In this document: positions 1-64,000 of the stretch, in pieces
Layout: each line of letters opens with the position of its first letter
Position numbering within the stretch: position 1 is the first letter of the stretch
Source: an uncultured Eubacteriales bacterium
GTDB lineage: Bacteria > Bacillota > Clostridia > Oscillospirales > Ruminococcaceae
Length of the DNA stretch: 64,000 bases
Direction of reading: 5' to 3'
Assembly: GCA_900319075.1 (NCBI GenBank)
Contig: ONMZ01000003.1
Span: forward strand, 1 to 64,000
Notes under the pieces: generated by a model
Seen by the model: only the letters and a program-made list of their open reading frames with translations
The model's database searches: none
Told to the model about the DNA's origin: nothing
Position numbers and translations under genes: made by a program

Positions 1-68
1 CTTGCCCACAAAAAACAGCAAAGAAACGCACCTGCAAAGACTGCTGCTTGTATTTTTGATCTTTTCAT
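1..68 (-). CDS. Partial gene: N-terminus with signal peptide
   Basis: Only the first 22 codons lie in the window. They run from an ATG at 68 and read MKRSKIQAAVFAGAFLCCFL, then WA, to the edge. A short basic start followed by a hydrophobic stretch with two cysteines looks like a Sec signal peptide or membrane anchor. A GGAAG ribosome site sits about seven bases upstream. The rest of the protein is outside the window, so its function cannot be told. Confidence 0.5.
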   Translation of the reverse strand, partial: MKRSKIQAAVFAGAFLCCFLWA

Positions 69-135
69 TTTTACACTTCCAGTTAGTCAAAAGCTTTTTA
101 TATGATACTATATTTACATAAAAAAGTCAAACCAT

Positions 136-180
136 AAAGGTCTGTACTCTTTTTCCGGGTACAGACCTTTTCTCGTTTTT
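136..180 (-). terminator. Hairpin terminator after the fused ABC gene
   Basis: A perfect 12-base inverted repeat (136-147 with 159-170) encloses an 11-base loop just beyond the stop codon of the minus-strand ABC gene. The T-tract on the minus side is interrupted, so termination may be partial. Confidence 0.65.
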
Positions 181-181
181 A

Positions 182-2887
182 CTATTCTGTGCGAAGGGCG
201 ATGACAGGATCTTTTTTCGCTGCACGCTTTGCAGGTATAAATCCGCCAAGCATGGTTATCGCCATGCTTATGAGTATAAGCACCGCACCATACAGCACCG
301 GCAGTCTTGCGGTTACGTCCACTCCCTCAGCAAGCCGCCTGATAATAGAATTTATGGGCAAAAGCAGTATCTCGGACAAGACGACTCCAAGGGTGCCCGA
401 ACAAAATCCTATTATAAAAGTCTCGGCGTTGAATACCTGAGAGATGTTGCGCTTTGATGCGCCAAGTGCTCTGAGTATCCCTATCTCCTTTGTTCTTTCA
501 AGCACGGAAATGTGGGTGATGATCCCTATCATTATGCTTGATACCACCAGCGACACGGCAACAAATGCCACGAGCACATAGGTTATTGCGTTTACGATAG
601 AGGTTATGGACTCGGTTATAAGCGCAACATAGTCGGTATAGGTTATAGCCTTGTCGCTTTCAACGGAGTCGTTATAATCCTTGATACACTGGTTTATCTT
701 ATCCTTATCCTCAAAGCTGTCGCAGTATATATTTATTGATGACGGGGAATCCAGGCTGACCTTGCCGAAGGACTCCATATTATCCTTATAGGAAGTGCCT
801 GCGATAAACTTGTCGTATATCTGTATAAGCAAAGTCCTGTTCTCGTCGGAGGCTGCCATCCGGTCAAGCAGCTTTGCCATTGTATTTTCATCTGACTGGG
901 TTGAAACATCTATGCCGCTGTAATACATAGCCATTGTGTACAGGCTCGCTTTATCTCCCACTCCCAGCGATGCGATATACTTTCGTGCATCTGCGACCTT
1001 TGCGTTGTCGTCGGCAGCGTCAAACTTCATACCGGTAAGCACATTTATATCCTTTGATGCTTCCTGTGCCTTGATAACCTCACTGGCATCTGTATGCTCT
1101 ATTATATAATTGGTCAGCGCAGCGTTATAACCTATAACAGAATCAATATCTACTGTTATGTCCTCTTTTTCTTTGACTATGCCGGATATTCTGACCGGTA
1201 TGGCGTTTTTTATCAGTCTTTGCTCGTCAAGCTCGCTGACGGTGGTAAATCTGCCGTCGATTCCTTTTACATATCTGTCGCAGGCAGGCACGATATAAAA
1301 GGTTCTTGAGCATACCTGCTCGTAGGAGAATATTTTTTCTCCCGCCTTTTCGCCGCTGCTTATTTTATCGGCGATCTCTGTGTACTCCTCTGCGGTGATG
1401 ATACCAAGCTGATAAAGTGCCTCGGCGGAAACAGAGCTGTTGCTGTCAAGAACAAGCATGACCTCATTATATTCGCTGCACCACTTGCCGTAAACAAGGT
1501 CATAATTGTTTTTAATGGCACTGCTCACCACCTGGTCTCCTGTGCCTTTCATTATTTCGGTAAAGTTTTCCGCCCCGGAACCGGTGCTGCCGTTGAGGGA
1601 TGAAAGGAAAGATGTGGGATTGCTGCTACTGCTATTGTTCTTTCGGGAGTTACGGTCGCTGCCTATTTTATCCGGATCGGCACTGCTGTTGATAAGCCTG
1701 TTTTTGCTGTCGTAGCTGAAAACCTCAAAACTCAGATCGTAAGTATATATCACTCCATTCTCCCCCAGATATTTGCGTATTTCGCTTTGGGGATCGTCAA
1801 GGTATTTCTTGAAGGAAGTCAGGTCGTTATCCATCACGCTGGATCGGCGTGTGTGCCTTCGCTCAAGTCTGTTATAGCTGGCATATACTGCGCCGCTGCG
1901 ATCTTGCGTATTTTCCTCTGATTTTTTCCGGTTGTTGTTAAGTGCGTTTATATCCAAAGCTCTGCTGTTTATGGTGATAGGATAGGAAAGCATGGTCTCT
2001 TTCTGCTTTTCATAGATATATGTATTCACGCCTGTGGAAAGAGCAAGTATAAGTGCTATACCGATAATTCCGATAGAGCCTGCAAAGGACGTAAGTATGG
2101 TCCTTCCCTTTTTGGTACGAAGATTATTAAAGCTAAGAGCAAGGGATGTGCGAAAGCTCATTTTTGCCCTGCCCTGCTTTGCAGAGCCGTTTACCTTTTC
2201 CTTTTGGGGATAAAACGGGTCGCTGTCATCGGTCACATGACCGTCTTTGAGTCTGATTATCCTTGTGGCATACTCCTGGGCAAGCTCGGGATTGTGTGTC
2301 ACCATCACCACAAGCCTGTCCTTTGCCACCTCTTTAAGAAGCTCCATGACCTGTATAGACGTTTGGGAATCAAGCGCACCGGTAGGCTCATCTGCAAGAA
2401 GTATATCCGGATCATTTACAAGGGCACGGGCAATCGCCACACGCTGCATCTGTCCGCCGGAAAGCTGGTTGGGCCTTTTGTGGATATGCTGTGCAAGCCC
2501 CACATCTTCAAGTGCTTTTTTTGCACGTTTTTTTCTTTCTCCTCTGGATACGCCGCCGATGGTCAGAGCCAGTTCCACATTTGCCAGAACGGACTGATGC
2601 TGTATAAGATTATAGCTTTGAAATACAAATCCTATGGAGTGATTGCGGTAAGAATCCCAGTCTTTATTCTTGTACTCCTTTGTGGAGACTGAGTTTATAA
2701 TAAGCTCTCCGCTGTCATATCTGTCAAGTCCGCCGATGATGTTTAAAAGGGTGGTCTTGCCGCTTCCCGACGGTCCGAGGACGGCAACAAACTCGCTGTC
2801 CCGCAGATCAAGACTGACGTTGTCAAGCGCTTTTTGCACCAGCGAACCTGTTTTGTACTGTTTTGATATGTTTTTGATCTGAAGCAA
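182..2887 (-). CDS. MacB-like ABC transporter, ATPase fused to FtsX permease
   Basis: This 901-residue protein joins a LolD-type ATPase to an FtsX permease. Walker A (GPSGSGKTT) lies at 38-46, the LSGGQ signature at 142-146 and Walker B (ILLADEP) near 162-168. After a charged linker a first membrane helix lies near 265-290, then a large extracytoplasmic region rich in Ser and Asn (about 300-760), then three C-terminal helices ending in an [14 protein letters not shown] coupling motif. In the family such proteins export peptides or lipoproteins, or sense antimicrobial peptides. The start is a TTG with AGGAG nine bases upstream. It is transcribed alone from its own promoter, divergent from a second FtsX system. 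The substrate cannot be inferred. Confidence 0.9.
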
Positions 2888-2913
2888 TTACATCCGCTCC
2901 TCTCTTATACAAT

Positions 2914-2942
2914 AATATACCACAACACCTTACTTTCGTCAA
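2914..2942 (-). promoter_or_regulatory. Promoter of the fused ABC gene
   Basis: TTGACG at 2937-2942 and TATATT at 2914-2919 on the minus strand, with a 17-base spacer, lie just upstream of the ribosome site. Confidence 0.75.
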
Positions 2943-3105
2943 CGATATAATTTTAGAATCCCCCGGAAATATTCTTGCAAACAGAGTATAAAATTACGCA
3001 GCTGCGCCATTTTTGTGTTTTAATGATTTTTTAAGAATTACCATGTTATACTTTGATTACACTAAGAGATACACCACCGCAGACAAAAGAAAGGGGATAA
3101 TCAAA

Positions 3106-3420
3106 ATGACAAAAAACACATTTGTAAACAGACTTTCAGCAAGAGCTGAGATTACACAGGAGCAAAGCAGGATAGTTGTTGATGCCATAGAGGATCACAA
3201 CCTCTTTGCAAAGGACGAAAAAGATCTAATCGTTTCCGACATCGCACAGCAGCTTGGCTGCGGTGAAAAGCAGGCGCAAAGATATTTTTGCGAGGCTTCA
3301 AGGATCATACGCAGCGAGATAAAAGATCATGCGGTAATGTGGATTGCCGGAACCACGGTAGTAGTTATTGCAGGGATAGTTGTTATGAGAATGAGAAAGA
3401 ACAAGGATAAGGAGAAGTAA
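3106..3420 (+). CDS. Small membrane-anchored protein of unknown function
   Basis: This 104-residue protein starts at the ATG at 3106, with AAGGGG ten bases upstream. In-frame codons further upstream lack a ribosome site. The first 75 residues are charged and helical, and the segment reading SDIAQQLGCGEKQAQRYF resembles a helix-turn-helix. A single C-terminal membrane helix (about 78-96) ends in RMRKNKDKEK, so the soluble part should be cytoplasmic. The stop is one base before the FtsX permease start, so the genes are coupled. I infer an accessory or regulatory subunit of that exporter; the DNA-binding idea is weak. Confidence 0.7.
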   Translation: MTKNTFVNRLSARAEITQEQSRIVVDAIEDHNLFAKDEKDLIVSDIAQQLGCGEKQAQRYFCEASRIIRSEIKDHAVMWIAGTTVVVIAGIVVMRMRKNKDKEK

Positions 3421-3421
3421 G

Positions 3422-5788
3422 ATGTTTTTTACTATCTTAAAAAAAGACCTCAGACGAGGCAGAACGATGAACACCATAATCCTATTGTTCATCATCATCT
3501 CGGTAATGTTCATATCAGGCAGCGTAAACAGTATGATATCCGTTACGTCATCGCTTGATAACTACTTTGATAAAGCAGGCATGCCCGATGTTGCGTGCGC
3601 AACCTACAACAGGACAGAAACCCAGACCGTCGATCAGGTGCTTGAAAAGGACATGGACAAAATATCAAAGATCGAGCACGAGCAGATATGGTTCATGGAG
3701 CACAATGAGATCACCCTTGCGGGCAATAAGGAAACAGGCTTCAAATCCTCAATAAACCTTATGCCCATAAGCGAAACAAAGCTCAATTACTTTGACGAGA
3801 ACAAGCAAAAGATAACAAGCGTGAAAAAGGGCGAGATACTTATTGCAAACAAGTTCCTGGGTCAGTCCGATATAAAGGTCGGCGATACCATCACCCTGCA
3901 CCTCGGAAATGTCGAAAAGGATCTCAAGGTAAGCGGCACATTCTACGATGCAGCACTCGGCTCGGCACTTATGGGCATCGGCAGAATGATCGTCAACGAC
4001 GAGGACGCACAGCCGTTTATGCAGGAGGCTGAAAAGCTCGGCACAAAGACCAAATTCTACTACATCACCACAGATCACGCCGATGACATCGTAGACACGC
4101 TCAACAAATCAGACCTGAGCTTTGTGTTCAGCGGAAAAAAGGAGTTTATCAAATCCTCCTACCTCTTTGATATGATAGTTGCCCTGCTGCTTTTGGCAGT
4201 AAGCGCAATACTGATAATCGTATCACTCATTGTTCTGAGATTTACCATCTCCTTCACCATTTCGTCAGAGTTCAGAGAGATAGGCGTTATGAAAGCCATC
4301 GGTCTTGGCAATATGAAAATACGCAGCCAGTACCTTGTAAAGTACCTTGCTATCTCGGTCGTTGCCGCAGTGATAGGCACAGCCCTCAGTTTCCCATTCG
4401 GCGACCTGCTCACAGACCTCTCCTCGTCCTCGGTAATGGTCGAGTCAAGCAGCAACATCTTCATCAACATCATCTGTGCGATAGCAGTAGTTGCAGTGAT
4501 AATGCTGTTCGCACTCATCTGCACAAGAAAAGCAAACAAGCTCTCCCCTGTTGACGCTATCAGAAACGGTCAGACAGGTGAAAGATTCAAGAGAAAAGGC
4601 TTTCTCAGACTTTCCAAGTCACGCCTTGGCGCAACGACCTTTATGGCATCGAACGATGTAATAAGCGCACCAAAGAAGTTTCTTATCATCATCGTTGTGT
4701 TCGTACTCACTATGCTGCCCATACAGTTCCTTGACATCTGCGCCGATACCCTCAACAGCAAGCAAACTCTCTCGCTGCTTGCGTGCATACCTGCGGATGT
4801 GGCTTTCAGCAATAACGATAACAGATATGACAGCAGCAGGCAGAGCATTACGGATAAGTATAAGAAAATGGAGCAGACGCTTGCCGATAACGGCATACCC
4901 GCACGAGTTTTCCAGGAAATGATGATATCCTGCAAACAGGAGTTCGGCGGCAAAGCAACAAAAGTCATTGGCATACAGGGCGTAAACAACAAGGCAGATG
5001 AACACATCTACACCAAGGGCAGCGCCCCGCAGAACAAGGACGAGGTCGCTATCCAGCCCGCCACCGCAAAAGAGCTTGGCGCAGACATCGGCGACACCAT
5101 AACCGTCACCGTGGGTGACAAAAAATACGACCTTATCATTTCGGGTATGTACGATGCTATGATGAATATGGGACACAGCATCAGATTCCACGAGGATCTT
5201 GACCTTGACTACAACTTTATCAGCGGCAGCTTCTCCGCACAGATCCTCTTCACCGATGACCCGAGCGAAAAGGAAGTTGAAAAGCGCATCGAAAAGATAA
5301 AGGACTTATTCCCCGACATCGTCGATGTAAAAACAGGCGCACAGCAAGCGCAGGACACGACCGAGGTAGGACCTGTATTTGATACAATAAAGTTTTTCTT
5401 CCTTATCCTCTCCGCTGCGATAGTTATAATGGTCGCAGTGCTTATGGAAAGATCAATGGTAATCAAGGAAACGAGCGAGATAGCAACGCTGAAAGCTATC
5501 GGCTTCAAGGATAATAAGATAATCAAATGGCACACCAAGAGATTTATCATCACCGCAGTTATTTCAGCTGTCATCTCAGGCTTCCTGGCGCTGCCCGTAT
5601 CAAAGCTAATAGGCAACCCAATATTCAGCTTTATGGGCGTAAACAGCGGCATCACCTACTCCATGAACACACTAAGAGTTGCGGTGATCTACCCGGTAGC
5701 GATAATGGCACTTATGGCAATAAGCGTATGGATCACAGCGGCGTATACAAAACGCATCACCGCTCAGCAGACATCAAGCATAGAGTAA
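3422..5788 (+). CDS. FtsX-family ABC transporter permease
   Basis: The 788-residue protein has the ten-helix layout of long FtsX permeases. An N-terminal helix (17-40) is followed by an extracytoplasmic MacB-like domain and three helices (about 245-375), then a further helix near 410-435, a second extracytoplasmic domain, and three C-terminal helices. FREIGVMKAIGLG and TSEIATLKAIGF are the paired coupling motifs that touch the ATPase. AAGGAG lies seven bases before the ATG. The cognate ATPase follows 18 bases later and a two-component system lies downstream. This resembles bacitracin/BceAB-type or lipoprotein exporters, but the substrate is unknown. Confidence 0.9.
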   Translation: MFFTILKKDLRRGRTMNTIILLFIIISVMFISGSVNSMISVTSSLDNYFDKAGMPDVACATYNRTETQTVDQVLEKDMDKISKIEHEQIWFMEHNEITLAGNKETGFKSSINLMPISETKLNYFDENKQKITSVKKGEILIANKFLGQSDIKVGDTITLHLGNVEKDLKVSGTFYDAALGSALMGIGRMIVNDEDAQPFMQEAEKLGTKTKFYYITTDHADDIVDTLNKSDLSFVFSGKKEFIKSSYLFDMIVALLLLAVSAILIIVSLIVLRFTISFTISSEFREIGVMKAIGLGNMKIRSQYLVKYLAISVVAAVIGTALSFPFGDLLTDLSSSSVMVESSSNIFINIICAIAVVAVIMLFALICTRKANKLSPVDAIRNGQTGERFKRKGFLRLSKSRLGATTFMASNDVISAPKKFLIIIVVFVLTMLPIQFLDICADTLNSKQTLSLLACIPADVAFSNNDNRYDSSRQSITDKYKKMEQTLADNGIPARVFQEMMISCKQEFGGKATKVIGIQGVNNKADEHIYTKGSAPQNKDEVAIQPATAKELGADIGDTITVTVGDKKYDLIISGMYDAMMNMGHSIRFHEDLDLDYNFISGSFSAQILFTDDPSEKEVEKRIEKIKDLFPDIVDVKTGAQQAQDTTEVGPVFDTIKFFFLILSAAIVIMVAVLMERSMVIKETSEIATLKAIGFKDNKIIKWHTKRFIITAVISAVISGFLALPVSKLIGNPIFSFMGVNSGITYSMNTLRVAVIYPVAIMALMAISVWITAAYTKRITAQQTSSIE

Positions 5789-5806
5789 GAGAAAAGGAGA
5801 AAAACT

Positions 5807-6577
5807 ATGGCACAAAAAATACTCAAGGTCACAGACCTGTGCAAGACATACATCACCAACAAAAAACAGAACAACGCTCTGCGTAATGTGAGCTTTGAAG
5901 TAAACAAAGGGGAAATGGTGGCAATAATGGGACCCTCGGGCTCAGGCAAATCAACGCTGCTTTACACCGCCTCGGGAATGGACGACGCAACCTCCGGCGA
6001 GGTGGAACTGGACGGTGAGAACATTGCAGCAATGACGAAAAAAAAGCTGGCAAACGTTCGGCTTGAAAAAATGGGGTTCATATTCCAGCAGATGCATATG
6101 CTCAAAAACCTGACTATCCTTGATAATATAATCCTTCCCGCTACCGAGGCTAAAAGCAAAAAACGCAGCCGAAAGGAAATAAAGGAACAGGGCGAGTCGC
6201 TGATGCGAAAAATGGGCATAATCGAAACAGCAGGCAACGATATAAACGAGGTGTCTGGCGGACAGCTGCAAAGAGCCTGCATCTGCCGCAGCATGATAAA
6301 CGATCCCAAGATAATTTTCGCTGACGAGCCCACAGGTGCTCTTAACAGAAGCTCCTCAGACGAGGTAATGGATATGCTTTGCTCACTCAACCGTGACGGC
6401 ACAACGATAATGATGGTAACTCACGATGCAAGGGTTGCTTCAAAATGTTCAAGGGTGCTGTTTATCGTAGACGGTGAGATAAGAGGCGAAAAGGAGCTTG
6501 GCATTTTCTCCGAGGGTATGAATATCCGTGAGCGTGAAAGAACGCTGAATAACTGGCTTATGGAAATGGGCTGGTAG
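5807..6577 (+). CDS. ABC transporter ATP-binding protein (LolD/MacB type)
   Basis: A 256-residue cytoplasmic ATPase that powers the FtsX permease encoded just upstream. Walker A (GPSGSGKST) is at 42-50, the Q-loop at FIFQQ (91-95), the SGGQ signature at 150-153 and Walker B (IIFADEP) at 169-175, followed by the H-loop histidine in MVTHDA. The last 30 residues form a charged extension. A GAAAAGGAG-like site precedes the ATG. It closes the operon: a hairpin follows, and then the promoter of the regulator genes. Confidence 0.93.
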   Translation: MAQKILKVTDLCKTYITNKKQNNALRNVSFEVNKGEMVAIMGPSGSGKSTLLYTASGMDDATSGEVELDGENIAAMTKKKLANVRLEKMGFIFQQMHMLKNLTILDNIILPATEAKSKKRSRKEIKEQGESLMRKMGIIETAGNDINEVSGGQLQRACICRSMINDPKIIFADEPTGALNRSSSDEVMDMLCSLNRDGTTIMMVTHDARVASKCSRVLFIVDGEIRGEKELGIFSEGMNIRERERTLNNWLMEMGW

Positions 6578-6597
6578 TAGGGATCAGGAAGAAAAAG

Positions 6598-6645
6598 AGC
6601 ACCCGATAATGACATCGATCGGTCATCATCGGGTGCTTTGCTCTT
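6598..6645 (+). terminator. Hairpin terminator after ABC operon
   Basis: A 16-base inverted repeat with one mismatch (6598-6613 with 6622-6637) is followed by a modest T-rich stretch. Confidence 0.65.
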
Positions 6646-6649
6646 TTAC

Positions 6650-6678
6650 TTGACAAGCTTACATAGCTATGCTATCCT
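6650..6678 (+). promoter_or_regulatory. Promoter of the response regulator operon
   Basis: TTGACA at 6650-6655 and TATCCT at 6673-6678 with a 17-base spacer. It lies right after the ABC terminator, so the regulator genes have their own start. Confidence 0.75.
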
Positions 6679-6713
6679 TAAATAAAGGTAAACTATCAAA
6701 ATGGAGTGATGAT

Positions 6714-7376
6714 ATGATAGATATACTTATTACCGAGGACAATAAGGAGCTTTCCACGCTGATGAGCGATTTTCTGCGGGCAGAGGGCTATACCGTCACC
6801 GTGGCGGACAGCGGAGAGAAAGCCGTCGATATTTTTGAAAAATACGGTGCAAGACTGGTGCTGCTTGACATTATGCTCCCGGGAATGGACGGGTTTTCGG
6901 TGTGCGAGCGCATCAGGAAAAAAGACGATACACCGATTTTTATTCTAAGCGCAAAGGGCGATAAAAGCGACAAACTCAACGGACTTATGATAGGTGCGGA
7001 CGATTACCTTGAAAAGCCGTTTGATATAGATATTCTCCTTGCAAAGATCGCCGGAGTTTTCAAACGCAGATACTCACTTGACGAAGTGGTAAGCGGTGAC
7101 CTTCGGCTTAATAAATCAGAAAAAACAGCATTTCGCAACGAAAAGCTCCTTGAAATGACTCCAAAAGAATTTGAGCTTTTGCAGCTGCTTGTGGAAAATG
7201 CCGGCAAGACCCTTACTAAAGATTTTCTTTTTAACAGAGTGTGGGGCAGCGACAGCTTTTCCGAACAGCAGACTTTGACCGTACATATAAAATGGCTGAG
7301 AGAAAAGATAGAAAACGACCCTAAAAAGCCTGTTCGCATACAGACTGTATGGGGTGTGGGGTATAAATTCGTATGA
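6714..7376 (+). CDS. OmpR-family response regulator
   Basis: This 220-residue regulator has an N-terminal receiver domain (about 1-115) with the phosphoacceptor Asp52 in LVLLDIMLPGMDG, an acidic pair near residues 8-9 and the conserved lysine in EKPFD. The C-terminal winged-helix DNA-binding domain (about 125-220) contains the usual WGVGYKF ending. The ATG at 6714 follows GGAG by seven bases; the in-frame start at 6669 overlaps the promoter and is rejected. It overlaps the kinase gene by four bases. The likely target is one or both nearby FtsX exporters, by analogy with BceRS-type loci (inference). Confidence 0.94.
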   Translation: MIDILITEDNKELSTLMSDFLRAEGYTVTVADSGEKAVDIFEKYGARLVLLDIMLPGMDGFSVCERIRKKDDTPIFILSAKGDKSDKLNGLMIGADDYLEKPFDIDILLAKIAGVFKRRYSLDEVVSGDLRLNKSEKTAFRNEKLLEMTPKEFELLQLLVENAGKTLTKDFLFNRVWGSDSFSEQQTLTVHIKWLREKIENDPKKPVRIQTVWGVGYKFV

Positions 7377-8599
7377 AAAAAAACAGCATATTATTAGTAG
7401 TTTCCCTGATCGTTATCACAGCCGTTTTTGCAGCGGCGAACATATGGCTCGGCTCTGCCGAAAAGACTCAGGGCAGACCGTATATGGTTGAGATAAACAG
7501 ACTTTGTAAACAGATAGAAAATGAACAGACTCCCGATATTTCCCAATGCGAATATGTCACCTCTGTTACCGAGCAGTCACAAAGCAGCGATTTTTTCAAC
7601 TCAAAAAGCGATAACTACATAAAGCAGATAAACGGAAAGCTTTACCGGTTTGATTACAGCGGCAGCACCGGCGATCTTGGAAAGGCAAGACTTATACTTA
7701 ATATATCACTGGGTACATTGAGCATTTTGCTTATAGCTGTGCTGGTCTATTTTCGTTTGCGTCTTTTGCGCCCCTTCAACAAGCTTTCAAACGTACCCTA
7801 TGACCTGTCAAAAGGCAAGCTTACACAGCCACTTGACGAAAGTAAGAACAGATACTTTGGAAAATTCGTCTGGGGAGTTAATATGCTGCGTGAAAATATT
7901 ATTGACCAGAAAGAACAGGAGCTTGAGCTGCTTAAAGAAAAACAGACCCTTATTCTTTCCATTTCCCACGATATAAAAACCCCTCTTTCGGCAATAAAAC
8001 TTTACTCAAAAGCTATGACAAAAGGCATTTATACAGACAAGGAAAAGCTCGCCGAGGCAGCAAGAAATATTGACAGGAATGCAGACGACATTGAAAGATT
8101 CGTGACCCAGCTGACGCATTCGGCAAACGAAGATTTTCTCCATCTGGAAGTTGAGGAAGGTGAGTTTTACCTGTCTGAGCTGCTTGAGTCTGTAAAAGAG
8201 CATTACGCACAAAGACTTCATGAATGCGGTACCCTCTTTACTGTGGACAATCCTCTTGATTGTATCCTTAAAGGAGATCTCCGCAGAAGCATCGAGGTAA
8301 TGCGTAACCTTATGGAAAATGCTTTGAAATACGGCGACGGCAAGTATATTAACATTTGCGTCACCCAGGAGGACAACTGCAAGCTGGTTTGCGTTGCAAA
8401 CAGCGGCTGTACCCTGCCCCGGGGGGAGATGCTGCATATTTTCGACAGCTTCTGGCGAGGCTCAAACAGCGCAGATAAAAGCGGAAGCGGTCTTGGTCTG
8501 TATATTTGCAGACAACTTATGCTGAAAATGAACGGAGAGATATTTGCCGAGCAAAAAGACGGAGAGATGCACGTGACCGTGGTCTTTCCAAAGGCTTAA
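7373..8599 (+). CDS. Sensor histidine kinase
   Basis: A 408-residue kinase with two membrane helices (5-27 and 107-128) framing an 80-residue extracytoplasmic sensor. A HAMP-like linker follows, then the H-box with His199 in SISHDIKTPLSAIK, an N-box around NLMENALKYGDG and a GSGLGLYI G-box. It phosphorylates the regulator encoded immediately upstream, with which it shares an ATGA overlap. The sensor region is larger than in intramembrane-sensing BceS kinases, so it probably senses an external ligand directly. The ligand cannot be told. Confidence 0.92.
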   Translation: MKKNSILLVVSLIVITAVFAAANIWLGSAEKTQGRPYMVEINRLCKQIENEQTPDISQCEYVTSVTEQSQSSDFFNSKSDNYIKQINGKLYRFDYSGSTGDLGKARLILNISLGTLSILLIAVLVYFRLRLLRPFNKLSNVPYDLSKGKLTQPLDESKNRYFGKFVWGVNMLRENIIDQKEQELELLKEKQTLILSISHDIKTPLSAIKLYSKAMTKGIYTDKEKLAEAARNIDRNADDIERFVTQLTHSANEDFLHLEVEEGEFYLSELLESVKEHYAQRLHECGTLFTVDNPLDCILKGDLRRSIEVMRNLMENALKYGDGKYINICVTQEDNCKLVCVANSGCTLPRGEMLHIFDSFWRGSNSADKSGSGLGLYICRQLMLKMNGEIFAEQKDGEMHVTVVFPKA

Positions 8600-8611
8600 C
8601 AAGGAGTAACA

Positions 8612-8977
8612 ATGAATATACAAAAACTTGAATATGACCTTACCGTTTGCAAGGTAAGCACTTTTGATGAAATAAATACAAAAATCAAGCTGTTTTTTAT
8701 AAGCAGGACAGATGAAGAAATATCCCTTGTATGTCCCACAAAGGATGTACCGCTTAACACCTGCGCCCGTGAGGACGGCTGGAAAGCCTTTCGTATATGT
8801 GGAACGCTGGATTTTTCTCTGATCGGTATCCTTTCAAAGATAACAGATATTCTTGCACGTCACAACATAGGAGTGTTTGCTGTCTCTACCTATAACACCG
8901 ATTATATACTTGTGAAAAAAGAACGCTTTGATGAGGCGCTTTCTGCTCTGAACAGATCAGGTTATACAATTGTTTGA
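8612..8977 (+). CDS. ACT-domain protein
   Basis: This 121-residue protein looks like a stand-alone ACT-type amino acid sensor. The second half (ICGTLDFSLIGILSKITDILARHNIGVFAVSTYNTDYILV) has the beta-alpha-beta-beta-alpha-beta pattern and spacing of the ACT_7/CASTOR-like group. It follows the kinase by 12 bases and precedes uvrC by 14, so all are probably one transcript. Proteins of this group bind amino acids and often lack catalytic activity. A regulatory role is inferred from the fold only. Confidence 0.75.
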   Translation: MNIQKLEYDLTVCKVSTFDEINTKIKLFFISRTDEEISLVCPTKDVPLNTCAREDGWKAFRICGTLDFSLIGILSKITDILARHNIGVFAVSTYNTDYILVKKERFDEALSALNRSGYTIV

Positions 8978-8991
8978 TAAGGAGTTAATAA

Positions 8992-10833
8992 ATGTATATC
9001 ACCGAAAATGACAACCCCCGGATAGAGTTCCTGCGGGACAAAACCCACAGGCTCACCGAATCGCCGGGATGCTATATAATGAAAAACAAGACCCACGAGA
9101 TCATCTATATCGGCAAGGCGAAGAATCTTAAAAATCGTGTAAGCTCATATTTTCGTGCCGGTCAGGATCACCTTCCCAAAGTGTGGAAAATGGTGCAGAA
9201 CGTTTACGACTATGAGTTTATCGTTACCGATTCCGAATTTGAAGCATTGGTGCTGGAATGTTCTCTTATCAAGCAATACAAGCCAAAGTACAATATACTT
9301 CTGAAAGACGATAAAGGATATAGCTATATAAAAGTCACAAACGAAGAATATCCACGCCTGCAAGCTGCCCTTCAGAAAGAGGACGACGGCGCACGCTATA
9401 TCGGACCGTATACCAGTTCCTTTGCAGTCAGACAGGCTGTCACCGAGGCAAACAAGGTGTTTATGCTTCCCACCTGTTCAAGGGTCTTCCCACGGGATAT
9501 AAAAAAACAGCGCCCTTGTCTTAACCAGCATATCAAACTTTGTATGGGTGTGTGCACCGGAAGGATAAGCAAAAATGAATACAATCACATTGTTGACCAG
9601 GCGGTGGATTTTATAACCAGCGGCTCACAGGATTCCGTAAAACGTCTTACAGAGGAAATGAACGAGGCTGCGGAAAATCTTGAATTTGAAAGAGCTGCCA
9701 AACTGCGTGACAGGATAAACGCTATCAACAAAGCCGCAGAAAGCCAGAAGATAATTGATGAGAAAATAAAAGATATGGATATCGTTGCCGTGGCGCAAAA
9801 CGCACAGATGGCTTGTGCCAGCGTTATAATGTACCGGGGCGGAAGATTGTTTGACAAATCCGACCATTTTCTTGGAGAGAAAATGGAAAGCTCACAGATG
9901 CTTGAACAATTCCTCATGCAGTACTATTCTTCCAAGGATAAGATAGTCAAGAAAATACTCATCGGAGAAGACTTTGAGAACCGTGAGATAGTTCAGCAGT
10001 ATTTACAGCAAAAAGCAGGACATTCCGTCCGCCTTTTTGTGCCTCAGCGAGGCAGCCTTGTTGGCCTTACACAGCTGGCAAAGTCCAATGCCGCCGAGTT
10101 TATCTCAAACAAGACGGGGAGAACAAAGCGTGAGGTCACCGCACTTGAAGAGCTTTCCAAAGCTCTGGGACTTGAAAAGCCCCCAAGGTTTATCGAATGC
10201 TACGACATATCAAATCTTGCCTCAACAAATATGGTGGCAGGAATGGTGGTTTTTGAAAACGGCAGACCTTGTAAAAAATACTATAAGCGCTTTTCAATAA
10301 AGACCGTTGAGGAGCAAAATGACTACGAGTGTATGCGTGAGGTGCTGCACAGACGGTTTGAAAACTACTTTGAAAAAACAGACGAAGGGTTTTCCATAAT
10401 GCCCGATCTTATTCTTCTTGACGGAGGCAAGGGCCACGTAAATGCGGTCGAGCCTATGCTTAGGAAAATGGGTGTGAACTGCCCTTTGTTCGGACTTGTG
10501 AAAGACTCACGGCACAGAACAAGAGCTGTTGCTACGGGCGAGGGAGAGATCGCTCTTTCCAAAAACCGCAGTGCATTCAACCTTGCCACAGCCATACAGG
10601 ACGAGGTGCACCGCTTTGCGATAACCTATCAGGCTAAAAAGCACCGTAAAAACGCTTACCAGCTGGAGCTTACAAAGGTTAAGGGAGTCGGCGACAAAAA
10701 AGCCGCAAAGCTGATAACCACTTTCAAGACAAAAGAAGCCATGAAAGGTGCAAGCGTTGAGCAGATCGCACAGACCGCAGGGGTGAACGCTGAAACTGCT
10801 GCTCAGCTCAAAGCCATAATCGACGAGATGTGA
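8992..10833 (+). CDS. uvrC: Excinuclease ABC subunit C
   Basis: UvrC makes both incisions during nucleotide excision repair in complex with UvrB. The 613-residue length is typical. The N-terminal GIY-YIG domain is seen in PGCYIMKNKTHEIIYIGKAK, and CYISN-like CYDISN starts the RNase H-like domain. A UVR motif (about 205-240, LEFERAAKLRDRI) contacts UvrB, LILLDGGKGH is a catalytic-core signature, and the C-terminus holds helix-hairpin-helix repeats (KVKGVGDKKAAKL). AAGGAG precedes the ATG. The neighbours are not repair genes, so the linkage is probably incidental. Confidence 0.97.
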   Translation: MYITENDNPRIEFLRDKTHRLTESPGCYIMKNKTHEIIYIGKAKNLKNRVSSYFRAGQDHLPKVWKMVQNVYDYEFIVTDSEFEALVLECSLIKQYKPKYNILLKDDKGYSYIKVTNEEYPRLQAALQKEDDGARYIGPYTSSFAVRQAVTEANKVFMLPTCSRVFPRDIKKQRPCLNQHIKLCMGVCTGRISKNEYNHIVDQAVDFITSGSQDSVKRLTEEMNEAAENLEFERAAKLRDRINAINKAAESQKIIDEKIKDMDIVAVAQNAQMACASVIMYRGGRLFDKSDHFLGEKMESSQMLEQFLMQYYSSKDKIVKKILIGEDFENREIVQQYLQQKAGHSVRLFVPQRGSLVGLTQLAKSNAAEFISNKTGRTKREVTALEELSKALGLEKPPRFIECYDISNLASTNMVAGMVVFENGRPCKKYYKRFSIKTVEEQNDYECMREVLHRRFENYFEKTDEGFSIMPDLILLDGGKGHVNAVEPMLRKMGVNCPLFGLVKDSRHRTRAVATGEGEIALSKNRSAFNLATAIQDEVHRFAITYQAKKHRKNAYQLELTKVKGVGDKKAAKLITTFKTKEAMKGASVEQIAQTAGVNAETAAQLKAIIDEM

Positions 10834-10857
10834 CCATAAAGCAGCGGAGGAAATGCT

Positions 10858-11235
10858 ATGATAAAAGGAATACACCATATCTCTATGAAATGTAAAACCA
10901 CCCAGGAGCTTGAACGGGTCAAGGATTTTTACATCGGAGTGCTTGGAATGAAACTGCGCCGCCAATGGGACAGCGGAATAATGATAGACACCTCAAACGG
11001 CTTGATAGAAGTTTTTTGCGGCGAAGAAGGCGAGCACCGAAAAGGTGTTATACGCCACGTTGCATTTGAAACGGACGACGTTGACAAAGCCGCTGAAAAG
11101 GTTGCACAGGCAGGCTACGAAGTCTTTGTGCAGCCAAACACCAAGGTCATCCCATCCGAGCCGGAATACCCTTTGCGAATGGCTTTTTGCTTTGGACCTC
11201 TCGGAGAGGAGATCGAGCTGTTTTGCGAACTATAA
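10858..11235 (+). CDS. VOC-family (glyoxalase-like) protein
   Basis: A 125-residue protein with one vicinal-oxygen-chelate fold. It shows HHISM near the N-terminus, FYIGVLGMKL, a central RHVAFETDD and a C-terminal GEEIELFC, giving His and Glu positions typical of the metal site. GGAGG lies seven bases before the ATG. It sits 24 bases after uvrC and 21 before folC, so it is likely cotranscribed. VOC proteins range from glyoxalase I to dioxygenases and drug-binding proteins, so the substrate is undetermined. Confidence 0.85.
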   Translation: MIKGIHHISMKCKTTQELERVKDFYIGVLGMKLRRQWDSGIMIDTSNGLIEVFCGEEGEHRKGVIRHVAFETDDVDKAAEKVAQAGYEVFVQPNTKVIPSEPEYPLRMAFCFGPLGEEIELFCEL

Positions 11236-11256
11236 ATCAAAAAAAGGATAATAATA

Positions 11257-12564
11257 ATGATCGAAAACTCAACTGAAAGATCCGGCATAGAATTTATCAA
11301 CTCATTTTCTCACTCGGGAAAACCGGTGAAAGACCTGGGACGCATCAGAAGGCTGCTTTCGGCACTTGGCGACCCGCAAAATGATCTGCGCTTTGTCCAT
11401 GTGGCAGGTACCAACGGCAAAGGCTCGGTTTGTGAGATGCTTAGCAGGATATTCATAAACGCAGGGCTGAAGACCGGCTGCTTTACCTCGCCTTACATCG
11501 TGCATTACAACGACAGGATAAGGATCAACGGCGAGGACATTGCCGATGATGAACTTGATGAGATAGCACAGCAGGTGAAAAAAAAGGCGGAGCTTTCCCC
11601 CGACAGGTGTGATTTTTCTCAGTTTGAGATATCTCAGGCGATAGCTTTTTTATATTTTGCGAAGCATAATTGCAGCATTGTGGTGCTGGAAACAGGGCTT
11701 GGCGGACTGCTTGACTGTACAAATGTTATAGCTTCCCCGCTGCTGACTGTGATAACTACCATAGACCTTGACCACACAGCGATACTGGGAGATACTATCG
11801 CTGAGATAGCTGCACAGAAAGCAGGAATAATCAAGCCCGGCGTACCGTGCGTTCTCAGCCCATACAACCCACAAGAGGCAGTCGATGCCGTAACAAGCAC
11901 GGCATTACAAAAGCACAGCAGACTTATCATTCCCGATACAAGCAGGCTGAGGGTGAAAAGAAGCGATGAAGCCGGTTCGGAATTTGAATACAAGGGCAGA
12001 CATTACACCCTTTCAATGGGCGGCAGACACCAGATCAAAAATGCTCTGAGCGTGATCGAGGGGTGCGAAATACTGAAAGAAAAACTCAGGCTGAGTGACG
12101 AGGATATATGCCTTGGTATCTCACAGGCGGTGCTGCCTGCAAGGGTGGAGGTGCTTTGTTCCTCTCCCCTGACGATACTTGACGGAGCCCACAACCCCGA
12201 CGGACTGGGTGCCCTGTCGGGAGTGCTTGAGGGGTGTGCAAAAAAGTGCTTTGCCCTTATCGGTATGTGTGCCGACAAGAACATCGACGAGGCTGTGAAA
12301 AAACTGATACCGTATGTGGACAGGTTTTATACTGTGGACGGGTTCTCGGACAGGGCGATCAGTAAAATTGAGCTTGCCCTGCGGATAAACTCTCTGGGTG
12401 GTAAGGCGCAGGAATGCAGTATGCCGATAGGTGAGCAAATAAAAGCTTTACAGGCTGCAAACGCCGAGGGCATAACGCTTATCTGCGGCTCGCTTTATCT
12501 GGCGGCGCTGGTGAAAAACCAGCTGAATACAAAAGGTGTGCAGAAAAATGGTAAACAGGAATGA
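11257..12564 (+). CDS. folC: Folylpolyglutamate/dihydrofolate synthase
   Basis: This 435-residue Mur-ligase-family enzyme adds glutamate to folates and, in bifunctional members, joins dihydropteroate to glutamate. The ATP-binding loop is VAGTNGKGSVCEM (near 50), followed by TSPYIVHYNDRI, a folate loop, ETGLGG, and LDGAHNPDG in the C-terminal domain. An AAGGATAATAATA segment precedes the ATG. Its 3' end overlaps the next gene by 17 bases. No other folate genes are present, so dihydrofolate synthase activity cannot be judged from context. Confidence 0.94.
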   Translation: MIENSTERSGIEFINSFSHSGKPVKDLGRIRRLLSALGDPQNDLRFVHVAGTNGKGSVCEMLSRIFINAGLKTGCFTSPYIVHYNDRIRINGEDIADDELDEIAQQVKKKAELSPDRCDFSQFEISQAIAFLYFAKHNCSIVVLETGLGGLLDCTNVIASPLLTVITTIDLDHTAILGDTIAEIAAQKAGIIKPGVPCVLSPYNPQEAVDAVTSTALQKHSRLIIPDTSRLRVKRSDEAGSEFEYKGRHYTLSMGGRHQIKNALSVIEGCEILKEKLRLSDEDICLGISQAVLPARVEVLCSSPLTILDGAHNPDGLGALSGVLEGCAKKCFALIGMCADKNIDEAVKKLIPYVDRFYTVDGFSDRAISKIELALRINSLGGKAQECSMPIGEQIKALQAANAEGITLICGSLYLAALVKNQLNTKGVQKNGKQE

Positions 12565-13297
12565 TCTGAAAAAGGCGCTGGTGCAGCTTGGCGTTGAAAG
12601 CGGCATGGTGCTTGAGGTGCACAGTTCTCTGAGCAGTTTCGGGGAGCTTGAGGGCGGTGCGATGACGCTGATAGATGTGCTGAAAGAGCTGGTCACGCCC
12701 CAGGGAAGCATTTTTATGCCTGCGCTGAGGCTGAGCAGGGAGCTTGAACTTACAAGCGAGGACAAACAGCTTGGGATAACGGTCAAGATCAGAAAGCTCG
12801 ATCCCGATACGCCCCACACGGCTATGGGAATTGTTGCGGATACTTTCAGAAGTCTGCCGGACACTGTTTCGGGACGGGATACCATAAGCACGAGCGGCTG
12901 GGGGCTGCATGGCGAGGAGGCTTTAAAAGGCGGACTTGACTATGCTATCCACAATGGCGGCAAAGCGCTGCTTTTGGGTGTGGACATATACAAGCTGACA
13001 GCGATGCACTACGTTGAAGGGAACACTCCCGAAGAGATAACCCGGCAGTTTGCACCGGGTGAGGAAATAAACCGCATATATCCGCCCGATAAGTGGATCA
13101 TCGAAACAGGCCACCCTCCGATAAAGGCGTGGTACACCATTCAGAAGATGGCTTATGAAAAAGGGCTTATAAAAGAAACGTTCATTGGCAGCTGCAAGGT
13201 GATGTTCTTTGATATTCTGCCGGTGATTTCCCTTTACGAAAACGAACTGAAAAGAGACCCCTACGGACTTTGGGGCATAAAAAAAGCTGAGGCGTGA
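12548..13297 (+). CDS. AAC(3)-like N-acetyltransferase family protein
   Basis: The 249-residue protein belongs to the aminoglycoside 3-N-acetyltransferase fold. It contains VHSSLSSFGELEGGAMTLI near the N-terminus, GSIFMPAL, a DTPHTAMG segment and GGKALLLGVDIYKLTAMHYVE. The usual substrate-side motif RS.HP between the halves reads SGRDTISTSG here, so true drug acetylation is uncertain; many such proteins in drug-naive bacteria have other acceptors. I chose the ATG at 12548, with AGGTG nine bases upstream, over the GTG at 12536. The stop codon lies in the loop of the terminator. Confidence 0.82.
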   Translation: MVNRNDLKKALVQLGVESGMVLEVHSSLSSFGELEGGAMTLIDVLKELVTPQGSIFMPALRLSRELELTSEDKQLGITVKIRKLDPDTPHTAMGIVADTFRSLPDTVSGRDTISTSGWGLHGEEALKGGLDYAIHNGGKALLLGVDIYKLTAMHYVEGNTPEEITRQFAPGEEINRIYPPDKWIIETGHPPIKAWYTIQKMAYEKGLIKETFIGSCKVMFFDILPVISLYENELKRDPYGLWGIKKAEA

Positions 13298-13320
13298 AAA
13301 CCTCAGCTTTTGCTTTTATT
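13282..13320 (+). terminator. Rho-independent terminator of the uvrC-folC run
   Basis: An 11-base stem (13282-13292 with 13301-13311) overlaps the last codons of the acetyltransferase gene and runs into TTTTGCTTTTATT. Confidence 0.85.
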
Positions 13321-13414
13321 CTATGTCAGCCATGTTCTTATCATAATAAATGATAGTTGTCATGTGATCGAGGGCTTTTTCAGGAATGATCCTCCTCTGA
13401 CTCTCTCGGGACTT
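13316..13414 (-). pseudogene. Possible C-terminal coding remnant
   Basis: A 32-codon open frame with no start codon near a ribosome site ends in a segment that looks coding in composition (PEKALDHMTTIIYYDKNMAD). It is bounded upstream by a stop and by the palindromic repeats. It may be the tail of a gene cut off by a repeat insertion, but its small size makes chance quite possible. Confidence 0.25.
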
Positions 13415-13420
13415 TCAGTC

Positions 13421-13463
13421 AATTTCAGAGATATGAAAATTTATTTTCCATATCTCTGAAATT
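13421..13463. repeat. Perfect 15-base inverted repeat
   Basis: AATTTCAGAGATATG at 13421-13435 is matched by its reverse complement at 13449-13463. It forms the left half of a two-palindrome intergenic element between convergent genes. Confidence 0.8.
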
Positions 13464-13487
13464 CATTAAGAGGTTTCTGGGGGGAGT

Positions 13488-13523
13488 TTGAGGGGGACTC
13501 TTCTCTAAAAGAGTCCCCCTCAA
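13488..13523. repeat. Perfect 15-base GC-rich inverted repeat
   Basis: TTGAGGGGGACTCTT at 13488-13502 pairs with 13509-13523 around a six-base loop. It is not followed by a T-tract on either strand, so it is more like a dispersed palindromic element than a classic terminator. It could still stop gpmI transcripts. Confidence 0.75.
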
Positions 13524-13550
13524 TTACTTGACAATTATCGGTTATTCTGT

Positions 13551-15131
13551 TCAGATCATTGAGTCTTCCCAGCAGTCGGGAGCTTTGATCCCAAATATCT
13601 TCAGCACGGTGGGTGCAACATTTGCAAGGCCGTACTTGGTGCTTTCAGCGTCGATGATCTCGTACTTATCCTTGCTTACGATGAAGAAAGGAACACGGTT
13701 GAGCGAGTGAGCTGTTCTTACGTTGATCTCGCCCTTCTTGTTCTTTTCAAGCATTTCGTCTGCATTACCGTGGTCTGCGGTGATAAGAACTGTGCAGTCA
13801 TACTCCTGTGCAACTTTAAGCAGTCTTGTAAGACCAAGGTCAACAGCTTCAACAGCTACCAAGGTTGCGTCCATGGAGCCTGTGTGACCTACCATATCTC
13901 CGTTAGGATAGTTGCATCTGATAAAATCATATTTCTGTGACTTGATAGCCTCGATCATATCATCGGTGATCTCTGCGGACTTCATCCACGGTCTCTGATC
14001 GAATGAAACGTTATCAGAAGGTATCTCCTTCCATGTTTCAAGCTCCTCAGAGAACTTCTCGGAGCGATTGCCGTTCCAGAAATATGTAACATGACCGTAC
14101 TTCTGTGTCTCGGAAACTGCATAGGAATTAAGTCCTGCATTAACGAGCACCTCAGAAAGAGTATTCTTTATCTCAGGCGGATTTACAAGATAGTTGTTAG
14201 GTATCTTCAGATCTCCGTCATACTCCAGCATACCTGCATATATCACCTTTGGCATAACGCCTCTGTCAAAGTGCTTGAACTCTGCTCCGCCGTCAAATGC
14301 CATAGATATCTCAAGTGCTCTGTCGCCTCTGAAATTGAACAGGACTACACTGTCGTTATCCTCGATCTTGCCAACAGGCTTGCCGTCCTTTGCGATTACG
14401 AAAGGAGGAAGATCCTGGTCAATGGCCTCGGTCTCTCCTCTGAGAACCTCGACTGCTTCAAGTGCTGTTGCAAACTGTCTGCCCTCGCCGTGAACGTGGG
14501 TGTTCCAGCCAAGCTCTACCATGCCCCAGTCAGCCTGATATCTGTCCATTGTGATCTTCATTCTTCCGCCGCCGGAAGCGATCTGTGCATCGAATGTATC
14601 GTCGTTAAGCTCAGCCATGCACTTTTCAAGATCCTCGATGTAGATAGGTGCGCTTGTTGCAGGAACGTCACGTCCGTCAAGGAGGATATGGCATCTTACC
14701 TTTGCAACACCCTCTTTCTTGCACTGGGCAAGCATGGTTTTAAGGTGTGCAATATTGGAATGAACGTTTCCGTCTGACAGCAGACCGAGGAAATGGAACA
14801 CAGAGCCGTTATCCTTTACATTGGAAACGAGCTTTTTCCATGTTGCAGACTCAAACATCTTTCCGCTTGCGATAGACTCGTTTACCAGCTTTGCACCCTG
14901 AGAATAGATCTGTCCGCAGCCAAGTGCGTTATGTCCTACCTCAGAGTTTCCCATGTCGTCATCTGTGGGCAGTCCCACAGCATCTCCGTGTGCTTTCAAT
15001 GTGGTGTGAGGACATTCTTTCCACAGTCTGTCAAGGGTAGGTGTGTTTGCCTCTGTTACAGCATCTCCAAGATGTGTCTGTGAGATACCCACACCGTCCA
15101 TAACAACAAGTACAACTGTTTTTTTACTCAT
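13551..15131 (-). CDS. gpmI: Cofactor-independent phosphoglycerate mutase
   Basis: This glycolytic enzyme interconverts 3- and 2-phosphoglycerate through a phosphoserine intermediate and two manganese ions. The 526-residue length fits. The metal-binding Asp12 is in VVMDGVG, and the catalytic serine is Ser63 in MGNSEVGHNALG. Further metal ligands are in ADHGNADEM and RTAHSLNRVPF. It lies 40 bases downstream of tpiA and is probably cotranscribed with it. Pgk is encoded 2.5 kb upstream on the same strand, so three lower-glycolysis enzymes cluster here, without gap or eno in view. Confidence 0.97.
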   Translation of the reverse strand: MSKKTVVLVVMDGVGISQTHLGDAVTEANTPTLDRLWKECPHTTLKAHGDAVGLPTDDDMGNSEVGHNALGCGQIYSQGAKLVNESIASGKMFESATWKKLVSNVKDNGSVFHFLGLLSDGNVHSNIAHLKTMLAQCKKEGVAKVRCHILLDGRDVPATSAPIYIEDLEKCMAELNDDTFDAQIASGGGRMKITMDRYQADWGMVELGWNTHVHGEGRQFATALEAVEVLRGETEAIDQDLPPFVIAKDGKPVGKIEDNDSVVLFNFRGDRALEISMAFDGGAEFKHFDRGVMPKVIYAGMLEYDGDLKIPNNYLVNPPEIKNTLSEVLVNAGLNSYAVSETQKYGHVTYFWNGNRSEKFSEELETWKEIPSDNVSFDQRPWMKSAEITDDMIEAIKSQKYDFIRCNYPNGDMVGHTGSMDATLVAVEAVDLGLTRLLKVAQEYDCTVLITADHGNADEMLEKNKKGEINVRTAHSLNRVPFFIVSKDKYEIIDAESTKYGLANVAPTVLKIFGIKAPDCWEDSMI

Positions 15132-15171
15132 AATATATCTCCATTCTACTCACTTATAGTGAACTGTATTA

Positions 15172-15948
15172 TCAACCTTCAACAGCAGCCTGAACGATGG
15201 TGTTGAAGTCGTTTGCCTTGAGTGATGCGCCGCCGATAAGACCACCGTCAACGTTTTCTTTGCTCAGGAGCTCAGCTGCGTTGCCTGCATTCATAGATCC
15301 GCCGTACTGGATAGTTACTGCCTGTGCGGTAGCATCGTCATACAGCTTTGCCAGCATTGATCTGATAAATGCACAGACCTCCTCTGCCTGATCTGCTGTT
15401 GCGGTCTTGCCTGTACCGATAGCCCATACAGGCTCATAAGCGATAACGCACTTTTTGATGTCATCAGCTGAAACATCGTAGAAATCCAGCTTGATCTGCT
15501 TTGCGATAACTTCCTCGGTGATATTGCACTCACGCTCCCACAGCAGCTCGCCTACGCAAACGATAGGCTTCAGACCTGCTGCAAGTGCAGCCTTTGTTCT
15601 CTTGTTAACAGTCTCGTCTGTCTCGCCGAAATACTGTCTTCTCTCCGAGTGACCCAGAACTACATACTCAACTCCCAGCTCTGTAAGCATATCTGCTGAG
15701 ATCTCTCCTGTGAATGCGCCGCTCTTTTCAAAGTGGCAGTTCTCTGCACCGATCTTTACGTTTGAACCGGCGGTAACATTGATAGCAGTTTCAAGATTTG
15801 TGAAAGGTACGCAAGCGATGACCTCTACCTTGCCCTCAGCGTTGGCAACCAGCGGCTTGATAGCCTCCAAAAGCTCCTTAGCCTCGGGTCTTGTCTTGTT
15901 CATTTTCCAGTTTCCGGCGATGATAGCCTTTCTTACCGACTTTTTCAT
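15172..15948 (-). CDS. tpiA: Triosephosphate isomerase
   Basis: A 258-residue TIM-barrel enzyme interconverting dihydroxyacetone phosphate and glyceraldehyde 3-phosphate. Catalytic residues are visible: Lys15 in AGNWKMNK, His100 in VVLGHSERR and Glu172 in AYEPVWAIGTGKTA. The ATG at 15948 follows AAAGGAG by ten bases; a longer reading from 15999 would run through a leader hairpin and is rejected. A strong promoter lies at 16023-16051. A GGGGC/GCCCC hairpin in the leader resembles one before pgk. Confidence 0.97.
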   Translation of the reverse strand: MKKSVRKAIIAGNWKMNKTRPEAKELLEAIKPLVANAEGKVEVIACVPFTNLETAINVTAGSNVKIGAENCHFEKSGAFTGEISADMLTELGVEYVVLGHSERRQYFGETDETVNKRTKAALAAGLKPIVCVGELLWERECNITEEVIAKQIKLDFYDVSADDIKKCVIAYEPVWAIGTGKTATADQAEEVCAFIRSMLAKLYDDATAQAVTIQYGGSMNAGNAAELLSKENVDGGLIGGASLKANDFNTIVQAAVEG

Positions 15949-15970
15949 AGTAAAAAACTCCTTTTCTATT

Positions 15971-15994
15971 GATTGGGGCAAAGCCCCGTGATTA
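15971..15994 (-). promoter_or_regulatory. Leader hairpin upstream of tpiA
   Basis: On the plus strand the element reads TTGGGGCAAAGCCCCGTGAT, then TAAA. A GGGGC/GCCCC stem sits between promoter and ribosome site. A near copy occurs before pgk at 18829-18850. The function is unknown. Confidence 0.5.
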
Positions 15995-16022
15995 AACAAA
16001 AATCTTGCTTTTCAGCCCTTTT

Positions 16023-16051
16023 ATTATACTACATCCGTGCCGTTTTGTCAA
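16023..16051 (-). promoter_or_regulatory. Promoter of tpiA-gpmI
   Basis: TTGACA at 16046-16051 and TATAAT at 16023-16028 on the minus strand, spacer 17. This is a consensus match, in keeping with a highly expressed glycolytic operon. Confidence 0.88.
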
Positions 16052-16057
16052 CGCACA

Positions 16058-16612
16058 TCAGCTTATTATCATCATAACTCCTATGCCTATAAGAAGCAGC
16101 GCAAGCACGACCATGCCAAGTCCCAGCTTGTTTTTCTCTGCCGGCTCCTGCTGCTCATCATTTTCCTCTGCTGCCGCAGCCGCCTCCTCCGCCTGCTTGT
16201 CGTAAACATAAAAGTCGTTTGGATCCTCAGGCTCATACATGATATCTATTATCTGACCTTTTTCGTATCCGTTGTCGGGGATAGTCTGTTTATACTTTTC
16301 CCCGTCCACCTCATACACCATAGTCCACTCGATTATCTCACGCTCTCCCTGTCCGTTGAAATCGGGCATTGTGGTTTTCACCTTATTTTGTATCTTAGCC
16401 GTAGCAGGAACGTGAGTATCCTCCTCGGGGACATTCTGTGAAGTTGAAAAATCAATTTTGAATCCATTATAGACCTTTATGCCCACATAGACCATCATTA
16501 TCCCGACTACTGCAAGTATTATCCCGACTATTCCCTGCCAGCTTGAAAACACACCTTTAAGAGGTGTTTCACTTGATTCATCTGCCAGCACAGCTAAAAA
16601 TTCCATTACCAT
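16058..16612 (-). CDS. DUF3592-like two-helix membrane protein
   Basis: This 184-residue protein has a membrane helix near 25-48, a beta-rich extracytoplasmic domain (about 50-140) with YEVDGEKYKQTIPDNGYEKGQIIDIMYEPEDP, an alanine/glutamate-rich stretch, and a second helix at the C-terminus. The middle region matches the general pattern of DUF3592 proteins, whose role is unknown. GAGGAAAG precedes the ATG. It follows the next gene by 16 bases, so the two form a pair between pgk and tpiA. Part of the tpiA promoter lies immediately beyond its stop. Confidence 0.7.
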   Translation of the reverse strand: MVMEFLAVLADESSETPLKGVFSSWQGIVGIILAVVGIMMVYVGIKVYNGFKIDFSTSQNVPEEDTHVPATAKIQNKVKTTMPDFNGQGEREIIEWTMVYEVDGEKYKQTIPDNGYEKGQIIDIMYEPEDPNDFYVYDKQAEEAAAAAEENDEQQEPAEKNKLGLGMVVLALLLIGIGVMMIIS

Positions 16613-16628
16613 TCTTTCCTCTCACATT

Positions 16629-17483
16629 TTATTGATATATATTCCACGTGCGCTCGTCAAACATCGTTTGCATACTTCTTATGTCCTGCATTATCAGTTG
16701 TTTGTCGCTTTTAAGATCAAACCTGTCAAAAGTTTCAATGTCCTTGAGCATCCTGTCTTTTATGCTGTCTGCATTGACATAATCCCTCATAATAAGGTAT
16801 ACACCCATAAGCACGGTATTTCTGGAAAAGGCAAGCTTGCGTATTTTTTTTATGGACTTTTCCATGGCATTTATATTATCCATTGACCCGCCCATATTTC
16901 CGTTTAACGCCTCGAGCAGCGCACCGTTTGAATAATGCTCAACAGCTATTGCCCCGGGATGGGCTTTGCAGTATGCCCTGTTCACGCTCAGGTGATTGTT
17001 GTGCATTAAAGCAGCCTCGTAAAATCTTCTCTGTTTTAACCTCATCTGGGTAAAAAGCTCCGAGTAATATACCTCTGTCACCGTGTCATACATCTGAAGC
17101 TGTCCGGCGGCAGTAAGTTCATTTTCTGCGCTGTCCGTATCTTCCATTGCAAGGTAATAAGAAGCAAGTACACAGTGTTCTTTAGCGCCCATTTTAGGGT
17201 TCAGCTGGCGGTATTTTTCTATCGCCTCCGGACACATTCCCTTTTCATCAATGATCTTCGCAACAGGTATCATCTTATTTGCAGTACGTACAATGAGCAT
17301 ACACAAAAGCGCCATTACAGCCACAGTCACTCCCAGGAAAATAAGCATTGAGATCAGAAACTCGCCGTTGAATCTGTTTTCGATCCCCGACATGATTATG
17401 GCAGCATCAAACAGCAGCATGATACCAAGCACCGAAAGCAGCAGCTTGAGGTTTGCTCTGAAATATGAACGATAGTTTTTCAT
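16629..17483 (-). CDS. Membrane protein with TPR-like cytoplasmic domain
   Basis: I do not recognise a named family. The 284-residue protein has two N-terminal membrane helices (about 13-33 and 40-66), then a helical domain of about 210 residues whose repeating pattern (EKYRQLNPKMGAKEHCVLASYYLAMED and similar) suggests tetratricopeptide-like repeats. GGGGAGAAG lies just before the ATG. It comes after the pgk terminator and pairs with the DUF3592-like gene. TPR domains usually bind other proteins, so a scaffold role at the membrane is possible. Confidence 0.68.
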   Translation of the reverse strand: MKNYRSYFRANLKLLLSVLGIMLLFDAAIIMSGIENRFNGEFLISMLIFLGVTVAVMALLCMLIVRTANKMIPVAKIIDEKGMCPEAIEKYRQLNPKMGAKEHCVLASYYLAMEDTDSAENELTAAGQLQMYDTVTEVYYSELFTQMRLKQRRFYEAALMHNNHLSVNRAYCKAHPGAIAVEHYSNGALLEALNGNMGGSMDNINAMEKSIKKIRKLAFSRNTVLMGVYLIMRDYVNADSIKDRMLKDIETFDRFDLKSDKQLIMQDIRSMQTMFDERTWNIYQ

Positions 17484-17516
17484 TCTTCTCCCCTTATTGA
17501 CACACAGCCGCCTGAA

Positions 17517-17548
17517 ACAAAAAGGGCAGGCATTTTTCTGCCTGCCCC
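17517..17548 (-). terminator. Rho-independent terminator of pgk
   Basis: A nine-base GC-rich stem (17539-17547 with 17524-17532) is followed on the minus strand by a run of Ts. This is a textbook intrinsic terminator. Confidence 0.92.
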
Positions 17549-17579
17549 AAGCTTTGTTTTCTATTGAGCCTGTGGAATA

Positions 17580-18800
17580 TTACTTATCAGCTATAACGTC
17601 GATGCCCGGAAGTACCTTACCCTCAAGGTACTCAAGTGAAGCTCCGCCGCCTGTTGAGATGTGGCTCATCTTGTCGGCAAAGCCCAGCTGTATAACAGCA
17701 GCTGCGGAATCTCCGCCGCCGATGATAGTTGTAGCATCTGTTTCGGCAAGTGCCTTTGCAACTGCGATAGTTCCCTTTGCAAGAACAGGGTTCTCAAACA
17801 CGCCCATAGGACCGTTCCAAACAACTGTCTTTGCGCTCTTTACAGCGTCACCGAAGAGAGCTGCGGTCTTGTCACCGATGTCAAGGCCCTCCATATCGGC
17901 AGGGATCTTGTCGGTATCTACTACCTTAACGTCGATCTGTGCATCGATAGGATCAGGGAAACCTGCTGCGATAGTTGTATCAATAGGAAGAAGGAGCTTC
18001 TTGCCAAGCTTTTCAGCCTTTTCCATCATTTCCTTGCAGTAGTCAAGCTTAGTGTCGTCAACCAGTGAAAGACCAACTTCCTTGCCCTGAGCCTTGAGGA
18101 ATGTATAAGCCATTCCGCCGCCGATGATAAGTGTATCGCACTTTTCAAGCAGGTTATTGATAACGTTGAGCTTGTCTGCAACTTTTGCACCGCCAAGGAT
18201 AGCAACGAAAGGTCTTACAGGATCCTCAACTGCGTTGCCAAGGAAAGCGATCTCCTTTTGCATCAGATAGCCTACTGCTGTTTCCTTAACAAACTTTGTT
18301 ACGCCTGCTGTTGAAGCGTGTGCTCTGTGAGCGGAACCGAAAGCGTCCATAACGAAAACCTGTCCGTCAACCAGGTCTGCAAGCTCCTTAGCAAACTCCT
18401 CACCGTTCTTGGTCTCCTCGTTGCCTCTGAATCTGGTGTTTTCAAGAACGACGATCTCGCCCTCGTTCATTTCAGCAACAGCCTTCTTTGCATTCTCGCC
18501 AACAACTGTATCGTCGGCTGCAAAAGTAACCTTTGTATCTACCAGCTCTGCAAGTCTTGCAGCAGCGGGTGCCAGTGAGAACTTAGCCTCTGGGCCGTTC
18601 TTTGGCTTGCCCAGGTGTGAGCAAAGAACTACCTTTCCGCCGTCAGCTACCAGTTTTTTGATAGTAGGGAGCGCAGCTGTTATTCTATTATCATTAGTAA
18701 TAACGCCGTCCTTGAGTGGTACGTTGAAATCAACTCTCACAAGAACTTTCTTTCCCTTTACGTTAATGTCATCAACACTAACCTTGTTTAATCCTGCCAT
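17580..18800 (-). CDS. pgk: Phosphoglycerate kinase
   Basis: A 406-residue enzyme transferring phosphate from 1,3-bisphosphoglycerate to ADP. The N-terminal substrate domain shows [14 protein letters not shown] and RITAALPTI, followed by SHLGKPKN. The C-terminal nucleotide domain carries GGAKVADKL and GGGDSAAAV. The ATG at 18800 is preferred, with GAGAGG twelve bases upstream; the in-frame ATG at 18812 would touch that site. It is monocistronic, ending in a strong terminator. Its leader carries the same hairpin type as tpiA. Confidence 0.97.
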
Positions 18801-18828
18801 AATTACAGACATCCTCTCTTTATTATAT

Positions 18829-18850
18829 TTGGGGCACGCCCCATGATTTA
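18829..18850 (-). promoter_or_regulatory. Leader hairpin upstream of pgk
   Basis: On the plus strand it reads TTGGGGCACGCCCCATGATT, nearly the same as the element before tpiA. A TATAAT-like hexamer at 18822-18827 (minus) lies just downstream, so the hairpin may instead sit between the promoter elements. Its role is unknown. Confidence 0.45.
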
Positions 18851-18922
18851 CGTTTTTATATCCGCCTTACGGCTGTTTATCCAAAAAGCGCTCTTTCGGA
18901 CGCACAAACTTTTTCATAAGTG

Positions 18923-19114
18923 CTATTGCTTGTCGGACTTATCCTTGCCGCCCTTTGAATTGATTATCACACCTGCTGCCACCATGATCAGACCGATGAT
19001 AAGTGCCGTGATCGACCACACTCTGTCCACATCAATAAGAAATCTGCACCAGCCGGTCACAAGTATTATGGCGATACCACCGCCCATAAGTATCCACGGC
19101 AATCTTCCGTTCAT
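18923..19114 (-). CDS. Small two-helix membrane protein
   Basis: A 63-residue protein beginning at the ATG at 19114, five bases after GGAGGAG. The longer reading from 19168 overlaps degV without a ribosome site. Two hydrophobic helices (about 5-22 and 32-52) are joined by a short loop with Arg and Asp, and the tail GGKDKSDKQ is charged. It lies 25 bases after degV and is probably the last gene of the pdxY-trmL-degV operon. No function can be assigned. Confidence 0.65.
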   Translation of the reverse strand: MNGRLPWILMGGGIAIILVTGWCRFLIDVDRVWSITALIIGLIMVAAGVIINSKGGKDKSDKQ

Positions 19115-19139
19115 TAAGCACTCCTCCAAAAGCTCAGTT

Positions 19140-20012
19140 TTACTTATGCTGTGCCTTGAAAATAACACCCACGACTCTGGGACCTGCGTTGATAGCTATT
19201 GCCGCACCTATCTGAAAATACTTTTCCGGCGGATAGCCAACCTTTTTTATCATCATCTGTGCCATTTCCTCCATAACCGTCTCGTCGTTTCCGTATACGA
19301 TACAGTATGGGGTCTTAGGTATCATGTGTTCAACTGTAAGATCAAGTATCTTTGGGATTACCGCCTTGTCGCCTCTGACCTTAGTCTCGGTAACTATCTT
19401 GTTGTCCTGTATCCTCATCACGGGTTTTAGTCCCATGACCTCCCCCACGAATGCAGCGGCGGAAGGTATCCTTCCGGACTTTCTGGCATATTTAAGAGTA
19501 TACGGAGCAAAGAAGATAACGCAATTGTCGATCCAGTCTTTCATAAAAGCGACAATATCCTTGGCCTCCATGCCCTTTCTTGCCTTTTTGGCACCCTGGA
19601 TAACGGCATATCCGTAGCCGCCGGTATATCCTCTGCCGTCGATGTTGTAAAAGTTTATTTTTCCCTTTGCCTCCGGGTTCTCCTCAAAGAACATATCCAC
19701 CGCCATAAGGGAGTTGCCGTATGTAGCTGAACCCTGGCTGTTTATGGTGGTATTTATAACATCGGTATAACCTTGTTTGTAAAGCTCTTTAAAAACCTCT
19801 GCATATTCCATAGAGGTTATCTGTGAGGTCGTGGGAACTCCGTCATACGCATCAAGCATCTTATAGAACTTCTTGTTGTCGAAATCCACACGTGTGGTGT
19901 AGCTTTTATCGCCCATTGCCACCTTGAAATTAAGTATCAATATATCATACTTTTTTTCATATTCCGCTGAAATGTCGCTGGCGGAATCTGTAATGAACTT
20001 TATTTTAGCCAT
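19140..20012 (-). CDS. DegV-family fatty acid-binding protein
   Basis: A 290-residue DegV protein. In Firmicutes, FakB proteins of this family present fatty acids to the kinase FakA for entry into phospholipid synthesis. The diagnostic N-terminus ITDSASDIS is present, as are the TSQ (about 50, VPTTSQITSMEY) and NTTINSQGSATYGN segments, which form the head-group pocket, and a GPRVVGVIF ending. The start codon overlaps the trmL stop as TAATG, showing translational coupling. FakA is not in the window. Confidence 0.93.
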   Translation of the reverse strand: MAKIKFITDSASDISAEYEKKYDILILNFKVAMGDKSYTTRVDFDNKKFYKMLDAYDGVPTTSQITSMEYAEVFKELYKQGYTDVINTTINSQGSATYGNSLMAVDMFFEENPEAKGKINFYNIDGRGYTGGYGYAVIQGAKKARKGMEAKDIVAFMKDWIDNCVIFFAPYTLKYARKSGRIPSAAAFVGEVMGLKPVMRIQDNKIVTETKVRGDKAVIPKILDLTVEHMIPKTPYCIVYGNDETVMEEMAQMMIKKVGYPPEKYFQIGAAIAINAGPRVVGVIFKAQHK

Positions 20013-20557
20013 TATAATGTATCCTCCCCGTTATTTTGCCAAGTGTATTGTGTAAGCTGTCCCTTTGTGGAAAGCTCCGGATATCCCCACTGTCTGAGTA
20101 CCTCATAAGCCGCTATTGCCACGGAATTTGAAAGATTAAGACTACGCAGGGTCTTTCGCATGGGTATCCTTACACATTTATCAGGATTATCGTAAAGCAG
20201 TTTTTCAGGCAGCCCTTTATCCTCTCTGCCAAAAATAAGATACGTGTCCTTATTTATGTCGTAAACGGCATCAGAATGTACTTTTCTTCCCTTGGTAGTA
20301 AAAAGGAACATATCGCCGCTGTTTTTTGAAAAGAAATCATCAAGGCTTTCATACTCGTATATCTCAAGCTTATCCCAGTAATCAAGCCCCGCCCGTTTAA
20401 GCTGGCTGTCTGTAATGGTGAAACCGTATGGCTTTATCATATGCAGCACCGCACCGGTGACCGCACAGGTCCTTGATATGTTTCCTGTGTTCTGAGGTAT
20501 CCTTGGCTCTGCCAGGACTATATGGAGCCTGGGCCCTGTTTTTTTGCCAAAGCTCAT
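20012..20557 (-). CDS. trmL: tRNA (cytidine(34)-2'-O)-methyltransferase
   Basis: A SPOUT-family enzyme of about 181 residues that methylates the wobble ribose of certain leucine tRNAs. Motifs are LAEPRIPQNTGNISRTC near the N-terminus, LIFGREDKGLP in the middle, and RIPMRKTLRSLNLSNSVAIAAYEVLRQ forming the trefoil knot and AdoMet site. It starts at 20557 or 20560 (adjacent ATGs), with GAGG upstream, overlapping the pdxY stop. The stop is fused to the degV start. Confidence 0.93.
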   Translation of the reverse strand: MSFGKKTGPRLHIVLAEPRIPQNTGNISRTCAVTGAVLHMIKPYGFTITDSQLKRAGLDYWDKLEIYEYESLDDFFSKNSGDMFLFTTKGRKVHSDAVYDINKDTYLIFGREDKGLPEKLLYDNPDKCVRIPMRKTLRSLNLSNSVAIAAYEVLRQWGYPELSTKGQLTQYTWQNNGEDTL

Positions 20558-21414
20558 CATATCCTCACACAATCATTGTACTGTCTGTCCGAAAAAAGCC
20601 TTCCAAGCTCGCCTTCAAACATCAGTCCCTCTGTCCACGGTTTTTTGCATCTGTATGTAACTCTGACCGAGTGCTCGGTGAAATCTCCCGCTCTGTTCAT
20701 AGCTACCGCCAGGTCGTCGCCTTTGAGTATGCTGCCTATAAGCACGCTGGCGAACATATCGCCTGTTCCCGAGTAATGCGCCGGCACAATTTTGCTGTTC
20801 AGTCTCCAGAAACTGCCGTCGGCTTTATTATAACCCACCGTAGCCATATTTCCGTCTTCAAGCATAACGCTTGTTATCACCACAATACCTGCTCCCATTT
20901 CCGACAGGCGCACCAACCACCTTTTGATAAGGTCAAGGGACACAGCGTTCTTAGGGTATTGCTCTCCAAGAAGTATCGCCGCCTCGGTAAGGTTTGGTGT
21001 TATGATGTCCGCTACCGCCACAAGCTCGCTCATTCTGTCGCAAAGCTCCTTGGTATAGGTGGCATACGCCCTTCCGTCGTCCCCCATCACAGGGTCGACA
21101 AGTTTCAAAGAGTCGGGAAAGGCTCTGAAAAACTCAAGGCAATGGTCTATCTGCTCCGCAGAAGCCAAAAAGCCGCTGTATATACAGTCAAAATCCACCT
21201 TTAGCTTTTTATAATGCTCCAGCACAGGCACCATAAAATCTGTAAGGTCATGCATCACGAATTCGCCGTAGCCCGTATGAGCCGAAAGCACCGCCGTGGG
21301 AACAGGGCACACCTGTATACCCATTGCACTCAATACAGGGATTATCACCGTCAGAGAACACCTGCCCAGACCGGACATATCCTGTATTGCGGCGACTTTT
21401 TTTATATTTTTCAT
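20557..21414 (-). CDS. pdxY: Pyridoxamine/pyridoxal kinase
   Basis: A ribokinase-fold enzyme of 285 residues that phosphorylates B6 vitamers for salvage to pyridoxal phosphate. Signs are QDMSGLGRCSLTVIIPVLSAMG at the N-terminus, DPVMGDDGRAY in the middle and the anion-hole motif SGTGDMFASVLIG. GAGGG lies about nine bases before the ATG. A promoter at 21450-21478 starts the operon pdxY-trmL-degV-small membrane protein. PdxY and PdxK subtypes cannot be separated by eye. Confidence 0.92.
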   Translation of the reverse strand: MKNIKKVAAIQDMSGLGRCSLTVIIPVLSAMGIQVCPVPTAVLSAHTGYGEFVMHDLTDFMVPVLEHYKKLKVDFDCIYSGFLASAEQIDHCLEFFRAFPDSLKLVDPVMGDDGRAYATYTKELCDRMSELVAVADIITPNLTEAAILLGEQYPKNAVSLDLIKRWLVRLSEMGAGIVVITSVMLEDGNMATVGYNKADGSFWRLNSKIVPAHYSGTGDMFASVLIGSILKGDDLAVAMNRAGDFTEHSVRVTYRCKKPWTEGLMFEGELGRLFSDRQYNDCVRI

Positions 21415-21449
21415 AAAGCACTACCCTCACAACACATACTTATCAATTT

Positions 21450-21478
21450 ATTGTAACATATTATTTCTCATTTTTCAA
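21450..21478 (-). promoter_or_regulatory. Promoter of the pdxY-trmL-degV operon
   Basis: TTGAAA at 21473-21478 and TACAAT at 21450-21455 on the minus strand, spacer 17. Confidence 0.8.
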
Positions 21479-21544
21479 TAGGTAAACGGTCATTTTTGCA
21501 AATAATCTTACAGTTATCAACTATCATGTGCTGCATTTGTGCGA

Positions 21545-22519
21545 TCAGCGCCGTCTGATGCTTATCTCTCCGCTTGAGATCAGCCTTTTTTCGCCGTTTT
21601 CCATTTCCACTTCAAGGCGGCATTCGTCATCCACATCTATGATCCTGCATGGGGTCCTGCCCTGTGGACCTATGATATATATGTCCTCGCCCTTCCACAT
21701 CAGCCTTTCGCTATATGCACGGCGGAAACCGCCTTTTTCCACATCGTGGTAATAATCCATAAAGCTGCTGATGATCCTGCCTGCCAGTTTGTTTTTCAGC
21801 CGGGGCACCGTGTCATTGGCAACTGCACCGGCAACGTCTGCTATCTCCTTGGGAAAGCCTCCTTGGGGAACATATACGTTCACCCCGATACCCAGCACAG
21901 CATAATCGAAGCCTCCGTTTTCCACGGAAACAGCCGCCTCTGTAAGTATGCCGCAGACCTTTGCGCCGTTAAGATAGACGTCATTGACCCATTTGATGCC
22001 GGGCTTGCTGCCCGTGGCACTTTCTATTGCATCGCACACCGCAAGTGCAGCGCAGGTGGTTATCCTCATCGCCTTTGACATTGGCATCTGAGGTCTTAAA
22101 AGAATGCTCAGATACAATCCCGAATCTTTAGGGGAAAAAAACGACCTTCCCAGCCTTCCCTTGCCCCCTGTCTGCTGTCTGGCGATCACGACCTTGCCTT
22201 CACTTTCGCCATTTTTAGCGTATTCCTTTATGATCTCGTTTGTGCTGTCCACGCAGTCAAAGACCTGGATATCCAGCTCACGGTATCTGTCTGAGAGATA
22301 TTTTTTCACGCCGCCGAGGGTAAGTATATCTCCGCTCGTTTCCAGACAATAGCCCTTATTTGTCACCGCTGTGATCTCAAAGCCTTGTTTGATAAGTTCT
22401 TTGATCGCCTTCCACACCGCTCCCCGTGTGCAGCCAAGCTGTCTGGCAAGCTCCTGTCCGGACACGAACTCTCCGCAGTTTTGTTCAAGAATACTTGCCA
22501 CTTTTTCCTTAATGGTCAC
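21545..22519 (-). CDS. birA: Biotin-protein ligase / biotin operon repressor
   Basis: A 324-residue bifunctional BirA. The N-terminal winged helix (about 1-65, with SGQELARQLGCTRGAVWKAIKEL) binds the biotin operator. The central ligase domain contains GGKGRLGRSFFSPKDSGLYLS, the biotinyl-AMP loop, and KWVNDVYL, followed by the C-terminal SH3-like domain. It biotinylates carrier proteins and represses biotin genes when loaded. It follows an amidohydrolase gene by 22 bases. No bio genes or operators are visible here. Confidence 0.95.
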   Translation of the reverse strand: MTIKEKVASILEQNCGEFVSGQELARQLGCTRGAVWKAIKELIKQGFEITAVTNKGYCLETSGDILTLGGVKKYLSDRYRELDIQVFDCVDSTNEIIKEYAKNGESEGKVVIARQQTGGKGRLGRSFFSPKDSGLYLSILLRPQMPMSKAMRITTCAALAVCDAIESATGSKPGIKWVNDVYLNGAKVCGILTEAAVSVENGGFDYAVLGIGVNVYVPQGGFPKEIADVAGAVANDTVPRLKNKLAGRIISSFMDYYHDVEKGGFRRAYSERLMWKGEDIYIIGPQGRTPCRIIDVDDECRLEVEMENGEKRLISSGEISIRRR

Positions 22520-22541
22520 CGCTATCCCTCCCTATGACTGC

Positions 22542-23336
22542 TTACAGTCCCAGCAGTCTTTGTGCGTTTATCCCAAGTATTTTTTCCTTGTCGTCATCAG
22601 ATATCCTGAGTCCCAGTATCTTATCCCGTATCCTGTCAGGTCTGTCCCAGGGCATATCGCTGCCGAACAGGATCCTGTCGGCGCCATGCTTTCTGATTAT
22701 TTTCGTCATTATATCATCAGGGCATCTCCAGGACGTAAAAGCCGTGTCAAAATACACCTCGCCGTCGACTCCCGCAAGGATATCGTACACATCCTGCCAG
22801 TGGTCGTTGCATCCAAGATGGGCAAGTATTATTTTCAAGCCCTTATGCCGCTTTATCATTTTCAGCGCAGGTCCGGCCATACAGTGTATAAGATCCGGCG
22901 AAAGAACGTCAAACCCCGAATGGAATATGACCGGCAGATCTGCCTGCTTTGCAGCATCAAGCACCGGATCCACCTTTGGGTCATCCACCATAAAATCCTG
23001 GTAATCCGGGTGAAGCTTTATACCGTGCAGACCCCTTTGTTTTATCCTGAACACTTCCTCCACAGCATCCTGTGCATCCGGGTGGACACTGCCAAAGGGA
23101 ATAAACCTGTCCCCTTCCTGCTGCTGTGCCCAATCGTTTATCACCGTCTGCTGACCGGGTTTGGTGGCAATGGACAAAAGCACCGACTTGTCCACTCCCC
23201 ATTTGTCCATACACTCCACAGTCTGCTCCACCAGCCCTCTTGTGTAAGGGGTTATCCCGCAGCGCTGTGCAAGAACTGTTATGGCTTTTTCTGCTATTTT
23301 CGGGTTGAATGCGTGTACATGAAAATCAATTATCAT
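22542..23336 (-). CDS. Amidohydrolase-family protein (PF04909 type)
   Basis: A 264-residue TIM-barrel metal-dependent hydrolase or decarboxylase. The metal-binding HxH is DFHVHAFNP at the N-terminus. GIKLHPDY, IFHSGFD and LAHLGCNDHW supply further ligands, and FGSDMPWDRP holds the catalytic Asp. The ATG at 23336 follows GAAGGAAAG; the longer reading from 23408 runs through the promoter. The substrate is unknown. It forms a two-gene operon with birA, an arrangement that says little about function. Confidence 0.87.
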   Translation of the reverse strand: MIIDFHVHAFNPKIAEKAITVLAQRCGITPYTRGLVEQTVECMDKWGVDKSVLLSIATKPGQQTVINDWAQQQEGDRFIPFGSVHPDAQDAVEEVFRIKQRGLHGIKLHPDYQDFMVDDPKVDPVLDAAKQADLPVIFHSGFDVLSPDLIHCMAGPALKMIKRHKGLKIILAHLGCNDHWQDVYDILAGVDGEVYFDTAFTSWRCPDDIMTKIIRKHGADRILFGSDMPWDRPDRIRDKILGLRISDDDKEKILGINAQRLLGL

Positions 23337-23376
23337 TTTTTCTTTCCTTCTTTGCTTTACTGCATTTATCCCCATT

Positions 23377-23405
23377 ATTTTACCACATTCCTCAGCTTTT
23401 TTCAA
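23377..23405 (-). promoter_or_regulatory. Promoter of amidohydrolase-birA
   Basis: TTGAAA at 23400-23405 and TAAAAT at 23377-23382 on the minus strand, spacer 17. It is back to back with the plus-strand promoter at 23444. Confidence 0.78.
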
Positions 23406-23443
23406 CAATCATTGCTATATTTTCGGCAAATCTTGCAAAACCC

Positions 23444-23472
23444 TTGAAAAATAAGTTGCAACGTGTTAAAAT
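23444..23472 (+). promoter_or_regulatory. Promoter of the PH-like gene and nnrED
   Basis: TTGAAA at 23444-23449 and TAAAAT at 23467-23472, spacer 17. Confidence 0.75.
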
Positions 23473-23509
23473 ATTAGGGAAGTTTAATAAAACGAAGGGA
23501 GCATTTTCA

Positions 23510-24070
23510 GTGGTAACAGACAGTTTTATGGAGCAGGTGGTCAAAAAGACACCCACACAGCGTGATAAGGTCCTGGGAATAATGGTCAAGGTATCTGCCT
23601 TTGCCCTTGCCATGGCGCTTATCTTTACCGCAATGGCGTTTGAGTCTAAATTCGCACCCCTTGCTATATTTCTTGGGATACTGGCAATTTATTTTTCCTT
23701 TAAGCTTGCCAAAAAGCTGGAAATAGAATACGAGTATATTTTCACCAACGGTGAGCTGGACATTGATAAGATCATCGCCCAGAGCAAGCGCAAAAGACTT
23801 TGCTCGCTGAGCCTGAACAATATTTCACAGATCGGCATCTGGGACGATGATATGGAGCTTGAACAGGACAGCACTATGGTGCTTGCCTCGGACAACAGCG
23901 GTGAAATGAAAGAGTTTTTTATCAACTTTAAATACAGGGACTACGGCGAGACCACCCTTTTCTTTTCCCCAAACGATAAGCTTGTCAACATGATGATACC
24001 TTATCTTCCCAGAGAGATACGAAAGGAATTCACCAAGATATATACTCCCGGTCAGACATCAGAGGAGTGA
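23510..24070 (+). CDS. Two-helix membrane protein with PH-like domain
   Basis: A 187-residue protein starting at a GTG with GAAGGGAG eight bases upstream; the reading could be extended further 5' but that would cross the promoter. Two adjacent helices (about 28-65) precede a beta-rich domain with YEYIFTNGELDIDKI and a charged C-terminus, the pattern of bacterial PH-like membrane proteins (DUF6106-like, from memory). The next gene begins 17 bases later, so it is cotranscribed with the NAD(P)HX repair enzyme. No catalytic residues are apparent. Confidence 0.7.
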   Translation: MVTDSFMEQVVKKTPTQRDKVLGIMVKVSAFALAMALIFTAMAFESKFAPLAIFLGILAIYFSFKLAKKLEIEYEYIFTNGELDIDKIIAQSKRKRLCSLSLNNISQIGIWDDDMELEQDSTMVLASDNSGEMKEFFINFKYRDYGETTLFFSPNDKLVNMMIPYLPREIRKEFTKIYTPGQTSEE

Positions 24071-24086
24071 AAAGGGAGGATAAACA

Positions 24087-25607
24087 ATGCAGCGCATACT
24101 TACGGTACAGCAGATGGTAAACTGCGAGAAGAACTCTCATAACAGCGGTGTGAGCCTTTCCTGTCTTATGGACAACGCAGGGCAGGCTCTTGGGCGTTTT
24201 GTGCTCAAAGCCTGTATGTCCCGCAGTTCCCGCCGATGCCTTATCCTTGCCGGCAAAGGCAATAACGGGGGCGACGGTTTTGTCTGTGCAGATCTTCTTG
24301 CACATTCGGGAGTTGATGTAACCGTTATGCTTGTGTGCGGCGAAGCTTCCACCGATCTTGCAAAAGCAGCATTCGCAAAGCTTGGTCCGGATGTGACCGT
24401 ACTTCCCTTTTCCGCAGACAGCAGTCTTCTCTCCGGCTTTGATGTGATCGTTGACTGCCTTTTCGGCACAGGATTTCACGGCAGCCTTAGGGAAGATATT
24501 TGCGGCATACTGCAAATCGTGAACTCCACAGATGCTCTTCGCATCGCCTGTGACCTGCCCTCCGGGTGCGATGCTTTAAACGGGCTTGCAGATAAGGATT
24601 CTTTCAAGGCGCACATGACCCTTACTTTCCACAGAAAAAAAGCAGGTATGTTTCTTTCTCCGTGCAGGTATTTCTGCGGTGAGGTGACTGTGGCGGATAT
24701 AGGCATACCGAAAGGCTGTGAGAGCGACCCGTTCAAAGTCGAGCTTTGCGATGAGCAGTACGTCAAAGGTATACTGCCCGAAAGGCTTGCCTATGGCAAC
24801 AAAGGCACATTCGGCAAGGTCACCGCTGTGTGCGGAAGCGAAAGATACATTGGCGCTGCGGGGATAAGTGCTCTTGGCGCTTTGCGAAGCGGCGTGGGGC
24901 TGTATGAGCTTTGCTCCGGGGACAAGGTCATAGATTCCCTTTCCTCCGCCATTTTTGAGTGCACCTACACACGGCTTGAAACAGACAGCGAGGGCTTTCT
25001 TACCGCAGATAACGCACCGCTTCTTATAGAAAAGTCAAAAAATTCCCGATGTATGCTTATCGGCTGCGGTCTTGGGCACACACCGCAGACGGAAAAGCTG
25101 GTAGCTGAACTGGTGATAAACAGCTTTTGCCCCCTGGTGATAGATGCAGACGGCATAAATTCTCTGGCGGCGAATATAGATGTATTACAGAAGAAAAAAT
25201 CAGATGTGATACTTACGCCTCATCCTATGGAGCTTGCACGGCTTTGGGGAAAAAGCCTTGAACAGGTGCTTTCCAACAGGCTGGATATTACCCGTGAAAT
25301 AGCTGAAAAATATGGCATTACCCTGCTTTCAAAAAGCGCAGAGAGCTTTGCGGTAAACAGCGAAAGATGCATCCTTACAAACGCAGGCTGCACTGCCCTT
25401 TCAAAGGGTGGTTCGGGTGATCTTCTTGCAGGCATAACAGCCTCGTTGATCGCTCAGGGCTGCAAGCCTGTTGATGCTTGTGCAGGGGCAAGCTTCATAA
25501 TGGGCTCGACCGCTCAGCTGCTTTGTGAACACTCATCTCCAAGAAGCATCCTGCCAACGGATATTGCCGCTTCCCTGGGAATGTATTTCTCCAAGCTTGA
25601 AGCATAA
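24087..25607 (+). CDS. nnrD: Bifunctional NAD(P)HX epimerase/dehydratase
   Basis: A 506-residue fusion that repairs hydrated NAD(P)H. The N-terminal YjeF domain (about 1-210) epimerises NAD(P)HX, with LAGKGNNGGDGFVCA as its nucleotide loop and DCLFGTGFHG. The C-terminal ribokinase-like domain (about 225-506) is the ADP-dependent dehydratase, with GKVTAVCGS, LTPHPMELARL and SKGGSGDLLAGI. AAGGGAGG precedes the ATG. Both halves look intact. It ends at a terminator 24 bases on. Confidence 0.95.
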   Translation: MQRILTVQQMVNCEKNSHNSGVSLSCLMDNAGQALGRFVLKACMSRSSRRCLILAGKGNNGGDGFVCADLLAHSGVDVTVMLVCGEASTDLAKAAFAKLGPDVTVLPFSADSSLLSGFDVIVDCLFGTGFHGSLREDICGILQIVNSTDALRIACDLPSGCDALNGLADKDSFKAHMTLTFHRKKAGMFLSPCRYFCGEVTVADIGIPKGCESDPFKVELCDEQYVKGILPERLAYGNKGTFGKVTAVCGSERYIGAAGISALGALRSGVGLYELCSGDKVIDSLSSAIFECTYTRLETDSEGFLTADNAPLLIEKSKNSRCMLIGCGLGHTPQTEKLVAELVINSFCPLVIDADGINSLAANIDVLQKKKSDVILTPHPMELARLWGKSLEQVLSNRLDITREIAEKYGITLLSKSAESFAVNSERCILTNAGCTALSKGGSGDLLAGITASLIAQGCKPVDACAGASFIMGSTAQLLCEHSSPRSILPTDIAASLGMYFSKLEA

Positions 25608-25630
25608 CACTTCACATTAACAACAAAAAC

Positions 25631-25668
25631 AAGGCTTTCTTCTGATCCCGGAAGGAAGCCTTTTTTAC
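25631..25668 (+). terminator. Terminator after nnrED
   Basis: An AAGGCTT stem (25631-25637 with 25655-25661), extended inward by CTTC/GAAG pairs, runs into six Ts. Confidence 0.8.
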
Positions 25669-25680
25669 GGAGGAAAAATC

Positions 25681-26172
25681 ATGCACATTAAAAAGTTTAT
25701 TCTGATTTCTCTTGCAGGTCTGTGCCTTAGCGCTTGTGGAAATTCTGCCGGTGCAAAGCCTTGTGACATAGACGAAAATTTCAGCTGCCGTGTTACGATC
25801 ACGCACCGGGAAAAACAGTTCACGGCGAATGTGAAACGAGCCGATGCAGACGTATGGGAAATGGAGTTTTCCCGACCTGATACCGTCAAGGGAATGAAGA
25901 TCGGACTTACAGGCAAGGTGTGTACAATGGACTTTATGGGACTGCGCTACGAGTTTGACCGCAGCACCCCGGGAGAAATGTCAATGGCGGATACCTGCTG
26001 CGGCGCAGTGGAAAAGCTTATAAGCAAAAAAGAGGTAAGCTGTTCCAAGGACGGAGAAGATATAATCGAAAAAGCCTCACTTAACGGACAGGATTTTTCT
26101 GCACGTTTCAAAAACGGAGAGCTAAAAGAAATAGACTTTCCCGGAGATATAAAATATGAATTTGAAAAATAG
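25681..26172 (+). CDS. Small lipoprotein of unknown function
   Basis: A 163-residue secreted lipoprotein: a short basic start and hydrophobic stretch end in the lipobox LSAC with Cys19. The mature part has two halves of beta-strand character and two adjacent cysteines (DTCCGAVEKL). GGAGG lies seven bases before the ATG. It follows the nnrED terminator closely, so it may rely on readthrough. The beta-rich C-terminal part (KASLNGQDFSARFKNGELKEIDFPG) recalls outer-layer LolA-like folds, but this is only a guess. Confidence 0.75.
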   Translation: MHIKKFILISLAGLCLSACGNSAGAKPCDIDENFSCRVTITHREKQFTANVKRADADVWEMEFSRPDTVKGMKIGLTGKVCTMDFMGLRYEFDRSTPGEMSMADTCCGAVEKLISKKEVSCSKDGEDIIEKASLNGQDFSARFKNGELKEIDFPGDIKYEFEK

Positions 26173-26173
26173 C

Positions 26174-26207
26174 AAAAAAAGACCTTTGGCATAGATACCA
26201 AAGGTCT
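26174..26207 (-). terminator. Terminator of the DUF3592-like gene
   Basis: A ten-base stem (26180-26189 with 26198-26207) is followed on the minus strand by seven Ts. It may serve the convergent lipoprotein gene less efficiently. Confidence 0.85.
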
Positions 26208-26218
26208 GTATGGAAAGC

Positions 26219-26623
26219 CTATGCAAAAATAAGCGTTACAACTGCCAGCGCCAGTGCGATAAGCATAAGAATCACACCCTTGCCATAACCGCTTTTCTGT
26301 TTTGCAGTCATGAACTCCTTGGGCTTGAGGGGATTGAACTTGATATTGACCTGCGTACCCACCTTGTATGCCTTTCGATCACTTGATCTTGCCTTTGCTG
26401 TGCGCTTGAATGTCTCGACCCCGACTTTATATTCAAGCACAGGTCTGTAGCTGTATGACTTATTGCCCTTGTCATCGGTGTCTGTGTCACGCTTTATATC
26501 CACAATAGTGGCAACAGCAGGCTCGGTACACCTCTGTTTTCTTCTCACAGCCAGATAAACCAACAAAAATCCCACAGCGAACATCAGTCCCGCAACGATA
26601 AGCATAATGCCCTTGACACCCAT
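26219..26623 (-). CDS. DUF3592-like membrane protein
   Basis: A 134-residue protein starting at the ATG at 26623, eight bases after GGAG. It has an N-terminal helix (about 5-25), a beta-rich domain with ATIVDIKRDTDTDDKGNKSYSYRPVLEYKV and GTQVNIKFNPLKPKEF, and a C-terminal helix. This is the DUF3592 layout, also seen at 16058-16612. Members are common and uncharacterised. It is monocistronic, with its own promoter and terminator. Confidence 0.78.
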   Translation of the reverse strand: MGVKGIMLIVAGLMFAVGFLLVYLAVRRKQRCTEPAVATIVDIKRDTDTDDKGNKSYSYRPVLEYKVGVETFKRTAKARSSDRKAYKVGTQVNIKFNPLKPKEFMTAKQKSGYGKGVILMLIALALAVVTLIFA

Positions 26624-26656
26624 AACAAACGCTCCTTTCATGTAAAACCTGTAACC

Positions 26657-26685
26657 ATTATAACACAGCGTTATCAAAAATGCAA
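26657..26685 (-). promoter_or_regulatory. Promoter of the DUF3592-like gene
   Basis: TTGCAT at 26680-26685 and TATAAT at 26657-26662 on the minus strand, spacer 17. Confidence 0.8.
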
Positions 26686-26955
26686 CAGGGGATTTACAGT
26701 TCGGATAAAATTCGGCTTTTGGTATTGACTTTTTGACCCTGCCGTGCTATCTTTATGCCAAAGACACAGCGCTGTCTTTTCACCATGCAGCAACAGGGCC
26801 TTTGCTCTGAGCGCACACAGATGCTTTTGCTTTTTCATCTGCGCTGCACAGGCGATGTACCCTGCTGATGATATATTTATACCTCCGTATGCCCCGTGCT
26901 GATAAGCTGTGCAGACACGGTGTGCGAATAATCCTAACAGCTTTTCATACACGCA
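26686..26955. other. Intergenic region without a clear gene
   Basis: About 270 bases between a promoter and a convergent terminator. A 92-codon minus-strand frame spans it but lacks a ribosome site and has no protein-like pattern. Two small inverted repeats are present (AAAGACA/TGTCTTT and CAGATG/CATCTG). I see no tRNA, riboswitch or promoter that would mark an RNA gene. Confidence 0.5.
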
Positions 26956-26991
26956 TAAAAAGAGCCCCGGATCATGATCGGTCCGGGGTTC
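26956..26991 (-). terminator. Terminator of the SPFH gene
   Basis: A ten-base GC-rich stem (26982-26991 with 26962-26971) is followed by five Ts on the minus strand. Confidence 0.9.
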
Positions 26992-27001
26992 TTGCCTTTA
27001 T

Positions 27002-27922
27002 TTACTGTGCAGCTTTCTGCTGAGTCTGCTGCTGGTTGGAAGAGCTGCTGTTGGTTTTTGCCTCATCGTCAAGATCAAGCGAGATCAGAGGATTTGCGCT
27101 GCTTGCCACCTTGGGCAGTACACCGTTCCACCTCTCGATGGTCTGATACTGTATCAGCGTAGGGCTGAGAGATTCTGCAATAGTCTTGTTTGCAGCTGCC
27201 TGAGCATCTGCCCTTGCCTTGATCGCCTTAGCGTCCGCCTCGGCTGCAATGACCTTTTTCTTTGCCTCTGCCTCGGCAACAACGATAGCCTGGTTCTGCT
27301 CGGTCTTGGTTTTAAGATAATTCTGCTCTGCGACCTGTTTAGCTTCGATAGCCTCGTTGAATTCCTTGGAGAAATCAAAGTTGACTATGTTGAACTTTTC
27401 GATCTCAATGCCGTACTCGGAAACCTTAGCCGCCAGCTCGGTCTTGATCTCGTCTGCAACACTTGCACGCTTGGTGATAAGCTGCTCGGCATTGTACTTT
27501 GCACAAACGCTTTTCATGCCCTCCTGAACGGTCGGCATAAGTATAACGTCCTTATAATCTACACCGATCTCCCTGAATATCCTTGCCGAAGCCTCGCTCT
27601 GAATGCGGTAGTTTACGGCGATCTTTGTGCTTACCGCCTGCATATCGTTTGATACCGCATCGGCAGTTGCTTCATAGATCTGGATCTTGTTGGAGATTAT
27701 CTCCACCTTCTGTGCAAATGGGATCACAAAATGCAGTCCCTCTGTAAGGGAGGTATCGGAAACCTCTCCGAATGTGGTAACAACTCCCGTGCAGCCGGCA
27801 GGTACTATCCTTATCGCCGAAATAATAGCGATCACGGCTATCAGCACCGCAGCTATGCAAAGAACTATCTTTACCGTTCCTTTTTTCTTTTTGCCAATGT
27901 CAATAACATTATCCTGAGCCAT
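27002..27922 (-). CDS. SPFH/prohibitin-domain membrane protein
   Basis: A 306-residue prohibitin-like protein starting at the ATG at 27922, behind AAAGGAAT. One N-terminal helix (about 14-36) anchors the SPFH domain (about 37-200, with GCTGVVTTFGEV and EGLHFVIPF). A long alanine/lysine/glutamate coiled coil follows (about 200-265), then a Gln/Ser-rich tail. Such proteins form ring-shaped assemblies at the membrane and often partner with FtsH-type proteases. No NfeD partner is adjacent. The gene stands alone with its own promoter and terminator. Confidence 0.9.
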   Translation of the reverse strand: MAQDNVIDIGKKKKGTVKIVLCIAAVLIAVIAIISAIRIVPAGCTGVVTTFGEVSDTSLTEGLHFVIPFAQKVEIISNKIQIYEATADAVSNDMQAVSTKIAVNYRIQSEASARIFREIGVDYKDVILMPTVQEGMKSVCAKYNAEQLITKRASVADEIKTELAAKVSEYGIEIEKFNIVNFDFSKEFNEAIEAKQVAEQNYLKTKTEQNQAIVVAEAEAKKKVIAAEADAKAIKARADAQAAANKTIAESLSPTLIQYQTIERWNGVLPKVASSANPLISLDLDDEAKTNSSSSNQQQTQQKAAQ

Positions 27923-27994
27923 TTTTAATTCCTTTCTGTCTGTGTATTTCTCTCCCATTTTCGGATGTACATCCTCAACCTTTCGGTTTAGCAT

Positions 27995-28023
27995 ATTATA
28001 TCACTAAAGCTCCGTATTAGCAA
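27995..28023 (-). promoter_or_regulatory. Promoter of the SPFH gene
   Basis: TTGCTA at 28018-28023 and TATAAT at 27995-28000 on the minus strand, spacer 17. Confidence 0.72.
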
Positions 28024-28191
28024 ATTCAACGGGGGCAAACGGGGGCAAAATGGGACAAACTAAATTGATATATTCCATGCTTTCCTTTGATTTTCTCACC
28101 CGTTCTCCCTCGTTCTCAATATTTCAAAAACAAACGGCTTGGGGTAAATGCACACATATCCGCACGCCGCAGCGGAGCGCTTTTGCACCTA
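28024..28191. other. Spacer between divergent promoters
   Basis: About 170 bases between the SPFH and epimerase promoters. It begins with a short tandem repeat (CGGGGGCAAA twice). I see no gene or RNA element. Confidence 0.45.
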
Positions 28192-28220
28192 TTGAAATTA
28201 CTTTTAAAATGTGGTATCAT
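28192..28220 (+). promoter_or_regulatory. Promoter of the epimerase-dtd operon
   Basis: TTGAAA at 28192-28197 and TATCAT at 28215-28220, spacer 17. Confidence 0.75.
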
Positions 28221-28252
28221 TTAGGTAAAGCTATTTTGAGAGGTCTTAAAAA

Positions 28253-29110
28253 ATGCTGTATACTATAAAAAATGAAAGGCTGGAGATCAGCGCAGATACC
28301 TTTGGCGCTGAGCTTCACTCGTTAAAGCTGGACGGCAAGGAATACCTGTGGCAGTGCGGTGACGCATGGAAGCGCTATGCTCCGATCCTTTTCCCTTTTA
28401 TCTGTTCCCCCAAGGACAGAAAATACACGGCAAAGGGCAAGCAGTACACCATGAAGGCAAACCACGGATTTGCAAGGGACATGGAGTTTTCTTTCAACGG
28501 ACAGGATGAAAGCTCGCTGAGTTTCCTTCTTACCGAAAATGAACAGTCGCTGGCGCAGTACCCTTACAAATTCAGCCTTGAGGTGCGATATACGATCAAC
28601 GGCAACTGCCTGCGTGTGGAAAACTTTGTTACAAACACAGACGATGAGGATATGTATTTCTACCTTGGTGCACACCCTGCGTTCAATTGTCCTCTTAACG
28701 AGGGTGACAGATTTGACGACTATTATGTTGAATTTGATGAAAGCGAGCATATTACCCAGAAGATCGGCGATGAAACGGTAACGCTTGTGGAATACGGCAA
28801 AAGGCTGGATATGACAAGAGCTCTGTTCGACAACGATTCCATACCGCTGAACTACCCCAATTCAAAGGCGATCTCGCTCAGATCCAAAAACGGCGGAAGC
28901 TATGTGCGGCTGGAGTACCCGGTGAGCGACTGCATTACCGTGTGGTCTCCCACAGGTGACGACAGGGCGGAATTTGTTTGTCTTGAACCCTGGACCAGCG
29001 TTCCGACGTTTTATGACGACGACTTTGAGGCGCTTGAAAACAAGCCCAACGCCATAAAGCTGGAAAAGGGTGAAAAATACAGGTACTATTACAACATAGT
29101 GGTGTTCTGA
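28253..29110 (+). CDS. Aldose 1-epimerase family protein
   Basis: A 285-residue galactose-mutarotase-fold protein of the group related to LacX. It has a beta-sandwich with LKLDGKEYLWQCGDAWKRYAPILFPFI, the substrate-side histidine in NHGFARDMEF, LGAHPAFNCPL and a late glutamate in VCLEPWTSVP. It probably acts on the anomeric carbon of a sugar, perhaps phosphorylated; the substrate is unknown. It leads an operon with dtd and an ArsC-fold gene. No strong ribosome site is seen before the ATG (GAGAGG lies about twelve bases away). Confidence 0.88.
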   Translation: MLYTIKNERLEISADTFGAELHSLKLDGKEYLWQCGDAWKRYAPILFPFICSPKDRKYTAKGKQYTMKANHGFARDMEFSFNGQDESSLSFLLTENEQSLAQYPYKFSLEVRYTINGNCLRVENFVTNTDDEDMYFYLGAHPAFNCPLNEGDRFDDYYVEFDESEHITQKIGDETVTLVEYGKRLDMTRALFDNDSIPLNYPNSKAISLRSKNGGSYVRLEYPVSDCITVWSPTGDDRAEFVCLEPWTSVPTFYDDDFEALENKPNAIKLEKGEKYRYYYNIVVF

Positions 29111-29132
29111 CCACTGAAAAGGAGAGATCAGC

Positions 29133-29594
29133 ATGAAGGCAATAATCCAGAGAGTGACACGGGCGTCGGTTACCGTTGACGGAAAAGTCGTTGGAAAGAT
29201 CGACAGCGGTTTTATGATACTTTTCGGTGCTGCAAAAGACGATACCGATGCAGACTGCGAAAAGCTGGCGGATAAGATATCAAAGCTGCGGATATTTCCC
29301 GATGAGAACGGCAAGACGAACCTCTCCATAAACGATGTGGGCGGAGATATTCTGGCAGTTTCCCAGTTTACCCTGCTTGCCGACTGCCACCACGGAAACC
29401 GCCCGTCATTCATCTACGCAGGCGATCCCGACGAGGCAAACCGTCTGTTTGAACTGTTCAAGACCAAGTGCGGGGAGAAAATAAACGGCAAGGTCGAAAG
29501 CGGCATCTTCGGCGCATCAATGCAGGTCGAGCTTGTAAACAGCGGACCTTTCACCATTTATCTTGAATGCAGGAATGGAGAGATACTTGCATGA
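29133..29594 (+). CDS. dtd: D-aminoacyl-tRNA deacylase
   Basis: A 153-residue enzyme that removes D-amino acids, and glycine from mischarged tRNA-Ala, by a substrate-assisted mechanism. Both active-site signatures are present: SQFTL (about 73-77) and NSGPFT near the C-terminus, which carries the Gly-cisPro pair. AGGAGAG precedes the ATG by seven bases. It overlaps the next gene as ATGA. Confidence 0.96.
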   Translation: MKAIIQRVTRASVTVDGKVVGKIDSGFMILFGAAKDDTDADCEKLADKISKLRIFPDENGKTNLSINDVGGDILAVSQFTLLADCHHGNRPSFIYAGDPDEANRLFELFKTKCGEKINGKVESGIFGASMQVELVNSGPFTIYLECRNGEILA

Positions 29595-29932
29595 ACATTC
29601 AGATATTCGGGCGCTCGTCGTCCTTTGACACAAAAAAGGCTCAGCGCTGGTTCAAGGAGCGCAGGATAAACTTTCAATATATAGACCTCAACTCAAAGGG
29701 CATGAGCAAGGGTGAATTCACAAGCGTGCTTGCAGCCGTAAAGGACATAGACAAGCTGCTTGACGCAAAGGCAAAGGGTGAAGCTGCTACTCTTTTCCGC
29801 TATCTTGGCACTCAGGCCGAAAAGCAGGAAAAGCTCCTCGAAAATCCACAGATAATTACTGCCCCGATAGTCCGCAACGGCAGGCTCGCAACCGTCGGCT
29901 TCTGCCCTGATGTATGGAAAGACTGGGAGTAA
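29591..29932 (+). CDS. ArsC/Spx-fold protein lacking the cysteine
   Basis: A 113-residue thioredoxin-fold protein of the ArsC/YffB group. The start at 29591 overlaps the dtd stop. The N-terminal loop that carries C-x-x-C or a single catalytic cysteine in ArsC and Spx reads GRSSSFDTKKAQRWF, so the redox cysteine is replaced by serine. The later segments FRYLGTQAEK and ITAPIVRNGRLATVGF match the fold, with the cis-proline after TA. It probably binds a partner rather than reducing a substrate. Confidence 0.83.
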   Translation: MNIQIFGRSSSFDTKKAQRWFKERRINFQYIDLNSKGMSKGEFTSVLAAVKDIDKLLDAKAKGEAATLFRYLGTQAEKQEKLLENPQIITAPIVRNGRLATVGFCPDVWKDWE

Positions 29933-30016
29933 CAGCGTCGTTATTGTGCATTTGGCAATAATCTTGAAAAAACCGAGGTGCAAATTGTTTAAAATGCCGA
30001 TTTTATGCAATTAGCA

Positions 30017-30045
30017 TTGTAAAGTGTGAAGAATGATGATATAAT
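30017..30045 (+). promoter_or_regulatory. Promoter of the zinc-ribbon membrane gene
   Basis: TTGTAA at 30017-30022 and TATAAT at 30040-30045, spacer 17. Confidence 0.7.
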
Positions 30046-30114
30046 GCCTTTAGACGAATGTCTGTCAAATTATAAAAAACAATTTCGTCAATCAACATGA
30101 AAAGGGGTAGTAAT

Positions 30115-30672
30115 ATGTTTTGTCCAAAATGCGGAGCACAGGTTCCGGACGGAAGTCCGTTCTGTTCTTCCTGCGGCGCACCTATGGCACAGCAGACACA
30201 GCAGCCAATGAACCAGGCAAACAACTTCGGAGGTAACTCAAACGGATTTAATCCTCAGAACATGGTAAATGACTTCAAGTCAAATATCACAGACATTAAA
30301 TCTTTTGGCATTCCTCAGTTCGTTGCTCTGGGCGGAGCAGTAGTTCTTCTCATCTCAATGTTCCTGCCTTATCTGAAAGTAACAGTGTTCGGTCTTTCCA
30401 AGTCCGCTAACTTCTTTGACGGCGGCGCATTACACTGGATCCTTGGCATTCTCATTGCTCTTTGTTCTGCATTCCTTGCAGTTACCAAAAAGGGTCTGAA
30501 TATGCTTATTGCCGGCGGCGTTGCGGTACTGTTCTTTATCTTTGAGTGGATATTCCAGTTCAAAGACACACTTGGAGTTGTTTCCAAGGGCGCAGGTTTC
30601 TACATCATGCTTCTTGCTTGCCTTGCTATTGCGGTGGGCGGCGTGCTGCAGTTCCTTCAGGATAAAAAATAA
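30115..30672 (+). CDS. Zinc-ribbon membrane protein
   Basis: A 185-residue protein. An N-terminal zinc ribbon (MFCPKCGAQVPDGSPFCSSCG, Cys3, 6, 17 and 20) is followed by a Gln/Asn-rich linker (about 25-55) and four predicted membrane helices (about 70-90, 100-120, 125-145, 155-175). The ATG at 30115 follows AAAGGGG by seven bases. Such proteins are frequent in Clostridia and uncharacterised. It has its own promoter and terminator. Confidence 0.8.
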   Translation: MFCPKCGAQVPDGSPFCSSCGAPMAQQTQQPMNQANNFGGNSNGFNPQNMVNDFKSNITDIKSFGIPQFVALGGAVVLLISMFLPYLKVTVFGLSKSANFFDGGALHWILGILIALCSAFLAVTKKGLNMLIAGGVAVLFFIFEWIFQFKDTLGVVSKGAGFYIMLLACLAIAVGGVLQFLQDKK

Positions 30673-30684
30673 TATATAAAAATC

Positions 30685-30720
30685 AAGCTGTACTCTGAAA
30701 AAGGGTACAGCTTTTTTGTT
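30685..30720 (+). terminator. Terminator of the zinc-ribbon membrane gene
   Basis: A nine-base stem (30685-30693 with 30705-30713) followed by six Ts. Confidence 0.9.
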
Positions 30721-30737
30721 GTCTTTATAGCCTTAGC

Positions 30738-30767
30738 ACAAAAAAAGATGCCGTTTTCACGACATCT
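30738..30767 (-). terminator. Terminator of the tRNA operon
   Basis: An eight-base stem with one G-T pair (30760-30767 with 30746-30753) and a seven-T tail on the minus strand, right after the last tRNA. Confidence 0.85.
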
Positions 30768-30772
30768 CTGCA

Positions 30773-30846
30773 TGGAGCGGGTTGTAAGAATTAAACTCAC
30801 TTCTCCTTTCAGGAAGAAAGGTATTCTAACGTTGAACTAAGCCCGC
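30773..30846 (-). tRNA. tRNA-Gly(UCC)-like, divergent
   Basis: The 74-base sequence folds into a complete cloverleaf with encoded CCA: acceptor of seven pairs with one C-A mismatch, four-pair D stem, five-pair anticodon stem, four-base variable loop and five-pair T stem. The anticodon reads TCC, for glycine GGA codons. The D loop reads AACGTTA and the T loop TTTAATT, so G19 and C56 are both replaced by T and their tertiary pair is lost. G57 is A, and position 37 is a pyrimidine. It may be decaying, or a specialised tRNA such as those used in cell-wall peptide synthesis in staphylococci. It is last in a five-tRNA operon. Confidence 0.7.
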
Positions 30847-30849
30847 ATA

Positions 30850-30922
30850 AGCGGCTTACGAGGCTCGAACTCGCTACCTCCACCTTGGCAAGGTGGCGCT
30901 CTACCAGATGAGCTAAAGCCGC
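30850..30922 (-). tRNA. tRNA-Gly (anticodon GCC)
   Basis: A 73-base cloverleaf with a perfect seven-pair acceptor stem (GCGGCTT/AAGCCGC), canonical GGTAGAGC D-arm and GTTCGAG T loop. The anticodon is GCC. CCA is not encoded. Confidence 0.95.
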
Positions 30923-30939
30923 ATATGGATAAAATGAAA

Positions 30940-31012
30940 TGCCTCCGGACGGAATCGAACCATCGACACGGGGATTTTCAGTCCCCTGCTCTACCTACTG
31001 AGCTACAGAGGC
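30940..31012 (-). tRNA. tRNA-Phe (anticodon GAA)
   Basis: A 73-base canonical cloverleaf beginning GCCTCTG, with GAA in the loop ACTGAAAAT and GTTCGATT in the T loop. CCA is not encoded. Confidence 0.95.
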
Positions 31013-31031
31013 AAATCTCATAAAAGAGAAA

Positions 31032-31108
31032 TGGCGACCGGAATGGGGCTCGAACCCACGACCTCTAGCGTGACAGGCTAGCGTTCTAACCAGCTGAACT
31101 ACCCGGCC
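31032..31108 (-). tRNA. tRNA-Asp (anticodon GTC)
   Basis: A 77-base tRNA including encoded CCA. The anticodon loop is CTGTCAC, with GTTCGAG in the T loop and discriminator G, as expected for aspartate. Confidence 0.95.
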
Positions 31109-31215
31109 ATTGAAAAAAATATCTTCAACCTGCCGAGGTTATGGGCATTTGAAGAACGTTATATAAAGAGTCCTGCGAAAGCCGTTTTTTTAAACGACCT
31201 CCGCACTTCTCATTA

Positions 31216-31291
31216 TGGTGGGGACAACAGGGATCGAACCTGTGACCCTCTGCTTGTAAGGCAGATGCTCTCCCAGCTGAGCTATACCCCC
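31216..31291 (-). tRNA. tRNA-Val (anticodon TAC)
   Basis: A 76-base tRNA including encoded CCA. The anticodon loop is CTTACAA, with discriminator A. It is the first tRNA after the promoter. A 107-base spacer separates it from tRNA-Asp. Confidence 0.95.
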
Positions 31292-31324
31292 ATTTTTGTT
31301 TGCTGCAAGTTTAGCAACATTGAT

Positions 31325-31353
31325 ATTATACTACATCACAGGACATTTGTCAA
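31325..31353 (-). promoter_or_regulatory. Strong promoter of the tRNA operon
   Basis: Perfect TTGACA at 31348-31353 and TATAAT at 31325-31330 on the minus strand, spacer 17. Confidence 0.92.
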
Positions 31354-31392
31354 GCACTTTTTCAATTATTTTTTCAAAATATGTTTAAACAT

Positions 31393-31419
31393 AAAAAAGC
31401 CCCGTATTATCGGGGCTTT
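31393..31419 (-). terminator. Terminator of the signal-peptidase-like gene
   Basis: A nine-base stem (31411-31419 with 31396-31404) ending in a T-run on the minus strand. Confidence 0.88.
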
Positions 31420-31426
31420 CATGCGA

Positions 31427-32566
31427 TCATTCCTTGGTCTTGTTTTTAAGTTTCTGCTGCTCGGCGTCCATAAGTTTCATCAGATCCTCAATAGAGCTGT
31501 TGTCATTTACCTTCGCTCTGTGTCTGCGCTGCGGCTGTGCAGTTGTCTTCACCGGCTGTGCTGCCTGTTTAACAGGTTTTGCCGGCTCTGCCTTTACCCC
31601 GCTGTCATCGCCGTCGATAAGCTTTGCGGCTTTTTCATAGTAGGAACTGTCGATCTGAGTTTTCGGGTTTTCATTCACCGGCTCAGCATCAGGCTTTTCA
31701 GCAGCCTTTTCGTCAGCCTTGTTCTGCACGCTTTCAGCCTCAGCCGAGCTATGATGCTTAGCGGCGATCCGCTCTGTTTCCTTTTCTCCGCCAAACAGGA
31801 AATCATCAAGCTTCACATCATTTTTCCTGCTCTGCTTGTCTGCATGGGCGCTTGTATGTTTATCATCGTATTCTTCGTCGTATTCGTCATCATAGTACTC
31901 ATCGTCATCGTACTCATCATCGTAATACTCATCGTCGTCATAGTACTCATCATCGTCATAATACTCGTCGTACTCGTCATCATACTTTGAAGAGGAGCGC
32001 TTTGCGATGAAAATAATAAGCTCGATGACCACAAGAAGGAATATCGGAACAGCCACGCACAGGATTATACCCACTGTGGAGGTTGCAAACGCAATAAGCT
32101 TGCCGGCTGTTTCGTAGTAGGTGTTTGCGATACCGATTATATTAGAGGAATTGATGGTATAAAGTGTGCTTATCTTCTTTTCCTTCTCGTCGTAATCAGA
32201 CTCCTGATAAACCTTGTATACAAGGCCCTCCTGACCTTCCTTGGACTCGATGGAATACAGACGGAACACGCTTGTTCCCACCGTAGGAACGTCCTTACAA
32301 AGCAGGGCTTTGCTTATGCTGTCCTTGCTGGGTGTACCGTCAGATGCCACAACAAGCGCACCCTTGGGGACACTTGTACCCATTTTATCTGTTCTCATGA
32401 TATAAAAGTTATATCCTGCAAGCCGTGGTGTAGCGTCCTTATTTCTGAATACCAAAGTCAGACTGACCACCAGTGCCATTTCAAGGAGTATGAACACAAT
32501 GAAGAATATAAGCACATTCCTTGCCGCTTTTGACTTTTTGCCATTTTTCTTTGTTTTTGAACTCAT
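31427..32566 (-). CDS. Signal-peptidase-like protein lacking catalytic serine, Asp/Tyr-rich tail
   Basis: A 380-residue membrane protein. An N-terminal helix (18-40), a small extracytoplasmic domain (about 45-155) and a second helix (157-188) follow the plan of SipW/ER-type signal peptidases. The segment GYNFYIMRTDKMGTSVPKGA aligns with the SGSMEPT...G box, but the nucleophile serine position is Lys61, so cleavage is unlikely. After the second helix comes a cytoplasmic run of Tyr, Asp and Glu (about 194-235), then a 140-residue disordered, Lys/Ala/Glu-rich tail. The start at 32566 is preferred over upstream in-frame ATGs that overlap the ribosome site. The homology is inferred by eye. Confidence 0.62.
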   Translation of the reverse strand: MSSKTKKNGKKSKAARNVLIFFIVFILLEMALVVSLTLVFRNKDATPRLAGYNFYIMRTDKMGTSVPKGALVVASDGTPSKDSISKALLCKDVPTVGTSVFRLYSIESKEGQEGLVYKVYQESDYDEKEKKISTLYTINSSNIIGIANTYYETAGKLIAFATSTVGIILCVAVPIFLLVVIELIIFIAKRSSSKYDDEYDEYYDDDEYYDDDEYYDDEYDDDEYYDDEYDEEYDDKHTSAHADKQSRKNDVKLDDFLFGGEKETERIAAKHHSSAEAESVQNKADEKAAEKPDAEPVNENPKTQIDSSYYEKAAKLIDGDDSGVKAEPAKPVKQAAQPVKTTAQPQRRHRAKVNDNSSIEDLMKLMDAEQQKLKNKTKE

Positions 32567-32694
32567 ACGTTCCATCCTTTCCGGGAGCAAAACTGCACCT
32601 TATCTGTAATATAAACATCTTTAATATAAGCGATTTATTTTCTTTGTTATATATTACCAAAAAGTTCTCTCGCAATATTTTCTGCACAAATTAT

Positions 32695-32723
32695 ATTATA
32701 TCACAATATTATTCAAAATTCAA
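32695..32723 (-). promoter_or_regulatory. Promoter of the signal-peptidase-like gene
   Basis: TTGAAT at 32718-32723 and TATAAT at 32695-32700 on the minus strand, spacer 17. Confidence 0.75.
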
Positions 32724-32731
32724 CAGTTTTT

Positions 32732-34075
32732 TCAGATTTTTTCGTCCTGCTGTGCAACAACATCAAATTTTACTGTTATTGTATACGCCTCATCGTTATT
32801 GATGATAGAATAGCTTACCACTTTTTTCTTATTTCGGCTCTCAAGGAGATAGTTAAGCACGGTAAAGGTTCCCGTTGTGCCGTTTTCCGTCTCAAAAAGA
32901 GTTTCAAGAGCATGTGTATATGCGTCCTTATCGGTGCATCTTATCCTTGCAAGCCCTTCTTTGCTTTCTATGGCCTGCATTATGGCTTTTTCCATTGTTT
33001 CTCCTGCCTGTCTGCCGTCGTCGCATACAAGGCCGTTGATCTCAAAGTAATTTGCCTGGCTGCTTTCCGCCGAAGGGTAAGACATATATTTGTTGTTGTC
33101 GGGAGTATGGTTTCGCTCCATCTGCTTATCCGTAAGCCCGAAATAGTCATATCTTATGTACTTTTCACCCATTTCGCCCGTAGGGTCGTCCCAGGTAACA
33201 TCAAAGTTATACCATTTGTCGGATATAGATATCTTATTCCAGATATGTCCCTGATAATCACCGGTCTCTGCCGCCTTACCCACCACAGGTATCGCCTTTA
33301 TCCCTGCTTTATCACAAAGCGCCAGCATTGCCTTGGTATAGCCCTCGCACACGCATCTGCCCTGAACAAGGCAGCCGTACGCCGAATAGGGCTGGGGACA
33401 TTTATCATCATAGTTACAGTGGGTGACCACATAGTCGTGAAGATATTTGACCTTGTCGTAATCGGACATTCCGGGGGTGATGCCGGAGATGATGCTGTCT
33501 ATTTTTCTGTCAAGCTCCCTGCGCTGGCTTTCCGCCTCGTCCTTGGCGAGAGAATACTCAACGTTTACAGCTGTTACATAGCCTTTTTTGTTCAGAGAGA
33601 TCGTATAGTTTGCACCGATATAATTCACATACGGGTTTGAAGAGGTGAAAAGAACTATAAAATCTCCCACATCATCCTGTTTAAGGACATTATTTTCGAT
33701 AGGGATACTTTTTTCAAAGTCATAAATCCCTTTATAAAGCTGATGATATACCTTCTGATCTCCCTCGTCCAGAAAATCAAGGAAGTATTGTGAGACATAG
33801 GCATTATTTATGCTGTCAAACTCTTCTTTCGTGACACGAGGGGGTGTTTTCTCCGTCTTGTTCTCCGACTTTTCCTCCACCTCATAATTGATGGTGGTAC
33901 GTGTTGCCTGGTTATAAAACACCTCATTCGTATCCGCCGAGCTGAAGTACATTTTTACGTCTTTATATACCTCTTCGTAACGGTTCAGTCCCGCATACGC
34001 TCCGCCGGCAATAAAGATCGTGACCACCGCAGTCATGGCAAGTACAAGTATTCTGTTTTTCTTCTTTACAGCCAT
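32732..34075 (-). CDS. Transglutaminase-like domain protein, membrane-anchored
   Basis: A 447-residue protein with an uncleaved signal or anchor helix (about 8-29) and an extracytoplasmic body. The C-terminal half holds a transglutaminase/protease fold with the Cys-His-Asp triad visible: QGRCVCEGYTKAML, GHIWNKIS and NFDVTWDDP. Bacterial members act as peptidases or crosslinking enzymes at the envelope, often on peptidoglycan-linked proteins. It begins 29 bases after the CBS/CorC gene ends, with GGAGGAAC before the ATG, so the two are cotranscribed. Confidence 0.87.
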   Translation of the reverse strand: MAVKKKNRILVLAMTAVVTIFIAGGAYAGLNRYEEVYKDVKMYFSSADTNEVFYNQATRTTINYEVEEKSENKTEKTPPRVTKEEFDSINNAYVSQYFLDFLDEGDQKVYHQLYKGIYDFEKSIPIENNVLKQDDVGDFIVLFTSSNPYVNYIGANYTISLNKKGYVTAVNVEYSLAKDEAESQRRELDRKIDSIISGITPGMSDYDKVKYLHDYVVTHCNYDDKCPQPYSAYGCLVQGRCVCEGYTKAMLALCDKAGIKAIPVVGKAAETGDYQGHIWNKISISDKWYNFDVTWDDPTGEMGEKYIRYDYFGLTDKQMERNHTPDNNKYMSYPSAESSQANYFEINGLVCDDGRQAGETMEKAIMQAIESKEGLARIRCTDKDAYTHALETLFETENGTTGTFTVLNYLLESRNKKKVVSYSIINNDEAYTITVKFDVVAQQDEKI

Positions 34076-34104
34076 AACTGTTCCTCCGCTGTGGGCGCAT
34101 CACA

Positions 34105-35457
34105 TCAGACATCGTCTTTGTCTTTTATGACCGCCCTTACCTTTTCTATTTTGTTGTCCTCAGCCGAAAGCACTGTAAACTCTATATTTTCCCAGTTCGC
34201 AACAGCACGTTCACCCTGTTCGGGTATATGGCCAAGAACATCGACCACGAATCCGCCTATGGTATCAAATTCTGTATCCTCAGGGACCTTTTTCCCCAGC
34301 GCCTGCATTGCATCGGCAAAGTCCGCTGTACCGGAAAAATCGAATATGACGTTTGAATGCTTTTGTATCTCCTCTTCCTCGTCGTCATACTCGTCCTGAA
34401 TATTTCCCACGATAGTTTCCAGCAGATCCTCCATTGTAACGATGCCCGCTGTTCCGCCGTACTCGTCCACGACAACAGCTATCTGTGTCTTTGACTTTGT
34501 GAACTCCTCAAAAAGCTCCCCGCATTTATTGCTTTCGGGAACAAAACGTATCTCACGCATATATTCCTTTGCACTTGAAAACTCCCCGTCGTTTTCAAGA
34601 GCCAGACTAAGCAGATCCTTGACGTATATGACACCGCAGATATTATCCATATTCTGCTCATATACCGGAAGCCTTGATTTTCCCTCACGGATAGCCAGCT
34701 CTATCGCACGGCGGATATCCTCATCCTTTTCCACACCGATTATCTCCGTGCGGTGGGTCATAGCTTCCCTCACCTCTATATCGTCAAACTGGAAAATGTT
34801 GTTTATCATTTCCGCCTGACTTTCCTCGATGCCGCCTGTTTCGTTGACAGCATCAACCATCATAAGTATCTCCTCTTCGGTGACCGCTTCGGTATCCCCA
34901 CCGCTTTTAACGCCAAACAGTCTTAAAACGCCCTTTGATAAGATCTCCACCACCCACACCAAAGGCATGAACATACTCATCCAGACGCTGTACACTCCGC
35001 TGACGGCAAGAATAAACTTTTCCCCGATCTTACCACACATACAGAGTTTTTTAGGTATGCTGACTGCAACCACCGTTACCGCCAGCACCGTACCGAGGAC
35101 CGCCGCAGCAAAGCTAAGACAGCACACCCCGTAATAGCCTGCCCCGTGCAGGGTATCTATATACAGCCAGCGCAGAAAAGCATTCTTACAAATGGGATAG
35201 AAATAATATGTGCTCACAGCCGAAACAGCTGCAAGCATAAAAGAACGAGAGATAACATTGGCAACGACAAACCGACCCGGACTTTCAAGGAGCTTTGTAA
35301 GCAGCCTTGCTTTTTTGTTATTGTCCGCAAGCAGTTTTCTCAGCCTTACCTCGGTTATCTCCACCGCAGCACTTTCACACGCTGTGAAAAAACCAAGGAG
35401 CAAGGTGAAAACGATACAAACAGTCATTACCAGCCAGGTCCGCCCTGCAAGATCCAT
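34105..35457 (-). CDS. CNNM/CorC-family membrane protein (hemolysin-like)
   Basis: A 450-residue protein with an N-terminal DUF21 domain of about four membrane helices (1-175), a tandem CBS pair (about 205-325, with MTHRTEIIGVEKDEDI and VVDEYGGTAGIVTMEDLLE) and a C-terminal CorC_HlyC domain (about 345-435). Family members take part in magnesium or cobalt efflux; the hemolysin label is historical. GAAGG lies eleven bases before the ATG. It heads an operon with the transglutaminase gene, from a promoter at 35523-35551. Confidence 0.92.
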   Translation of the reverse strand: MDLAGRTWLVMTVCIVFTLLLGFFTACESAAVEITEVRLRKLLADNNKKARLLTKLLESPGRFVVANVISRSFMLAAVSAVSTYYFYPICKNAFLRWLYIDTLHGAGYYGVCCLSFAAAVLGTVLAVTVVAVSIPKKLCMCGKIGEKFILAVSGVYSVWMSMFMPLVWVVEILSKGVLRLFGVKSGGDTEAVTEEEILMMVDAVNETGGIEESQAEMINNIFQFDDIEVREAMTHRTEIIGVEKDEDIRRAIELAIREGKSRLPVYEQNMDNICGVIYVKDLLSLALENDGEFSSAKEYMREIRFVPESNKCGELFEEFTKSKTQIAVVVDEYGGTAGIVTMEDLLETIVGNIQDEYDDEEEEIQKHSNVIFDFSGTADFADAMQALGKKVPEDTEFDTIGGFVVDVLGHIPEQGERAVANWENIEFTVLSAEDNKIEKVRAVIKDKDDV

Positions 35458-35522
35458 TTAAACATCAACCTTCTCATTAGTCAAAAACGAGCCGGGGACA
35501 TTCCCCGACATCTTACACTATA

Positions 35523-35551
35523 ATTTTACACAACAAGCGCCGGTTTGTCAA
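35523..35551 (-). promoter_or_regulatory. Promoter of the CorC-transglutaminase operon
   Basis: TTGACA at 35546-35551 and TAAAAT at 35523-35528 on the minus strand, spacer 17. Confidence 0.82.
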
Positions 35552-35594
35552 TAGAAATATACTATTGTTAAAAGAAAATTCTCCGGCTTTGCTA

Positions 35595-35623
35595 TTGCCA
35601 AAACAGAAAAAAAGTAGTATAAT
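35595..35623 (+). promoter_or_regulatory. Promoter of the malQ-glgP operon
   Basis: TTGCCA at 35595-35600 and TATAAT at 35618-35623, spacer 17. Confidence 0.8.
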
Positions 35624-35664
35624 TGTTTTAAACTGTGATCTTTTATCGAAAGGAGAACACCAAT

Positions 35665-37284
35665 ATGCGTTCAAGCGGTATACTTATGCACATATCCTCC
35701 CTTCCCGGAGAATATGGTATCGGCAAAATGGGAAAGCAGGCTTATGACTTTGTTGACTTTCTTGCAAAGGCAAAGCAAAGCTGCTGGCAGATACTTCCCG
35801 TTTCACCCACAAGCTACGGCGATTCCCCCTACCAGAGTTTCTCTATCCATGCAGGCAACCCGTATTTTATTGATCTTGAAACTCTTTGCAGTGAGGGTTA
35901 TCTCGAAAAGGAGGATCTTGAGGGGATAAACTGGGGCAGCGACAGCACAAGGGTCGATTATTCCGCTGTTTATGAAAACACCTTCAAGGTGCTCAAAAAG
36001 GCTCACAAGCGCTTTCGCAAAAAGACCGAAAAGGGCTTTAGCAAGTTTGTTATCTCCAACCTTGACTGGATATACTCCTACGGACTTTTTATGGCTTTGA
36101 AAGATGCCAACGGCGGAAAAGGCTGGTATGAGTGGGACGAAGGGCTGCGTATGCGTAAGCAGAAGGCTGTGCGCTATGCAATAAAGAAATACGCCAACGA
36201 AATTGACTTTTGGTGCTTTGTTCAGTACAAGTATTATCAGCAATGGGAAAAGCTTAAAAAATATGCCAACTCAAAGGGTATACGGATCATCGGAGACATA
36301 CCTATCTATGTGGCTTATGACAGCGTAGAGGTGTGGGAACAGCCGGAGCTTTTTTATCTTGACAAGGACAAAAAGCCCATAGAGGTCGCAGGCTGCCCCC
36401 CCGATGTTTTCTCCGAGGACGGTCAGCTGTGGGGAAACCCCTTATACCGTTGGGACTATATAGGGAAAAAGAAATACCGGTGGTGGATCGAGCGTATCAA
36501 GGCAGCATCAAAGATGTACGATACTATAAGGATCGACCACTTCCGTGGATTTGAAAGTTATTACTGTATCCCGTACGGTGCAAAGAATGCCCGGAAAGGA
36601 CAGTGGCGAAAGGGTCCGGACATGGCTCTTTTCAAAGCTGTGAACAAACAGCTTGGCAGCGTGGACATAATCGCAGAGGATCTTGGCTTTCTCACCAAAA
36701 AAGTCACAAAAATGCTGGACGCCAGCGGCTATCCCGGCATGAAGGTCCTGGAGTTCGCCTTCGGAAGCGGCTCGGACAACGTTTATCTCCCGCACAACTT
36801 CAGATCCTCAAACAGCGTTTGTTACACAGGTACACACGACAATGAAACAATACTGGGCTGGATAAAGAATGCAGACAAAAAGACGGCAAAGCATTGTATG
36901 CAGTATCTGGGCGTTACAAGGCATGCCGATGTGCCCTGGGCTATGATAAGGCTGTGCTGGGCAAGTGTATGCGACACGGCGATCACACAGATGCAGGATC
37001 TGCTGGGGCTTGACAACAAAGCAAGAATGAACACGCCCTCTACCCTGGGGTGCAACTGGCAATGGCGGATACAAAGCCTTGATGTTATCACCGACAGCCT
37101 TATAACCAAGCTGCGTGACATTACGGTACTTTACGGCAGATGCCCGCAAGACGAGCAGACCGAGACAGAGCAGGAGCCGGTCAAAAAAGAAAGCTCGCCC
37201 GAAGGTGAAGAGATAACCAAAAAGCCAGAGAACAGCGAAAAAGATAAAAAAAGGACCAAAGATAAAACTAAGGATAAGGATTGA
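35665..37284 (+). CDS. malQ: 4-alpha-glucanotransferase with charged C-terminal tail
   Basis: A GH77 amylomaltase that transfers maltosyl units between glucans, feeding glycogen phosphorylase. The 539-residue protein has the catalytic nucleophile in RIDHFRGFESYY, the acid/base Glu in DIIAEDLG, and THDNET. The last 45 residues are an unusual Glu/Lys-rich extension (CPQDEQTETEQEP onward to KDKTKDKD) beyond the normal family end. The ATG at 35665 follows AAAGGAG by nine bases. GlgP begins one base after its stop. Confidence 0.95.
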   Translation: MRSSGILMHISSLPGEYGIGKMGKQAYDFVDFLAKAKQSCWQILPVSPTSYGDSPYQSFSIHAGNPYFIDLETLCSEGYLEKEDLEGINWGSDSTRVDYSAVYENTFKVLKKAHKRFRKKTEKGFSKFVISNLDWIYSYGLFMALKDANGGKGWYEWDEGLRMRKQKAVRYAIKKYANEIDFWCFVQYKYYQQWEKLKKYANSKGIRIIGDIPIYVAYDSVEVWEQPELFYLDKDKKPIEVAGCPPDVFSEDGQLWGNPLYRWDYIGKKKYRWWIERIKAASKMYDTIRIDHFRGFESYYCIPYGAKNARKGQWRKGPDMALFKAVNKQLGSVDIIAEDLGFLTKKVTKMLDASGYPGMKVLEFAFGSGSDNVYLPHNFRSSNSVCYTGTHDNETILGWIKNADKKTAKHCMQYLGVTRHADVPWAMIRLCWASVCDTAITQMQDLLGLDNKARMNTPSTLGCNWQWRIQSLDVITDSLITKLRDITVLYGRCPQDEQTETEQEPVKKESSPEGEEITKKPENSEKDKKRTKDKTKDKD

Positions 37285-37285
37285 T

Positions 37286-39667
37286 ATGATGGATAAAAGC
37301 ATATTTGCAAAGGATCTTGAAAGCAGGCTTCGCAGCAGATACAATACCACCGTGGAAAACGCCCCTGACTGGCAGCTCCACGAATGCGTCAGCGCAGCTG
37401 TAATGGAGCATATTTCTCCCCTGCACGCCAAAAGTCTTGAAAAGCACCTTTCGGGCAGACGTGCCATGTACCTTTCAATGGAATTTCTTATGGGACGGGC
37501 AGTGCACAATAATCTGATGTGTGCGGGAGTATATGAGGACATTGAGGAGGTTTTGAACCGCCACGGCAGAAGCCTTGACGATCTGGAAACTATCGAGGAT
37601 GCAGCCCTGGGCAACGGCGGTCTGGGCAGGCTTGCCGCATGTTTTCTCGATTCTGCTGCCACACTCGATCTGCCCCTTGACGGATACGGCATTCGATATA
37701 AATACGGCCTTTTCAAGCAAAGGATAGTTGACGGCTTCCAGAAGGAAGAGGCGGATAACTGGACAAAATACGGCGACCCCTGGTCTGTAAGATGTCAGCA
37801 GGACGCTGTGGATATCCAATATGCAGACATGACCGTAAAAGCCGTTCCGTATGATATGCCCATAATCGGATACGGCACAGATAACGTAGGCAATCTTCGT
37901 TTGTGGCAGGCTGAGGCAGTGAACGACTTTGATTTTAACAAGTTCAACGACGGTGACTATACCGGTGCCCAGGCGGAAAAAAATGCAGCCGAGGATATCT
38001 CACGGGTGCTTTACCCCAACGATAATACCAACGAGGGAAAAAAGCTCCGCCTCAGACAGGAGTATTTCTTCTCCGCTGCCTCTGTTGCCGATGCTGTAAA
38101 CAAGCATAAGGCACGCTTTGGCGGCCTTGACGAGCTTGAAAAGTACCTTACCATACAGCTTAACGACACACACCCTGTAATTGCTATCCCCGAGCTTATA
38201 AGACAGCTTGTATGTCAGGGTTATGACTTTGAAACAGCTTTTGAAAAAGCACACAAAATATTTAATTATACCAACCATACGATCATGGCAGAGGCGCTGG
38301 AGAAATGGGACTGCTCCCTGGTGGAAAGCGTTATCCCCCAGGTTTACACCTATATCCTTATGATAAACGAAAAGTTCATAAAGGATATGTATTCAAAAGG
38401 CATGGATAAAAAAGATATTGTCCGCATACAGCCTGTATCCGGCGGAAAAGTCAATATGGCTTATATGGCTATCTATGTTTCATCGTATATAAACGGAGTT
38501 GCTCAGATACACACCGAGATACTTAAAAAAGATGCTTTGAAAAAATGGTATGAGCTTTACCCGGAAAGGTTCCAGAACAAAACAAACGGCATTACCCAAA
38601 GACGCTGGCTCGCTCTTTGCAATAAGGAGCTTTCCGCCCTTATCACACGGCTTTTGGGCGATAATGGCTGGATAACCGACCTGGACAGGCTAAAGGAGCT
38701 TGCAAAGTACGCAGATGATGAAAATGTACTGGGTGAGTTTATTCGTATCAAAAAATCCAAGAAACAGCAGCTTGCTGATTTTATAAAGCAAAATGACGGC
38801 ATCGAAATAAACCCGGACACCATTTTCGATATACAGATAAAAAGGCTGCATGAGTACAAAAGACAGCTGCTCAACGCATTATCCATTATTTATATCTACT
38901 ATGGCATCAAGGAAGGAAGCATCAAGGACTTTACACCTACGACCTTTATCTTCGGTGCAAAATCCGCCCCCGGATACAGACGTGCAAAGGCGATCATAAA
39001 ACTGCTGGGCGAGATAGGGAAAATGGTCAACTCCGACGAGCAGACAAAGGACCTGATCAAGGTGGTATTTGTACAAAACTATAACGTTTCCGCCGCAGAA
39101 AAACTTGTGTGTGCAGCAGATGTCTCCGAGCAGATCTCTACCGCAGGCACAGAGGCAAGCGGCACGGGCAATATGAAGCTGATGCTCAACGGCTCTGTTA
39201 CCCTTGGCACCTACGACGGAGCGAACGTTGAGATAGTTCAGGAGGCAGGCTTTGAAAACAACTACATCTTCGGCGCAAGGGTGGAAGAGCTTGCGGATAT
39301 TATGCCCGACTACGACCCAAGAAAGATCATTTTTGAGAACGAAAAAATACGTCGTGTGCTTGAAAAGCTGATAGATTCAAGTTTTGACGACGGGGGCGTT
39401 CCCTCGGATCAGGAGGGCAGCTTCAAAGAGCTTTATAAGGCTCTTACAGACGGCGCAAGCTGGCACGTTCCAGATCATTACTACGTTGTGGGCGATCTTG
39501 AAAGCTATGTGGCTGCAAAGCTCAGATGCAACAGGGATTATAAAGACCAGATGGCATTTGCAAAAAAATGCTGGCTCAATATGTGCAACGCAGGGAAATT
39601 TTCATCCGACAGAACTATAAAGGACTATGCTCAAAACATCTGGAAGATAGTCCCCGTATCAAAGTGA
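37286..39667 (+). CDS. glgP: Glycogen/maltodextrin phosphorylase
   Basis: A 793-residue GT35 enzyme releasing glucose 1-phosphate from alpha-1,4-glucans. Signatures include EDAALGNGGLGRLAACFLDS, NDTHPVIAIPELIR, the PLP-lysine region EASGTGNMKLMLNG and GTYDGANVEI. It lacks the long N-terminal allosteric extension of animal enzymes. AAGGA precedes the ATG at 37286 (a second ATG at 37289 is possible). It works with MalQ encoded upstream to degrade stored or imported glucans. Confidence 0.97.
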   Translation: MMDKSIFAKDLESRLRSRYNTTVENAPDWQLHECVSAAVMEHISPLHAKSLEKHLSGRRAMYLSMEFLMGRAVHNNLMCAGVYEDIEEVLNRHGRSLDDLETIEDAALGNGGLGRLAACFLDSAATLDLPLDGYGIRYKYGLFKQRIVDGFQKEEADNWTKYGDPWSVRCQQDAVDIQYADMTVKAVPYDMPIIGYGTDNVGNLRLWQAEAVNDFDFNKFNDGDYTGAQAEKNAAEDISRVLYPNDNTNEGKKLRLRQEYFFSAASVADAVNKHKARFGGLDELEKYLTIQLNDTHPVIAIPELIRQLVCQGYDFETAFEKAHKIFNYTNHTIMAEALEKWDCSLVESVIPQVYTYILMINEKFIKDMYSKGMDKKDIVRIQPVSGGKVNMAYMAIYVSSYINGVAQIHTEILKKDALKKWYELYPERFQNKTNGITQRRWLALCNKELSALITRLLGDNGWITDLDRLKELAKYADDENVLGEFIRIKKSKKQQLADFIKQNDGIEINPDTIFDIQIKRLHEYKRQLLNALSIIYIYYGIKEGSIKDFTPTTFIFGAKSAPGYRRAKAIIKLLGEIGKMVNSDEQTKDLIKVVFVQNYNVSAAEKLVCAADVSEQISTAGTEASGTGNMKLMLNGSVTLGTYDGANVEIVQEAGFENNYIFGARVEELADIMPDYDPRKIIFENEKIRRVLEKLIDSSFDDGGVPSDQEGSFKELYKALTDGASWHVPDHYYVVGDLESYVAAKLRCNRDYKDQMAFAKKCWLNMCNAGKFSSDRTIKDYAQNIWKIVPVSK

Positions 39668-39677
39668 GGTGTTTAAA

Positions 39678-40256
39678 ATGAGCTGGGAAGGCGATGTACT
39701 GCTTTGGATACAGGACCATCTGAGAAACGCCGTGCTTGACCCTATGTGTAAGTTCATGGGCTATGCAGGAAATCACGGTGAGCTTGCCATAGCGGTGATA
39801 CTTCTGCTGGTAGTAATACCGAAAACAAGGCGCACAGGATTTGTGTGTGCGGTTTCATTGTTCATCGCATACGGCGGAGCATTTGTTCTTAAACATATTT
39901 TTGTCAGAACAAGACCATACGATATGATAGAAGGGCTAAGCTCCCTTGTGGGAACAATGGACAGCCCGTCGTTTCCCTCGGGTCATTCAGCGTCCACCTT
40001 CGGGTGTCTGATCGTTATTTTACTTATGATGCCTAAAAAATTCGGCATACCTGCACTTTGCGTATCCCTGTTCATGGGATATTCAAGGCTCCATGTGGGC
40101 GTACACTACCCCACAGATGTACTGGTCGGTGCGGCTATCGGCATTATCTCCGCAATTATCTGCACCACGGTTTACAAAAAGAAATTCGCACCGGCTGCAC
40201 CAGCTGATGAGCAGCTGAGCGATGAAAAGGATAAGGAAAAGGAAGAAGTAGTATAA
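39678..40256 (+). CDS. PAP2-family membrane phosphatase
   Basis: A 192-residue integral membrane phosphatase with about five helices and the three PAP2 signature blocks: KHIFVRTRPYD, PSFPSGHSAST and SRLHVGVHYPTDVLVG. The active site faces outward, and family members dephosphorylate undecaprenyl pyrophosphate or phosphatidic-acid-like lipids. The tail is strongly acidic and basic (SDEKDKEKEEVV). I chose the ATG at 39678, six bases after AGGTG, over the GTG at 39669. Its stop overlaps the next start (TAATG). Confidence 0.93.
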   Translation: MSWEGDVLLWIQDHLRNAVLDPMCKFMGYAGNHGELAIAVILLLVVIPKTRRTGFVCAVSLFIAYGGAFVLKHIFVRTRPYDMIEGLSSLVGTMDSPSFPSGHSASTFGCLIVILLMMPKKFGIPALCVSLFMGYSRLHVGVHYPTDVLVGAAIGIISAIICTTVYKKKFAPAAPADEQLSDEKDKEKEEVV

Positions 40257-42274
40257 TGGAAGAAAAAAATAAAGACAAGCGCAATTTTGAGATACCACGT
40301 CCTGAGTTCCCGAAAAAAGCGGTGATAACAGGCGGTATGCCCTACGGAAATAAAGAACTGCATTTTGGACACGTGGGAGGTATGCTGGTATTTGCAGATA
40401 CCTATGCAAGGTTTTTGCGTGACAGGATAGGAAGCGAAAACGTCATTTTCGTTACAGGCACCGACTGCTACGGTTCACCTATCGCAGAGGGCTGGAGACA
40501 GAAGGTGGAAAAGGGAGAGTTTAACGGCAGCCTTGAGGACTTTGTAAGAAGTAATCACAACAAACAGGCTGACACACTTGAAAAATACGCCATTAAACCA
40601 AATCTTTTCGCCGCTTCCGGACTTGACCGGAGCAAGGAGATCCATGCAGAGTTTACTAAGGAGTTTCTTAATTCTCTTTATGAAAAAGGACAGCTTGAAA
40701 AGATCTCTACCATGCAGTTTTTCGATGAAAAAGCAGGTGTTTTTCTCAACGGCAGACAGGTCGTGGGCAAATGTCCTGTTGACGGCTGTACCTCTGAAAA
40801 GGGCTATGCCGACGAGTGCGATATGGGGCACCAGTATATGCCGGAAAATCTTGTTGACCCGGTAAGTACCCTTACGGGGGAAAAGCCCACAATGAAACCG
40901 GTCACAAACTGGTATTTCAAACTCACCGACTATGAAAAGCTCTTGCAGGAGTGGGTGGAAAAAATGCAAAAGCGTAAGGATATCCGCCCTGTTGTGTGGA
41001 AAACTATATCCGAGTTCCTAAAGCCGCCTGTTATCTACGTTAAGCGTGAGTTTGAGCAAAAGTATAACGACATCAAAGCGCAGCTGCCAAAGCACGAGTA
41101 TATCGAGGAGCTTAAAAAGCCCTCGTTCACAATTGCCTTTACTGCGCTTGCCGACTGCGAGCAGGCTTGCAGGGTGCTTACCGCAAACGGCATAAGATAC
41201 CGCACAGGTAAAAAGCTCGTTCCTTTCAGGCTCACAGGCAACATTGAATGGGGCGTTCCCGCTCCGAAGTTTGAAAAGGACGGCGAGGATCTCACCGTGT
41301 GGGTATGGCCCGAATCCCTGTGGGCACCTATCTCATTTACACAGACCTACCTTGAATCACAAGGCAGGGACAAGGGTGAATGGAAAGACTACTGGTGTTC
41401 AAAGGATGCATCGGTCTACCAGTTCATCGGACAGGACAATATCTACTTCTACGGCATTGCCGAGCCTGCTATGTGGATGGCTCAGCAAAAGGCGGAGCAA
41501 AAAACCGCCGATGTTCCCGACGGCGAGCTGCAAATGCCCATAATAGTTGCTAACCACCACATTCTTTTCCTTGACAAAAAAGCTTCAAGCTCCGGTGCAG
41601 TCAAGCCGCCTATGGCTGACGAGCTGCTCAATTACTACACTCCCGAACAGCTGAGGATGCACTGGCTGGGACTTGGGCTCGGTCAGCGCTCGGTAAGCTT
41701 TATGCCAAAGCCCTTCAACCCCGACGCAAAGCCGGACGAGCAGGACCCCGTAGTAAAGGACGGACTGCTGCTTTCAAATGTCTACAACAGGATAATCAGA
41801 ACTGCATTTTACACCGCACAAAAGGAGCTTGACGGCGTTTTGCCCACAAATACTCCAAGCGAAAAAATACTTGCCGAGGGCAAAAAAGCGGTGCTTGACT
41901 ATGAGCGCCATATGTCACGCTTTGCCTTCCACCAGTGCACCTATGTACTTGACAGCTACATCAGAGGCGCAAGCAAGTACATGGCAAAGGCACTCAAACC
42001 GGGCGAGCAAAGCAAAGACGAGCTTTCTCAGGTCCTTGCAGATATGTTCTATGTTATAAGGATCGCCGCAATACTTCTTCACCCCATGGCACCTATCGGC
42101 ACAGAAAAGGTGCGTGAGTATCTGGGAGCCGGCGAGGAATTCTGGTCGTGGGAACACATCTTTGAGCCGGTAAGCTATTTCACAGGCGAGGGACATAAGC
42201 TGAAATTCCTGCCGCCGAGGACTGACTTTTTCACAAGGCATGAAAGCCAGTATGCTCAAAACAGCGACGAATAA
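40256..42274 (+). CDS. metG: Methionyl-tRNA synthetase-like class I ligase
   Basis: A 672-residue class I aminoacyl-tRNA synthetase most like MetRS. The HIGH box is HFGH at 36-39. The zinc knuckle reads CPVDGCTSEKGYADECDMGH, followed by VTNWYFKL, the WVWPESLWAP region and FIGQDNIYFYGI. The KMSKS loop is altered to Lys442-Ala-Ser-Ser-Ser446, so the second catalytic lysine is missing. The protein ends without the C-terminal EMAP/Trbp111 domain. It may be an active but divergent MetRS, or a paralogue with another role. It sits unusually in a glycogen operon. Confidence 0.85.
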   Translation: MEEKNKDKRNFEIPRPEFPKKAVITGGMPYGNKELHFGHVGGMLVFADTYARFLRDRIGSENVIFVTGTDCYGSPIAEGWRQKVEKGEFNGSLEDFVRSNHNKQADTLEKYAIKPNLFAASGLDRSKEIHAEFTKEFLNSLYEKGQLEKISTMQFFDEKAGVFLNGRQVVGKCPVDGCTSEKGYADECDMGHQYMPENLVDPVSTLTGEKPTMKPVTNWYFKLTDYEKLLQEWVEKMQKRKDIRPVVWKTISEFLKPPVIYVKREFEQKYNDIKAQLPKHEYIEELKKPSFTIAFTALADCEQACRVLTANGIRYRTGKKLVPFRLTGNIEWGVPAPKFEKDGEDLTVWVWPESLWAPISFTQTYLESQGRDKGEWKDYWCSKDASVYQFIGQDNIYFYGIAEPAMWMAQQKAEQKTADVPDGELQMPIIVANHHILFLDKKASSSGAVKPPMADELLNYYTPEQLRMHWLGLGLGQRSVSFMPKPFNPDAKPDEQDPVVKDGLLLSNVYNRIIRTAFYTAQKELDGVLPTNTPSEKILAEGKKAVLDYERHMSRFAFHQCTYVLDSYIRGASKYMAKALKPGEQSKDELSQVLADMFYVIRIAAILLHPMAPIGTEKVREYLGAGEEFWSWEHIFEPVSYFTGEGHKLKFLPPRTDFFTRHESQYAQNSDE

Positions 42275-42320
42275 TTATTGAAATAATATCAAAAACTATA
42301 TACCGAAGGAGGTCATTATT

Positions 42321-43469
42321 ATGGCAAACAGAATCATTCTCAACACCGTATCCTATCATGGGAAAGGAGCGATCGGGCAGATCCCCGGCATTGTAAAAAG
42401 CAAAGGATTCAAGCATATTTTTGTGTGCTCCGACCCGGATCTGATAAAGTTTGGTGTAACAGCTAAGGTAACGGATCTTCTTGATAAGGAAGGCATCTCC
42501 TACACAGTTTACTCGGGCATAAAACCCAACCCTACCATTGAAAACGTAAAGGACGGCGTTGAAGCTTTCAAGGCTTGTGCAGCAGATTCTATCATCACCA
42601 TCGGCGGCGGCTCGTCAATGGACACCGCCAAGGCTATCGGCATAATAATCACCAATCCGGAATTTGCAGATGTACGCTCGCTGGAAGGAGTTGCACCTAC
42701 TAAGAACCATGCTGTTCCTACCATTGCCGTTCCCACCACCGCAGGTACAGCCGCAGAGGTGACCATAAACTACGTTATCACCGATACCGAAAAGGAAAGA
42801 AAATTTGTGTGCGTAGACGAGCACGATATCCCCGAGGTGGCAATAGTTGACCCGGATATGATGTCGTCAATGCCAAAGGGGCTTACTGCCGCAACAGGCA
42901 TGGACGCTCTGACCCACGCTATTGAAGGCTATACCACAAAAGCTGCCTGGGAAATGACAGATATGTTCCACCTTGAGGCAATACGCCTTATAGCAAAAAA
43001 TCTCAGAGGCGCTGTTGAAAACATCCCTGAAAACCGTGAAGGTATGGCACTTGCCCAGTACGTTGCAGGAATGGGATTTTCAAATGTGGGACTTGGCATC
43101 GCCCATTCTATCGCACATACACTTGGTGCACATTATGATACTGCACACGGTGTTGCCTGTGCAATGATGCTGCCTATCGTTATGGAATACAACCAGGAGT
43201 ACACCGGGGAAAAGTACAGAGAGATCGCAAGAGCTATGGGCGTTAAGGGCGTTGACGAAATGACCGCAGCGGAATACAGAAAAGCAGCCGTTGACGCTGT
43301 AAAGCAGCTTTCAAAGGACGTTGGGATACCCCAAAAGAACGAAAAGATCAGACAAGAAGACCTTGACACCCTCGCAGCAGATGCATACGCCGATGCCTGC
43401 CGCCCGGGCAACCCAAGAGACACCAGCATTGAGGAATTAAAAGAGCTTTACAGAAAAATAATGGTCTGA
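42321..43469 (+). CDS. Iron-containing alcohol dehydrogenase
   Basis: A 382-residue group III alcohol dehydrogenase. The NAD-binding GGGS loop is TIGGGSSMDTAKA near residue 95. The iron ligands lie in MDALTHAIEGY (Asp and His), SIAHTLGAHYDTAHG (two His). GGAGG lies ten bases before the ATG. It follows metG by 46 bases without a clear terminator, so it may belong to the same transcript. A hairpin follows. The substrate could be an alcohol, lactaldehyde or butanol-type compound. Confidence 0.93.
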   Translation: MANRIILNTVSYHGKGAIGQIPGIVKSKGFKHIFVCSDPDLIKFGVTAKVTDLLDKEGISYTVYSGIKPNPTIENVKDGVEAFKACAADSIITIGGGSSMDTAKAIGIIITNPEFADVRSLEGVAPTKNHAVPTIAVPTTAGTAAEVTINYVITDTEKERKFVCVDEHDIPEVAIVDPDMMSSMPKGLTAATGMDALTHAIEGYTTKAAWEMTDMFHLEAIRLIAKNLRGAVENIPENREGMALAQYVAGMGFSNVGLGIAHSIAHTLGAHYDTAHGVACAMMLPIVMEYNQEYTGEKYREIARAMGVKGVDEMTAAEYRKAAVDAVKQLSKDVGIPQKNEKIRQEDLDTLAADAYADACRPGNPRDTSIEELKELYRKIMV

Positions 43470-43496
43470 TATATCCCCACAATACATTTACCATAA

Positions 43497-43526
43497 AGCC
43501 GCAGGGTAAAAACTGCGGCTATTGTT
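43497..43526 (+). terminator. Terminator after the alcohol dehydrogenase
   Basis: An eight-base stem (43497-43504 with 43513-43520) followed by a T-rich stretch. Confidence 0.75.
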
Positions 43527-43572
43527 TTGCACATTTTTAGGTGTACTCGGGCAATAAAACTGTGCAAAATGC

Positions 43573-43601
43573 TTGAAAAATGTGGGAAGGTGTGGTATAA
43601 T
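43573..43601 (+). promoter_or_regulatory. Promoter of the beta-CASP nuclease gene
   Basis: TTGAAA at 43573-43578 and TATAAT at 43596-43601, spacer 17. Confidence 0.85.
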
Positions 43602-43634
43602 TATATCATCAAATAGAATCGAGGCGAAAGCTTT

Positions 43635-45221
43635 ATGAAACTTGTATTTTTAGGCGCTACCCACGAGGTAACAGGCAGCTGTACCTATATCGAAGCCTGC
43701 GGCAAGAAATTTCTTGTGGACTTCGGCATGGAGCAGGGCATAAACTATTTTGAGAACGAAAAAGTTCCCTGCCCTCCTTCAAGCATAGACTTTGTGCTGC
43801 TCACCCATGCACATATCGACCATTCGGGCTTGCTGCCCCTTTTGTATGCAGGCGGCTTTTCCGGGCAGATCCACGCCACAAAAGCCAGCTGCAACCTTTG
43901 CTCCATAATGCTGCGTGACTCGGCGCATATCCAGGAGTTTGAAGCAGAGTGGCGTTCAAGAAAAGGTAAGCGCAAAGGGAAAGAAGAGGTCGAGCCGCTT
44001 TATACAATGGCTGATGCCGAGGGTGCCATAGCCTGCTTTGTACCCCACGATTACGATACCACTATTGACATCTGCGAGGGAATAAGGGTAAGATATACCG
44101 ACGCAGGACATCTGCTGGGCTCGTCCAGCATCGAGCTTTGGCTGACCGAGGACGGCCAAACACGCAAGCTTCTGTTCTCGGGTGATATAGGCAACCATAA
44201 ACAGCCGCTTATACGTGATCCCCAGTATATTGATGAGGCGGACTATGTTATTATGGAAGCCACCTACGGAAACAGGCGCCATGACCCTCCAAAGGATTAT
44301 GTTCAAGCCTTGGCACAGGTGATCCAGACTACCTTTGACAGGGGCGGAAACGTCGTTATACCCTCCTTTGCCGTCGGCAGAACACAGGAGCTTTTGTACT
44401 TTCTGCGGCAGATAAAATCGGGAAATATGGTCAAAAACCACGCCAACTTCCCTGTTTATGTAGACTCCCCCCTTGCCATAGAGGCAACCAGGGTATTTAT
44501 AGAAAACAAAGAGTCCTGCTTTGATGAAGAGGCTATGAAGTATGTTGAACAGGGCATCAATCCCATAACCTTTGATGACCTTTATCTTGCCACCACAAGT
44601 GACGAATCACGTGCCATAAACTTTAACAGCACACCAAAAATAATAATCTCCGCCAGCGGAATGTGCGAGGCAGGACGCATAAAGCATCACTTGAAACACA
44701 ACCTGTGGAAAAGCGAAAACACAATACTTTTTGTGGGCTATCAGGCTCTTAACACCCTTGGACGCAGCCTTGTGGAGGGAGCAAAAACCGTAAAACTGTT
44801 CGGCGAGGAGATATCCGTAAAAGCTCAGATACTTGTTCTTGCAGGCATAAGCGGCCATGCAGACGTTGACGGTCTCAACGAATGGATAAGCAGCGTAAAG
44901 GGCGTAAAAAAGGTATTTGTCAATCATTCCGAGGCATCTGTGGCTGATGAATTTACTGCCCATCTGAAAAAAGATATGGGGCTTGAAAGCTACGCACCGT
45001 ACAGCGGCGGCGTTCTCAACATTCTCACCGGAGAGTTCACAAACGCCTCTCCGATACCCGTTGAGAAAAAATCAAAAGGCTTCTCACCCGGTTATCAGCG
45101 CCTGGTGGCATCTTTGGAGCGCCTTACTGCCCTTGTTAACAAAAGCTCCGGACTTACCAATAAGGAACTTGCCAGAATGACAGATACCCTCAATAACCTC
45201 TGCTCAAAGTGGGAGGCTTAA
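43635..45221 (+). CDS. MBL-fold beta-CASP ribonuclease-like protein
   Basis: A 528-residue metallo-beta-lactamase with a beta-CASP insert, of the CPSF/YSH1-like COG1236 group. The two-zinc motif is LLTHAHIDHSGLLPLL. Later motifs are FSGDIGNH, PSFAVGRTQELLYFL, SASGMCEAGRIKHHL (beta-CASP motif B) and GISGHADVDGL (motif C). Such proteins cut or digest RNA; it is distinct from RNase J, which has a longer C-terminal domain. It begins at the ATG at 43635, with GAGGCGAAAG upstream. A uridine-kinase-like gene follows. Confidence 0.88.
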   Translation: MKLVFLGATHEVTGSCTYIEACGKKFLVDFGMEQGINYFENEKVPCPPSSIDFVLLTHAHIDHSGLLPLLYAGGFSGQIHATKASCNLCSIMLRDSAHIQEFEAEWRSRKGKRKGKEEVEPLYTMADAEGAIACFVPHDYDTTIDICEGIRVRYTDAGHLLGSSSIELWLTEDGQTRKLLFSGDIGNHKQPLIRDPQYIDEADYVIMEATYGNRRHDPPKDYVQALAQVIQTTFDRGGNVVIPSFAVGRTQELLYFLRQIKSGNMVKNHANFPVYVDSPLAIEATRVFIENKESCFDEEAMKYVEQGINPITFDDLYLATTSDESRAINFNSTPKIIISASGMCEAGRIKHHLKHNLWKSENTILFVGYQALNTLGRSLVEGAKTVKLFGEEISVKAQILVLAGISGHADVDGLNEWISSVKGVKKVFVNHSEASVADEFTAHLKKDMGLESYAPYSGGVLNILTGEFTNASPIPVEKKSKGFSPGYQRLVASLERLTALVNKSSGLTNKELARMTDTLNNLCSKWEA

Positions 45222-45246
45222 TCCAAGCGAAAGGAGCTTGTCTTTT

Positions 45247-46188
45247 ATGAAGGTAATCCATGTAAATGCACTTAACCACCGCATTTTGCAGGACGAAAAA
45301 AGGTTTATCGAACAAAGCGATAATAACTACGAACAAAGGCTTATTGCCATAGCGGACAATATAGAAAACTCAAAGGATTCCAAACCTATTCTCCTGCTTG
45401 CAGGTCCCTCCGGCTCCGGAAAGACCACCACAGCTCTGAAAATACGTGAAATACTCCTTGAGCGTGGGATAATAACCTATAACATCTCCCTTGACAATTA
45501 CTTTGTCCCAAAGGAACGTTTCCCCGTGGACGAAAACGGGAAGGTCGACCTTGAATCTCCCGACCATGTGGATAAAGAGCTTTTTGTCAGCCAGCTCACC
45601 GACCTTTTCAACGGCAAGGAGATAACTTTGCCGATATTCAATTTTCCCGACCAGTCAAGACATTGGGGTCCAAAGCTGAAGCGTGAAAAGGACGAGATAT
45701 TTATTTTTGAAGGTACCCACGCCCTTAACCCCTCTATTGTAGGCGAGATAGCAGGCTATTCTCACAAAATGTATGTAAGCGTGAGAACAAGGCTGCAATA
45801 TGACGTTAAAGGCGAAGATGACAGATTGCTCGACCCGGCGTATATACGTCTTATGCGCCGCATTATCAGAGATATTCTTTTCCGTGGCAGAGAAATAACC
45901 GCCACCCTTGATATGTTTGACAGCGTTGAAGCGGGGGAGGTAAAGTATATCATGCCATTCAAAAGGCTTGCGGAATACTCTGTGGATTCATTTATCCCAT
46001 ATGAGGTGCCGGCATACAAAAGCTTTATTCTGGGAAAACTGAAAGATGCCATTGCTCAAAACAGCAAGTACGAGCGCTTCAGCCCGATCACCCAGGCACT
46101 TTCGCAGATAGGGGCAATAACCCTTGACAATATCCCTCCCCAGTCTCTTACCCGTGAGTTTATCGGAAACAGTGCATATAAATACTGA
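45247..46188 (+). CDS. Uridine kinase-like P-loop kinase
   Basis: A 313-residue kinase whose N-terminal segment resembles the end of the TGS-like leader found in longer homologues. Walker A is [16 protein letters not shown] (about 48-60). ISLDNYFVPKERFPVDENG and DSVEAGEVKYIMPF are typical of the uridine kinase/phosphoribulokinase family. AAAGGAG lies ten bases before the ATG at 45247. It probably phosphorylates a nucleoside. It follows the nuclease gene by 25 bases, which would suit nucleotide salvage from RNA (inference). Confidence 0.86.
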   Translation: MKVIHVNALNHRILQDEKRFIEQSDNNYEQRLIAIADNIENSKDSKPILLLAGPSGSGKTTTALKIREILLERGIITYNISLDNYFVPKERFPVDENGKVDLESPDHVDKELFVSQLTDLFNGKEITLPIFNFPDQSRHWGPKLKREKDEIFIFEGTHALNPSIVGEIAGYSHKMYVSVRTRLQYDVKGEDDRLLDPAYIRLMRRIIRDILFRGREITATLDMFDSVEAGEVKYIMPFKRLAEYSVDSFIPYEVPAYKSFILGKLKDAIAQNSKYERFSPITQALSQIGAITLDNIPPQSLTREFIGNSAYKY

Positions 46189-46194
46189 ATATGT

Positions 46195-46233
46195 AAAGGC
46201 TTTCCCCGAAAATGCGGAAAGCCTTTGTTTTTG
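46195..46233 (+). terminator. Terminator after the uridine kinase-like gene
   Basis: A perfect 11-base stem (46195-46205 with 46216-46226) followed by GTTTTTG. The minus-strand side is less T-rich but may serve rubrerythrin. Confidence 0.85.
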
Positions 46234-46257
46234 CCCTCTTTGGGAGAGCATAAACAT

Positions 46258-46857
46258 TTATTTATACAAGCCCCAGTCCGCCATGTCAAGGCGGATATAA
46301 TAGCCCTGCTCGCCATGGCACACAGGGCAATTCTGAGGAACTTGTGTGCCTTCAAGGATATACCCGCAGTTGGTGCATACCCAAATCACAGACTCATCGG
46401 AGGAATAAAGCCTGTCCTCGCTCTGGAGCTGTGCAAAACGCCTGAAGCGTTCACCGTGGCTTTTCTCGATAGAGGCAATGTTTTCAAAGTCCTGTGCTAT
46501 CTGTGAAAAGCCTTCCTCACGGGCAATTCTTGCAAACTCCGGGTATATCTGCTCATTTTCCTTGAACTCGTGCTCTGCTGCGCTCTGAAACAGACATACC
46601 ATGTCACAGCTGTCCTTGTCAACAGGGAAAGCCGCCTGTATCTCCGTCTCCTCAACGCCGCCCTTTTGCAGGTGCTCATAGAAGATACGTGCATGCTCTT
46701 TTTCCTGATCCGCTGTCCACCTGAACAGGTCTGCCGCAACAAACTGCTTTTGTTCGATCAGTTTTTTCTGTGCAAAGGAATATCTGTTCCTTGCCTGAGA
46801 TTCCCCGGCGTAAGCCCTCATAAGGTTTACCCTGGTCTGTGAGTCTTTAAGATCCAT
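46258..46857 (-). CDS. rbr: Rubrerythrin
   Basis: A 199-residue peroxide-scavenging protein of anaerobes. The N-terminal ferritin-like four-helix domain carries the diiron ligands, including SQARNRYSFA, ADQEKEHARIFYEHL and AAEHEFKE. The C-terminal rubredoxin domain has CTNCGY and CPVCHG. It reduces hydrogen peroxide using electrons from rubredoxin or reductases. GGAGAGG precedes the ATG. It starts 19 bases after ypeB ends, so it may be transcribed with a germination gene. Confidence 0.96.
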   Translation of the reverse strand: MDLKDSQTRVNLMRAYAGESQARNRYSFAQKKLIEQKQFVAADLFRWTADQEKEHARIFYEHLQKGGVEETEIQAAFPVDKDSCDMVCLFQSAAEHEFKENEQIYPEFARIAREEGFSQIAQDFENIASIEKSHGERFRRFAQLQSEDRLYSSDESVIWVCTNCGYILEGTQVPQNCPVCHGEQGYYIRLDMADWGLYK

Positions 46858-46876
46858 ACTATCCTCTCCTTTTTTA

Positions 46877-48208
46877 TTAAACCGTCAGTGTTCCCGACGG
46901 GCTTTCAACAAGCAAAAGTATCTGCTGTTCTTCTCCGGTCAGAGCGTCAAAATAAACCAGTACGTTCCTGCCGTTTTTTGCCTTGCATTTAAACTCGTAG
47001 CAAAGCTTTTCTTCAAGATTTTCCGTTGGTATAACTGCCAGACGGCTGCTTTGTACAGTCAGCTTAGGCGATACCCTTTCCTGTGCACGGAGCTTTGAAA
47101 ACAGCTTCTTTGGATGCTCTCTCTTTGTGTGGTTCACCAAAAATCCCCTTGCGTCAAAACCCAGTATCTCACCGTTGTCAAGGGCGATAGATAGTTTTAT
47201 AAGGTCGGTGTAAACACAGGTTCCCAGGTCGTCATATGCGTAATTTACAGTCATTATGCCGTTGTGGATATCATAGTAGGTGGTCTTCATCGACAAAATG
47301 CCAAGATAATCAAGGTACTTTTCTCCTGTTTTCAAAGCCTGCTGCCGGGACATCTTTTCCTCTTCCACAGGTCTGCTTTTGAGAAAATAAGAGATATATC
47401 CCCCGTTTTTAGTCACCTCACAGCAAACGGTGTTGTCTTTATTTGAAAACCTTACGGCAGGCATATTTCCCCCTACCTCGCTTGTGTCTTCAAGGTCGTT
47501 GGCGGAAATGTTCATTGCCATGCAGCACTTTTCCAGCGCCTTTTTCCGTGACACCTGCTGTGCGTTCTGTGTCATTTTCGGCTTTTTCTCCATGATATTG
47601 TCCGAAAACGGTCCGTCGTAAATAAGGCTGGGATAGTCTTTGAAATCCTGTTCAAAATCGGAAAATCCATCCGTCACCTCAGGGACACCCTGTGTGTCTA
47701 TCTGTGCATCGCTAAAGTCTATCTCCCCTGCGTTCAGAGCGCTTTCCATCTCGGATATGTTCTGCGCCAGCTTTTTGGAAAAATCGTATAGCTTTGAAAT
47801 GTTTTCGTAATCCTTTGTGGATATCCCTTTGTCTTTGTCCAGCTTTTTGCCAACTGCAAGCGAGTAGTTTCCCACCTGGGAAAGAAATTTATATGTGTTA
47901 TTTGTCTGAGCCCTTCCCATAGGCAGCTGAGAAAGTGCTGTTTTTGCCGCACTTGCCTGCTGATAAAGCTTAACGGAAAGATCTTTATGAGTCTTTTCGG
48001 AGCCTGCGTAAAGCTCTTTTTCCAGAGTCTCACTTATATTTTTGCAGGCATCTGCAAGCTGTTCAAGTGCGCTTGCATAAGAAGCATTGAGCACCAAGGT
48101 ATTCCTGCGTGCCTCATCCATAAGCATAAAATTTCGTGCTATGAGAACCGTAAGTGCAAAGATCCCAAAGGTGAATACTCTGATCAGACATCTGCGTTTG
48201 CATTTCAT
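46877..48208 (-). CDS. ypeB: Germination protein YpeB
   Basis: A 443-residue spore protein. The N-terminal membrane helix (about 9-27) precedes a helical YpeB domain (about 40-160, LADACKNISETLEKEL and following). The rest consists of PepSY repeats, with ALEKCCMAMNIS and QALKTGEKYLDYLGI as repeat starts. In Bacillus, YpeB stabilises and localises the cortex-lytic enzyme SleB. Here sleB is not adjacent; a SleB-like gene lies 5 kb away. The ATG at 48208 sits seven bases after GGAGG. Confidence 0.88.
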   Translation of the reverse strand: MKCKRRCLIRVFTFGIFALTVLIARNFMLMDEARRNTLVLNASYASALEQLADACKNISETLEKELYAGSEKTHKDLSVKLYQQASAAKTALSQLPMGRAQTNNTYKFLSQVGNYSLAVGKKLDKDKGISTKDYENISKLYDFSKKLAQNISEMESALNAGEIDFSDAQIDTQGVPEVTDGFSDFEQDFKDYPSLIYDGPFSDNIMEKKPKMTQNAQQVSRKKALEKCCMAMNISANDLEDTSEVGGNMPAVRFSNKDNTVCCEVTKNGGYISYFLKSRPVEEEKMSRQQALKTGEKYLDYLGILSMKTTYYDIHNGIMTVNYAYDDLGTCVYTDLIKLSIALDNGEILGFDARGFLVNHTKREHPKKLFSKLRAQERVSPKLTVQSSRLAVIPTENLEEKLCYEFKCKAKNGRNVLVYFDALTGEEQQILLLVESPSGTLTV

Positions 48209-48329
48209 TTTCATTCCTCCGTTCATCTTAATCATGTGCAGTTTTGTCGTTTTTATCCCACCGTTTTTGAAAAAAAGACACAGGTTGTATAAATAAAATG
48301 TAAAAAAACCGAGGGCGGCTGTGTCAAGG

Positions 48330-48358
48330 TTGAAAAAAAGGTGCGATTGTGGTATAAT
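48330..48358 (+). promoter_or_regulatory. Promoter of the nifS-thiI operon
   Basis: TTGAAA at 48330-48335 and TATAAT at 48353-48358, spacer 17. Confidence 0.85.
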
Positions 48359-48394
48359 ATTGCGAGTATGTACAATATGAAAGGAATGACCTTA

Positions 48395-49525
48395 GTGATA
48401 TACCTTGATAACGCAGCCACCACAAAGCCTTGTAAAGAGGCTGTGGATGCGGTGATAAACGGACTTGAACACTACGGAAATCCCTCAAGCCTGCATAGCC
48501 TGGGGCTTGAAGCGGAAAATCTGGTCAATAAACAGCGTGAGATAATTGCCGCAGCCATAGGAGCAAAGGAAAAGGAGATCTTTTTCACCTCCTGTGCCAC
48601 AGAAAGCAGCAATACCGCTATTTTCGGGGCATATGCATATCAGGGCAAACGCAAGCACCGTGTGGTCACCACTGCTGTGGAGCATCCAAGCGTTGCAAAC
48701 CCCATCGGAAAGCTTGAACAGCTGGGCTGCGAAGTCATAAGGCTCTCCCCGGACGAAAACGGACAGATCAGCCCAAAGGCTGTGCTTGAAGCTGTAAACG
48801 ATGACACGTTCCTTGTGAGCATGATGCTGGTGAACAATGAAACAGGTGCGGTTTTTGACGTTGGTTCAGCTTTTTCCATGATAAAGAAAAAGTATCCCCG
48901 GGTGCTTACCCACTGCGACTGCGTTCAGGGCTTCATGAAGCTGCCTTTTACAGTTAAAAAGCTGAATGCAGATATGATCTCCCTGAGCGGTCATAAGATC
49001 TATGCACCAAAAGGCATAGGCGCTTTATATGTGAAAAGCGGTGTACACATTCCGCCGCTGCTGCTTGGGGGTGGACAGGAAAGCAGCTTCCGCTCGGGAA
49101 CAGAATGTGTACCATTGATCCTCGGCTTTGGTGCAGCGGTAGAGGCTCTTTGCGGCAAGGTCGAAGAAAACTACGCAAAAGCAAAGGCTGTGCAGGATCA
49201 TTTAGTTGAAAAATGTGCCCGCAGCGGCGGCATAACAGTAATATTTTCAGGCGGCTCCCCATATATCACAAGCATTGCCGTGCAGGGATTGAAATCCGAG
49301 GTGCTTTTGCATTTCCTTGAGGAAAAGGGGATATATGTATCCAGCGGTTCTGCCTGCTCAAAGGGTAAAAAAAGCCCTGTGATAAAGGAGTTCCATGTGC
49401 CCGAAGATCTGTCTGACAGTGTGCTTCGCATAAGCATATCCGCCGAAACGACCGCACAGGACATTGACACTCTGCTTGAAGCCGTAACCGAGGCACAGGG
49501 CAGACTTGCGAGGATAAAGAAATGA
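48395..49525 (+). CDS. nifS: Cysteine desulfurase (NifS/IscS family)
   Basis: A 377-residue PLP enzyme that takes sulfur from cysteine as a persulfide. The N-terminus VIYLDNAATTKP starts at a GTG nine bases after AAAGGA; nearby ATGs are too close to that site or upstream of it. His in TTAVEHPS, the PLP lysine in SLSGHKIYAPKG and the catalytic Cys in SSGSACSKGKKSP are present. Two genes downstream lies thiI, so it likely supplies sulfur for 4-thiouridine in tRNA. It overlaps the next gene by four bases. Confidence 0.94.
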   Translation: MIYLDNAATTKPCKEAVDAVINGLEHYGNPSSLHSLGLEAENLVNKQREIIAAAIGAKEKEIFFTSCATESSNTAIFGAYAYQGKRKHRVVTTAVEHPSVANPIGKLEQLGCEVIRLSPDENGQISPKAVLEAVNDDTFLVSMMLVNNETGAVFDVGSAFSMIKKKYPRVLTHCDCVQGFMKLPFTVKKLNADMISLSGHKIYAPKGIGALYVKSGVHIPPLLLGGGQESSFRSGTECVPLILGFGAAVEALCGKVEENYAKAKAVQDHLVEKCARSGGITVIFSGGSPYITSIAVQGLKSEVLLHFLEEKGIYVSSGSACSKGKKSPVIKEFHVPEDLSDSVLRISISAETTAQDIDTLLEAVTEAQGRLARIKK

Positions 49526-49866
49526 CGGAAAAATATGCTTTGAAAATAGTCCGGGACAATTATCATCTCACAAATGACAGTTTTTTATTCTATCTGCACG
49601 AACGGGACAGGTTCCGTGCGGACAGGTTCAATACCCTGTGTACGGCAGTGGAAACGCTTGCAGGAAGCCGATGCGAGATACTTACAGAGAAGATCACACA
49701 CTGCTATCAGAACATTCTTAAAGAGTTCATATACCATTTCAACCCCAACGACAGCTCACAGATAAAGGATTTTCCCAAAAAATACACACACTATCTGGAA
49801 AAGTTCGACTGTGCGCTGGCAAGGTACTATACCTGCGGTAACAAACATAACGAAAAGGAAAGATGA
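49522..49866 (+). CDS. Unknown 114-residue protein between nifS and thiI
   Basis: I do not recognise this protein. It is mostly helical with five cysteines (40, 51, 61, 97 and 105), many aromatic and charged residues, and no membrane segment. It overlaps nifS by four bases and thiI by four, so all three are translationally coupled. The position suggests a partner in tRNA sulfur transfer or regulation of NifS, but there is no motif to confirm this. Confidence 0.75.
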   Translation: MTEKYALKIVRDNYHLTNDSFLFYLHERDRFRADRFNTLCTAVETLAGSRCEILTEKITHCYQNILKEFIYHFNPNDSSQIKDFPKKYTHYLEKFDCALARYYTCGNKHNEKER

Positions 49867-51044
49867 AAATGAAAGAGATAATTCTTTGCAAATACGGCGA
49901 GATCGCCCTCAAAGGTCTGAACAAGAGCACTTTTGAGTCAATGATGATGAAAAGCATAAGGCGCAGGCTCAAAAAGTTCGGGGAGATAAATATTACAAAG
50001 GCACAGTCTACGGTTTATGTTGAACCTGTGGACGATAATATTGACGTTGACGAGGTAGTGGACAGGCTTTCAAAGATCTTTGGCATAATCAAGCTGTGCC
50101 GCTGCTGCGTGGTGGAGAAAACTATGGATGCCATACTAAACGACTCCATAGAATACATACGTGAGGATATGGAGGCAGCAAGGACTTTTAAAGTCGATGC
50201 AAAGCGCAGCGACAAGAAATTTCCGTACAAAAGCCCCGATATATGCAACGAACTGGGGGGAAAGCTTTTGGAAACCTTCCCTCACCTGAGCGTTGACGTT
50301 CACAAGCCCGATGTTACAGTCACTGTGGAGGTGCGTGAAAAGTATGCGTTTATCCACGCAGGAAAGCTTGAGGGCGCAGGGGGTATACCTGTGGGTTCAA
50401 GCGGAAAGGCAATGCTGCTTCTTTCGGGAGGCATTGATTCACCTGTGGCAGGATATATGATGTCAAAGCGGGGTGCGGTCATAGATGCGATCCATTTTGA
50501 GGCACCTCCTTACACCTCGGAAAGAGCTAAGCAAAAGGTGGAAAAGCTTGCAAAGAAAATGACGGAATACTGCGGCGACATCGCCTTTTACTGTGTGCCC
50601 TTCACTCAGATACAGGAAACGCTGCGGGACAAATGCCCCGAAGAACTTTTTACTATCCTTATGCGCCGCCTGATGATGGAGATAGCCCAGCGCATAGCCG
50701 TAAGAGAAGGCTGCCAGGCGCTGGTCACGGGAGAAAGCCTGGGACAGGTGGCAAGCCAGACCATGTACGCTATGGTCTGTACCGATGCTGTTTGCAGGAT
50801 CCCTGTGTTCAGACCCTGTGTGGGACTTGATAAAACCGAGATCATAGATATTTCACGCAAAATAGATACTTTTGAAACTTCGATACTCCCCTATGAGGAT
50901 TGCTGTACGGTATTTACCCCAAAGCACCCTAAAACACGTCCCGAACTCGGAGCAGTTGAGGCTGCCCAGGCTCGGGTGGACTGGGAAGAGCTTATACAAA
51001 AGGCTGTCAGTCAAACGACTTGCAGTATGATAAAGCTTGAGTGA
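49863..51044 (+). CDS. thiI: tRNA 4-thiouridine synthetase ThiI
   Basis: A 393-residue enzyme that adenylates U8 of tRNA and inserts sulfur. N-terminal ferredoxin-like and THUMP domains (about 1-165) precede the PP-loop ATPase (SGGIDSPVAGYMMSKRG, about 182-198). It ends without the rhodanese domain, as in Bacillus, where a dedicated desulfurase passes sulfur directly; here NifS, two genes upstream, should do so. An alternative ATG lies at 49869. A terminator follows. Confidence 0.95.
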   Translation: MKMKEIILCKYGEIALKGLNKSTFESMMMKSIRRRLKKFGEINITKAQSTVYVEPVDDNIDVDEVVDRLSKIFGIIKLCRCCVVEKTMDAILNDSIEYIREDMEAARTFKVDAKRSDKKFPYKSPDICNELGGKLLETFPHLSVDVHKPDVTVTVEVREKYAFIHAGKLEGAGGIPVGSSGKAMLLLSGGIDSPVAGYMMSKRGAVIDAIHFEAPPYTSERAKQKVEKLAKKMTEYCGDIAFYCVPFTQIQETLRDKCPEELFTILMRRLMMEIAQRIAVREGCQALVTGESLGQVASQTMYAMVCTDAVCRIPVFRPCVGLDKTEIIDISRKIDTFETSILPYEDCCTVFTPKHPKTRPELGAVEAAQARVDWEELIQKAVSQTTCSMIKLE

Positions 51045-51052
51045 GGTAAAGC

Positions 51053-51090
51053 AAAACGGTGACAGCAGTTTATGCTGTAACCGTTTTTTA
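51053..51090 (+). terminator. Terminator after thiI
   Basis: A long stem (51053-51067 with 51073-51087, one mismatch) ends in a run of six Ts. Confidence 0.85.
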
Positions 51091-51344
51091 ATTATTTATA
51101 CAGTTTTTTGGACAGTTTGTGCAGATCGGGTTTTACCCCACCGTTCAGGTGCAAAGGTAAAATTGCGGATATTCGACAAATTCCGTCTTTGTGCACAGTT
51201 ATCATACGGGGATGTGTGCACGGGTTTTTATTACAAATCTGTAACAAAAAGTGGAAAATACAGCCTGTAAATATTGTTTTACAAACAAATTATTTAATAT
51301 TGAGTTTAAATAAACCTTGTTTTTTATGTGCAAAACCTAAGAAA
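51091..51344. other. AT-rich spacer before cinA-like gene
   Basis: About 250 bases without a supported gene. It contains two palindromic GTGCAC sites about 25 bases apart and AT-rich sequence, but no promoter with both good hexamers at a standard spacer. It probably holds the start of the cinA-sortase transcript. Confidence 0.4.
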
Positions 51345-51360
51345 TGGAGAGCGATCATCT

Positions 51361-51897
51361 GTGGAAATTCGTAAATATGACAAATCGGTTACGAAAACTA
51401 TTGACACCCCTTGGGAGGATGTTGTAAAATATCTTATAGATAAGGGTATAACCATATCTACGGCAGAAAGCTGTACCGGCGGGATGATAAGCCAGATGAT
51501 AACCTCGGTGGCAGGTGCATCGGAAATATTCCCCGGAGGTATATGCACTTACAGCGAACAGGTAAAGCAAGAAACTCTGGGCGTGAAAAAACAGACCCTT
51601 GAACGGTATACCGTTTATTCCCCCCAGGTGGCAAGTGAAATGAGCCTGGGAGCGCAAAGGCTTTTCAAAACACAGGCGGCTGTGGGCGTTACCGGTGTTG
51701 CAGGCCCCGGCAGTGCAGGAGATAAACCTGCGGGAACGGTATATGTGAGCGTTCGCCTGGCGGATAAGGAAGAAGTAAGAGATCTTAAAGTGTATGAGCT
51801 TGTTAAAGACCCTGACAGAGAAACTGTGAGAAGGATATCCTCACAGCTGGCTCTTAAAATGGTGTTTGAGCTTTGTATAAATTCAGGATTAGGATAA
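51361..51897 (+). CDS. cinA: CinA C-terminal domain protein (NMN amidohydrolase)
   Basis: A 178-residue stand-alone PncC/CinA-C protein that deamidates nicotinamide mononucleotide in pyridine nucleotide recycling. The core ISTAESCTGGMISQMITSVAGAS holds the catalytic serine, and GVTGVAGPGSAGDKPAGTVYVSV is a second signature. A GTG at 51361 is favoured, twelve bases after GGAG; another GTG at 51328 remains possible. The MoaB-like domain of full CinA is absent. It is followed by sortase B six bases later. Confidence 0.88.
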   Translation: MEIRKYDKSVTKTIDTPWEDVVKYLIDKGITISTAESCTGGMISQMITSVAGASEIFPGGICTYSEQVKQETLGVKKQTLERYTVYSPQVASEMSLGAQRLFKTQAAVGVTGVAGPGSAGDKPAGTVYVSVRLADKEEVRDLKVYELVKDPDRETVRRISSQLALKMVFELCINSGLG

Positions 51898-51902
51898 AAA
51901 CG

Positions 51903-52955
51903 ATGACTGAAACAGAAACAAAAAGCATTTTTAAACGTGCAAGGGATTATTTTATCCCCAAAAAAGGCGACAGAAGAGACGATGTTATCAAAAAGATAGT
52001 ATTTTTGTTCTCTGTGGCGGTTTTTGTTGTCTCTGTGGTACAGCTGGGGCTTTTTCTCAAAGACAAAGGTAAGGAAGAAAGCTATCAGCAGGAGATAATG
52101 TCCTATGCACCCCAGCTGAGCGATCTGCCGGCTCCGGCAAAGGAGGACAGCTCAAGCCAGTCCCAGTCTCAAAAGCCTGCTGACCCTCAGAAGCCTGCGG
52201 TGAGAGAGCTTCAGGACTGGGGAAAGAAACTTCTTGAAAAAAACAAAGACGTTGTTGGCTGGCTCAGTATCCCCTCTCACAAGGACAGCAAGGGAAACCT
52301 TTACATAAACGCCCCCGTGGTCAAGGGCAAGGATAACAGCGAATATCTTTATATAAATCTTGACAGAAGGTACAGCATTTCCGGCACACTGTTCGCCGAT
52401 TACGGCTGCACCATAGAAAAGGACAAACAGTCCGGCAACGTTACCATCTACGGACATCACATGGGTTATATGGGGACTGCATTCACTCATCTTCACGAGT
52501 ACAAGCAGGGCGTGGATTTTCTCAAAAAAAATCCTGTGATACAGTTCAACACTATATATGACGGCACAAACCAGAAATATGCTATTGTGGGCTGTTTTAT
52601 TTCAAACATTACCCCGGCTTCTGACAACGGTACCATCTTCAACTATTGGACCGTGAGAAACTTTACCGACAAGGGCAGCGATTTCAAAGACTGGATAGAA
52701 AATGTGAAAAAACGTTCGTGGTATTCATCGGATATAAACTGTACAGATAAAGACGAGTATATCACACTTTCCACCTGTTCAAACGAATGCTTCGGGGTAA
52801 GATGGGTGATCGTCGGCAAAAAACTTACCGAAAAGGACGATCTTAACGCTATCATCTCTTCATACAAGGATAAGGCTGAAAAAGATATTTATTTCCCTGC
52901 CGTATGGACAAACAAATTTGGCAACAAAAAGGTTTATAAGGGCTGGGATTTCTAA
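51903..52955 (+). CDS. srtB: Class B sortase
   Basis: A 350-residue membrane-bound transpeptidase that links surface proteins to the cell wall. The single N-terminal helix (31-52) is followed by a Ser/Gln/Pro linker and the sortase barrel. The catalytic triad is seen as His186 in IYGHHMGY, Cys292 in ITLSTC and Arg300 in VRWVIVGK. AGGA precedes the ATG at 51903 by eight bases. No protein with a sorting signal is obvious nearby, so its substrate is unknown. The next gene encodes a cell wall hydrolase. Confidence 0.92.
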   Translation: MTETETKSIFKRARDYFIPKKGDRRDDVIKKIVFLFSVAVFVVSVVQLGLFLKDKGKEESYQQEIMSYAPQLSDLPAPAKEDSSSQSQSQKPADPQKPAVRELQDWGKKLLEKNKDVVGWLSIPSHKDSKGNLYINAPVVKGKDNSEYLYINLDRRYSISGTLFADYGCTIEKDKQSGNVTIYGHHMGYMGTAFTHLHEYKQGVDFLKKNPVIQFNTIYDGTNQKYAIVGCFISNITPASDNGTIFNYWTVRNFTDKGSDFKDWIENVKKRSWYSSDINCTDKDEYITLSTCSNECFGVRWVIVGKKLTEKDDLNAIISSYKDKAEKDIYFPAVWTNKFGNKKVYKGWDF

Positions 52956-52962
52956 TATAAAA

Positions 52963-52979
52963 GGCGGTTTTATACCGCC
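52963..52979 (+). promoter_or_regulatory. Short hairpin between srtB and the hydrolase gene
   Basis: GGCGGT and ACCGCC form a six-base stem just before the GGAAAGG ribosome site. There is no T-tract, so it could modulate translation of the next gene rather than terminate. Confidence 0.45.
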
Positions 52980-53000
52980 GGAAAGGTATTGTGATAAAAA

Positions 53001-53867
53001 ATGAGAACCAACGATAAAAGCAGTGCAAAACCCTCGGTAAAGAAAGGCAAAGTACGTGTTCTTGCAGTAATTGCAGCGGCGCTTGCACTTACAATAGGAA
53101 CATCAAGCTATTTTGCATTTTCCGGCAGCGACATCACTACCTCTGACGACCGGGACGTGACACAGCAAAGCTCCCAGTCACAGACCTCCGCTGAGACCAC
53201 AGCTGAAAAAGATGATAAGGGTACATATACCGTCAGCACTTTCGTAAGCTGGAGAAAAGCCGGGATCAGTGAGTATGAGGTAGCTTCGGCAAAACAGACC
53301 ACAACTACTACCACCACTACAACTACCACAACTACAACAACCACCACAACCACTACCACCACCGCAAAGCCAAAGGCTGTGACCACAAAACAGACAACAG
53401 CAAAGCCTGTAACTACCACTAAAAAGGCGGTTACAACTACCGCTGCACCTGCTCCAAAGACAGTATATAACTCATCTACCATAAAGTATACTCAGGAAGA
53501 ATTCGACATGATGTGCTATGTGGTACAGGCAGAGGTGGGCAACTGCTCCGAGGCCTATAAGATAGCTGTGGCAAACGTTATCATCAACAGAGTCAAGTCT
53601 CCTAAGTTCAGCTATGCAAATTCCATAAAGGCGGTGCTTACCGCTTCAAACCAGTTTACTTCGATCAGCAATTACTACAACAAGTATAAAGTGCCCAACC
53701 AAAGCACTATAAACTGCTGTAAGAGAGCCCTTGCAGGCGAGGATAATACCAACGGTGCAGTATATTTCTATACTCCCGGATACGTGGGCGCATCGGTCGC
53801 AGCTTGGTTTGAATCAATGCAACTTTGCCTTGCATGGCCAAACGCAAGATTCTTTAAGCCGTGGTAA
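53001..53867 (+). CDS. SleB-like cell wall hydrolase with polythreonine linker
   Basis: A 288-residue secreted or anchored protein. An N-terminal helix (19-38) and a Ser/Thr-rich region lead to 22 consecutive threonines (100-121) and a further Thr/Lys/Pro-rich stretch to about 155. The C-terminal Hydrolase_2 domain (about 163-288) resembles SleB/CwlJ, with the catalytic Glu178 in VVQAEVGN. The domain cleaves peptidoglycan. The spacing from ribosome site to ATG is long (14 bases). The threonine stretch suggests an O-glycosylated, cell-wall-spanning linker. The link to sortase B upstream is suggestive. Confidence 0.87.
   Translation: MRTNDKSSAKPSVKKGKVRVLAVIAAALALTIGTSSYFAFSGSDITTSDDRDVTQQSSQSQTSAETTAEKDDKGTYTVSTFVSWRKAGISEYEVASAKQTTTTTTTTTTTTTTTTTTTTTTAKPKAVTTKQTTAKPVTTTKKAVTTTAAPAPKTVYNSSTIKYTQEEFDMMCYVVQAEVGNCSEAYKIAVANVIINRVKSPKFSYANSIKAVLTASNQFTSISNYYNKYKVPNQSTINCCKRALAGEDNTNGAVYFYTPGYVGASVAAWFESMQLCLAWPNARFFKPW
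53298..53363 (+). repeat. Polythreonine coding tract
   Basis: 22 threonine codons in a row use ACC, ACA and ACT in mixed order. The mixture shows it is not a simple trinucleotide slippage tract, so it is probably maintained at the protein level. Confidence 0.9.
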
Positions 53868-53921
53868 AAGCGTTATGTGTAATGTGACTGTATATACGGT
53901 TTAAAATTGTTTAAAATGCTG

Positions 53922-53961
53922 AAAAGTCAAGACGCAGGTTTGCTATGTCTTGACTTTTTTA
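53922..53961 (+). terminator. Terminator after the hydrolase gene
   Basis: A 12-base stem (53922-53933 with 53947-53958) ends in a T-run. Confidence 0.88.
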
Positions 53962-54053
53962 TTTGCTGTGTTTACAATAAAATGTGTATATGCAGTTAGC
54001 TTGTATACATAATTTTACTGCGTGCTTCAACGCAGGATCATGAGGTGAACCAT

Positions 54054-54926
54054 ATGGGAATATTCTCAAACGTCAGCCCACAGGAAAAGGCTGTAAATGA
54101 CCAGATCCAAATGACACACAACCAGATCAACGAGCTTTACATGGATATAGGAAGACATGTTAAGCTGAACTTAAAGGATAAGATCGACGATCAGTATATC
54201 CAGAATGCCTGCCGCAACATTGATGATTGCCTTGCAAGGCTTCAGCAGCTCAACACAGACCTTAACGCTATCAGAGGCATCAAGCTTTGCACCAACTGCA
54301 ACGCACAGATACCTATGGGCGTTACCTTCTGCCCTTCTTGCGGCACAAAGCAGCCTGATATGCCTATGAACAATATGGCTATGGGCGGCATGAATCAGAT
54401 GGGCGGCTATGGCGTACCAATGGGTGCTCCTATGGGCGGACCGGTAATGGGCGGCGTTCCCATGGGCGGTGCTCCTATGGGCGGATACCCACAGCCTCAG
54501 AACGCTCAGTTTAACCCTGTATCCGCAGGAAATTCTCCTGCAAACCCCAACAAGAATATGATGAACGGCGGATTCCAGCCTCCTGTACAGCAAGCTGCGG
54601 TACCACCTGTTCCACCGGCACCACAGGCTCCCGCACCGGCAGATCCGGCAGGCGCACAGCAGGCAGATCCTCTTGCAGGTATCCCCCCTGTACCCCCGAT
54701 CCCGGATAATAAACCGGAAAGCAAGCCTTTAGACGAAAATGTTGTCACCAACCAGCCCCAGCAGCCAAAGGCGGTTGAAGAGGAAAAGGAAGAAAAAACC
54801 GAATCTCCCGTGATCCAGCCGGAAAAGACAGAGGCACCTACAGGTGAGTTTATCTTCTGCTCTCAGTGCGGACACAGGGAAAAAGCAGGCGTTGCTTTCT
54901 GCTCACAGTGCGGAAGCAAGCTTTGA
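54054..54926 (+). CDS. Double zinc-ribbon protein with Met/Gly/Pro-rich middle
   Basis: A 290-residue soluble protein. A helical N-terminus (about 1-75, coiled-coil-like) leads to a zinc ribbon (CTNCNAQIPMGVTFCPSCG). A long low-complexity region of Met-Gly-Gly-Ala-Pro repeats follows (about 100-145), then a Pro/Ala-rich and Glu/Lys-rich stretch, and finally a second zinc ribbon (FCSQCGHREKAGVAFCSQCG). No enzyme domain is present, so it may be a scaffold. GAGGTG lies six bases before the ATG at 54054. Confidence 0.8.
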   Translation: MGIFSNVSPQEKAVNDQIQMTHNQINELYMDIGRHVKLNLKDKIDDQYIQNACRNIDDCLARLQQLNTDLNAIRGIKLCTNCNAQIPMGVTFCPSCGTKQPDMPMNNMAMGGMNQMGGYGVPMGAPMGGPVMGGVPMGGAPMGGYPQPQNAQFNPVSAGNSPANPNKNMMNGGFQPPVQQAAVPPVPPAPQAPAPADPAGAQQADPLAGIPPVPPIPDNKPESKPLDENVVTNQPQQPKAVEEEKEEKTESPVIQPEKTEAPTGEFIFCSQCGHREKAGVAFCSQCGSKL

Positions 54927-54940
54927 TCCGAAAATAACAG

Positions 54941-54967
54941 CAGGCGGGATATTTCCGCCTGTTTTTG
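54941..54967 (+). terminator. Terminator after the zinc-ribbon gene
   Basis: A seven-base GC stem (54941-54947 with 54955-54961) followed by five Ts. Confidence 0.85.
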
Positions 54968-55004
54968 TTAAAATGCAAATTTTTATAAAGAAGGGATTTT
55001 TTAA

Positions 55005-55604
55005 ATGTCATTGACAGTAAGAGAAGAACTGAGAGAGTACGATGTGATACTTGCCTCGTCTTCACCAAGACGCAAGGAGCTTTTAAACCTTATCTGCCCC
55101 ACTTTCCGTGTTATACCGCCCCAGTGCGAGGAGAAACTCCCCCCGGAGCTTTCGGTGGATAAAGCAGCAGAGTATCTCTCCGACCTTAAATGCAGATCTA
55201 TTGCCGAGGTTTACGAAAACAGCCTGGTCATCGGCTGTGACACTATGGTGATCTGTGACAATGCAATTTACGGAAAGCCATCCGACGAGGAGGATGCCAA
55301 AAGAATGCTGCGTGCACTTTCCGGCAGAGAACATAAGGTCATCAGCGGCGTTACAATAGGCTTTAAAAAGAAGTATCTTTCCTTTTCCGTAAGTACCAGG
55401 GTGAAATTTCATACCCTGTCGGAAACCGATATTGACTATTACTGCCGCAGCGGAGAGCCGATGGATAAAGCCGGAGCATACGGAATACAGGGATTTGGCT
55501 CTCTTCTTGTGGAAAAAATAGACGGAGAATATTACAATGTGGTCGGTCTTCCCGTTTCCGAAATGGCACAAAGGCTTGGCAGTTTTTTGGAAATATGTGA
55601 ATAA
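55005..55604 (+). CDS. maf: Maf-family nucleotide pyrophosphatase
   Basis: A 199-residue house-cleaning enzyme that hydrolyses non-canonical or 5-methyl nucleoside triphosphates to monophosphates. The N-terminal ILASSSPRRKELL loop binds phosphate. VIGCDTMV and GKPSDEEDAKRML carry metal-binding acids, and GAYGIQGFG closes the pocket. AAGAAGGGATT precedes the ATG weakly. A new promoter follows. Confidence 0.93.
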   Translation: MSLTVREELREYDVILASSSPRRKELLNLICPTFRVIPPQCEEKLPPELSVDKAAEYLSDLKCRSIAEVYENSLVIGCDTMVICDNAIYGKPSDEEDAKRMLRALSGREHKVISGVTIGFKKKYLSFSVSTRVKFHTLSETDIDYYCRSGEPMDKAGAYGIQGFGSLLVEKIDGEYYNVVGLPVSEMAQRLGSFLEICE

Positions 55605-55628
55605 AGTTAAAAAAATAGTCATTTGCCC

Positions 55629-55657
55629 TTGAAAAGTCTCGCTTTTTGTGATACAAT
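55629..55657 (+). promoter_or_regulatory. Promoter of the surface acylation operon
   Basis: TTGAAA at 55629-55634 and TACAAT at 55652-55657, spacer 17. Confidence 0.8.
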
Positions 55658-55696
55658 ACTTTTGTGTGTAAATTTCATAAGTAAGGATAGAGATAT

Positions 55697-56599
55697 ATGA
55701 TAGCGGACAAGGATAAAAGCCGCAAGCAAATGGCTCGTGTGCGTTTGCAGCAGAATATAGTTTCGCTGTGCTGCCTTTTATGCGTAGTTTTCGCTGTGGG
55801 CTGGATAATACACTCGGCAGGGAAAAAGAGCGATTTTCTCACCTCTTCTTCCGATCCTCAGAGCCAAAGCAGCAGCACACAAAGCTCTGTTTCTGACAGT
55901 TCTTCCAAAAACGACAGCTCAAGCGGCGACAGCCTTTCTCAGGCTGACAGCAGCATTACCGATTCATCTGCACCACAGCCGGAAGATCCCGATCAGAACA
56001 TCCACCCTTATGCTCAGCCAAAGGACACAGCGGACGAACTTGAAAACACTCTTTTCATAGGAGATTCAAGGACCGTGGGACTTTTCAATATCTGCGACAA
56101 GCCCAAGGCGACTTTCTACTGCGCTGTGGGACTGAACGTGCAGACAGTTTTCCAAACCCCGGCAATTGCCCTTGACAACGGCAGCATGGGTACGGTGGAG
56201 CAGGCTCTGGCACAGGGTCATAAATATTCAAGAGTATACATCAACTTCGGTACCAACGAAATGGGCTGGCCCTATTATGACAGCTTTATAGAGCTTTACA
56301 AAAAGCTTGTGGATACCATACGCAAGTACAGCCCCGATGCAAAAATATACGTTGAATCAATACTCCCGGTGACTGCATCAAGAGATCAGCAGGGAGATGC
56401 AATAAACAACAAAAATGTTCAGGCGCTGAATGAGTACATCAAAAAATTTGCCGCCGATAACAGCTGCACATATCTGCAGTGCGATAAGGCGGTCATGGGT
56501 CAGGACGGAAAACTCCCCCAGGAGGCAAGTCCGGACGGTGTACACCTTAACATTGATTATTGCAGATATTGGTTAAACTATATAATAGATGAAACATGA
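55697..56599 (+). CDS. Membrane-anchored SGNH/GDSL hydrolase
   Basis: A 300-residue protein with a membrane anchor (about 21-40), a Ser/Asp-rich linker (48-100) and an extracytoplasmic SGNH domain. Block I is FIGDSRTVG with Ser124, block III is INFGTNEMG with Asn187, and block V is PDGVHLN with Asp280 and His283. It is likely an esterase or acyltransferase acting on wall or exopolysaccharide O-acyl groups. It leads an operon with a DUF4358 lipoprotein, MBOAT and DHHW proteins, which supports the acylation role. Confidence 0.88.
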   Translation: MIADKDKSRKQMARVRLQQNIVSLCCLLCVVFAVGWIIHSAGKKSDFLTSSSDPQSQSSSTQSSVSDSSSKNDSSSGDSLSQADSSITDSSAPQPEDPDQNIHPYAQPKDTADELENTLFIGDSRTVGLFNICDKPKATFYCAVGLNVQTVFQTPAIALDNGSMGTVEQALAQGHKYSRVYINFGTNEMGWPYYDSFIELYKKLVDTIRKYSPDAKIYVESILPVTASRDQQGDAINNKNVQALNEYIKKFAADNSCTYLQCDKAVMGQDGKLPQEASPDGVHLNIDYCRYWLNYIIDET

Positions 56600-56620
56600 G
56601 GAAAGGAAAGGTAAAATTCT

Positions 56621-57157
56621 ATGAAAACAAGAAAAGCACTCTGTGCAGTTCTGGCTGCTACAATGCTGGCAGTAACAGCTTTCGCATCCTGCGGAGAAAG
56701 TTCAAGCAAGACCTCTGACAGCTCTGCAAGCAGCACAAGCACAACAGCAGTTGAAACAAAGGAAAAGACCGCAAAGGATCTTAATGCTATCGCAAACGGT
56801 GTAAAGGATACACTTGATGATGCCGTAAAGGGCACAATGACAGAATACGACGAGAACAGAATAGAAAAAATAATCGGCGTAAAGAAGGATCTTTATACAA
56901 AGGCAGTTTGCCTGGTAGACGCATCAGGCGCATCTGCTCACGAGATCGACTGTTTTGAAGCAAAGGACGAAAATGCCGCAAAGGATATTGAATCTGCCCT
57001 CAAGACCCGTATAGAGAACCAGAAGACAGCTTTCAAGGACTATGTTCCTGCCGAGATGGATAAGCTCAACGACCCGGTTCTTGTAGTTGACGGCAACTAT
57101 GTTTTCCTTTGCCTTACAAATAACAACAGCAAAGCTAAGGAAGTAATCGGCAAATAA
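56621..57157 (+). CDS. DUF4358-like lipoprotein
   Basis: A 178-residue lipoprotein with a signal peptide and lipobox AFASC (Cys23), then a Ser/Thr-rich linker and a compact domain of about 120 residues with the pattern of DUF4358 (ENRIEKIIGVKKDLYTKAVCLVDASGASAHEIDCFEAKDENAAKDI). This family is often encoded beside MBOAT proteins in Clostridia. GAGGAAAGG-type sites precede the ATG. No catalytic residues are evident, so an accessory role in acyl transfer is inferred from position. Confidence 0.85.
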   Translation: MKTRKALCAVLAATMLAVTAFASCGESSSKTSDSSASSTSTTAVETKEKTAKDLNAIANGVKDTLDDAVKGTMTEYDENRIEKIIGVKKDLYTKAVCLVDASGASAHEIDCFEAKDENAAKDIESALKTRIENQKTAFKDYVPAEMDKLNDPVLVVDGNYVFLCLTNNNSKAKEVIGK

Positions 57158-57178
57158 TCAATAGCGCATTTTATATCG

Positions 57179-57213
57179 GTCATGTTCTGCTGCCCAGGGC
57201 GGTGGGACATGAC
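57179..57213 (+). promoter_or_regulatory. Strong intercistronic hairpin before the MBOAT gene
   Basis: GTCATGT at 57179-57185 and ACATGAC at 57207-57213 flank further paired bases, giving a stem of about 16 pairs including several G-T pairs with a tiny loop. No T-tract follows, so it is more likely an RNA-processing or stability element. Confidence 0.6.
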
Positions 57214-57263
57214 TCGATTTCATGTATATGGCATTTTAATACAAAGGTACGGTGATAGATCGG

Positions 57264-58679
57264 ATGCTTTTTTCAAGCATGGTATTTCTGTTTCTGTTTT
57301 TGCCAATAGTCCTTATGCTTTATTATGCCTCTCCACGCAAGGTGCGTAACCTGATACTTTTTGTATTCAGCCTTGTGTTTTACGCCTGGGGAGAGCCGAA
57401 ATACGTTTTTCTTATGATAGCCTCAACTATTGTGGCGTATATCACGGGACTTTTAGCGGACAAAACAAAAAAAGGAAGGAAGCCATGGGTCCCCAAGGTC
57501 TCGCTTATAGTGGCGATACTGTGGAACATGGGACTGCTTTTATTCTTTAAGTACACTAACTTCTTTATTGAAAATGCAAACAGCATTTTTGGTCTGAGCA
57601 TAGAGAAAATGGGACTTGTGATGCCTATCGGCATATCCTTTTACAGCTTTCAGACCCTTTCATACGTTATCGACGTTTACAGAGGCGACGTAAAGGCTCA
57701 GAAAAACTACCTGACTCTGGGTACTTACGTTGCGCTTTTTCCACAGCTCATCGCCGGTCCTATAGTAAGATACAAGGACGTTGCCGAACAGATGGCAAAG
57801 CGCAAAGAGACCATCAGCAACTTCGCTCAGGGCGTTCACAGGTTTACTATCGGACTTGGTAAAAAAGTCATCCTTGCCAACAGTATAGGCGCACTTTTTG
57901 ATGCCATAAGCAATTCTCCCCAGGATCAGATGTCTGTAACGGCTTCGTGGATGGGAATAATCGCTTATACCTTCCAGATCTACTTTGATTTTTCCGGTTA
58001 TTCGGATATGGCTATCGGTCTGGGCAAAATGTTCGGATTTGATTTTCTGGAAAACTTCAACTACCCCTATATCTCAGACTCAATCACCGAGTTCTGGAGA
58101 AGATGGCATATGTCCCTTTCAAGCTGGTTCAGAGATTACGTCTATATCCCGCTGGGAGGCAACCGCAAGGGCAAGGTAAGACAGTGTGTCAACATCATGA
58201 TAGTGTGGTTCCTAACAGGCTTCTGGCACGGTGCAAACTGGAACTTTATGATCTGGGGAGTTTATTTCGGAATAATTCTTCTTTGCGAAAAGCTTTTCCT
58301 GCTCAAGGCACTTAAAAAGATACCTAAATTTATCAGCCACATCTATGCGCTGATGCTTATTGTGATCGGCTGGGGAATATTTGCGTTTGACGACTTCGGA
58401 AAGCTGACACAGAATTTTAAAAATATGTTCGGCCTGTCGGGAGTGGACTTTGCCAACCACCAGACTTTAGTTTGGTTCACAGGTTATGCCTTAACTTTCG
58501 TGATACTGATCTTCACATCTACTCCGCTTATCAAAAAGATCGGAGAAAGACTGAAAAAAGCTGTGCCGGCTGTTTACAGCTGCGTTTTGCAGCCGCTTAT
58601 GGTAATGGCGATACTGCTTATCTCTACGGCTTATCTTGCGGGAAATTCATTTAACCCGTTCCTTTATTTCAGATTTTAG
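57264..58679 (+). CDS. MBOAT-family O-acyltransferase (AlgI-like)
   Basis: A 471-residue polytopic membrane protein with about eleven helices. It matches the AlgI/DltB group, which moves acyl groups across the membrane to secreted polymers. The family start MLFSSMVFLF is at the ATG at 57264; a GTG at 57252 is possible. The conserved middle LVMPIGISFYSFQTLSYVIDVYRG and the catalytic histidine in FLTGFWHGANWNF are intact. It works with the DHHW protein downstream. Confidence 0.94.
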   Translation: MLFSSMVFLFLFLPIVLMLYYASPRKVRNLILFVFSLVFYAWGEPKYVFLMIASTIVAYITGLLADKTKKGRKPWVPKVSLIVAILWNMGLLLFFKYTNFFIENANSIFGLSIEKMGLVMPIGISFYSFQTLSYVIDVYRGDVKAQKNYLTLGTYVALFPQLIAGPIVRYKDVAEQMAKRKETISNFAQGVHRFTIGLGKKVILANSIGALFDAISNSPQDQMSVTASWMGIIAYTFQIYFDFSGYSDMAIGLGKMFGFDFLENFNYPYISDSITEFWRRWHMSLSSWFRDYVYIPLGGNRKGKVRQCVNIMIVWFLTGFWHGANWNFMIWGVYFGIILLCEKLFLLKALKKIPKFISHIYALMLIVIGWGIFAFDDFGKLTQNFKNMFGLSGVDFANHQTLVWFTGYALTFVILIFTSTPLIKKIGERLKKAVPAVYSCVLQPLMVMAILLISTAYLAGNSFNPFLYFRF

Positions 58680-58691
58680 GAGGTGACTGTA

Positions 58692-59840
58692 ATGAGCAAA
58701 AAAACCGAAAGAATATCCCAGATCATTATGGTCAGCATCTTTATAATCTTTATCTTGGGCTTTTGTGTTTGGACATTCTTTACAAAGGACAGACAGTTCT
58801 CGGAAATGGAGAACAGAAACCTTGCACAGTTCCCCGAGTTTTCCTGGAAACAGCTCAAGGAAGGAAAGTTCACCCAGGAACTTGAAAGTTATATGTCCGA
58901 CCAGCTTCCCTTCAAGGATTCACTTGTCACACTGAAAACCGACACAGACAGGCTTCTTATGCACAATCTGCAAAACGGAGTTTATTTCGGAAGCGATGGG
59001 TACTACCTGCAAAATTACAAGGAGTTCCCTGTTCAGGTGAATAAGAACATAGGCTATGTTAACGAGCTGGCAGAGCTTTGCAAGGGCACAGAGATAGATT
59101 TCATGCTCGTACCAAACAGCATAAGCGTTATGAGCGACAAGCTCCCCTCGGTAAACAACACCGAGGATCAGCAAAAAACTATTGACAAAATAAGAGCCGG
59201 ACTGGACAAGAGCATAAAGTTCTACTGCCCTATGGACGAGCTTAAAAAAGCTGCCGCAGACGGCGCTCAGCCTTACTATAAGACCGACCACCACTGGACC
59301 TCTGACGGGGCGAGGGTGGCTTTTGACGGGTTCATGAAATTCCTGGGAGAGGACGAGCTGAAAGCAAAATACGATGTCAAAGAGCTGAAGGATTTTATGG
59401 GCACTCTTTACTCAAAGGCTCCCTCTGCATTTTCTGCAAAGGACACCATGAAGCTTTACACCGACACAAATAACAAGCTGACTGTTAAATATGTGGATCA
59501 GAACAAGACCACCGACACGCTTTTTGACAGTTCGTTCCAGGACAAAAAGGACAAGTATTCCACCTTCCTTGGAGGCAACTTCCCTGTGGTTGAGATAAAG
59601 GCGGATAACGCACAGCAGGACAAAAAGGTACTTATCCTGAAAGACAGCTATGCAAACTGTGCAATGCCTTATTTCACAAGTATGTACTCTGACGTGACAA
59701 TGATGGATATGAGATATTATCATATGCAAAAGCTGACTGTTTCGGAATATGTAAAGCAAAACAAGATCGACAAGGTGATATTGCTTTACAATGTTGATTT
59801 CTTCAACACCGACACCAACTTTGTGGAAATGACATTCTGA
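58692..59840 (+). CDS. DHHW-family (AlgX/AlgJ-like) surface protein
   Basis: A 382-residue protein with a single N-terminal anchor helix (about 10-32) and an extracytoplasmic SGNH-like domain. The signature TDHHWTSDGA (Asp, His) gives the DHHW family its name, and KVLILKDSYANCAMPYF carries the nucleophile serine. Related proteins finish the transfer of acyl groups from MBOAT partners to polysaccharides. AGGAGGTG lies just before the ATG at 58692. It is the last gene of the operon. Confidence 0.9.
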   Translation: MSKKTERISQIIMVSIFIIFILGFCVWTFFTKDRQFSEMENRNLAQFPEFSWKQLKEGKFTQELESYMSDQLPFKDSLVTLKTDTDRLLMHNLQNGVYFGSDGYYLQNYKEFPVQVNKNIGYVNELAELCKGTEIDFMLVPNSISVMSDKLPSVNNTEDQQKTIDKIRAGLDKSIKFYCPMDELKKAAADGAQPYYKTDHHWTSDGARVAFDGFMKFLGEDELKAKYDVKELKDFMGTLYSKAPSAFSAKDTMKLYTDTNNKLTVKYVDQNKTTDTLFDSSFQDKKDKYSTFLGGNFPVVEIKADNAQQDKKVLILKDSYANCAMPYFTSMYSDVTMMDMRYYHMQKLTVSEYVKQNKIDKVILLYNVDFFNTDTNFVEMTF

Positions 59841-59877
59841 CAAAAAATATCCCCCGCAAAAGCGGAGGATATTTTTT
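59841..59877. terminator. Bidirectional terminator
   Basis: A long stem (about 59843-59856 with 59861-59875) lies between A- and T-runs. It can end both the acylation operon and the convergent tyrS operon. Confidence 0.88.
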
Positions 59878-59887
59878 ATGTCTGTTT

Positions 59888-61105
59888 TTATTTTGCAACT
59901 GCCTTGTGGAATACTTTTTTGCCTTTTTTGATAATGACCGCATCCGCCATATCTATCAATGTCTTGGGGTCGGTTATCTTTTCGTCGTTCACACTCACGC
60001 CGCCCTGTGTAACAAGCCTTCTTGCTTCACCGTTTGACGGGCACAGTCCGCACTTTACAAGCAATGTAAGAATACCTATCTTTCCGCCTTCAAGGTCTGC
60101 GGCAGCTATCTCGGTGGTAGGCATATCATCGCTCACGCCGCCTTTTGCAAATATAGCCTTTGCGGCATCGTCAGCTTTTTTAGCCTCCTGCTCACCGTGA
60201 ACGAGCTTTGTCAGCTCAAAAGCGAGAAGCTCCTTTGCCTTGTTCAGCTCTGCACCCTGCAAGGTCTTTTCCATCTCCTCTATCTGCTCGATAGGAACAA
60301 ATGTAAGCAGCTTGAGGCACTTGATAACGTCAGCGTCATCAACATTTCTCCAGTACTGGTAAAAATCATAAGGCGAGGTCTTTTCCGGGTCGAGCCATAC
60401 TGCACCGCCAACGGTCTTACCCATTTTCTGTCCCTCGGAATTGAGCAGCAGAGTTATCGTCATAGCGTGAGCATCCTTGCCCAGCTTCTTTCTTATAAGC
60501 TCTGTGCCGCCCAGCATATTTGCCCACTGGTCATCGCCGCCGAACTGCATATTACAGCCGTATTTCTGGAACAGCATATAAAAGTCATATGACTGCATTA
60601 TCATGTAGTTGAACTCAAGGAAAGTCAGTCCCCTTTCCATTCTCTGCTTATAGCACTCAAAGGAAAGCATCTTATTCACCGAGAAGCAAGCGCCAACTTC
60701 ACGCAGAACATCAATATAGTTCAGATCAAGCAGCCAGTCGGCATTGTTTACCACCATTGCCTTGCCGTCGGAGAAATCTATAAAGCGGCTCATCTGCTTT
60801 TTGAAACACTCAACATTATGCTCGATAGTTTCCTTGGTAAGCATCTTTCTCATATCGCTCTTTCCCGAAGGATCGCCTATCATTCCCGTTCCGCCGCCCA
60901 GCAAAGCGATAGGCTTATTGCCTGCCATTTGCAGTCTTTTCATAAGGCAAAGCGCCATAAAGTGACCAACGTGCAGGCTGTCGGCTGTGGGGTCAAAGCC
61001 GATATAGAAAGTTGCCTTTCCGTTGTTTATCATATCGCTGATCTCTTTTTCGTCTGTTACCTGAGCTATAAGCCCACGTCTTACAAGTTCTTCATAACAA
61101 GTCAT
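59888..61105 (-). CDS. tyrS: Tyrosyl-tRNA synthetase
   Basis: A 405-residue class I synthetase that charges tRNA-Tyr. The HIGH-type box is LHVGHFMAL (about 40-48), the tyrosine pocket contains [22 protein letters not shown], and the KMSKS loop reads KMGKT. A C-terminal S4 domain follows ([12 protein letters not shown]). GGAGG lies upstream of the ATG. Only 19 bases separate it from the membrane protein gene before it, with no own promoter, so it relies on the T-box leader at 62107-62376. Confidence 0.97.
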
Positions 61106-61124
61106 TTTCTTTTCCTCCGTTTTT

Positions 61125-61592
61125 TTATTTGATTTGGTTTTTATGCTGAAGATGTATCCCTATATGCCCGATCCCGAGGATAACAGTCGCTATCATCATC
61201 GGGATATTTTTTCCGTAAACGCCCAGAAGAAAGAAAGCAAGCACCGGCAAGGTCGCTCCCGCAACGGGGATACCAAGTATTGAACTGTACATATCCGCCA
61301 TTGTCTTTTCGCTTGTGAAATAACGTATCCAGTATATCTCATAAAGAATCATTATTGCAAATGCCATGACAAGAAAAGCGCTCCACCCGCTGATGCGGAT
61401 ATTAAAATCACTGAATATAAGGCAAAGGGTGCTTACCAGCGCCTCGCCTATACGTTCAAGTGTGAGCAGTATCCTGTTTTCCTTCGGGGCGTATTTTTCG
61501 TAATCCTTCGGCTGATTCTTGCTCCAGATAATATTAGGGACAAAGAGCATTATCAGAAAAACAAGTCCCACATACGAAAATCCAAAATGCAT
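61125..61592 (-). CDS. Four-helix membrane protein in the tyrS operon
   Basis: A 155-residue protein with about five hydrophobic segments (5-20, 50-62, 70-90, 105-127, 132-150), and [20 protein letters not shown] on the first loop. I do not recognise a named family. AAGGAG lies seven bases before the ATG. It sits between the PNPOx-like gene (16 bases) and tyrS (19 bases) and must share their transcript. Confidence 0.72.
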
Positions 61593-61608
61593 GGCTATTC
61601 TCCTTATG

Positions 61609-62085
61609 TTATTTCTCGTTAACGAGCTTTCCTGTCATGTGCTCTATCTCAAGCTCCATAACGACAGTCGCTCTTGCACACTTTTCGATCTCTTTGTCGA
61701 TATAGCTTTCATCGTTTGTGAACTTATAGCTGAGCTGTCTGCAAAGCTCGATGGCTCTGTCAAAGTCTTCAACTATCCTCATCCGGCCGAAGACCACTAC
61801 GCTTTTTACGTTCAGCGCCCAGTCTCCCTCTTTCAAAAAACCCTTATCGTATACTGTAAAACAAACCTTGTCGCAGGACTTTACCGCATCAACACGGTGT
61901 CCGATCTTCCCTCCGTGAAAGTATATTTTACCGTCCTGCTCGCAGTAGTAATGGTTTATGGGCACACAATACGGGTATCCGTTGTCCCCTGCCATTGCAA
62001 GGACGCCTCTTGTTTCACTTTTAAGAAGATCTATGCACTCCTGCCGGCTGATTGCTTGTTTTTGACGTCTCATTTCCCGGAACAA
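61609..62085 (-). CDS. Pyridoxamine 5'-phosphate oxidase-family flavoprotein
   Basis: A 159-residue split-barrel FMN protein. I chose the TTG at 62085 because AAAGGG lies nine bases upstream and the resulting LFREMRRQKQ start matches the usual MFREMRR of the family; the ATG at 62073 is too near any ribosome site. YCVPINHYYCEQDGKIYFHGGKIGHRVDAV is the FMN-binding core. These proteins reduce small molecules or quinones and are rarely real PNP oxidases. It is the first gene after the tyrosine T-box. Confidence 0.85.
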   Translation of the reverse strand: MFREMRRQKQAISRQECIDLLKSETRGVLAMAGDNGYPYCVPINHYYCEQDGKIYFHGGKIGHRVDAVKSCDKVCFTVYDKGFLKEGDWALNVKSVVVFGRMRIVEDFDRAIELCRQLSYKFTNDESYIDKEIEKCARATVVMELEIEHMTGKLVNEK

Positions 62086-62106
62086 TCCATCACACCCTTT
62101 CATGTA

Positions 62107-62376
62107 TAAAAAAACCTCTGATAAGCCTTCGCTCATCAGAGGACGATCAGATCGTGGTACCACCTCATTTTGTCTGCTTTTCACAAAACAGACCTTTGAA
62201 GTTGACTTTGTCAACTCCGCCCTGTAACGTGGGCAAACCGCACCCGACTACGTTATCACCGGGTGTGCTCGGGGATGTATTCACCAGCCGCCTGCGTACT
62301 CCCTTTCACCAGCCGAGAGCTCTCTGAACGCCCGGAACAGCCGCTTACTTGTTCCCGTCATCACATTTCACATATC
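62107..62376 (-). promoter_or_regulatory. Tyrosine-specific T-box riboswitch
   Basis: A leader of about 270 bases on the minus strand. Stem I has the AGTA bulge at 62349-62346, a CAGAGAG apical segment and GCTGGTGAA repeats. The specifier loop reads GTGAA, then TAC (62279-62277, a tyrosine codon), then A. The T-box AATGAGGTGGTACCACG lies at 62169-62153, with the U-G-G-U that pairs with an ACCA end. A terminator stem with seven Ts follows (62142-62107). Uncharged tRNA-Tyr should allow readthrough into three genes ending in tyrS. Confidence 0.9.
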
Positions 62377-62382
62377 AAAGTT

Positions 62383-62411
62383 AATATATCACACACACCT
62401 GTATTTGTCAA
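62383..62411 (-). promoter_or_regulatory. Promoter of the T-box-tyrS operon
   Basis: TTGACA at 62406-62411 and TATATT at 62383-62388 on the minus strand, spacer 17. It starts nine bases past the flavin reductase stop. Confidence 0.85.
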
Positions 62412-62419
62412 GCAGGTCA

Positions 62420-62956
62420 TTATTTTTTTACATATGCCGCAACTATTTCTCCGATATACTCGGTGTGGTATCCTCCGTCATTGTACCAGGCATCTATCTG
62501 CGACTTGTCGGTAAAGTATTCACTCTTCATTGCCTGTGCATAAAGTTTTTTGCAGACAAAGGCAACACTTGCCTGCTCAAAGATCGTTGAGCCGTCGGTG
62601 AACACCGGTACAAGACCTGTCTCCTTTGCTTTGTCAAAATCTCTTCCGCTGTGTGCGCCGCAAAACGCAAGGGCTTTCTTATATTCCTCACCAAAAAAGC
62701 AAACGCTGAAATATTCGCTTTTGTCCATAAACTCCTTAGTATATCTCTGGGGACGAATAACGGTAGCTATGGCGTTTTTGCCCCACATGACCCCGGCAAA
62801 TCCCCACGACGCAGTCATGGTGTTCCAGCTTTTTTCGTCGCCTGCCGTTACAAGCATCCAATCCTGACCTATGCATCTGAAAGGATTGATATCCATAGAC
62901 AGTATCTGCTCACCCGAGAGCTTTTCAAATCCCAGTTCTTTCATTTTATCAGACAT
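62420..62956 (-). CDS. Flavin reductase-like domain protein (flavoredoxin)
   Basis: A 178-residue FMN-binding split-barrel protein of the flavin reductase/flavoredoxin group. WNTMTASWGFAGVMWGKNAIATVIRPQRYT is the FMN-binding region, and FSVCFFGEEYKKALAFCGAHSGRD follows. It probably transfers electrons or reduces small substrates. AAAGGCGG lies upstream of the ATG. It is monocistronic; the T-box promoter begins directly beyond its stop, and I see no hairpin between them. Confidence 0.9.
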   Translation of the reverse strand: MSDKMKELGFEKLSGEQILSMDINPFRCIGQDWMLVTAGDEKSWNTMTASWGFAGVMWGKNAIATVIRPQRYTKEFMDKSEYFSVCFFGEEYKKALAFCGAHSGRDFDKAKETGLVPVFTDGSTIFEQASVAFVCKKLYAQAMKSEYFTDKSQIDAWYNDGGYHTEYIGEIVAAYVKK

Positions 62957-62982
62957 ACCGTTTACCGCCTTTCTTTTTTATG

Positions 62983-63011
62983 ATTATACACCAAAAAACT
63001 TGAAATTGCAA
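62983..63011 (-). promoter_or_regulatory. Promoter of the flavin reductase gene
   Basis: TTGCAA at 63006-63011 and TATAAT at 62983-62988 on the minus strand, spacer 17. Confidence 0.8.
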
Positions 63012-63022
63012 GCTTTTTACTG

Positions 63023-63051
63023 TTGCAATTTCGTTTAAAAAGTGGTATAAT
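63023..63051 (+). promoter_or_regulatory. Upstream promoter of argG (P1)
   Basis: TTGCAA at 63023-63028 and TATAAT at 63046-63051, spacer 17. Confidence 0.75.
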
Positions 63052-63092
63052 GTTCACAGGTTTTGGGAGATGTACGGATCGTTTGCATTAAA

Positions 63093-63176
63093 ATGTATAT
63101 TTTTATGTATATTAAACGAGAATATACATAAAAATTGCAAAAATGATGTATATTTTTAAAAAATATTTGTATATCC
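63093..63176 (+). promoter_or_regulatory. Palindromic operator region before argG, ArgR-like
   Basis: A perfect 14-base inverted repeat (63100-63113 with 63121-63134) has the core ATGTATATT/AATATACAT. The motif ATGTATATTTTTA recurs at 63093 and 63146. The spacing and AT-rich sense fit tandem boxes for the arginine repressor, lying between two promoters, but no direct proof is visible. Confidence 0.55.
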
Positions 63177-63177
63177 C

Positions 63178-63205
63178 TTGACAACACAGCACAAAGGTGT
63201 ATAAT
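63178..63205 (+). promoter_or_regulatory. Downstream promoter of argG (P2)
   Basis: TTGACA at 63178-63183 and TATAAT at 63200-63205, spacer 16. It lies right after the palindromic boxes, so a bound repressor could block it. Confidence 0.85.
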
Positions 63206-63284
63206 ATGCTTAACAACATATGATATGCACAGATGTTGTACGCTTGTGCACCTTAACAATAACGAAAGACGGAGGAAAATAACT

Positions 63285-64000
63285 ATGGCTAAGGAGATCA
63301 AAAAAGTAGTTCTGGCATATTCCGGAGGACTGGATACATCTATCATCATCCCGTGGCTCAAAGAGAACTATAACAACTGTGAAGTAATTGCTGTTTCAGG
63401 CGATGTAGGTCAGGGCACCGAACTTGACGGACTTGAAGAGAAGGCACTTAAAACAGGTGCTTCAAAGCTTTACATCGAAGACCTTACAGAAGAGTTCATA
63501 CAGGATTACGTATTCCCTACTGTACAGGCAGGAGCAGTTTACGAGAACCAGTATCTGCTGGGCACATCTTTTGCAAGACCTATAATCGCAAAGAGGATAG
63601 CTGAGATCGCTATCAAGGAAGGCGCAGATGCTATCTGCCACGGCTGCACGGGAAAGGGCAACGATCAGGTCAGATTCGAGCTGGCTATCAAGGCATTCGC
63701 TCCTGACATGGAGATAATTGCTCCGTGGAGGATCTGGGACATCAAATCAAGAGATGAAGAGATCGACTATGCCGAGGCACACAATATTCCTTTGAAAATA
63801 AACAGAGAGACCAACTATTCCAAGGATAAGAACCTTTGGCACCTTTCACATGAGGGTCTGGATCTTGAGGATCCTGCAAACGAGCCCCAGTATGAAAAGC
63901 CGGGCTTCCTTGAGCTGGGCGTATCACCCATAATGGCTCCCGACAAGCCTACATATGTAACTATACACTTTGAAAAGGGTATCCCGACCGCTGTTGACGG
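63285..64000 (+). CDS. argG: Argininosuccinate synthase, 3' end outside window
   Basis: The first 238 codons of ArgG, which joins citrulline and aspartate in arginine synthesis using ATP. The N-terminal PP-loop reads [43 protein letters not shown] and the citrulline site around NLWHLSHEG follow. It begins at the ATG at 63285, with GGAGG ten bases upstream, and runs off the window end. The control region upstream holds two promoters and ArgR-like palindromes. Confidence 0.97.

Follow-up and report, generated by a model that had tools for sequence, protein, structure and literature searches.

The window, that is, the whole stretch of 64,000 nucleotides analysed here (positions 1 to 64,000 of contig ONMZ01000003.1, from an uncultured Eubacteriales bacterium of the Ruminococcaceae), carries on its minus strand a short tRNA operon that closes with a non-canonical tRNA-Gly(UCC), hereafter the odd tRNA. 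The operon is bracketed by a promoter-like and a terminator-like site, to be read against a chance expectation, at looser thresholds, of about one site of each kind in the operon stretch. The features of the locus are the following.

31325..31353, minus strand: sigma-70 promoter-like site, TTGACA-17-TATAAT, upstream of the operon (12/12 matches)
31216..31291, minus strand: tRNA-Val(TAC), first gene of the operon (ARAGORN)
31032..31108, minus strand: tRNA-Asp(GTC), same operon (ARAGORN)
30939..31013, minus strand: tRNA-Phe(GAA), same operon (ARAGORN)
30850..30922, minus strand: tRNA-Gly(GCC), canonical, same operon (ARAGORN)
30773..30846, minus strand: odd (non-canonical) tRNA-Gly(UCC) with encoded CCA, a proposed non-proteogenic glycyl donor, present in 22/29 genus genomes
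30827..30833, minus strand: its D loop, AACGTTA, with G18 kept and U19 replacing G19 (GG absent in 12/12 distinct Ruminococcus sequences)
30810..30816, minus strand: its anticodon loop, CUUCCUG, with Y37 and G38 and a possible C32-G38 pairing (32 and 38 paired in the predicted fold)
30789..30795, minus strand: its T loop, UUUAAUU, with U56 and A57 replacing C56 and G57 (sequence reading)
30744..30769, minus strand: intrinsic terminator-like site directly 3′ of the CCA of the odd tRNA (sequence scan)

In standard numbering, the D loop of the odd tRNA reads A14 A15 C16 G18 U19 U20 A21, the anticodon loop C32 U33 U34 C35 C36 U37 G38 and the T loop U54 U55 U56 A57 A58 U59 U60. This numbering bears out the initial annotation, made from the letters of the window, which had reported T (U) at positions 19 and 56, A57 and a pyrimidine at 37; equally correct was its placing of the gene at the end of a tRNA operon, where it is the last after Val-Asp-Phe-Gly(GCC). 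The reported cloverleaf of 74 nucleotides, encoded CCA included, with anticodon UCC also stands, but it is not perfect as had been claimed, since C6 and A67 are mismatched and 10-25 is a G-U pair. The Rfam tRNA model gives the odd tRNA 43.7 bits versus 63.9-69.0 bits for the four other tRNAs of the operon, and ARAGORN leaves it uncalled; this program recognised just 4 of the 21 copies of the odd tRNA examined. Its predicted fold is more stable than those of 200/200 dinucleotide shuffles (z -2.85).

The host assembly is 86.65% complete and yields 43 tRNA matches. Its other glycine tRNAs are a canonical Gly(UCC), a Gly(CCC) and two Gly(GCC), one in each of two operons; the second operon, Val-Asp-Phe-Gly(GCC)-Cys, has no odd tRNA. 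ARAGORN leaves uncalled a further, partial tRNA-like match in this genome (G000:C27:960-1014, L046), which scores 31.8 bits. Within the window, a D-aminoacyl-tRNA deacylase (dtd) gene lies at 29133-29594 on the plus strand, some 1.2 kb away from the odd tRNA; within the stretches compared, it adjoins the operon solely in the closest relatives, so that the adjacency is treated as chance and a functional link drawn from it is rejected.

The odd tRNA belongs to a genus and not to a single genome. BLAST finds it in 20 of 28 other Ruminococcus genomes and in none of 32 genomes outside. A covariance model trained on 11 distinct copies matches 22 of the 29 genus genomes, the own genome included, at 88.8-97.7 bits, the next match standing at 75.1 bits; among the genus genomes with a completeness of 90% or more and a contamination of 5% or less, 18/20 have it. 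In a sample of 247 genomes of the family, searched under stricter filters, such scores are reached only by the four genus members in it, followed by a match at 79.4 bits; the best 26 outside-genus family matches with reported loci are without exception canonical tRNAs, having GG in the D loop and a CUUCCAA anticodon loop. Another 390 sampled genomes of the class give no match at E <= 1e-18, a threshold below which a more diverged relative might score. In at least 10 genomes, R. bicirculans included, the gene that lies ahead of the operon has a homologue at the same place, which fits inheritance at a single locus.

Seven of the 29 genus genomes have no odd tRNA, and true loss is accepted for one of them, with the reserve of a misassembly. 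In that genome (G006, L253 1501-1600) only the first 18 bases of the gene remain, and a terminator-like stretch comes next. The six others are not counted as losses: in G004 the contig stops within the neighbouring Gly(GCC); in G007 a Gly(CCC) near a contig end stands beside an apparent tRNA-Phe end, so that the locus is rearranged or unassembled; and in G011, G018, G019 and G025 the neighbouring Gly(GCC) found no match. As side observations, ARAGORN calls no Phe gene in the operon copy of G006, and the copy of G028 (L226, L066) carries a single additional base, either in the variable loop or in the T stem.

Where the gene is present, it is strongly constrained. Over six close species the odd tRNA is 98.6-100% identical, versus 54-82% for two operon spacers of the same species (readable in 4/5 comparisons) and 15-50% for the 100 bases downstream. 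In the alignment of 11 sequences, four of the five T-stem pairs have changed on both sides. The count of such doubly changed cells for the entire structure is 21 versus 5.5 in shuffles, a value reached by 0/500 of them, and 94.8% of cells are paired versus 86.7% in shuffles. The three main measures of covariation are reached by 0/500 shuffles, and two weaker ones (pairs and pair types) by 12 and 41 of 500. The CUUCCYG anticodon loop is found in 11/11 of these sequences, which were aligned before any pattern was used. Taken together, conservation and covariation indicate that the odd tRNA is a maintained RNA under purifying selection and not a relic.

Outside the genus, counterparts were sought by an exact-pattern scan for tRNA-Gly(UCC) with Y37 and G38 across 84,980 species genomes; the pattern fixes positions 1-5 as well as 37 and 38, and departures from it are missed. 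The yield is 78 stretches, namely 57 from Staphylococcaceae (Staphylococcus, Mammaliicoccus and Macrococcus/Macrococcoides), 20 from Ruminococcus (R. albus and R. bicirculans among them) and one truncated ordinary tRNA. The last of these, from an Erysipelotrichaceae MAG (L208 4895-4931), retains GG in the D loop and joins the 5′ portion of a canonical tRNA-Gly(UCC) directly to an acceptor 3′ end, perhaps as the remnant of an attachment site. The parallel with staphylococcal tRNA-Gly species drawn in the initial annotation thus proves more specific than it was put there, the scan returning odd tRNAs from Staphylococcaceae and Ruminococcus only.

Since the exact-pattern matches from the 84,980 genomes hold no S. 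aureus or S. epidermidis record, likeness to the published S. aureus tRNAs rests on their described features. In the excerpted text of PMC4052509, the marks of the non-proteinogenic (NP) S. aureus tRNAs are the replacement of GG18-19 by UU or CU and weak A49-U65 and A51-U63 pairs. The fetched staphylococcal sequences fit this description, with C18 or U18 in 107/107, A49-U65 in 95/107 and A51-U63 in 104/107.

The comparison by position covers 107 distinct staphylococcal and 12 distinct Ruminococcus sequences, that of the window included. GG is absent from the D loop in both sets; in Ruminococcus G19 is lost in 12/12 and G18, and with it G18-U55, is kept in 9/12, unlike the staphylococcal C18 or U18. 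The standard 19-56 pair is absent from 12/12 Ruminococcus and 105/107 staphylococcal sequences, and A57 is found in 11/12 and 103/107, respectively. The canonical G51-C63 is missing from at least 11/12 Ruminococcus sequences (the register of G028 being ambiguous because of its extra base) and from 107/107 staphylococcal ones. A51-U63 itself occurs in 3/12 Ruminococcus sequences, and A49-U65 in 3/12. C32-G38 is present in all sequences of both groups, on the staphylococcal side by construction because positions 37 and 38 were set by the scan pattern. U73, G1-C72 and C2-G71 occur in 12/12 Ruminococcus sequences, positions 1-5 being fixed by the pattern. When each group is set against its own canonical tRNA, 14 columns have changed in both and 12 of these to the same new base. 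These counts are descriptive and have no test value: the canonical staphylococcal reference is a single sequence, 106 of the 107 sequences were used, one being set aside for its length, and some of the columns are paired or pattern-fixed.

Overall, the likeness comprises the UCC anticodon, a D loop without GG, the missing 19-56 pair, CUUCCYG with C32-G38, a mostly present A57, a weak 51-63, U73, for the most part A44 together with the U29-A41 and U30-A40 pairs and, less evenly, U10.U25 (10/12 Ruminococcus, 33/107 staphylococcal); a T loop starting with UGCAA, as in staphylococci, is also found in two Ruminococcus MAG copies (L170, L187). The groups differ in acceptor pairs 6-67 and 7-66 and at position 49, which is G in 8/12 Ruminococcus sequences versus A in 95/107 staphylococcal ones. 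They also differ in setting: in Ruminococcus a single copy closes, or nearly closes, a short Val-Asp-Phe-Gly operon, whereas in Staphylococcaceae a large tRNA cluster houses between one and four copies, arranged in tandem if there is more than one. Judged by these features, the nearest known relatives of the odd tRNA are the staphylococcal wall tRNAs. A looser likeness, by description, is to the Bacillus cereus pseudo-tRNA (tRNA-Other), which is said to be non-translational and to affect the cell wall when deleted (PMC3399842); however, tRNA-Other flanks a genomic island, whereas the odd tRNA is of the glycine type and part of a tRNA operon.

The reading preferred here, with a probability of roughly 0.6, is that the odd tRNA is a dedicated non-proteogenic glycyl donor that would escape EF-Tu and the ribosome and feed a FemX-like enzyme. 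The changed positions fall in the elbow (19-56 and 57), in the anticodon loop (37 and 38) and in the T-stem pair 51-63 that tunes affinity for EF-Tu. Glycyl-tRNA synthetase would charge this tRNA, in which the ends of the acceptor stem, U73 and C35-C36 are kept. The weak 51-63 pair and the lost elbow contact would then reduce binding to EF-Tu and to the ribosome, and the glycine would pass to the FemX-like aminoacyltransferase of the genus, to be added to the peptidoglycan precursor. From its sequence, the odd tRNA thus likely avoids the ribosome.

Published statements bear on several of these steps. Replacement of GG18-19 together with weak 49-65 and 51-63 pairs is consistent with the EF-Tu escape described for staphylococci (PMC4052509), where an S. 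aureus isoacceptor is charged, yet inefficiently recognised by EF-Tu (PMC8007984). D-aminoacyl-tRNA deacylase (DTD) is reported to edit Gly-tRNA, and U73 to protect Gly-tRNA from it, above all without the cover of EF-Tu and including the S. aureus NP-tRNAs (passages of PMC6097841); U73 may likewise shield the unescorted Gly-tRNA of Ruminococcus. The 32-38 contact affects A-site binding (PMC10853795). In addition, TruB requires U54, C56 and A58 (PMC6850298), so the 6/12 distinct Ruminococcus sequences with U56 may be without pseudouridine 55.

The candidate acceptor enzyme is a FemAB-family protein encoded in 29/29 genus genomes, one gene being found per genome. In the own genome it has 372 residues (contig C30, 32714-33832, minus strand). 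Its best solved match is the lipid II:glycine glycyltransferase of PDB entry 6snr (S. aureus FemX; E 8.2e-39), and Weissella FemX is matched as well (E ~1e-26). The profile match skips from about 238 to 298, and the protein seems, from this alignment, to be devoid of the helical arm of S. aureus FemX. It scores 139 bits with the NCBIfam FemX alanyltransferase model, far below the cut-off of 500, and the amino acid that it transfers is therefore not readable from sequence. S. aureus encodes FemX, FemA and FemB (PMC6428869), versus the single FemAB gene per Ruminococcus genome. The femAB neighbourhoods differ among the six genomes read and reveal no linkage to the odd tRNA; the search for FemAB in viral contigs found none. 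In the family, FemAB occurs in 106/247 genomes, and in 102/243 when the genus is left aside; in these 243 the covariance-model search finds no comparable tRNA in any FemAB-bearing genome. FemAB, being common where the odd tRNA was not found, can thus do without it.

The wall chemistry must also differ from the staphylococcal one. The MurE motif is DNPR in 5/5 genus genomes examined, and DNPR is a motif of mDAP-dependent MurE enzymes (PMC3829189). The diaminopimelate (DAP) epimerase DapF is found in 28/29 genus genomes, and the MurE of the genus looks, from its motif, diaminopimelate-specific. A staphylococcal-like lysine-glycine bridge is therefore unlikely, and the Ruminococcus system departs from that of S. 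aureus FemX both in its DAP-type MurE and in a FemAB seemingly without helical arm. Glycine on a diaminopimelate stem is known in other bacteria. The result lists of searches in openly licensed literature contain no report of glycine in Ruminococcus walls, on a diaminopimelate stem or otherwise, or of such a tRNA in Ruminococcus. As a side observation, a single open frame of 1348 residues (L260 1339-5385, own contig C58) encodes the large chain of carbamoyl-phosphate synthase with DapF as a C-terminal fusion; the DapF match lies within a frame of 1348-1384 residues in 24/28 genus genomes, the Pfam domain check covering the own genome only.

These data leave some room, though the case is unlikely, for a donor that serves not FemX but another Gly-tRNA-dependent enzyme of lipid, peptide or natural-product modification. 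With a stem peptide that looks DAP-type, an interpeptide bridge is less expected, and the many FemAB-bearing family members in which the odd tRNA was not found point the same way; the presence of FemAB throughout the genus, with a lipid II:glycine glycyltransferase as closest solved relative, is a weak counterpoint.

A part played mainly in regulation, for instance as an uncharged ligand by which a glycine T-box would report the glycine supply, is improbable. The window has a single T-box, which precedes a run of three ORFs:

62136-62370, minus strand: T-box leader (112.8 bits), upstream of the three ORFs
61609-62214, minus strand: first ORF
61125-61592, minus strand: second ORF
59888-61105, minus strand: third ORF, predicted tyrosyl-tRNA synthetase

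No T-box around femAB reached the cut-off in six genomes. Stem I of a T-box stacks on the elbow surface of the tRNA, and the loss of 19-56 removes this surface. However, the glyS T-box of S. aureus is reported to answer both proteinogenic and non-proteinogenic tRNA-Gly (Apostolidi 2015, as cited in PMC7583486).

That an ordinary translational tRNA merely tolerates a weak elbow is more improbable still. The UCC anticodon, the encoded CCA and the normal place in an operon would suit such a tRNA, but a canonical Gly(UCC) coexists with the odd tRNA in 22/22 carriers, the host included, G57 is lost in 11/12 distinct sequences in addition to the constant loss of G19 and of the 19-56 pair, and the anticodon loop has exchanged A37 for Y37 next to a possible C32-G38 pairing. 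Finally, decay of a redundant copy, or a tRNA pseudogene, which the C6.A67 mismatch, the low Rfam score and the truncated remnant of G006 might suggest, is hardly credible and is rejected, relaxed constraint being absent in view of the near-identity of the gene next to far more variable spacers, the compensatory changes in the T stem and the invariant CUUCCYG loop.

The initial annotation had left the choice between a non-proteogenic or regulatory tRNA and a recently decaying gene. Its non-proteogenic alternative is favoured by the second, canonical Gly(UCC) of all carriers and by conservation in related genomes, which display no random loss (22/29), while decay falls away except for the stub in G006.

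Whether the two groups share an ancestral odd tRNA was approached with a tree of about 74 positions in which 20 of the 107 staphylococcal sequences, chosen for diversity, represent their group. With all columns, a joint clade is better by ~13 log units, but separate origins are not rejected, having AU p values of 0.23 and 0.27; with the pattern-fixed columns removed, the AU p values are 0.50 for the joint clade and 0.33 and 0.08 for separate origins. When the tree is left unconstrained, Gly(GCC) of staphylococci is what the staphylococcal copies cluster with. Acceptor stems resemble the own tRNAs of each group, so transfer is not claimed despite the staphylococcal-like T loop start of L170 and L187. 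A tentative reading, rather doubtful at this stage, is that Staphylococcaceae and Ruminococcus independently reached the same tRNA-Gly core, that is, a broken 19-56 contact, CUUCCYG with C32-G38, A57 and a weak 51-63, which Ruminococcus would use for a wall chemistry with glycine on its diaminopimelate stem. Should such convergence be true, there would be a defined RNA code by which glycine is diverted from translation.

In the excerpts of PMC4052509, PMC8007984, PMC9976931 and PMC4810233, the example given of dedicated non-proteinogenic glycyl tRNAs is S. aureus, and Ruminococcus is not named. With a second and distant group, it can be asked which changes divert an aminoacyl-tRNA from the ribosome, the positions shared by both groups being candidates and those that differ not. 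The low recognition of the known copies by ARAGORN shows that annotation can miss such tRNAs. For the organisms themselves, the prediction is that some product, perhaps the cell wall of Ruminococcus from rumen and gut, is modified with glycine in a tRNA-dependent way.
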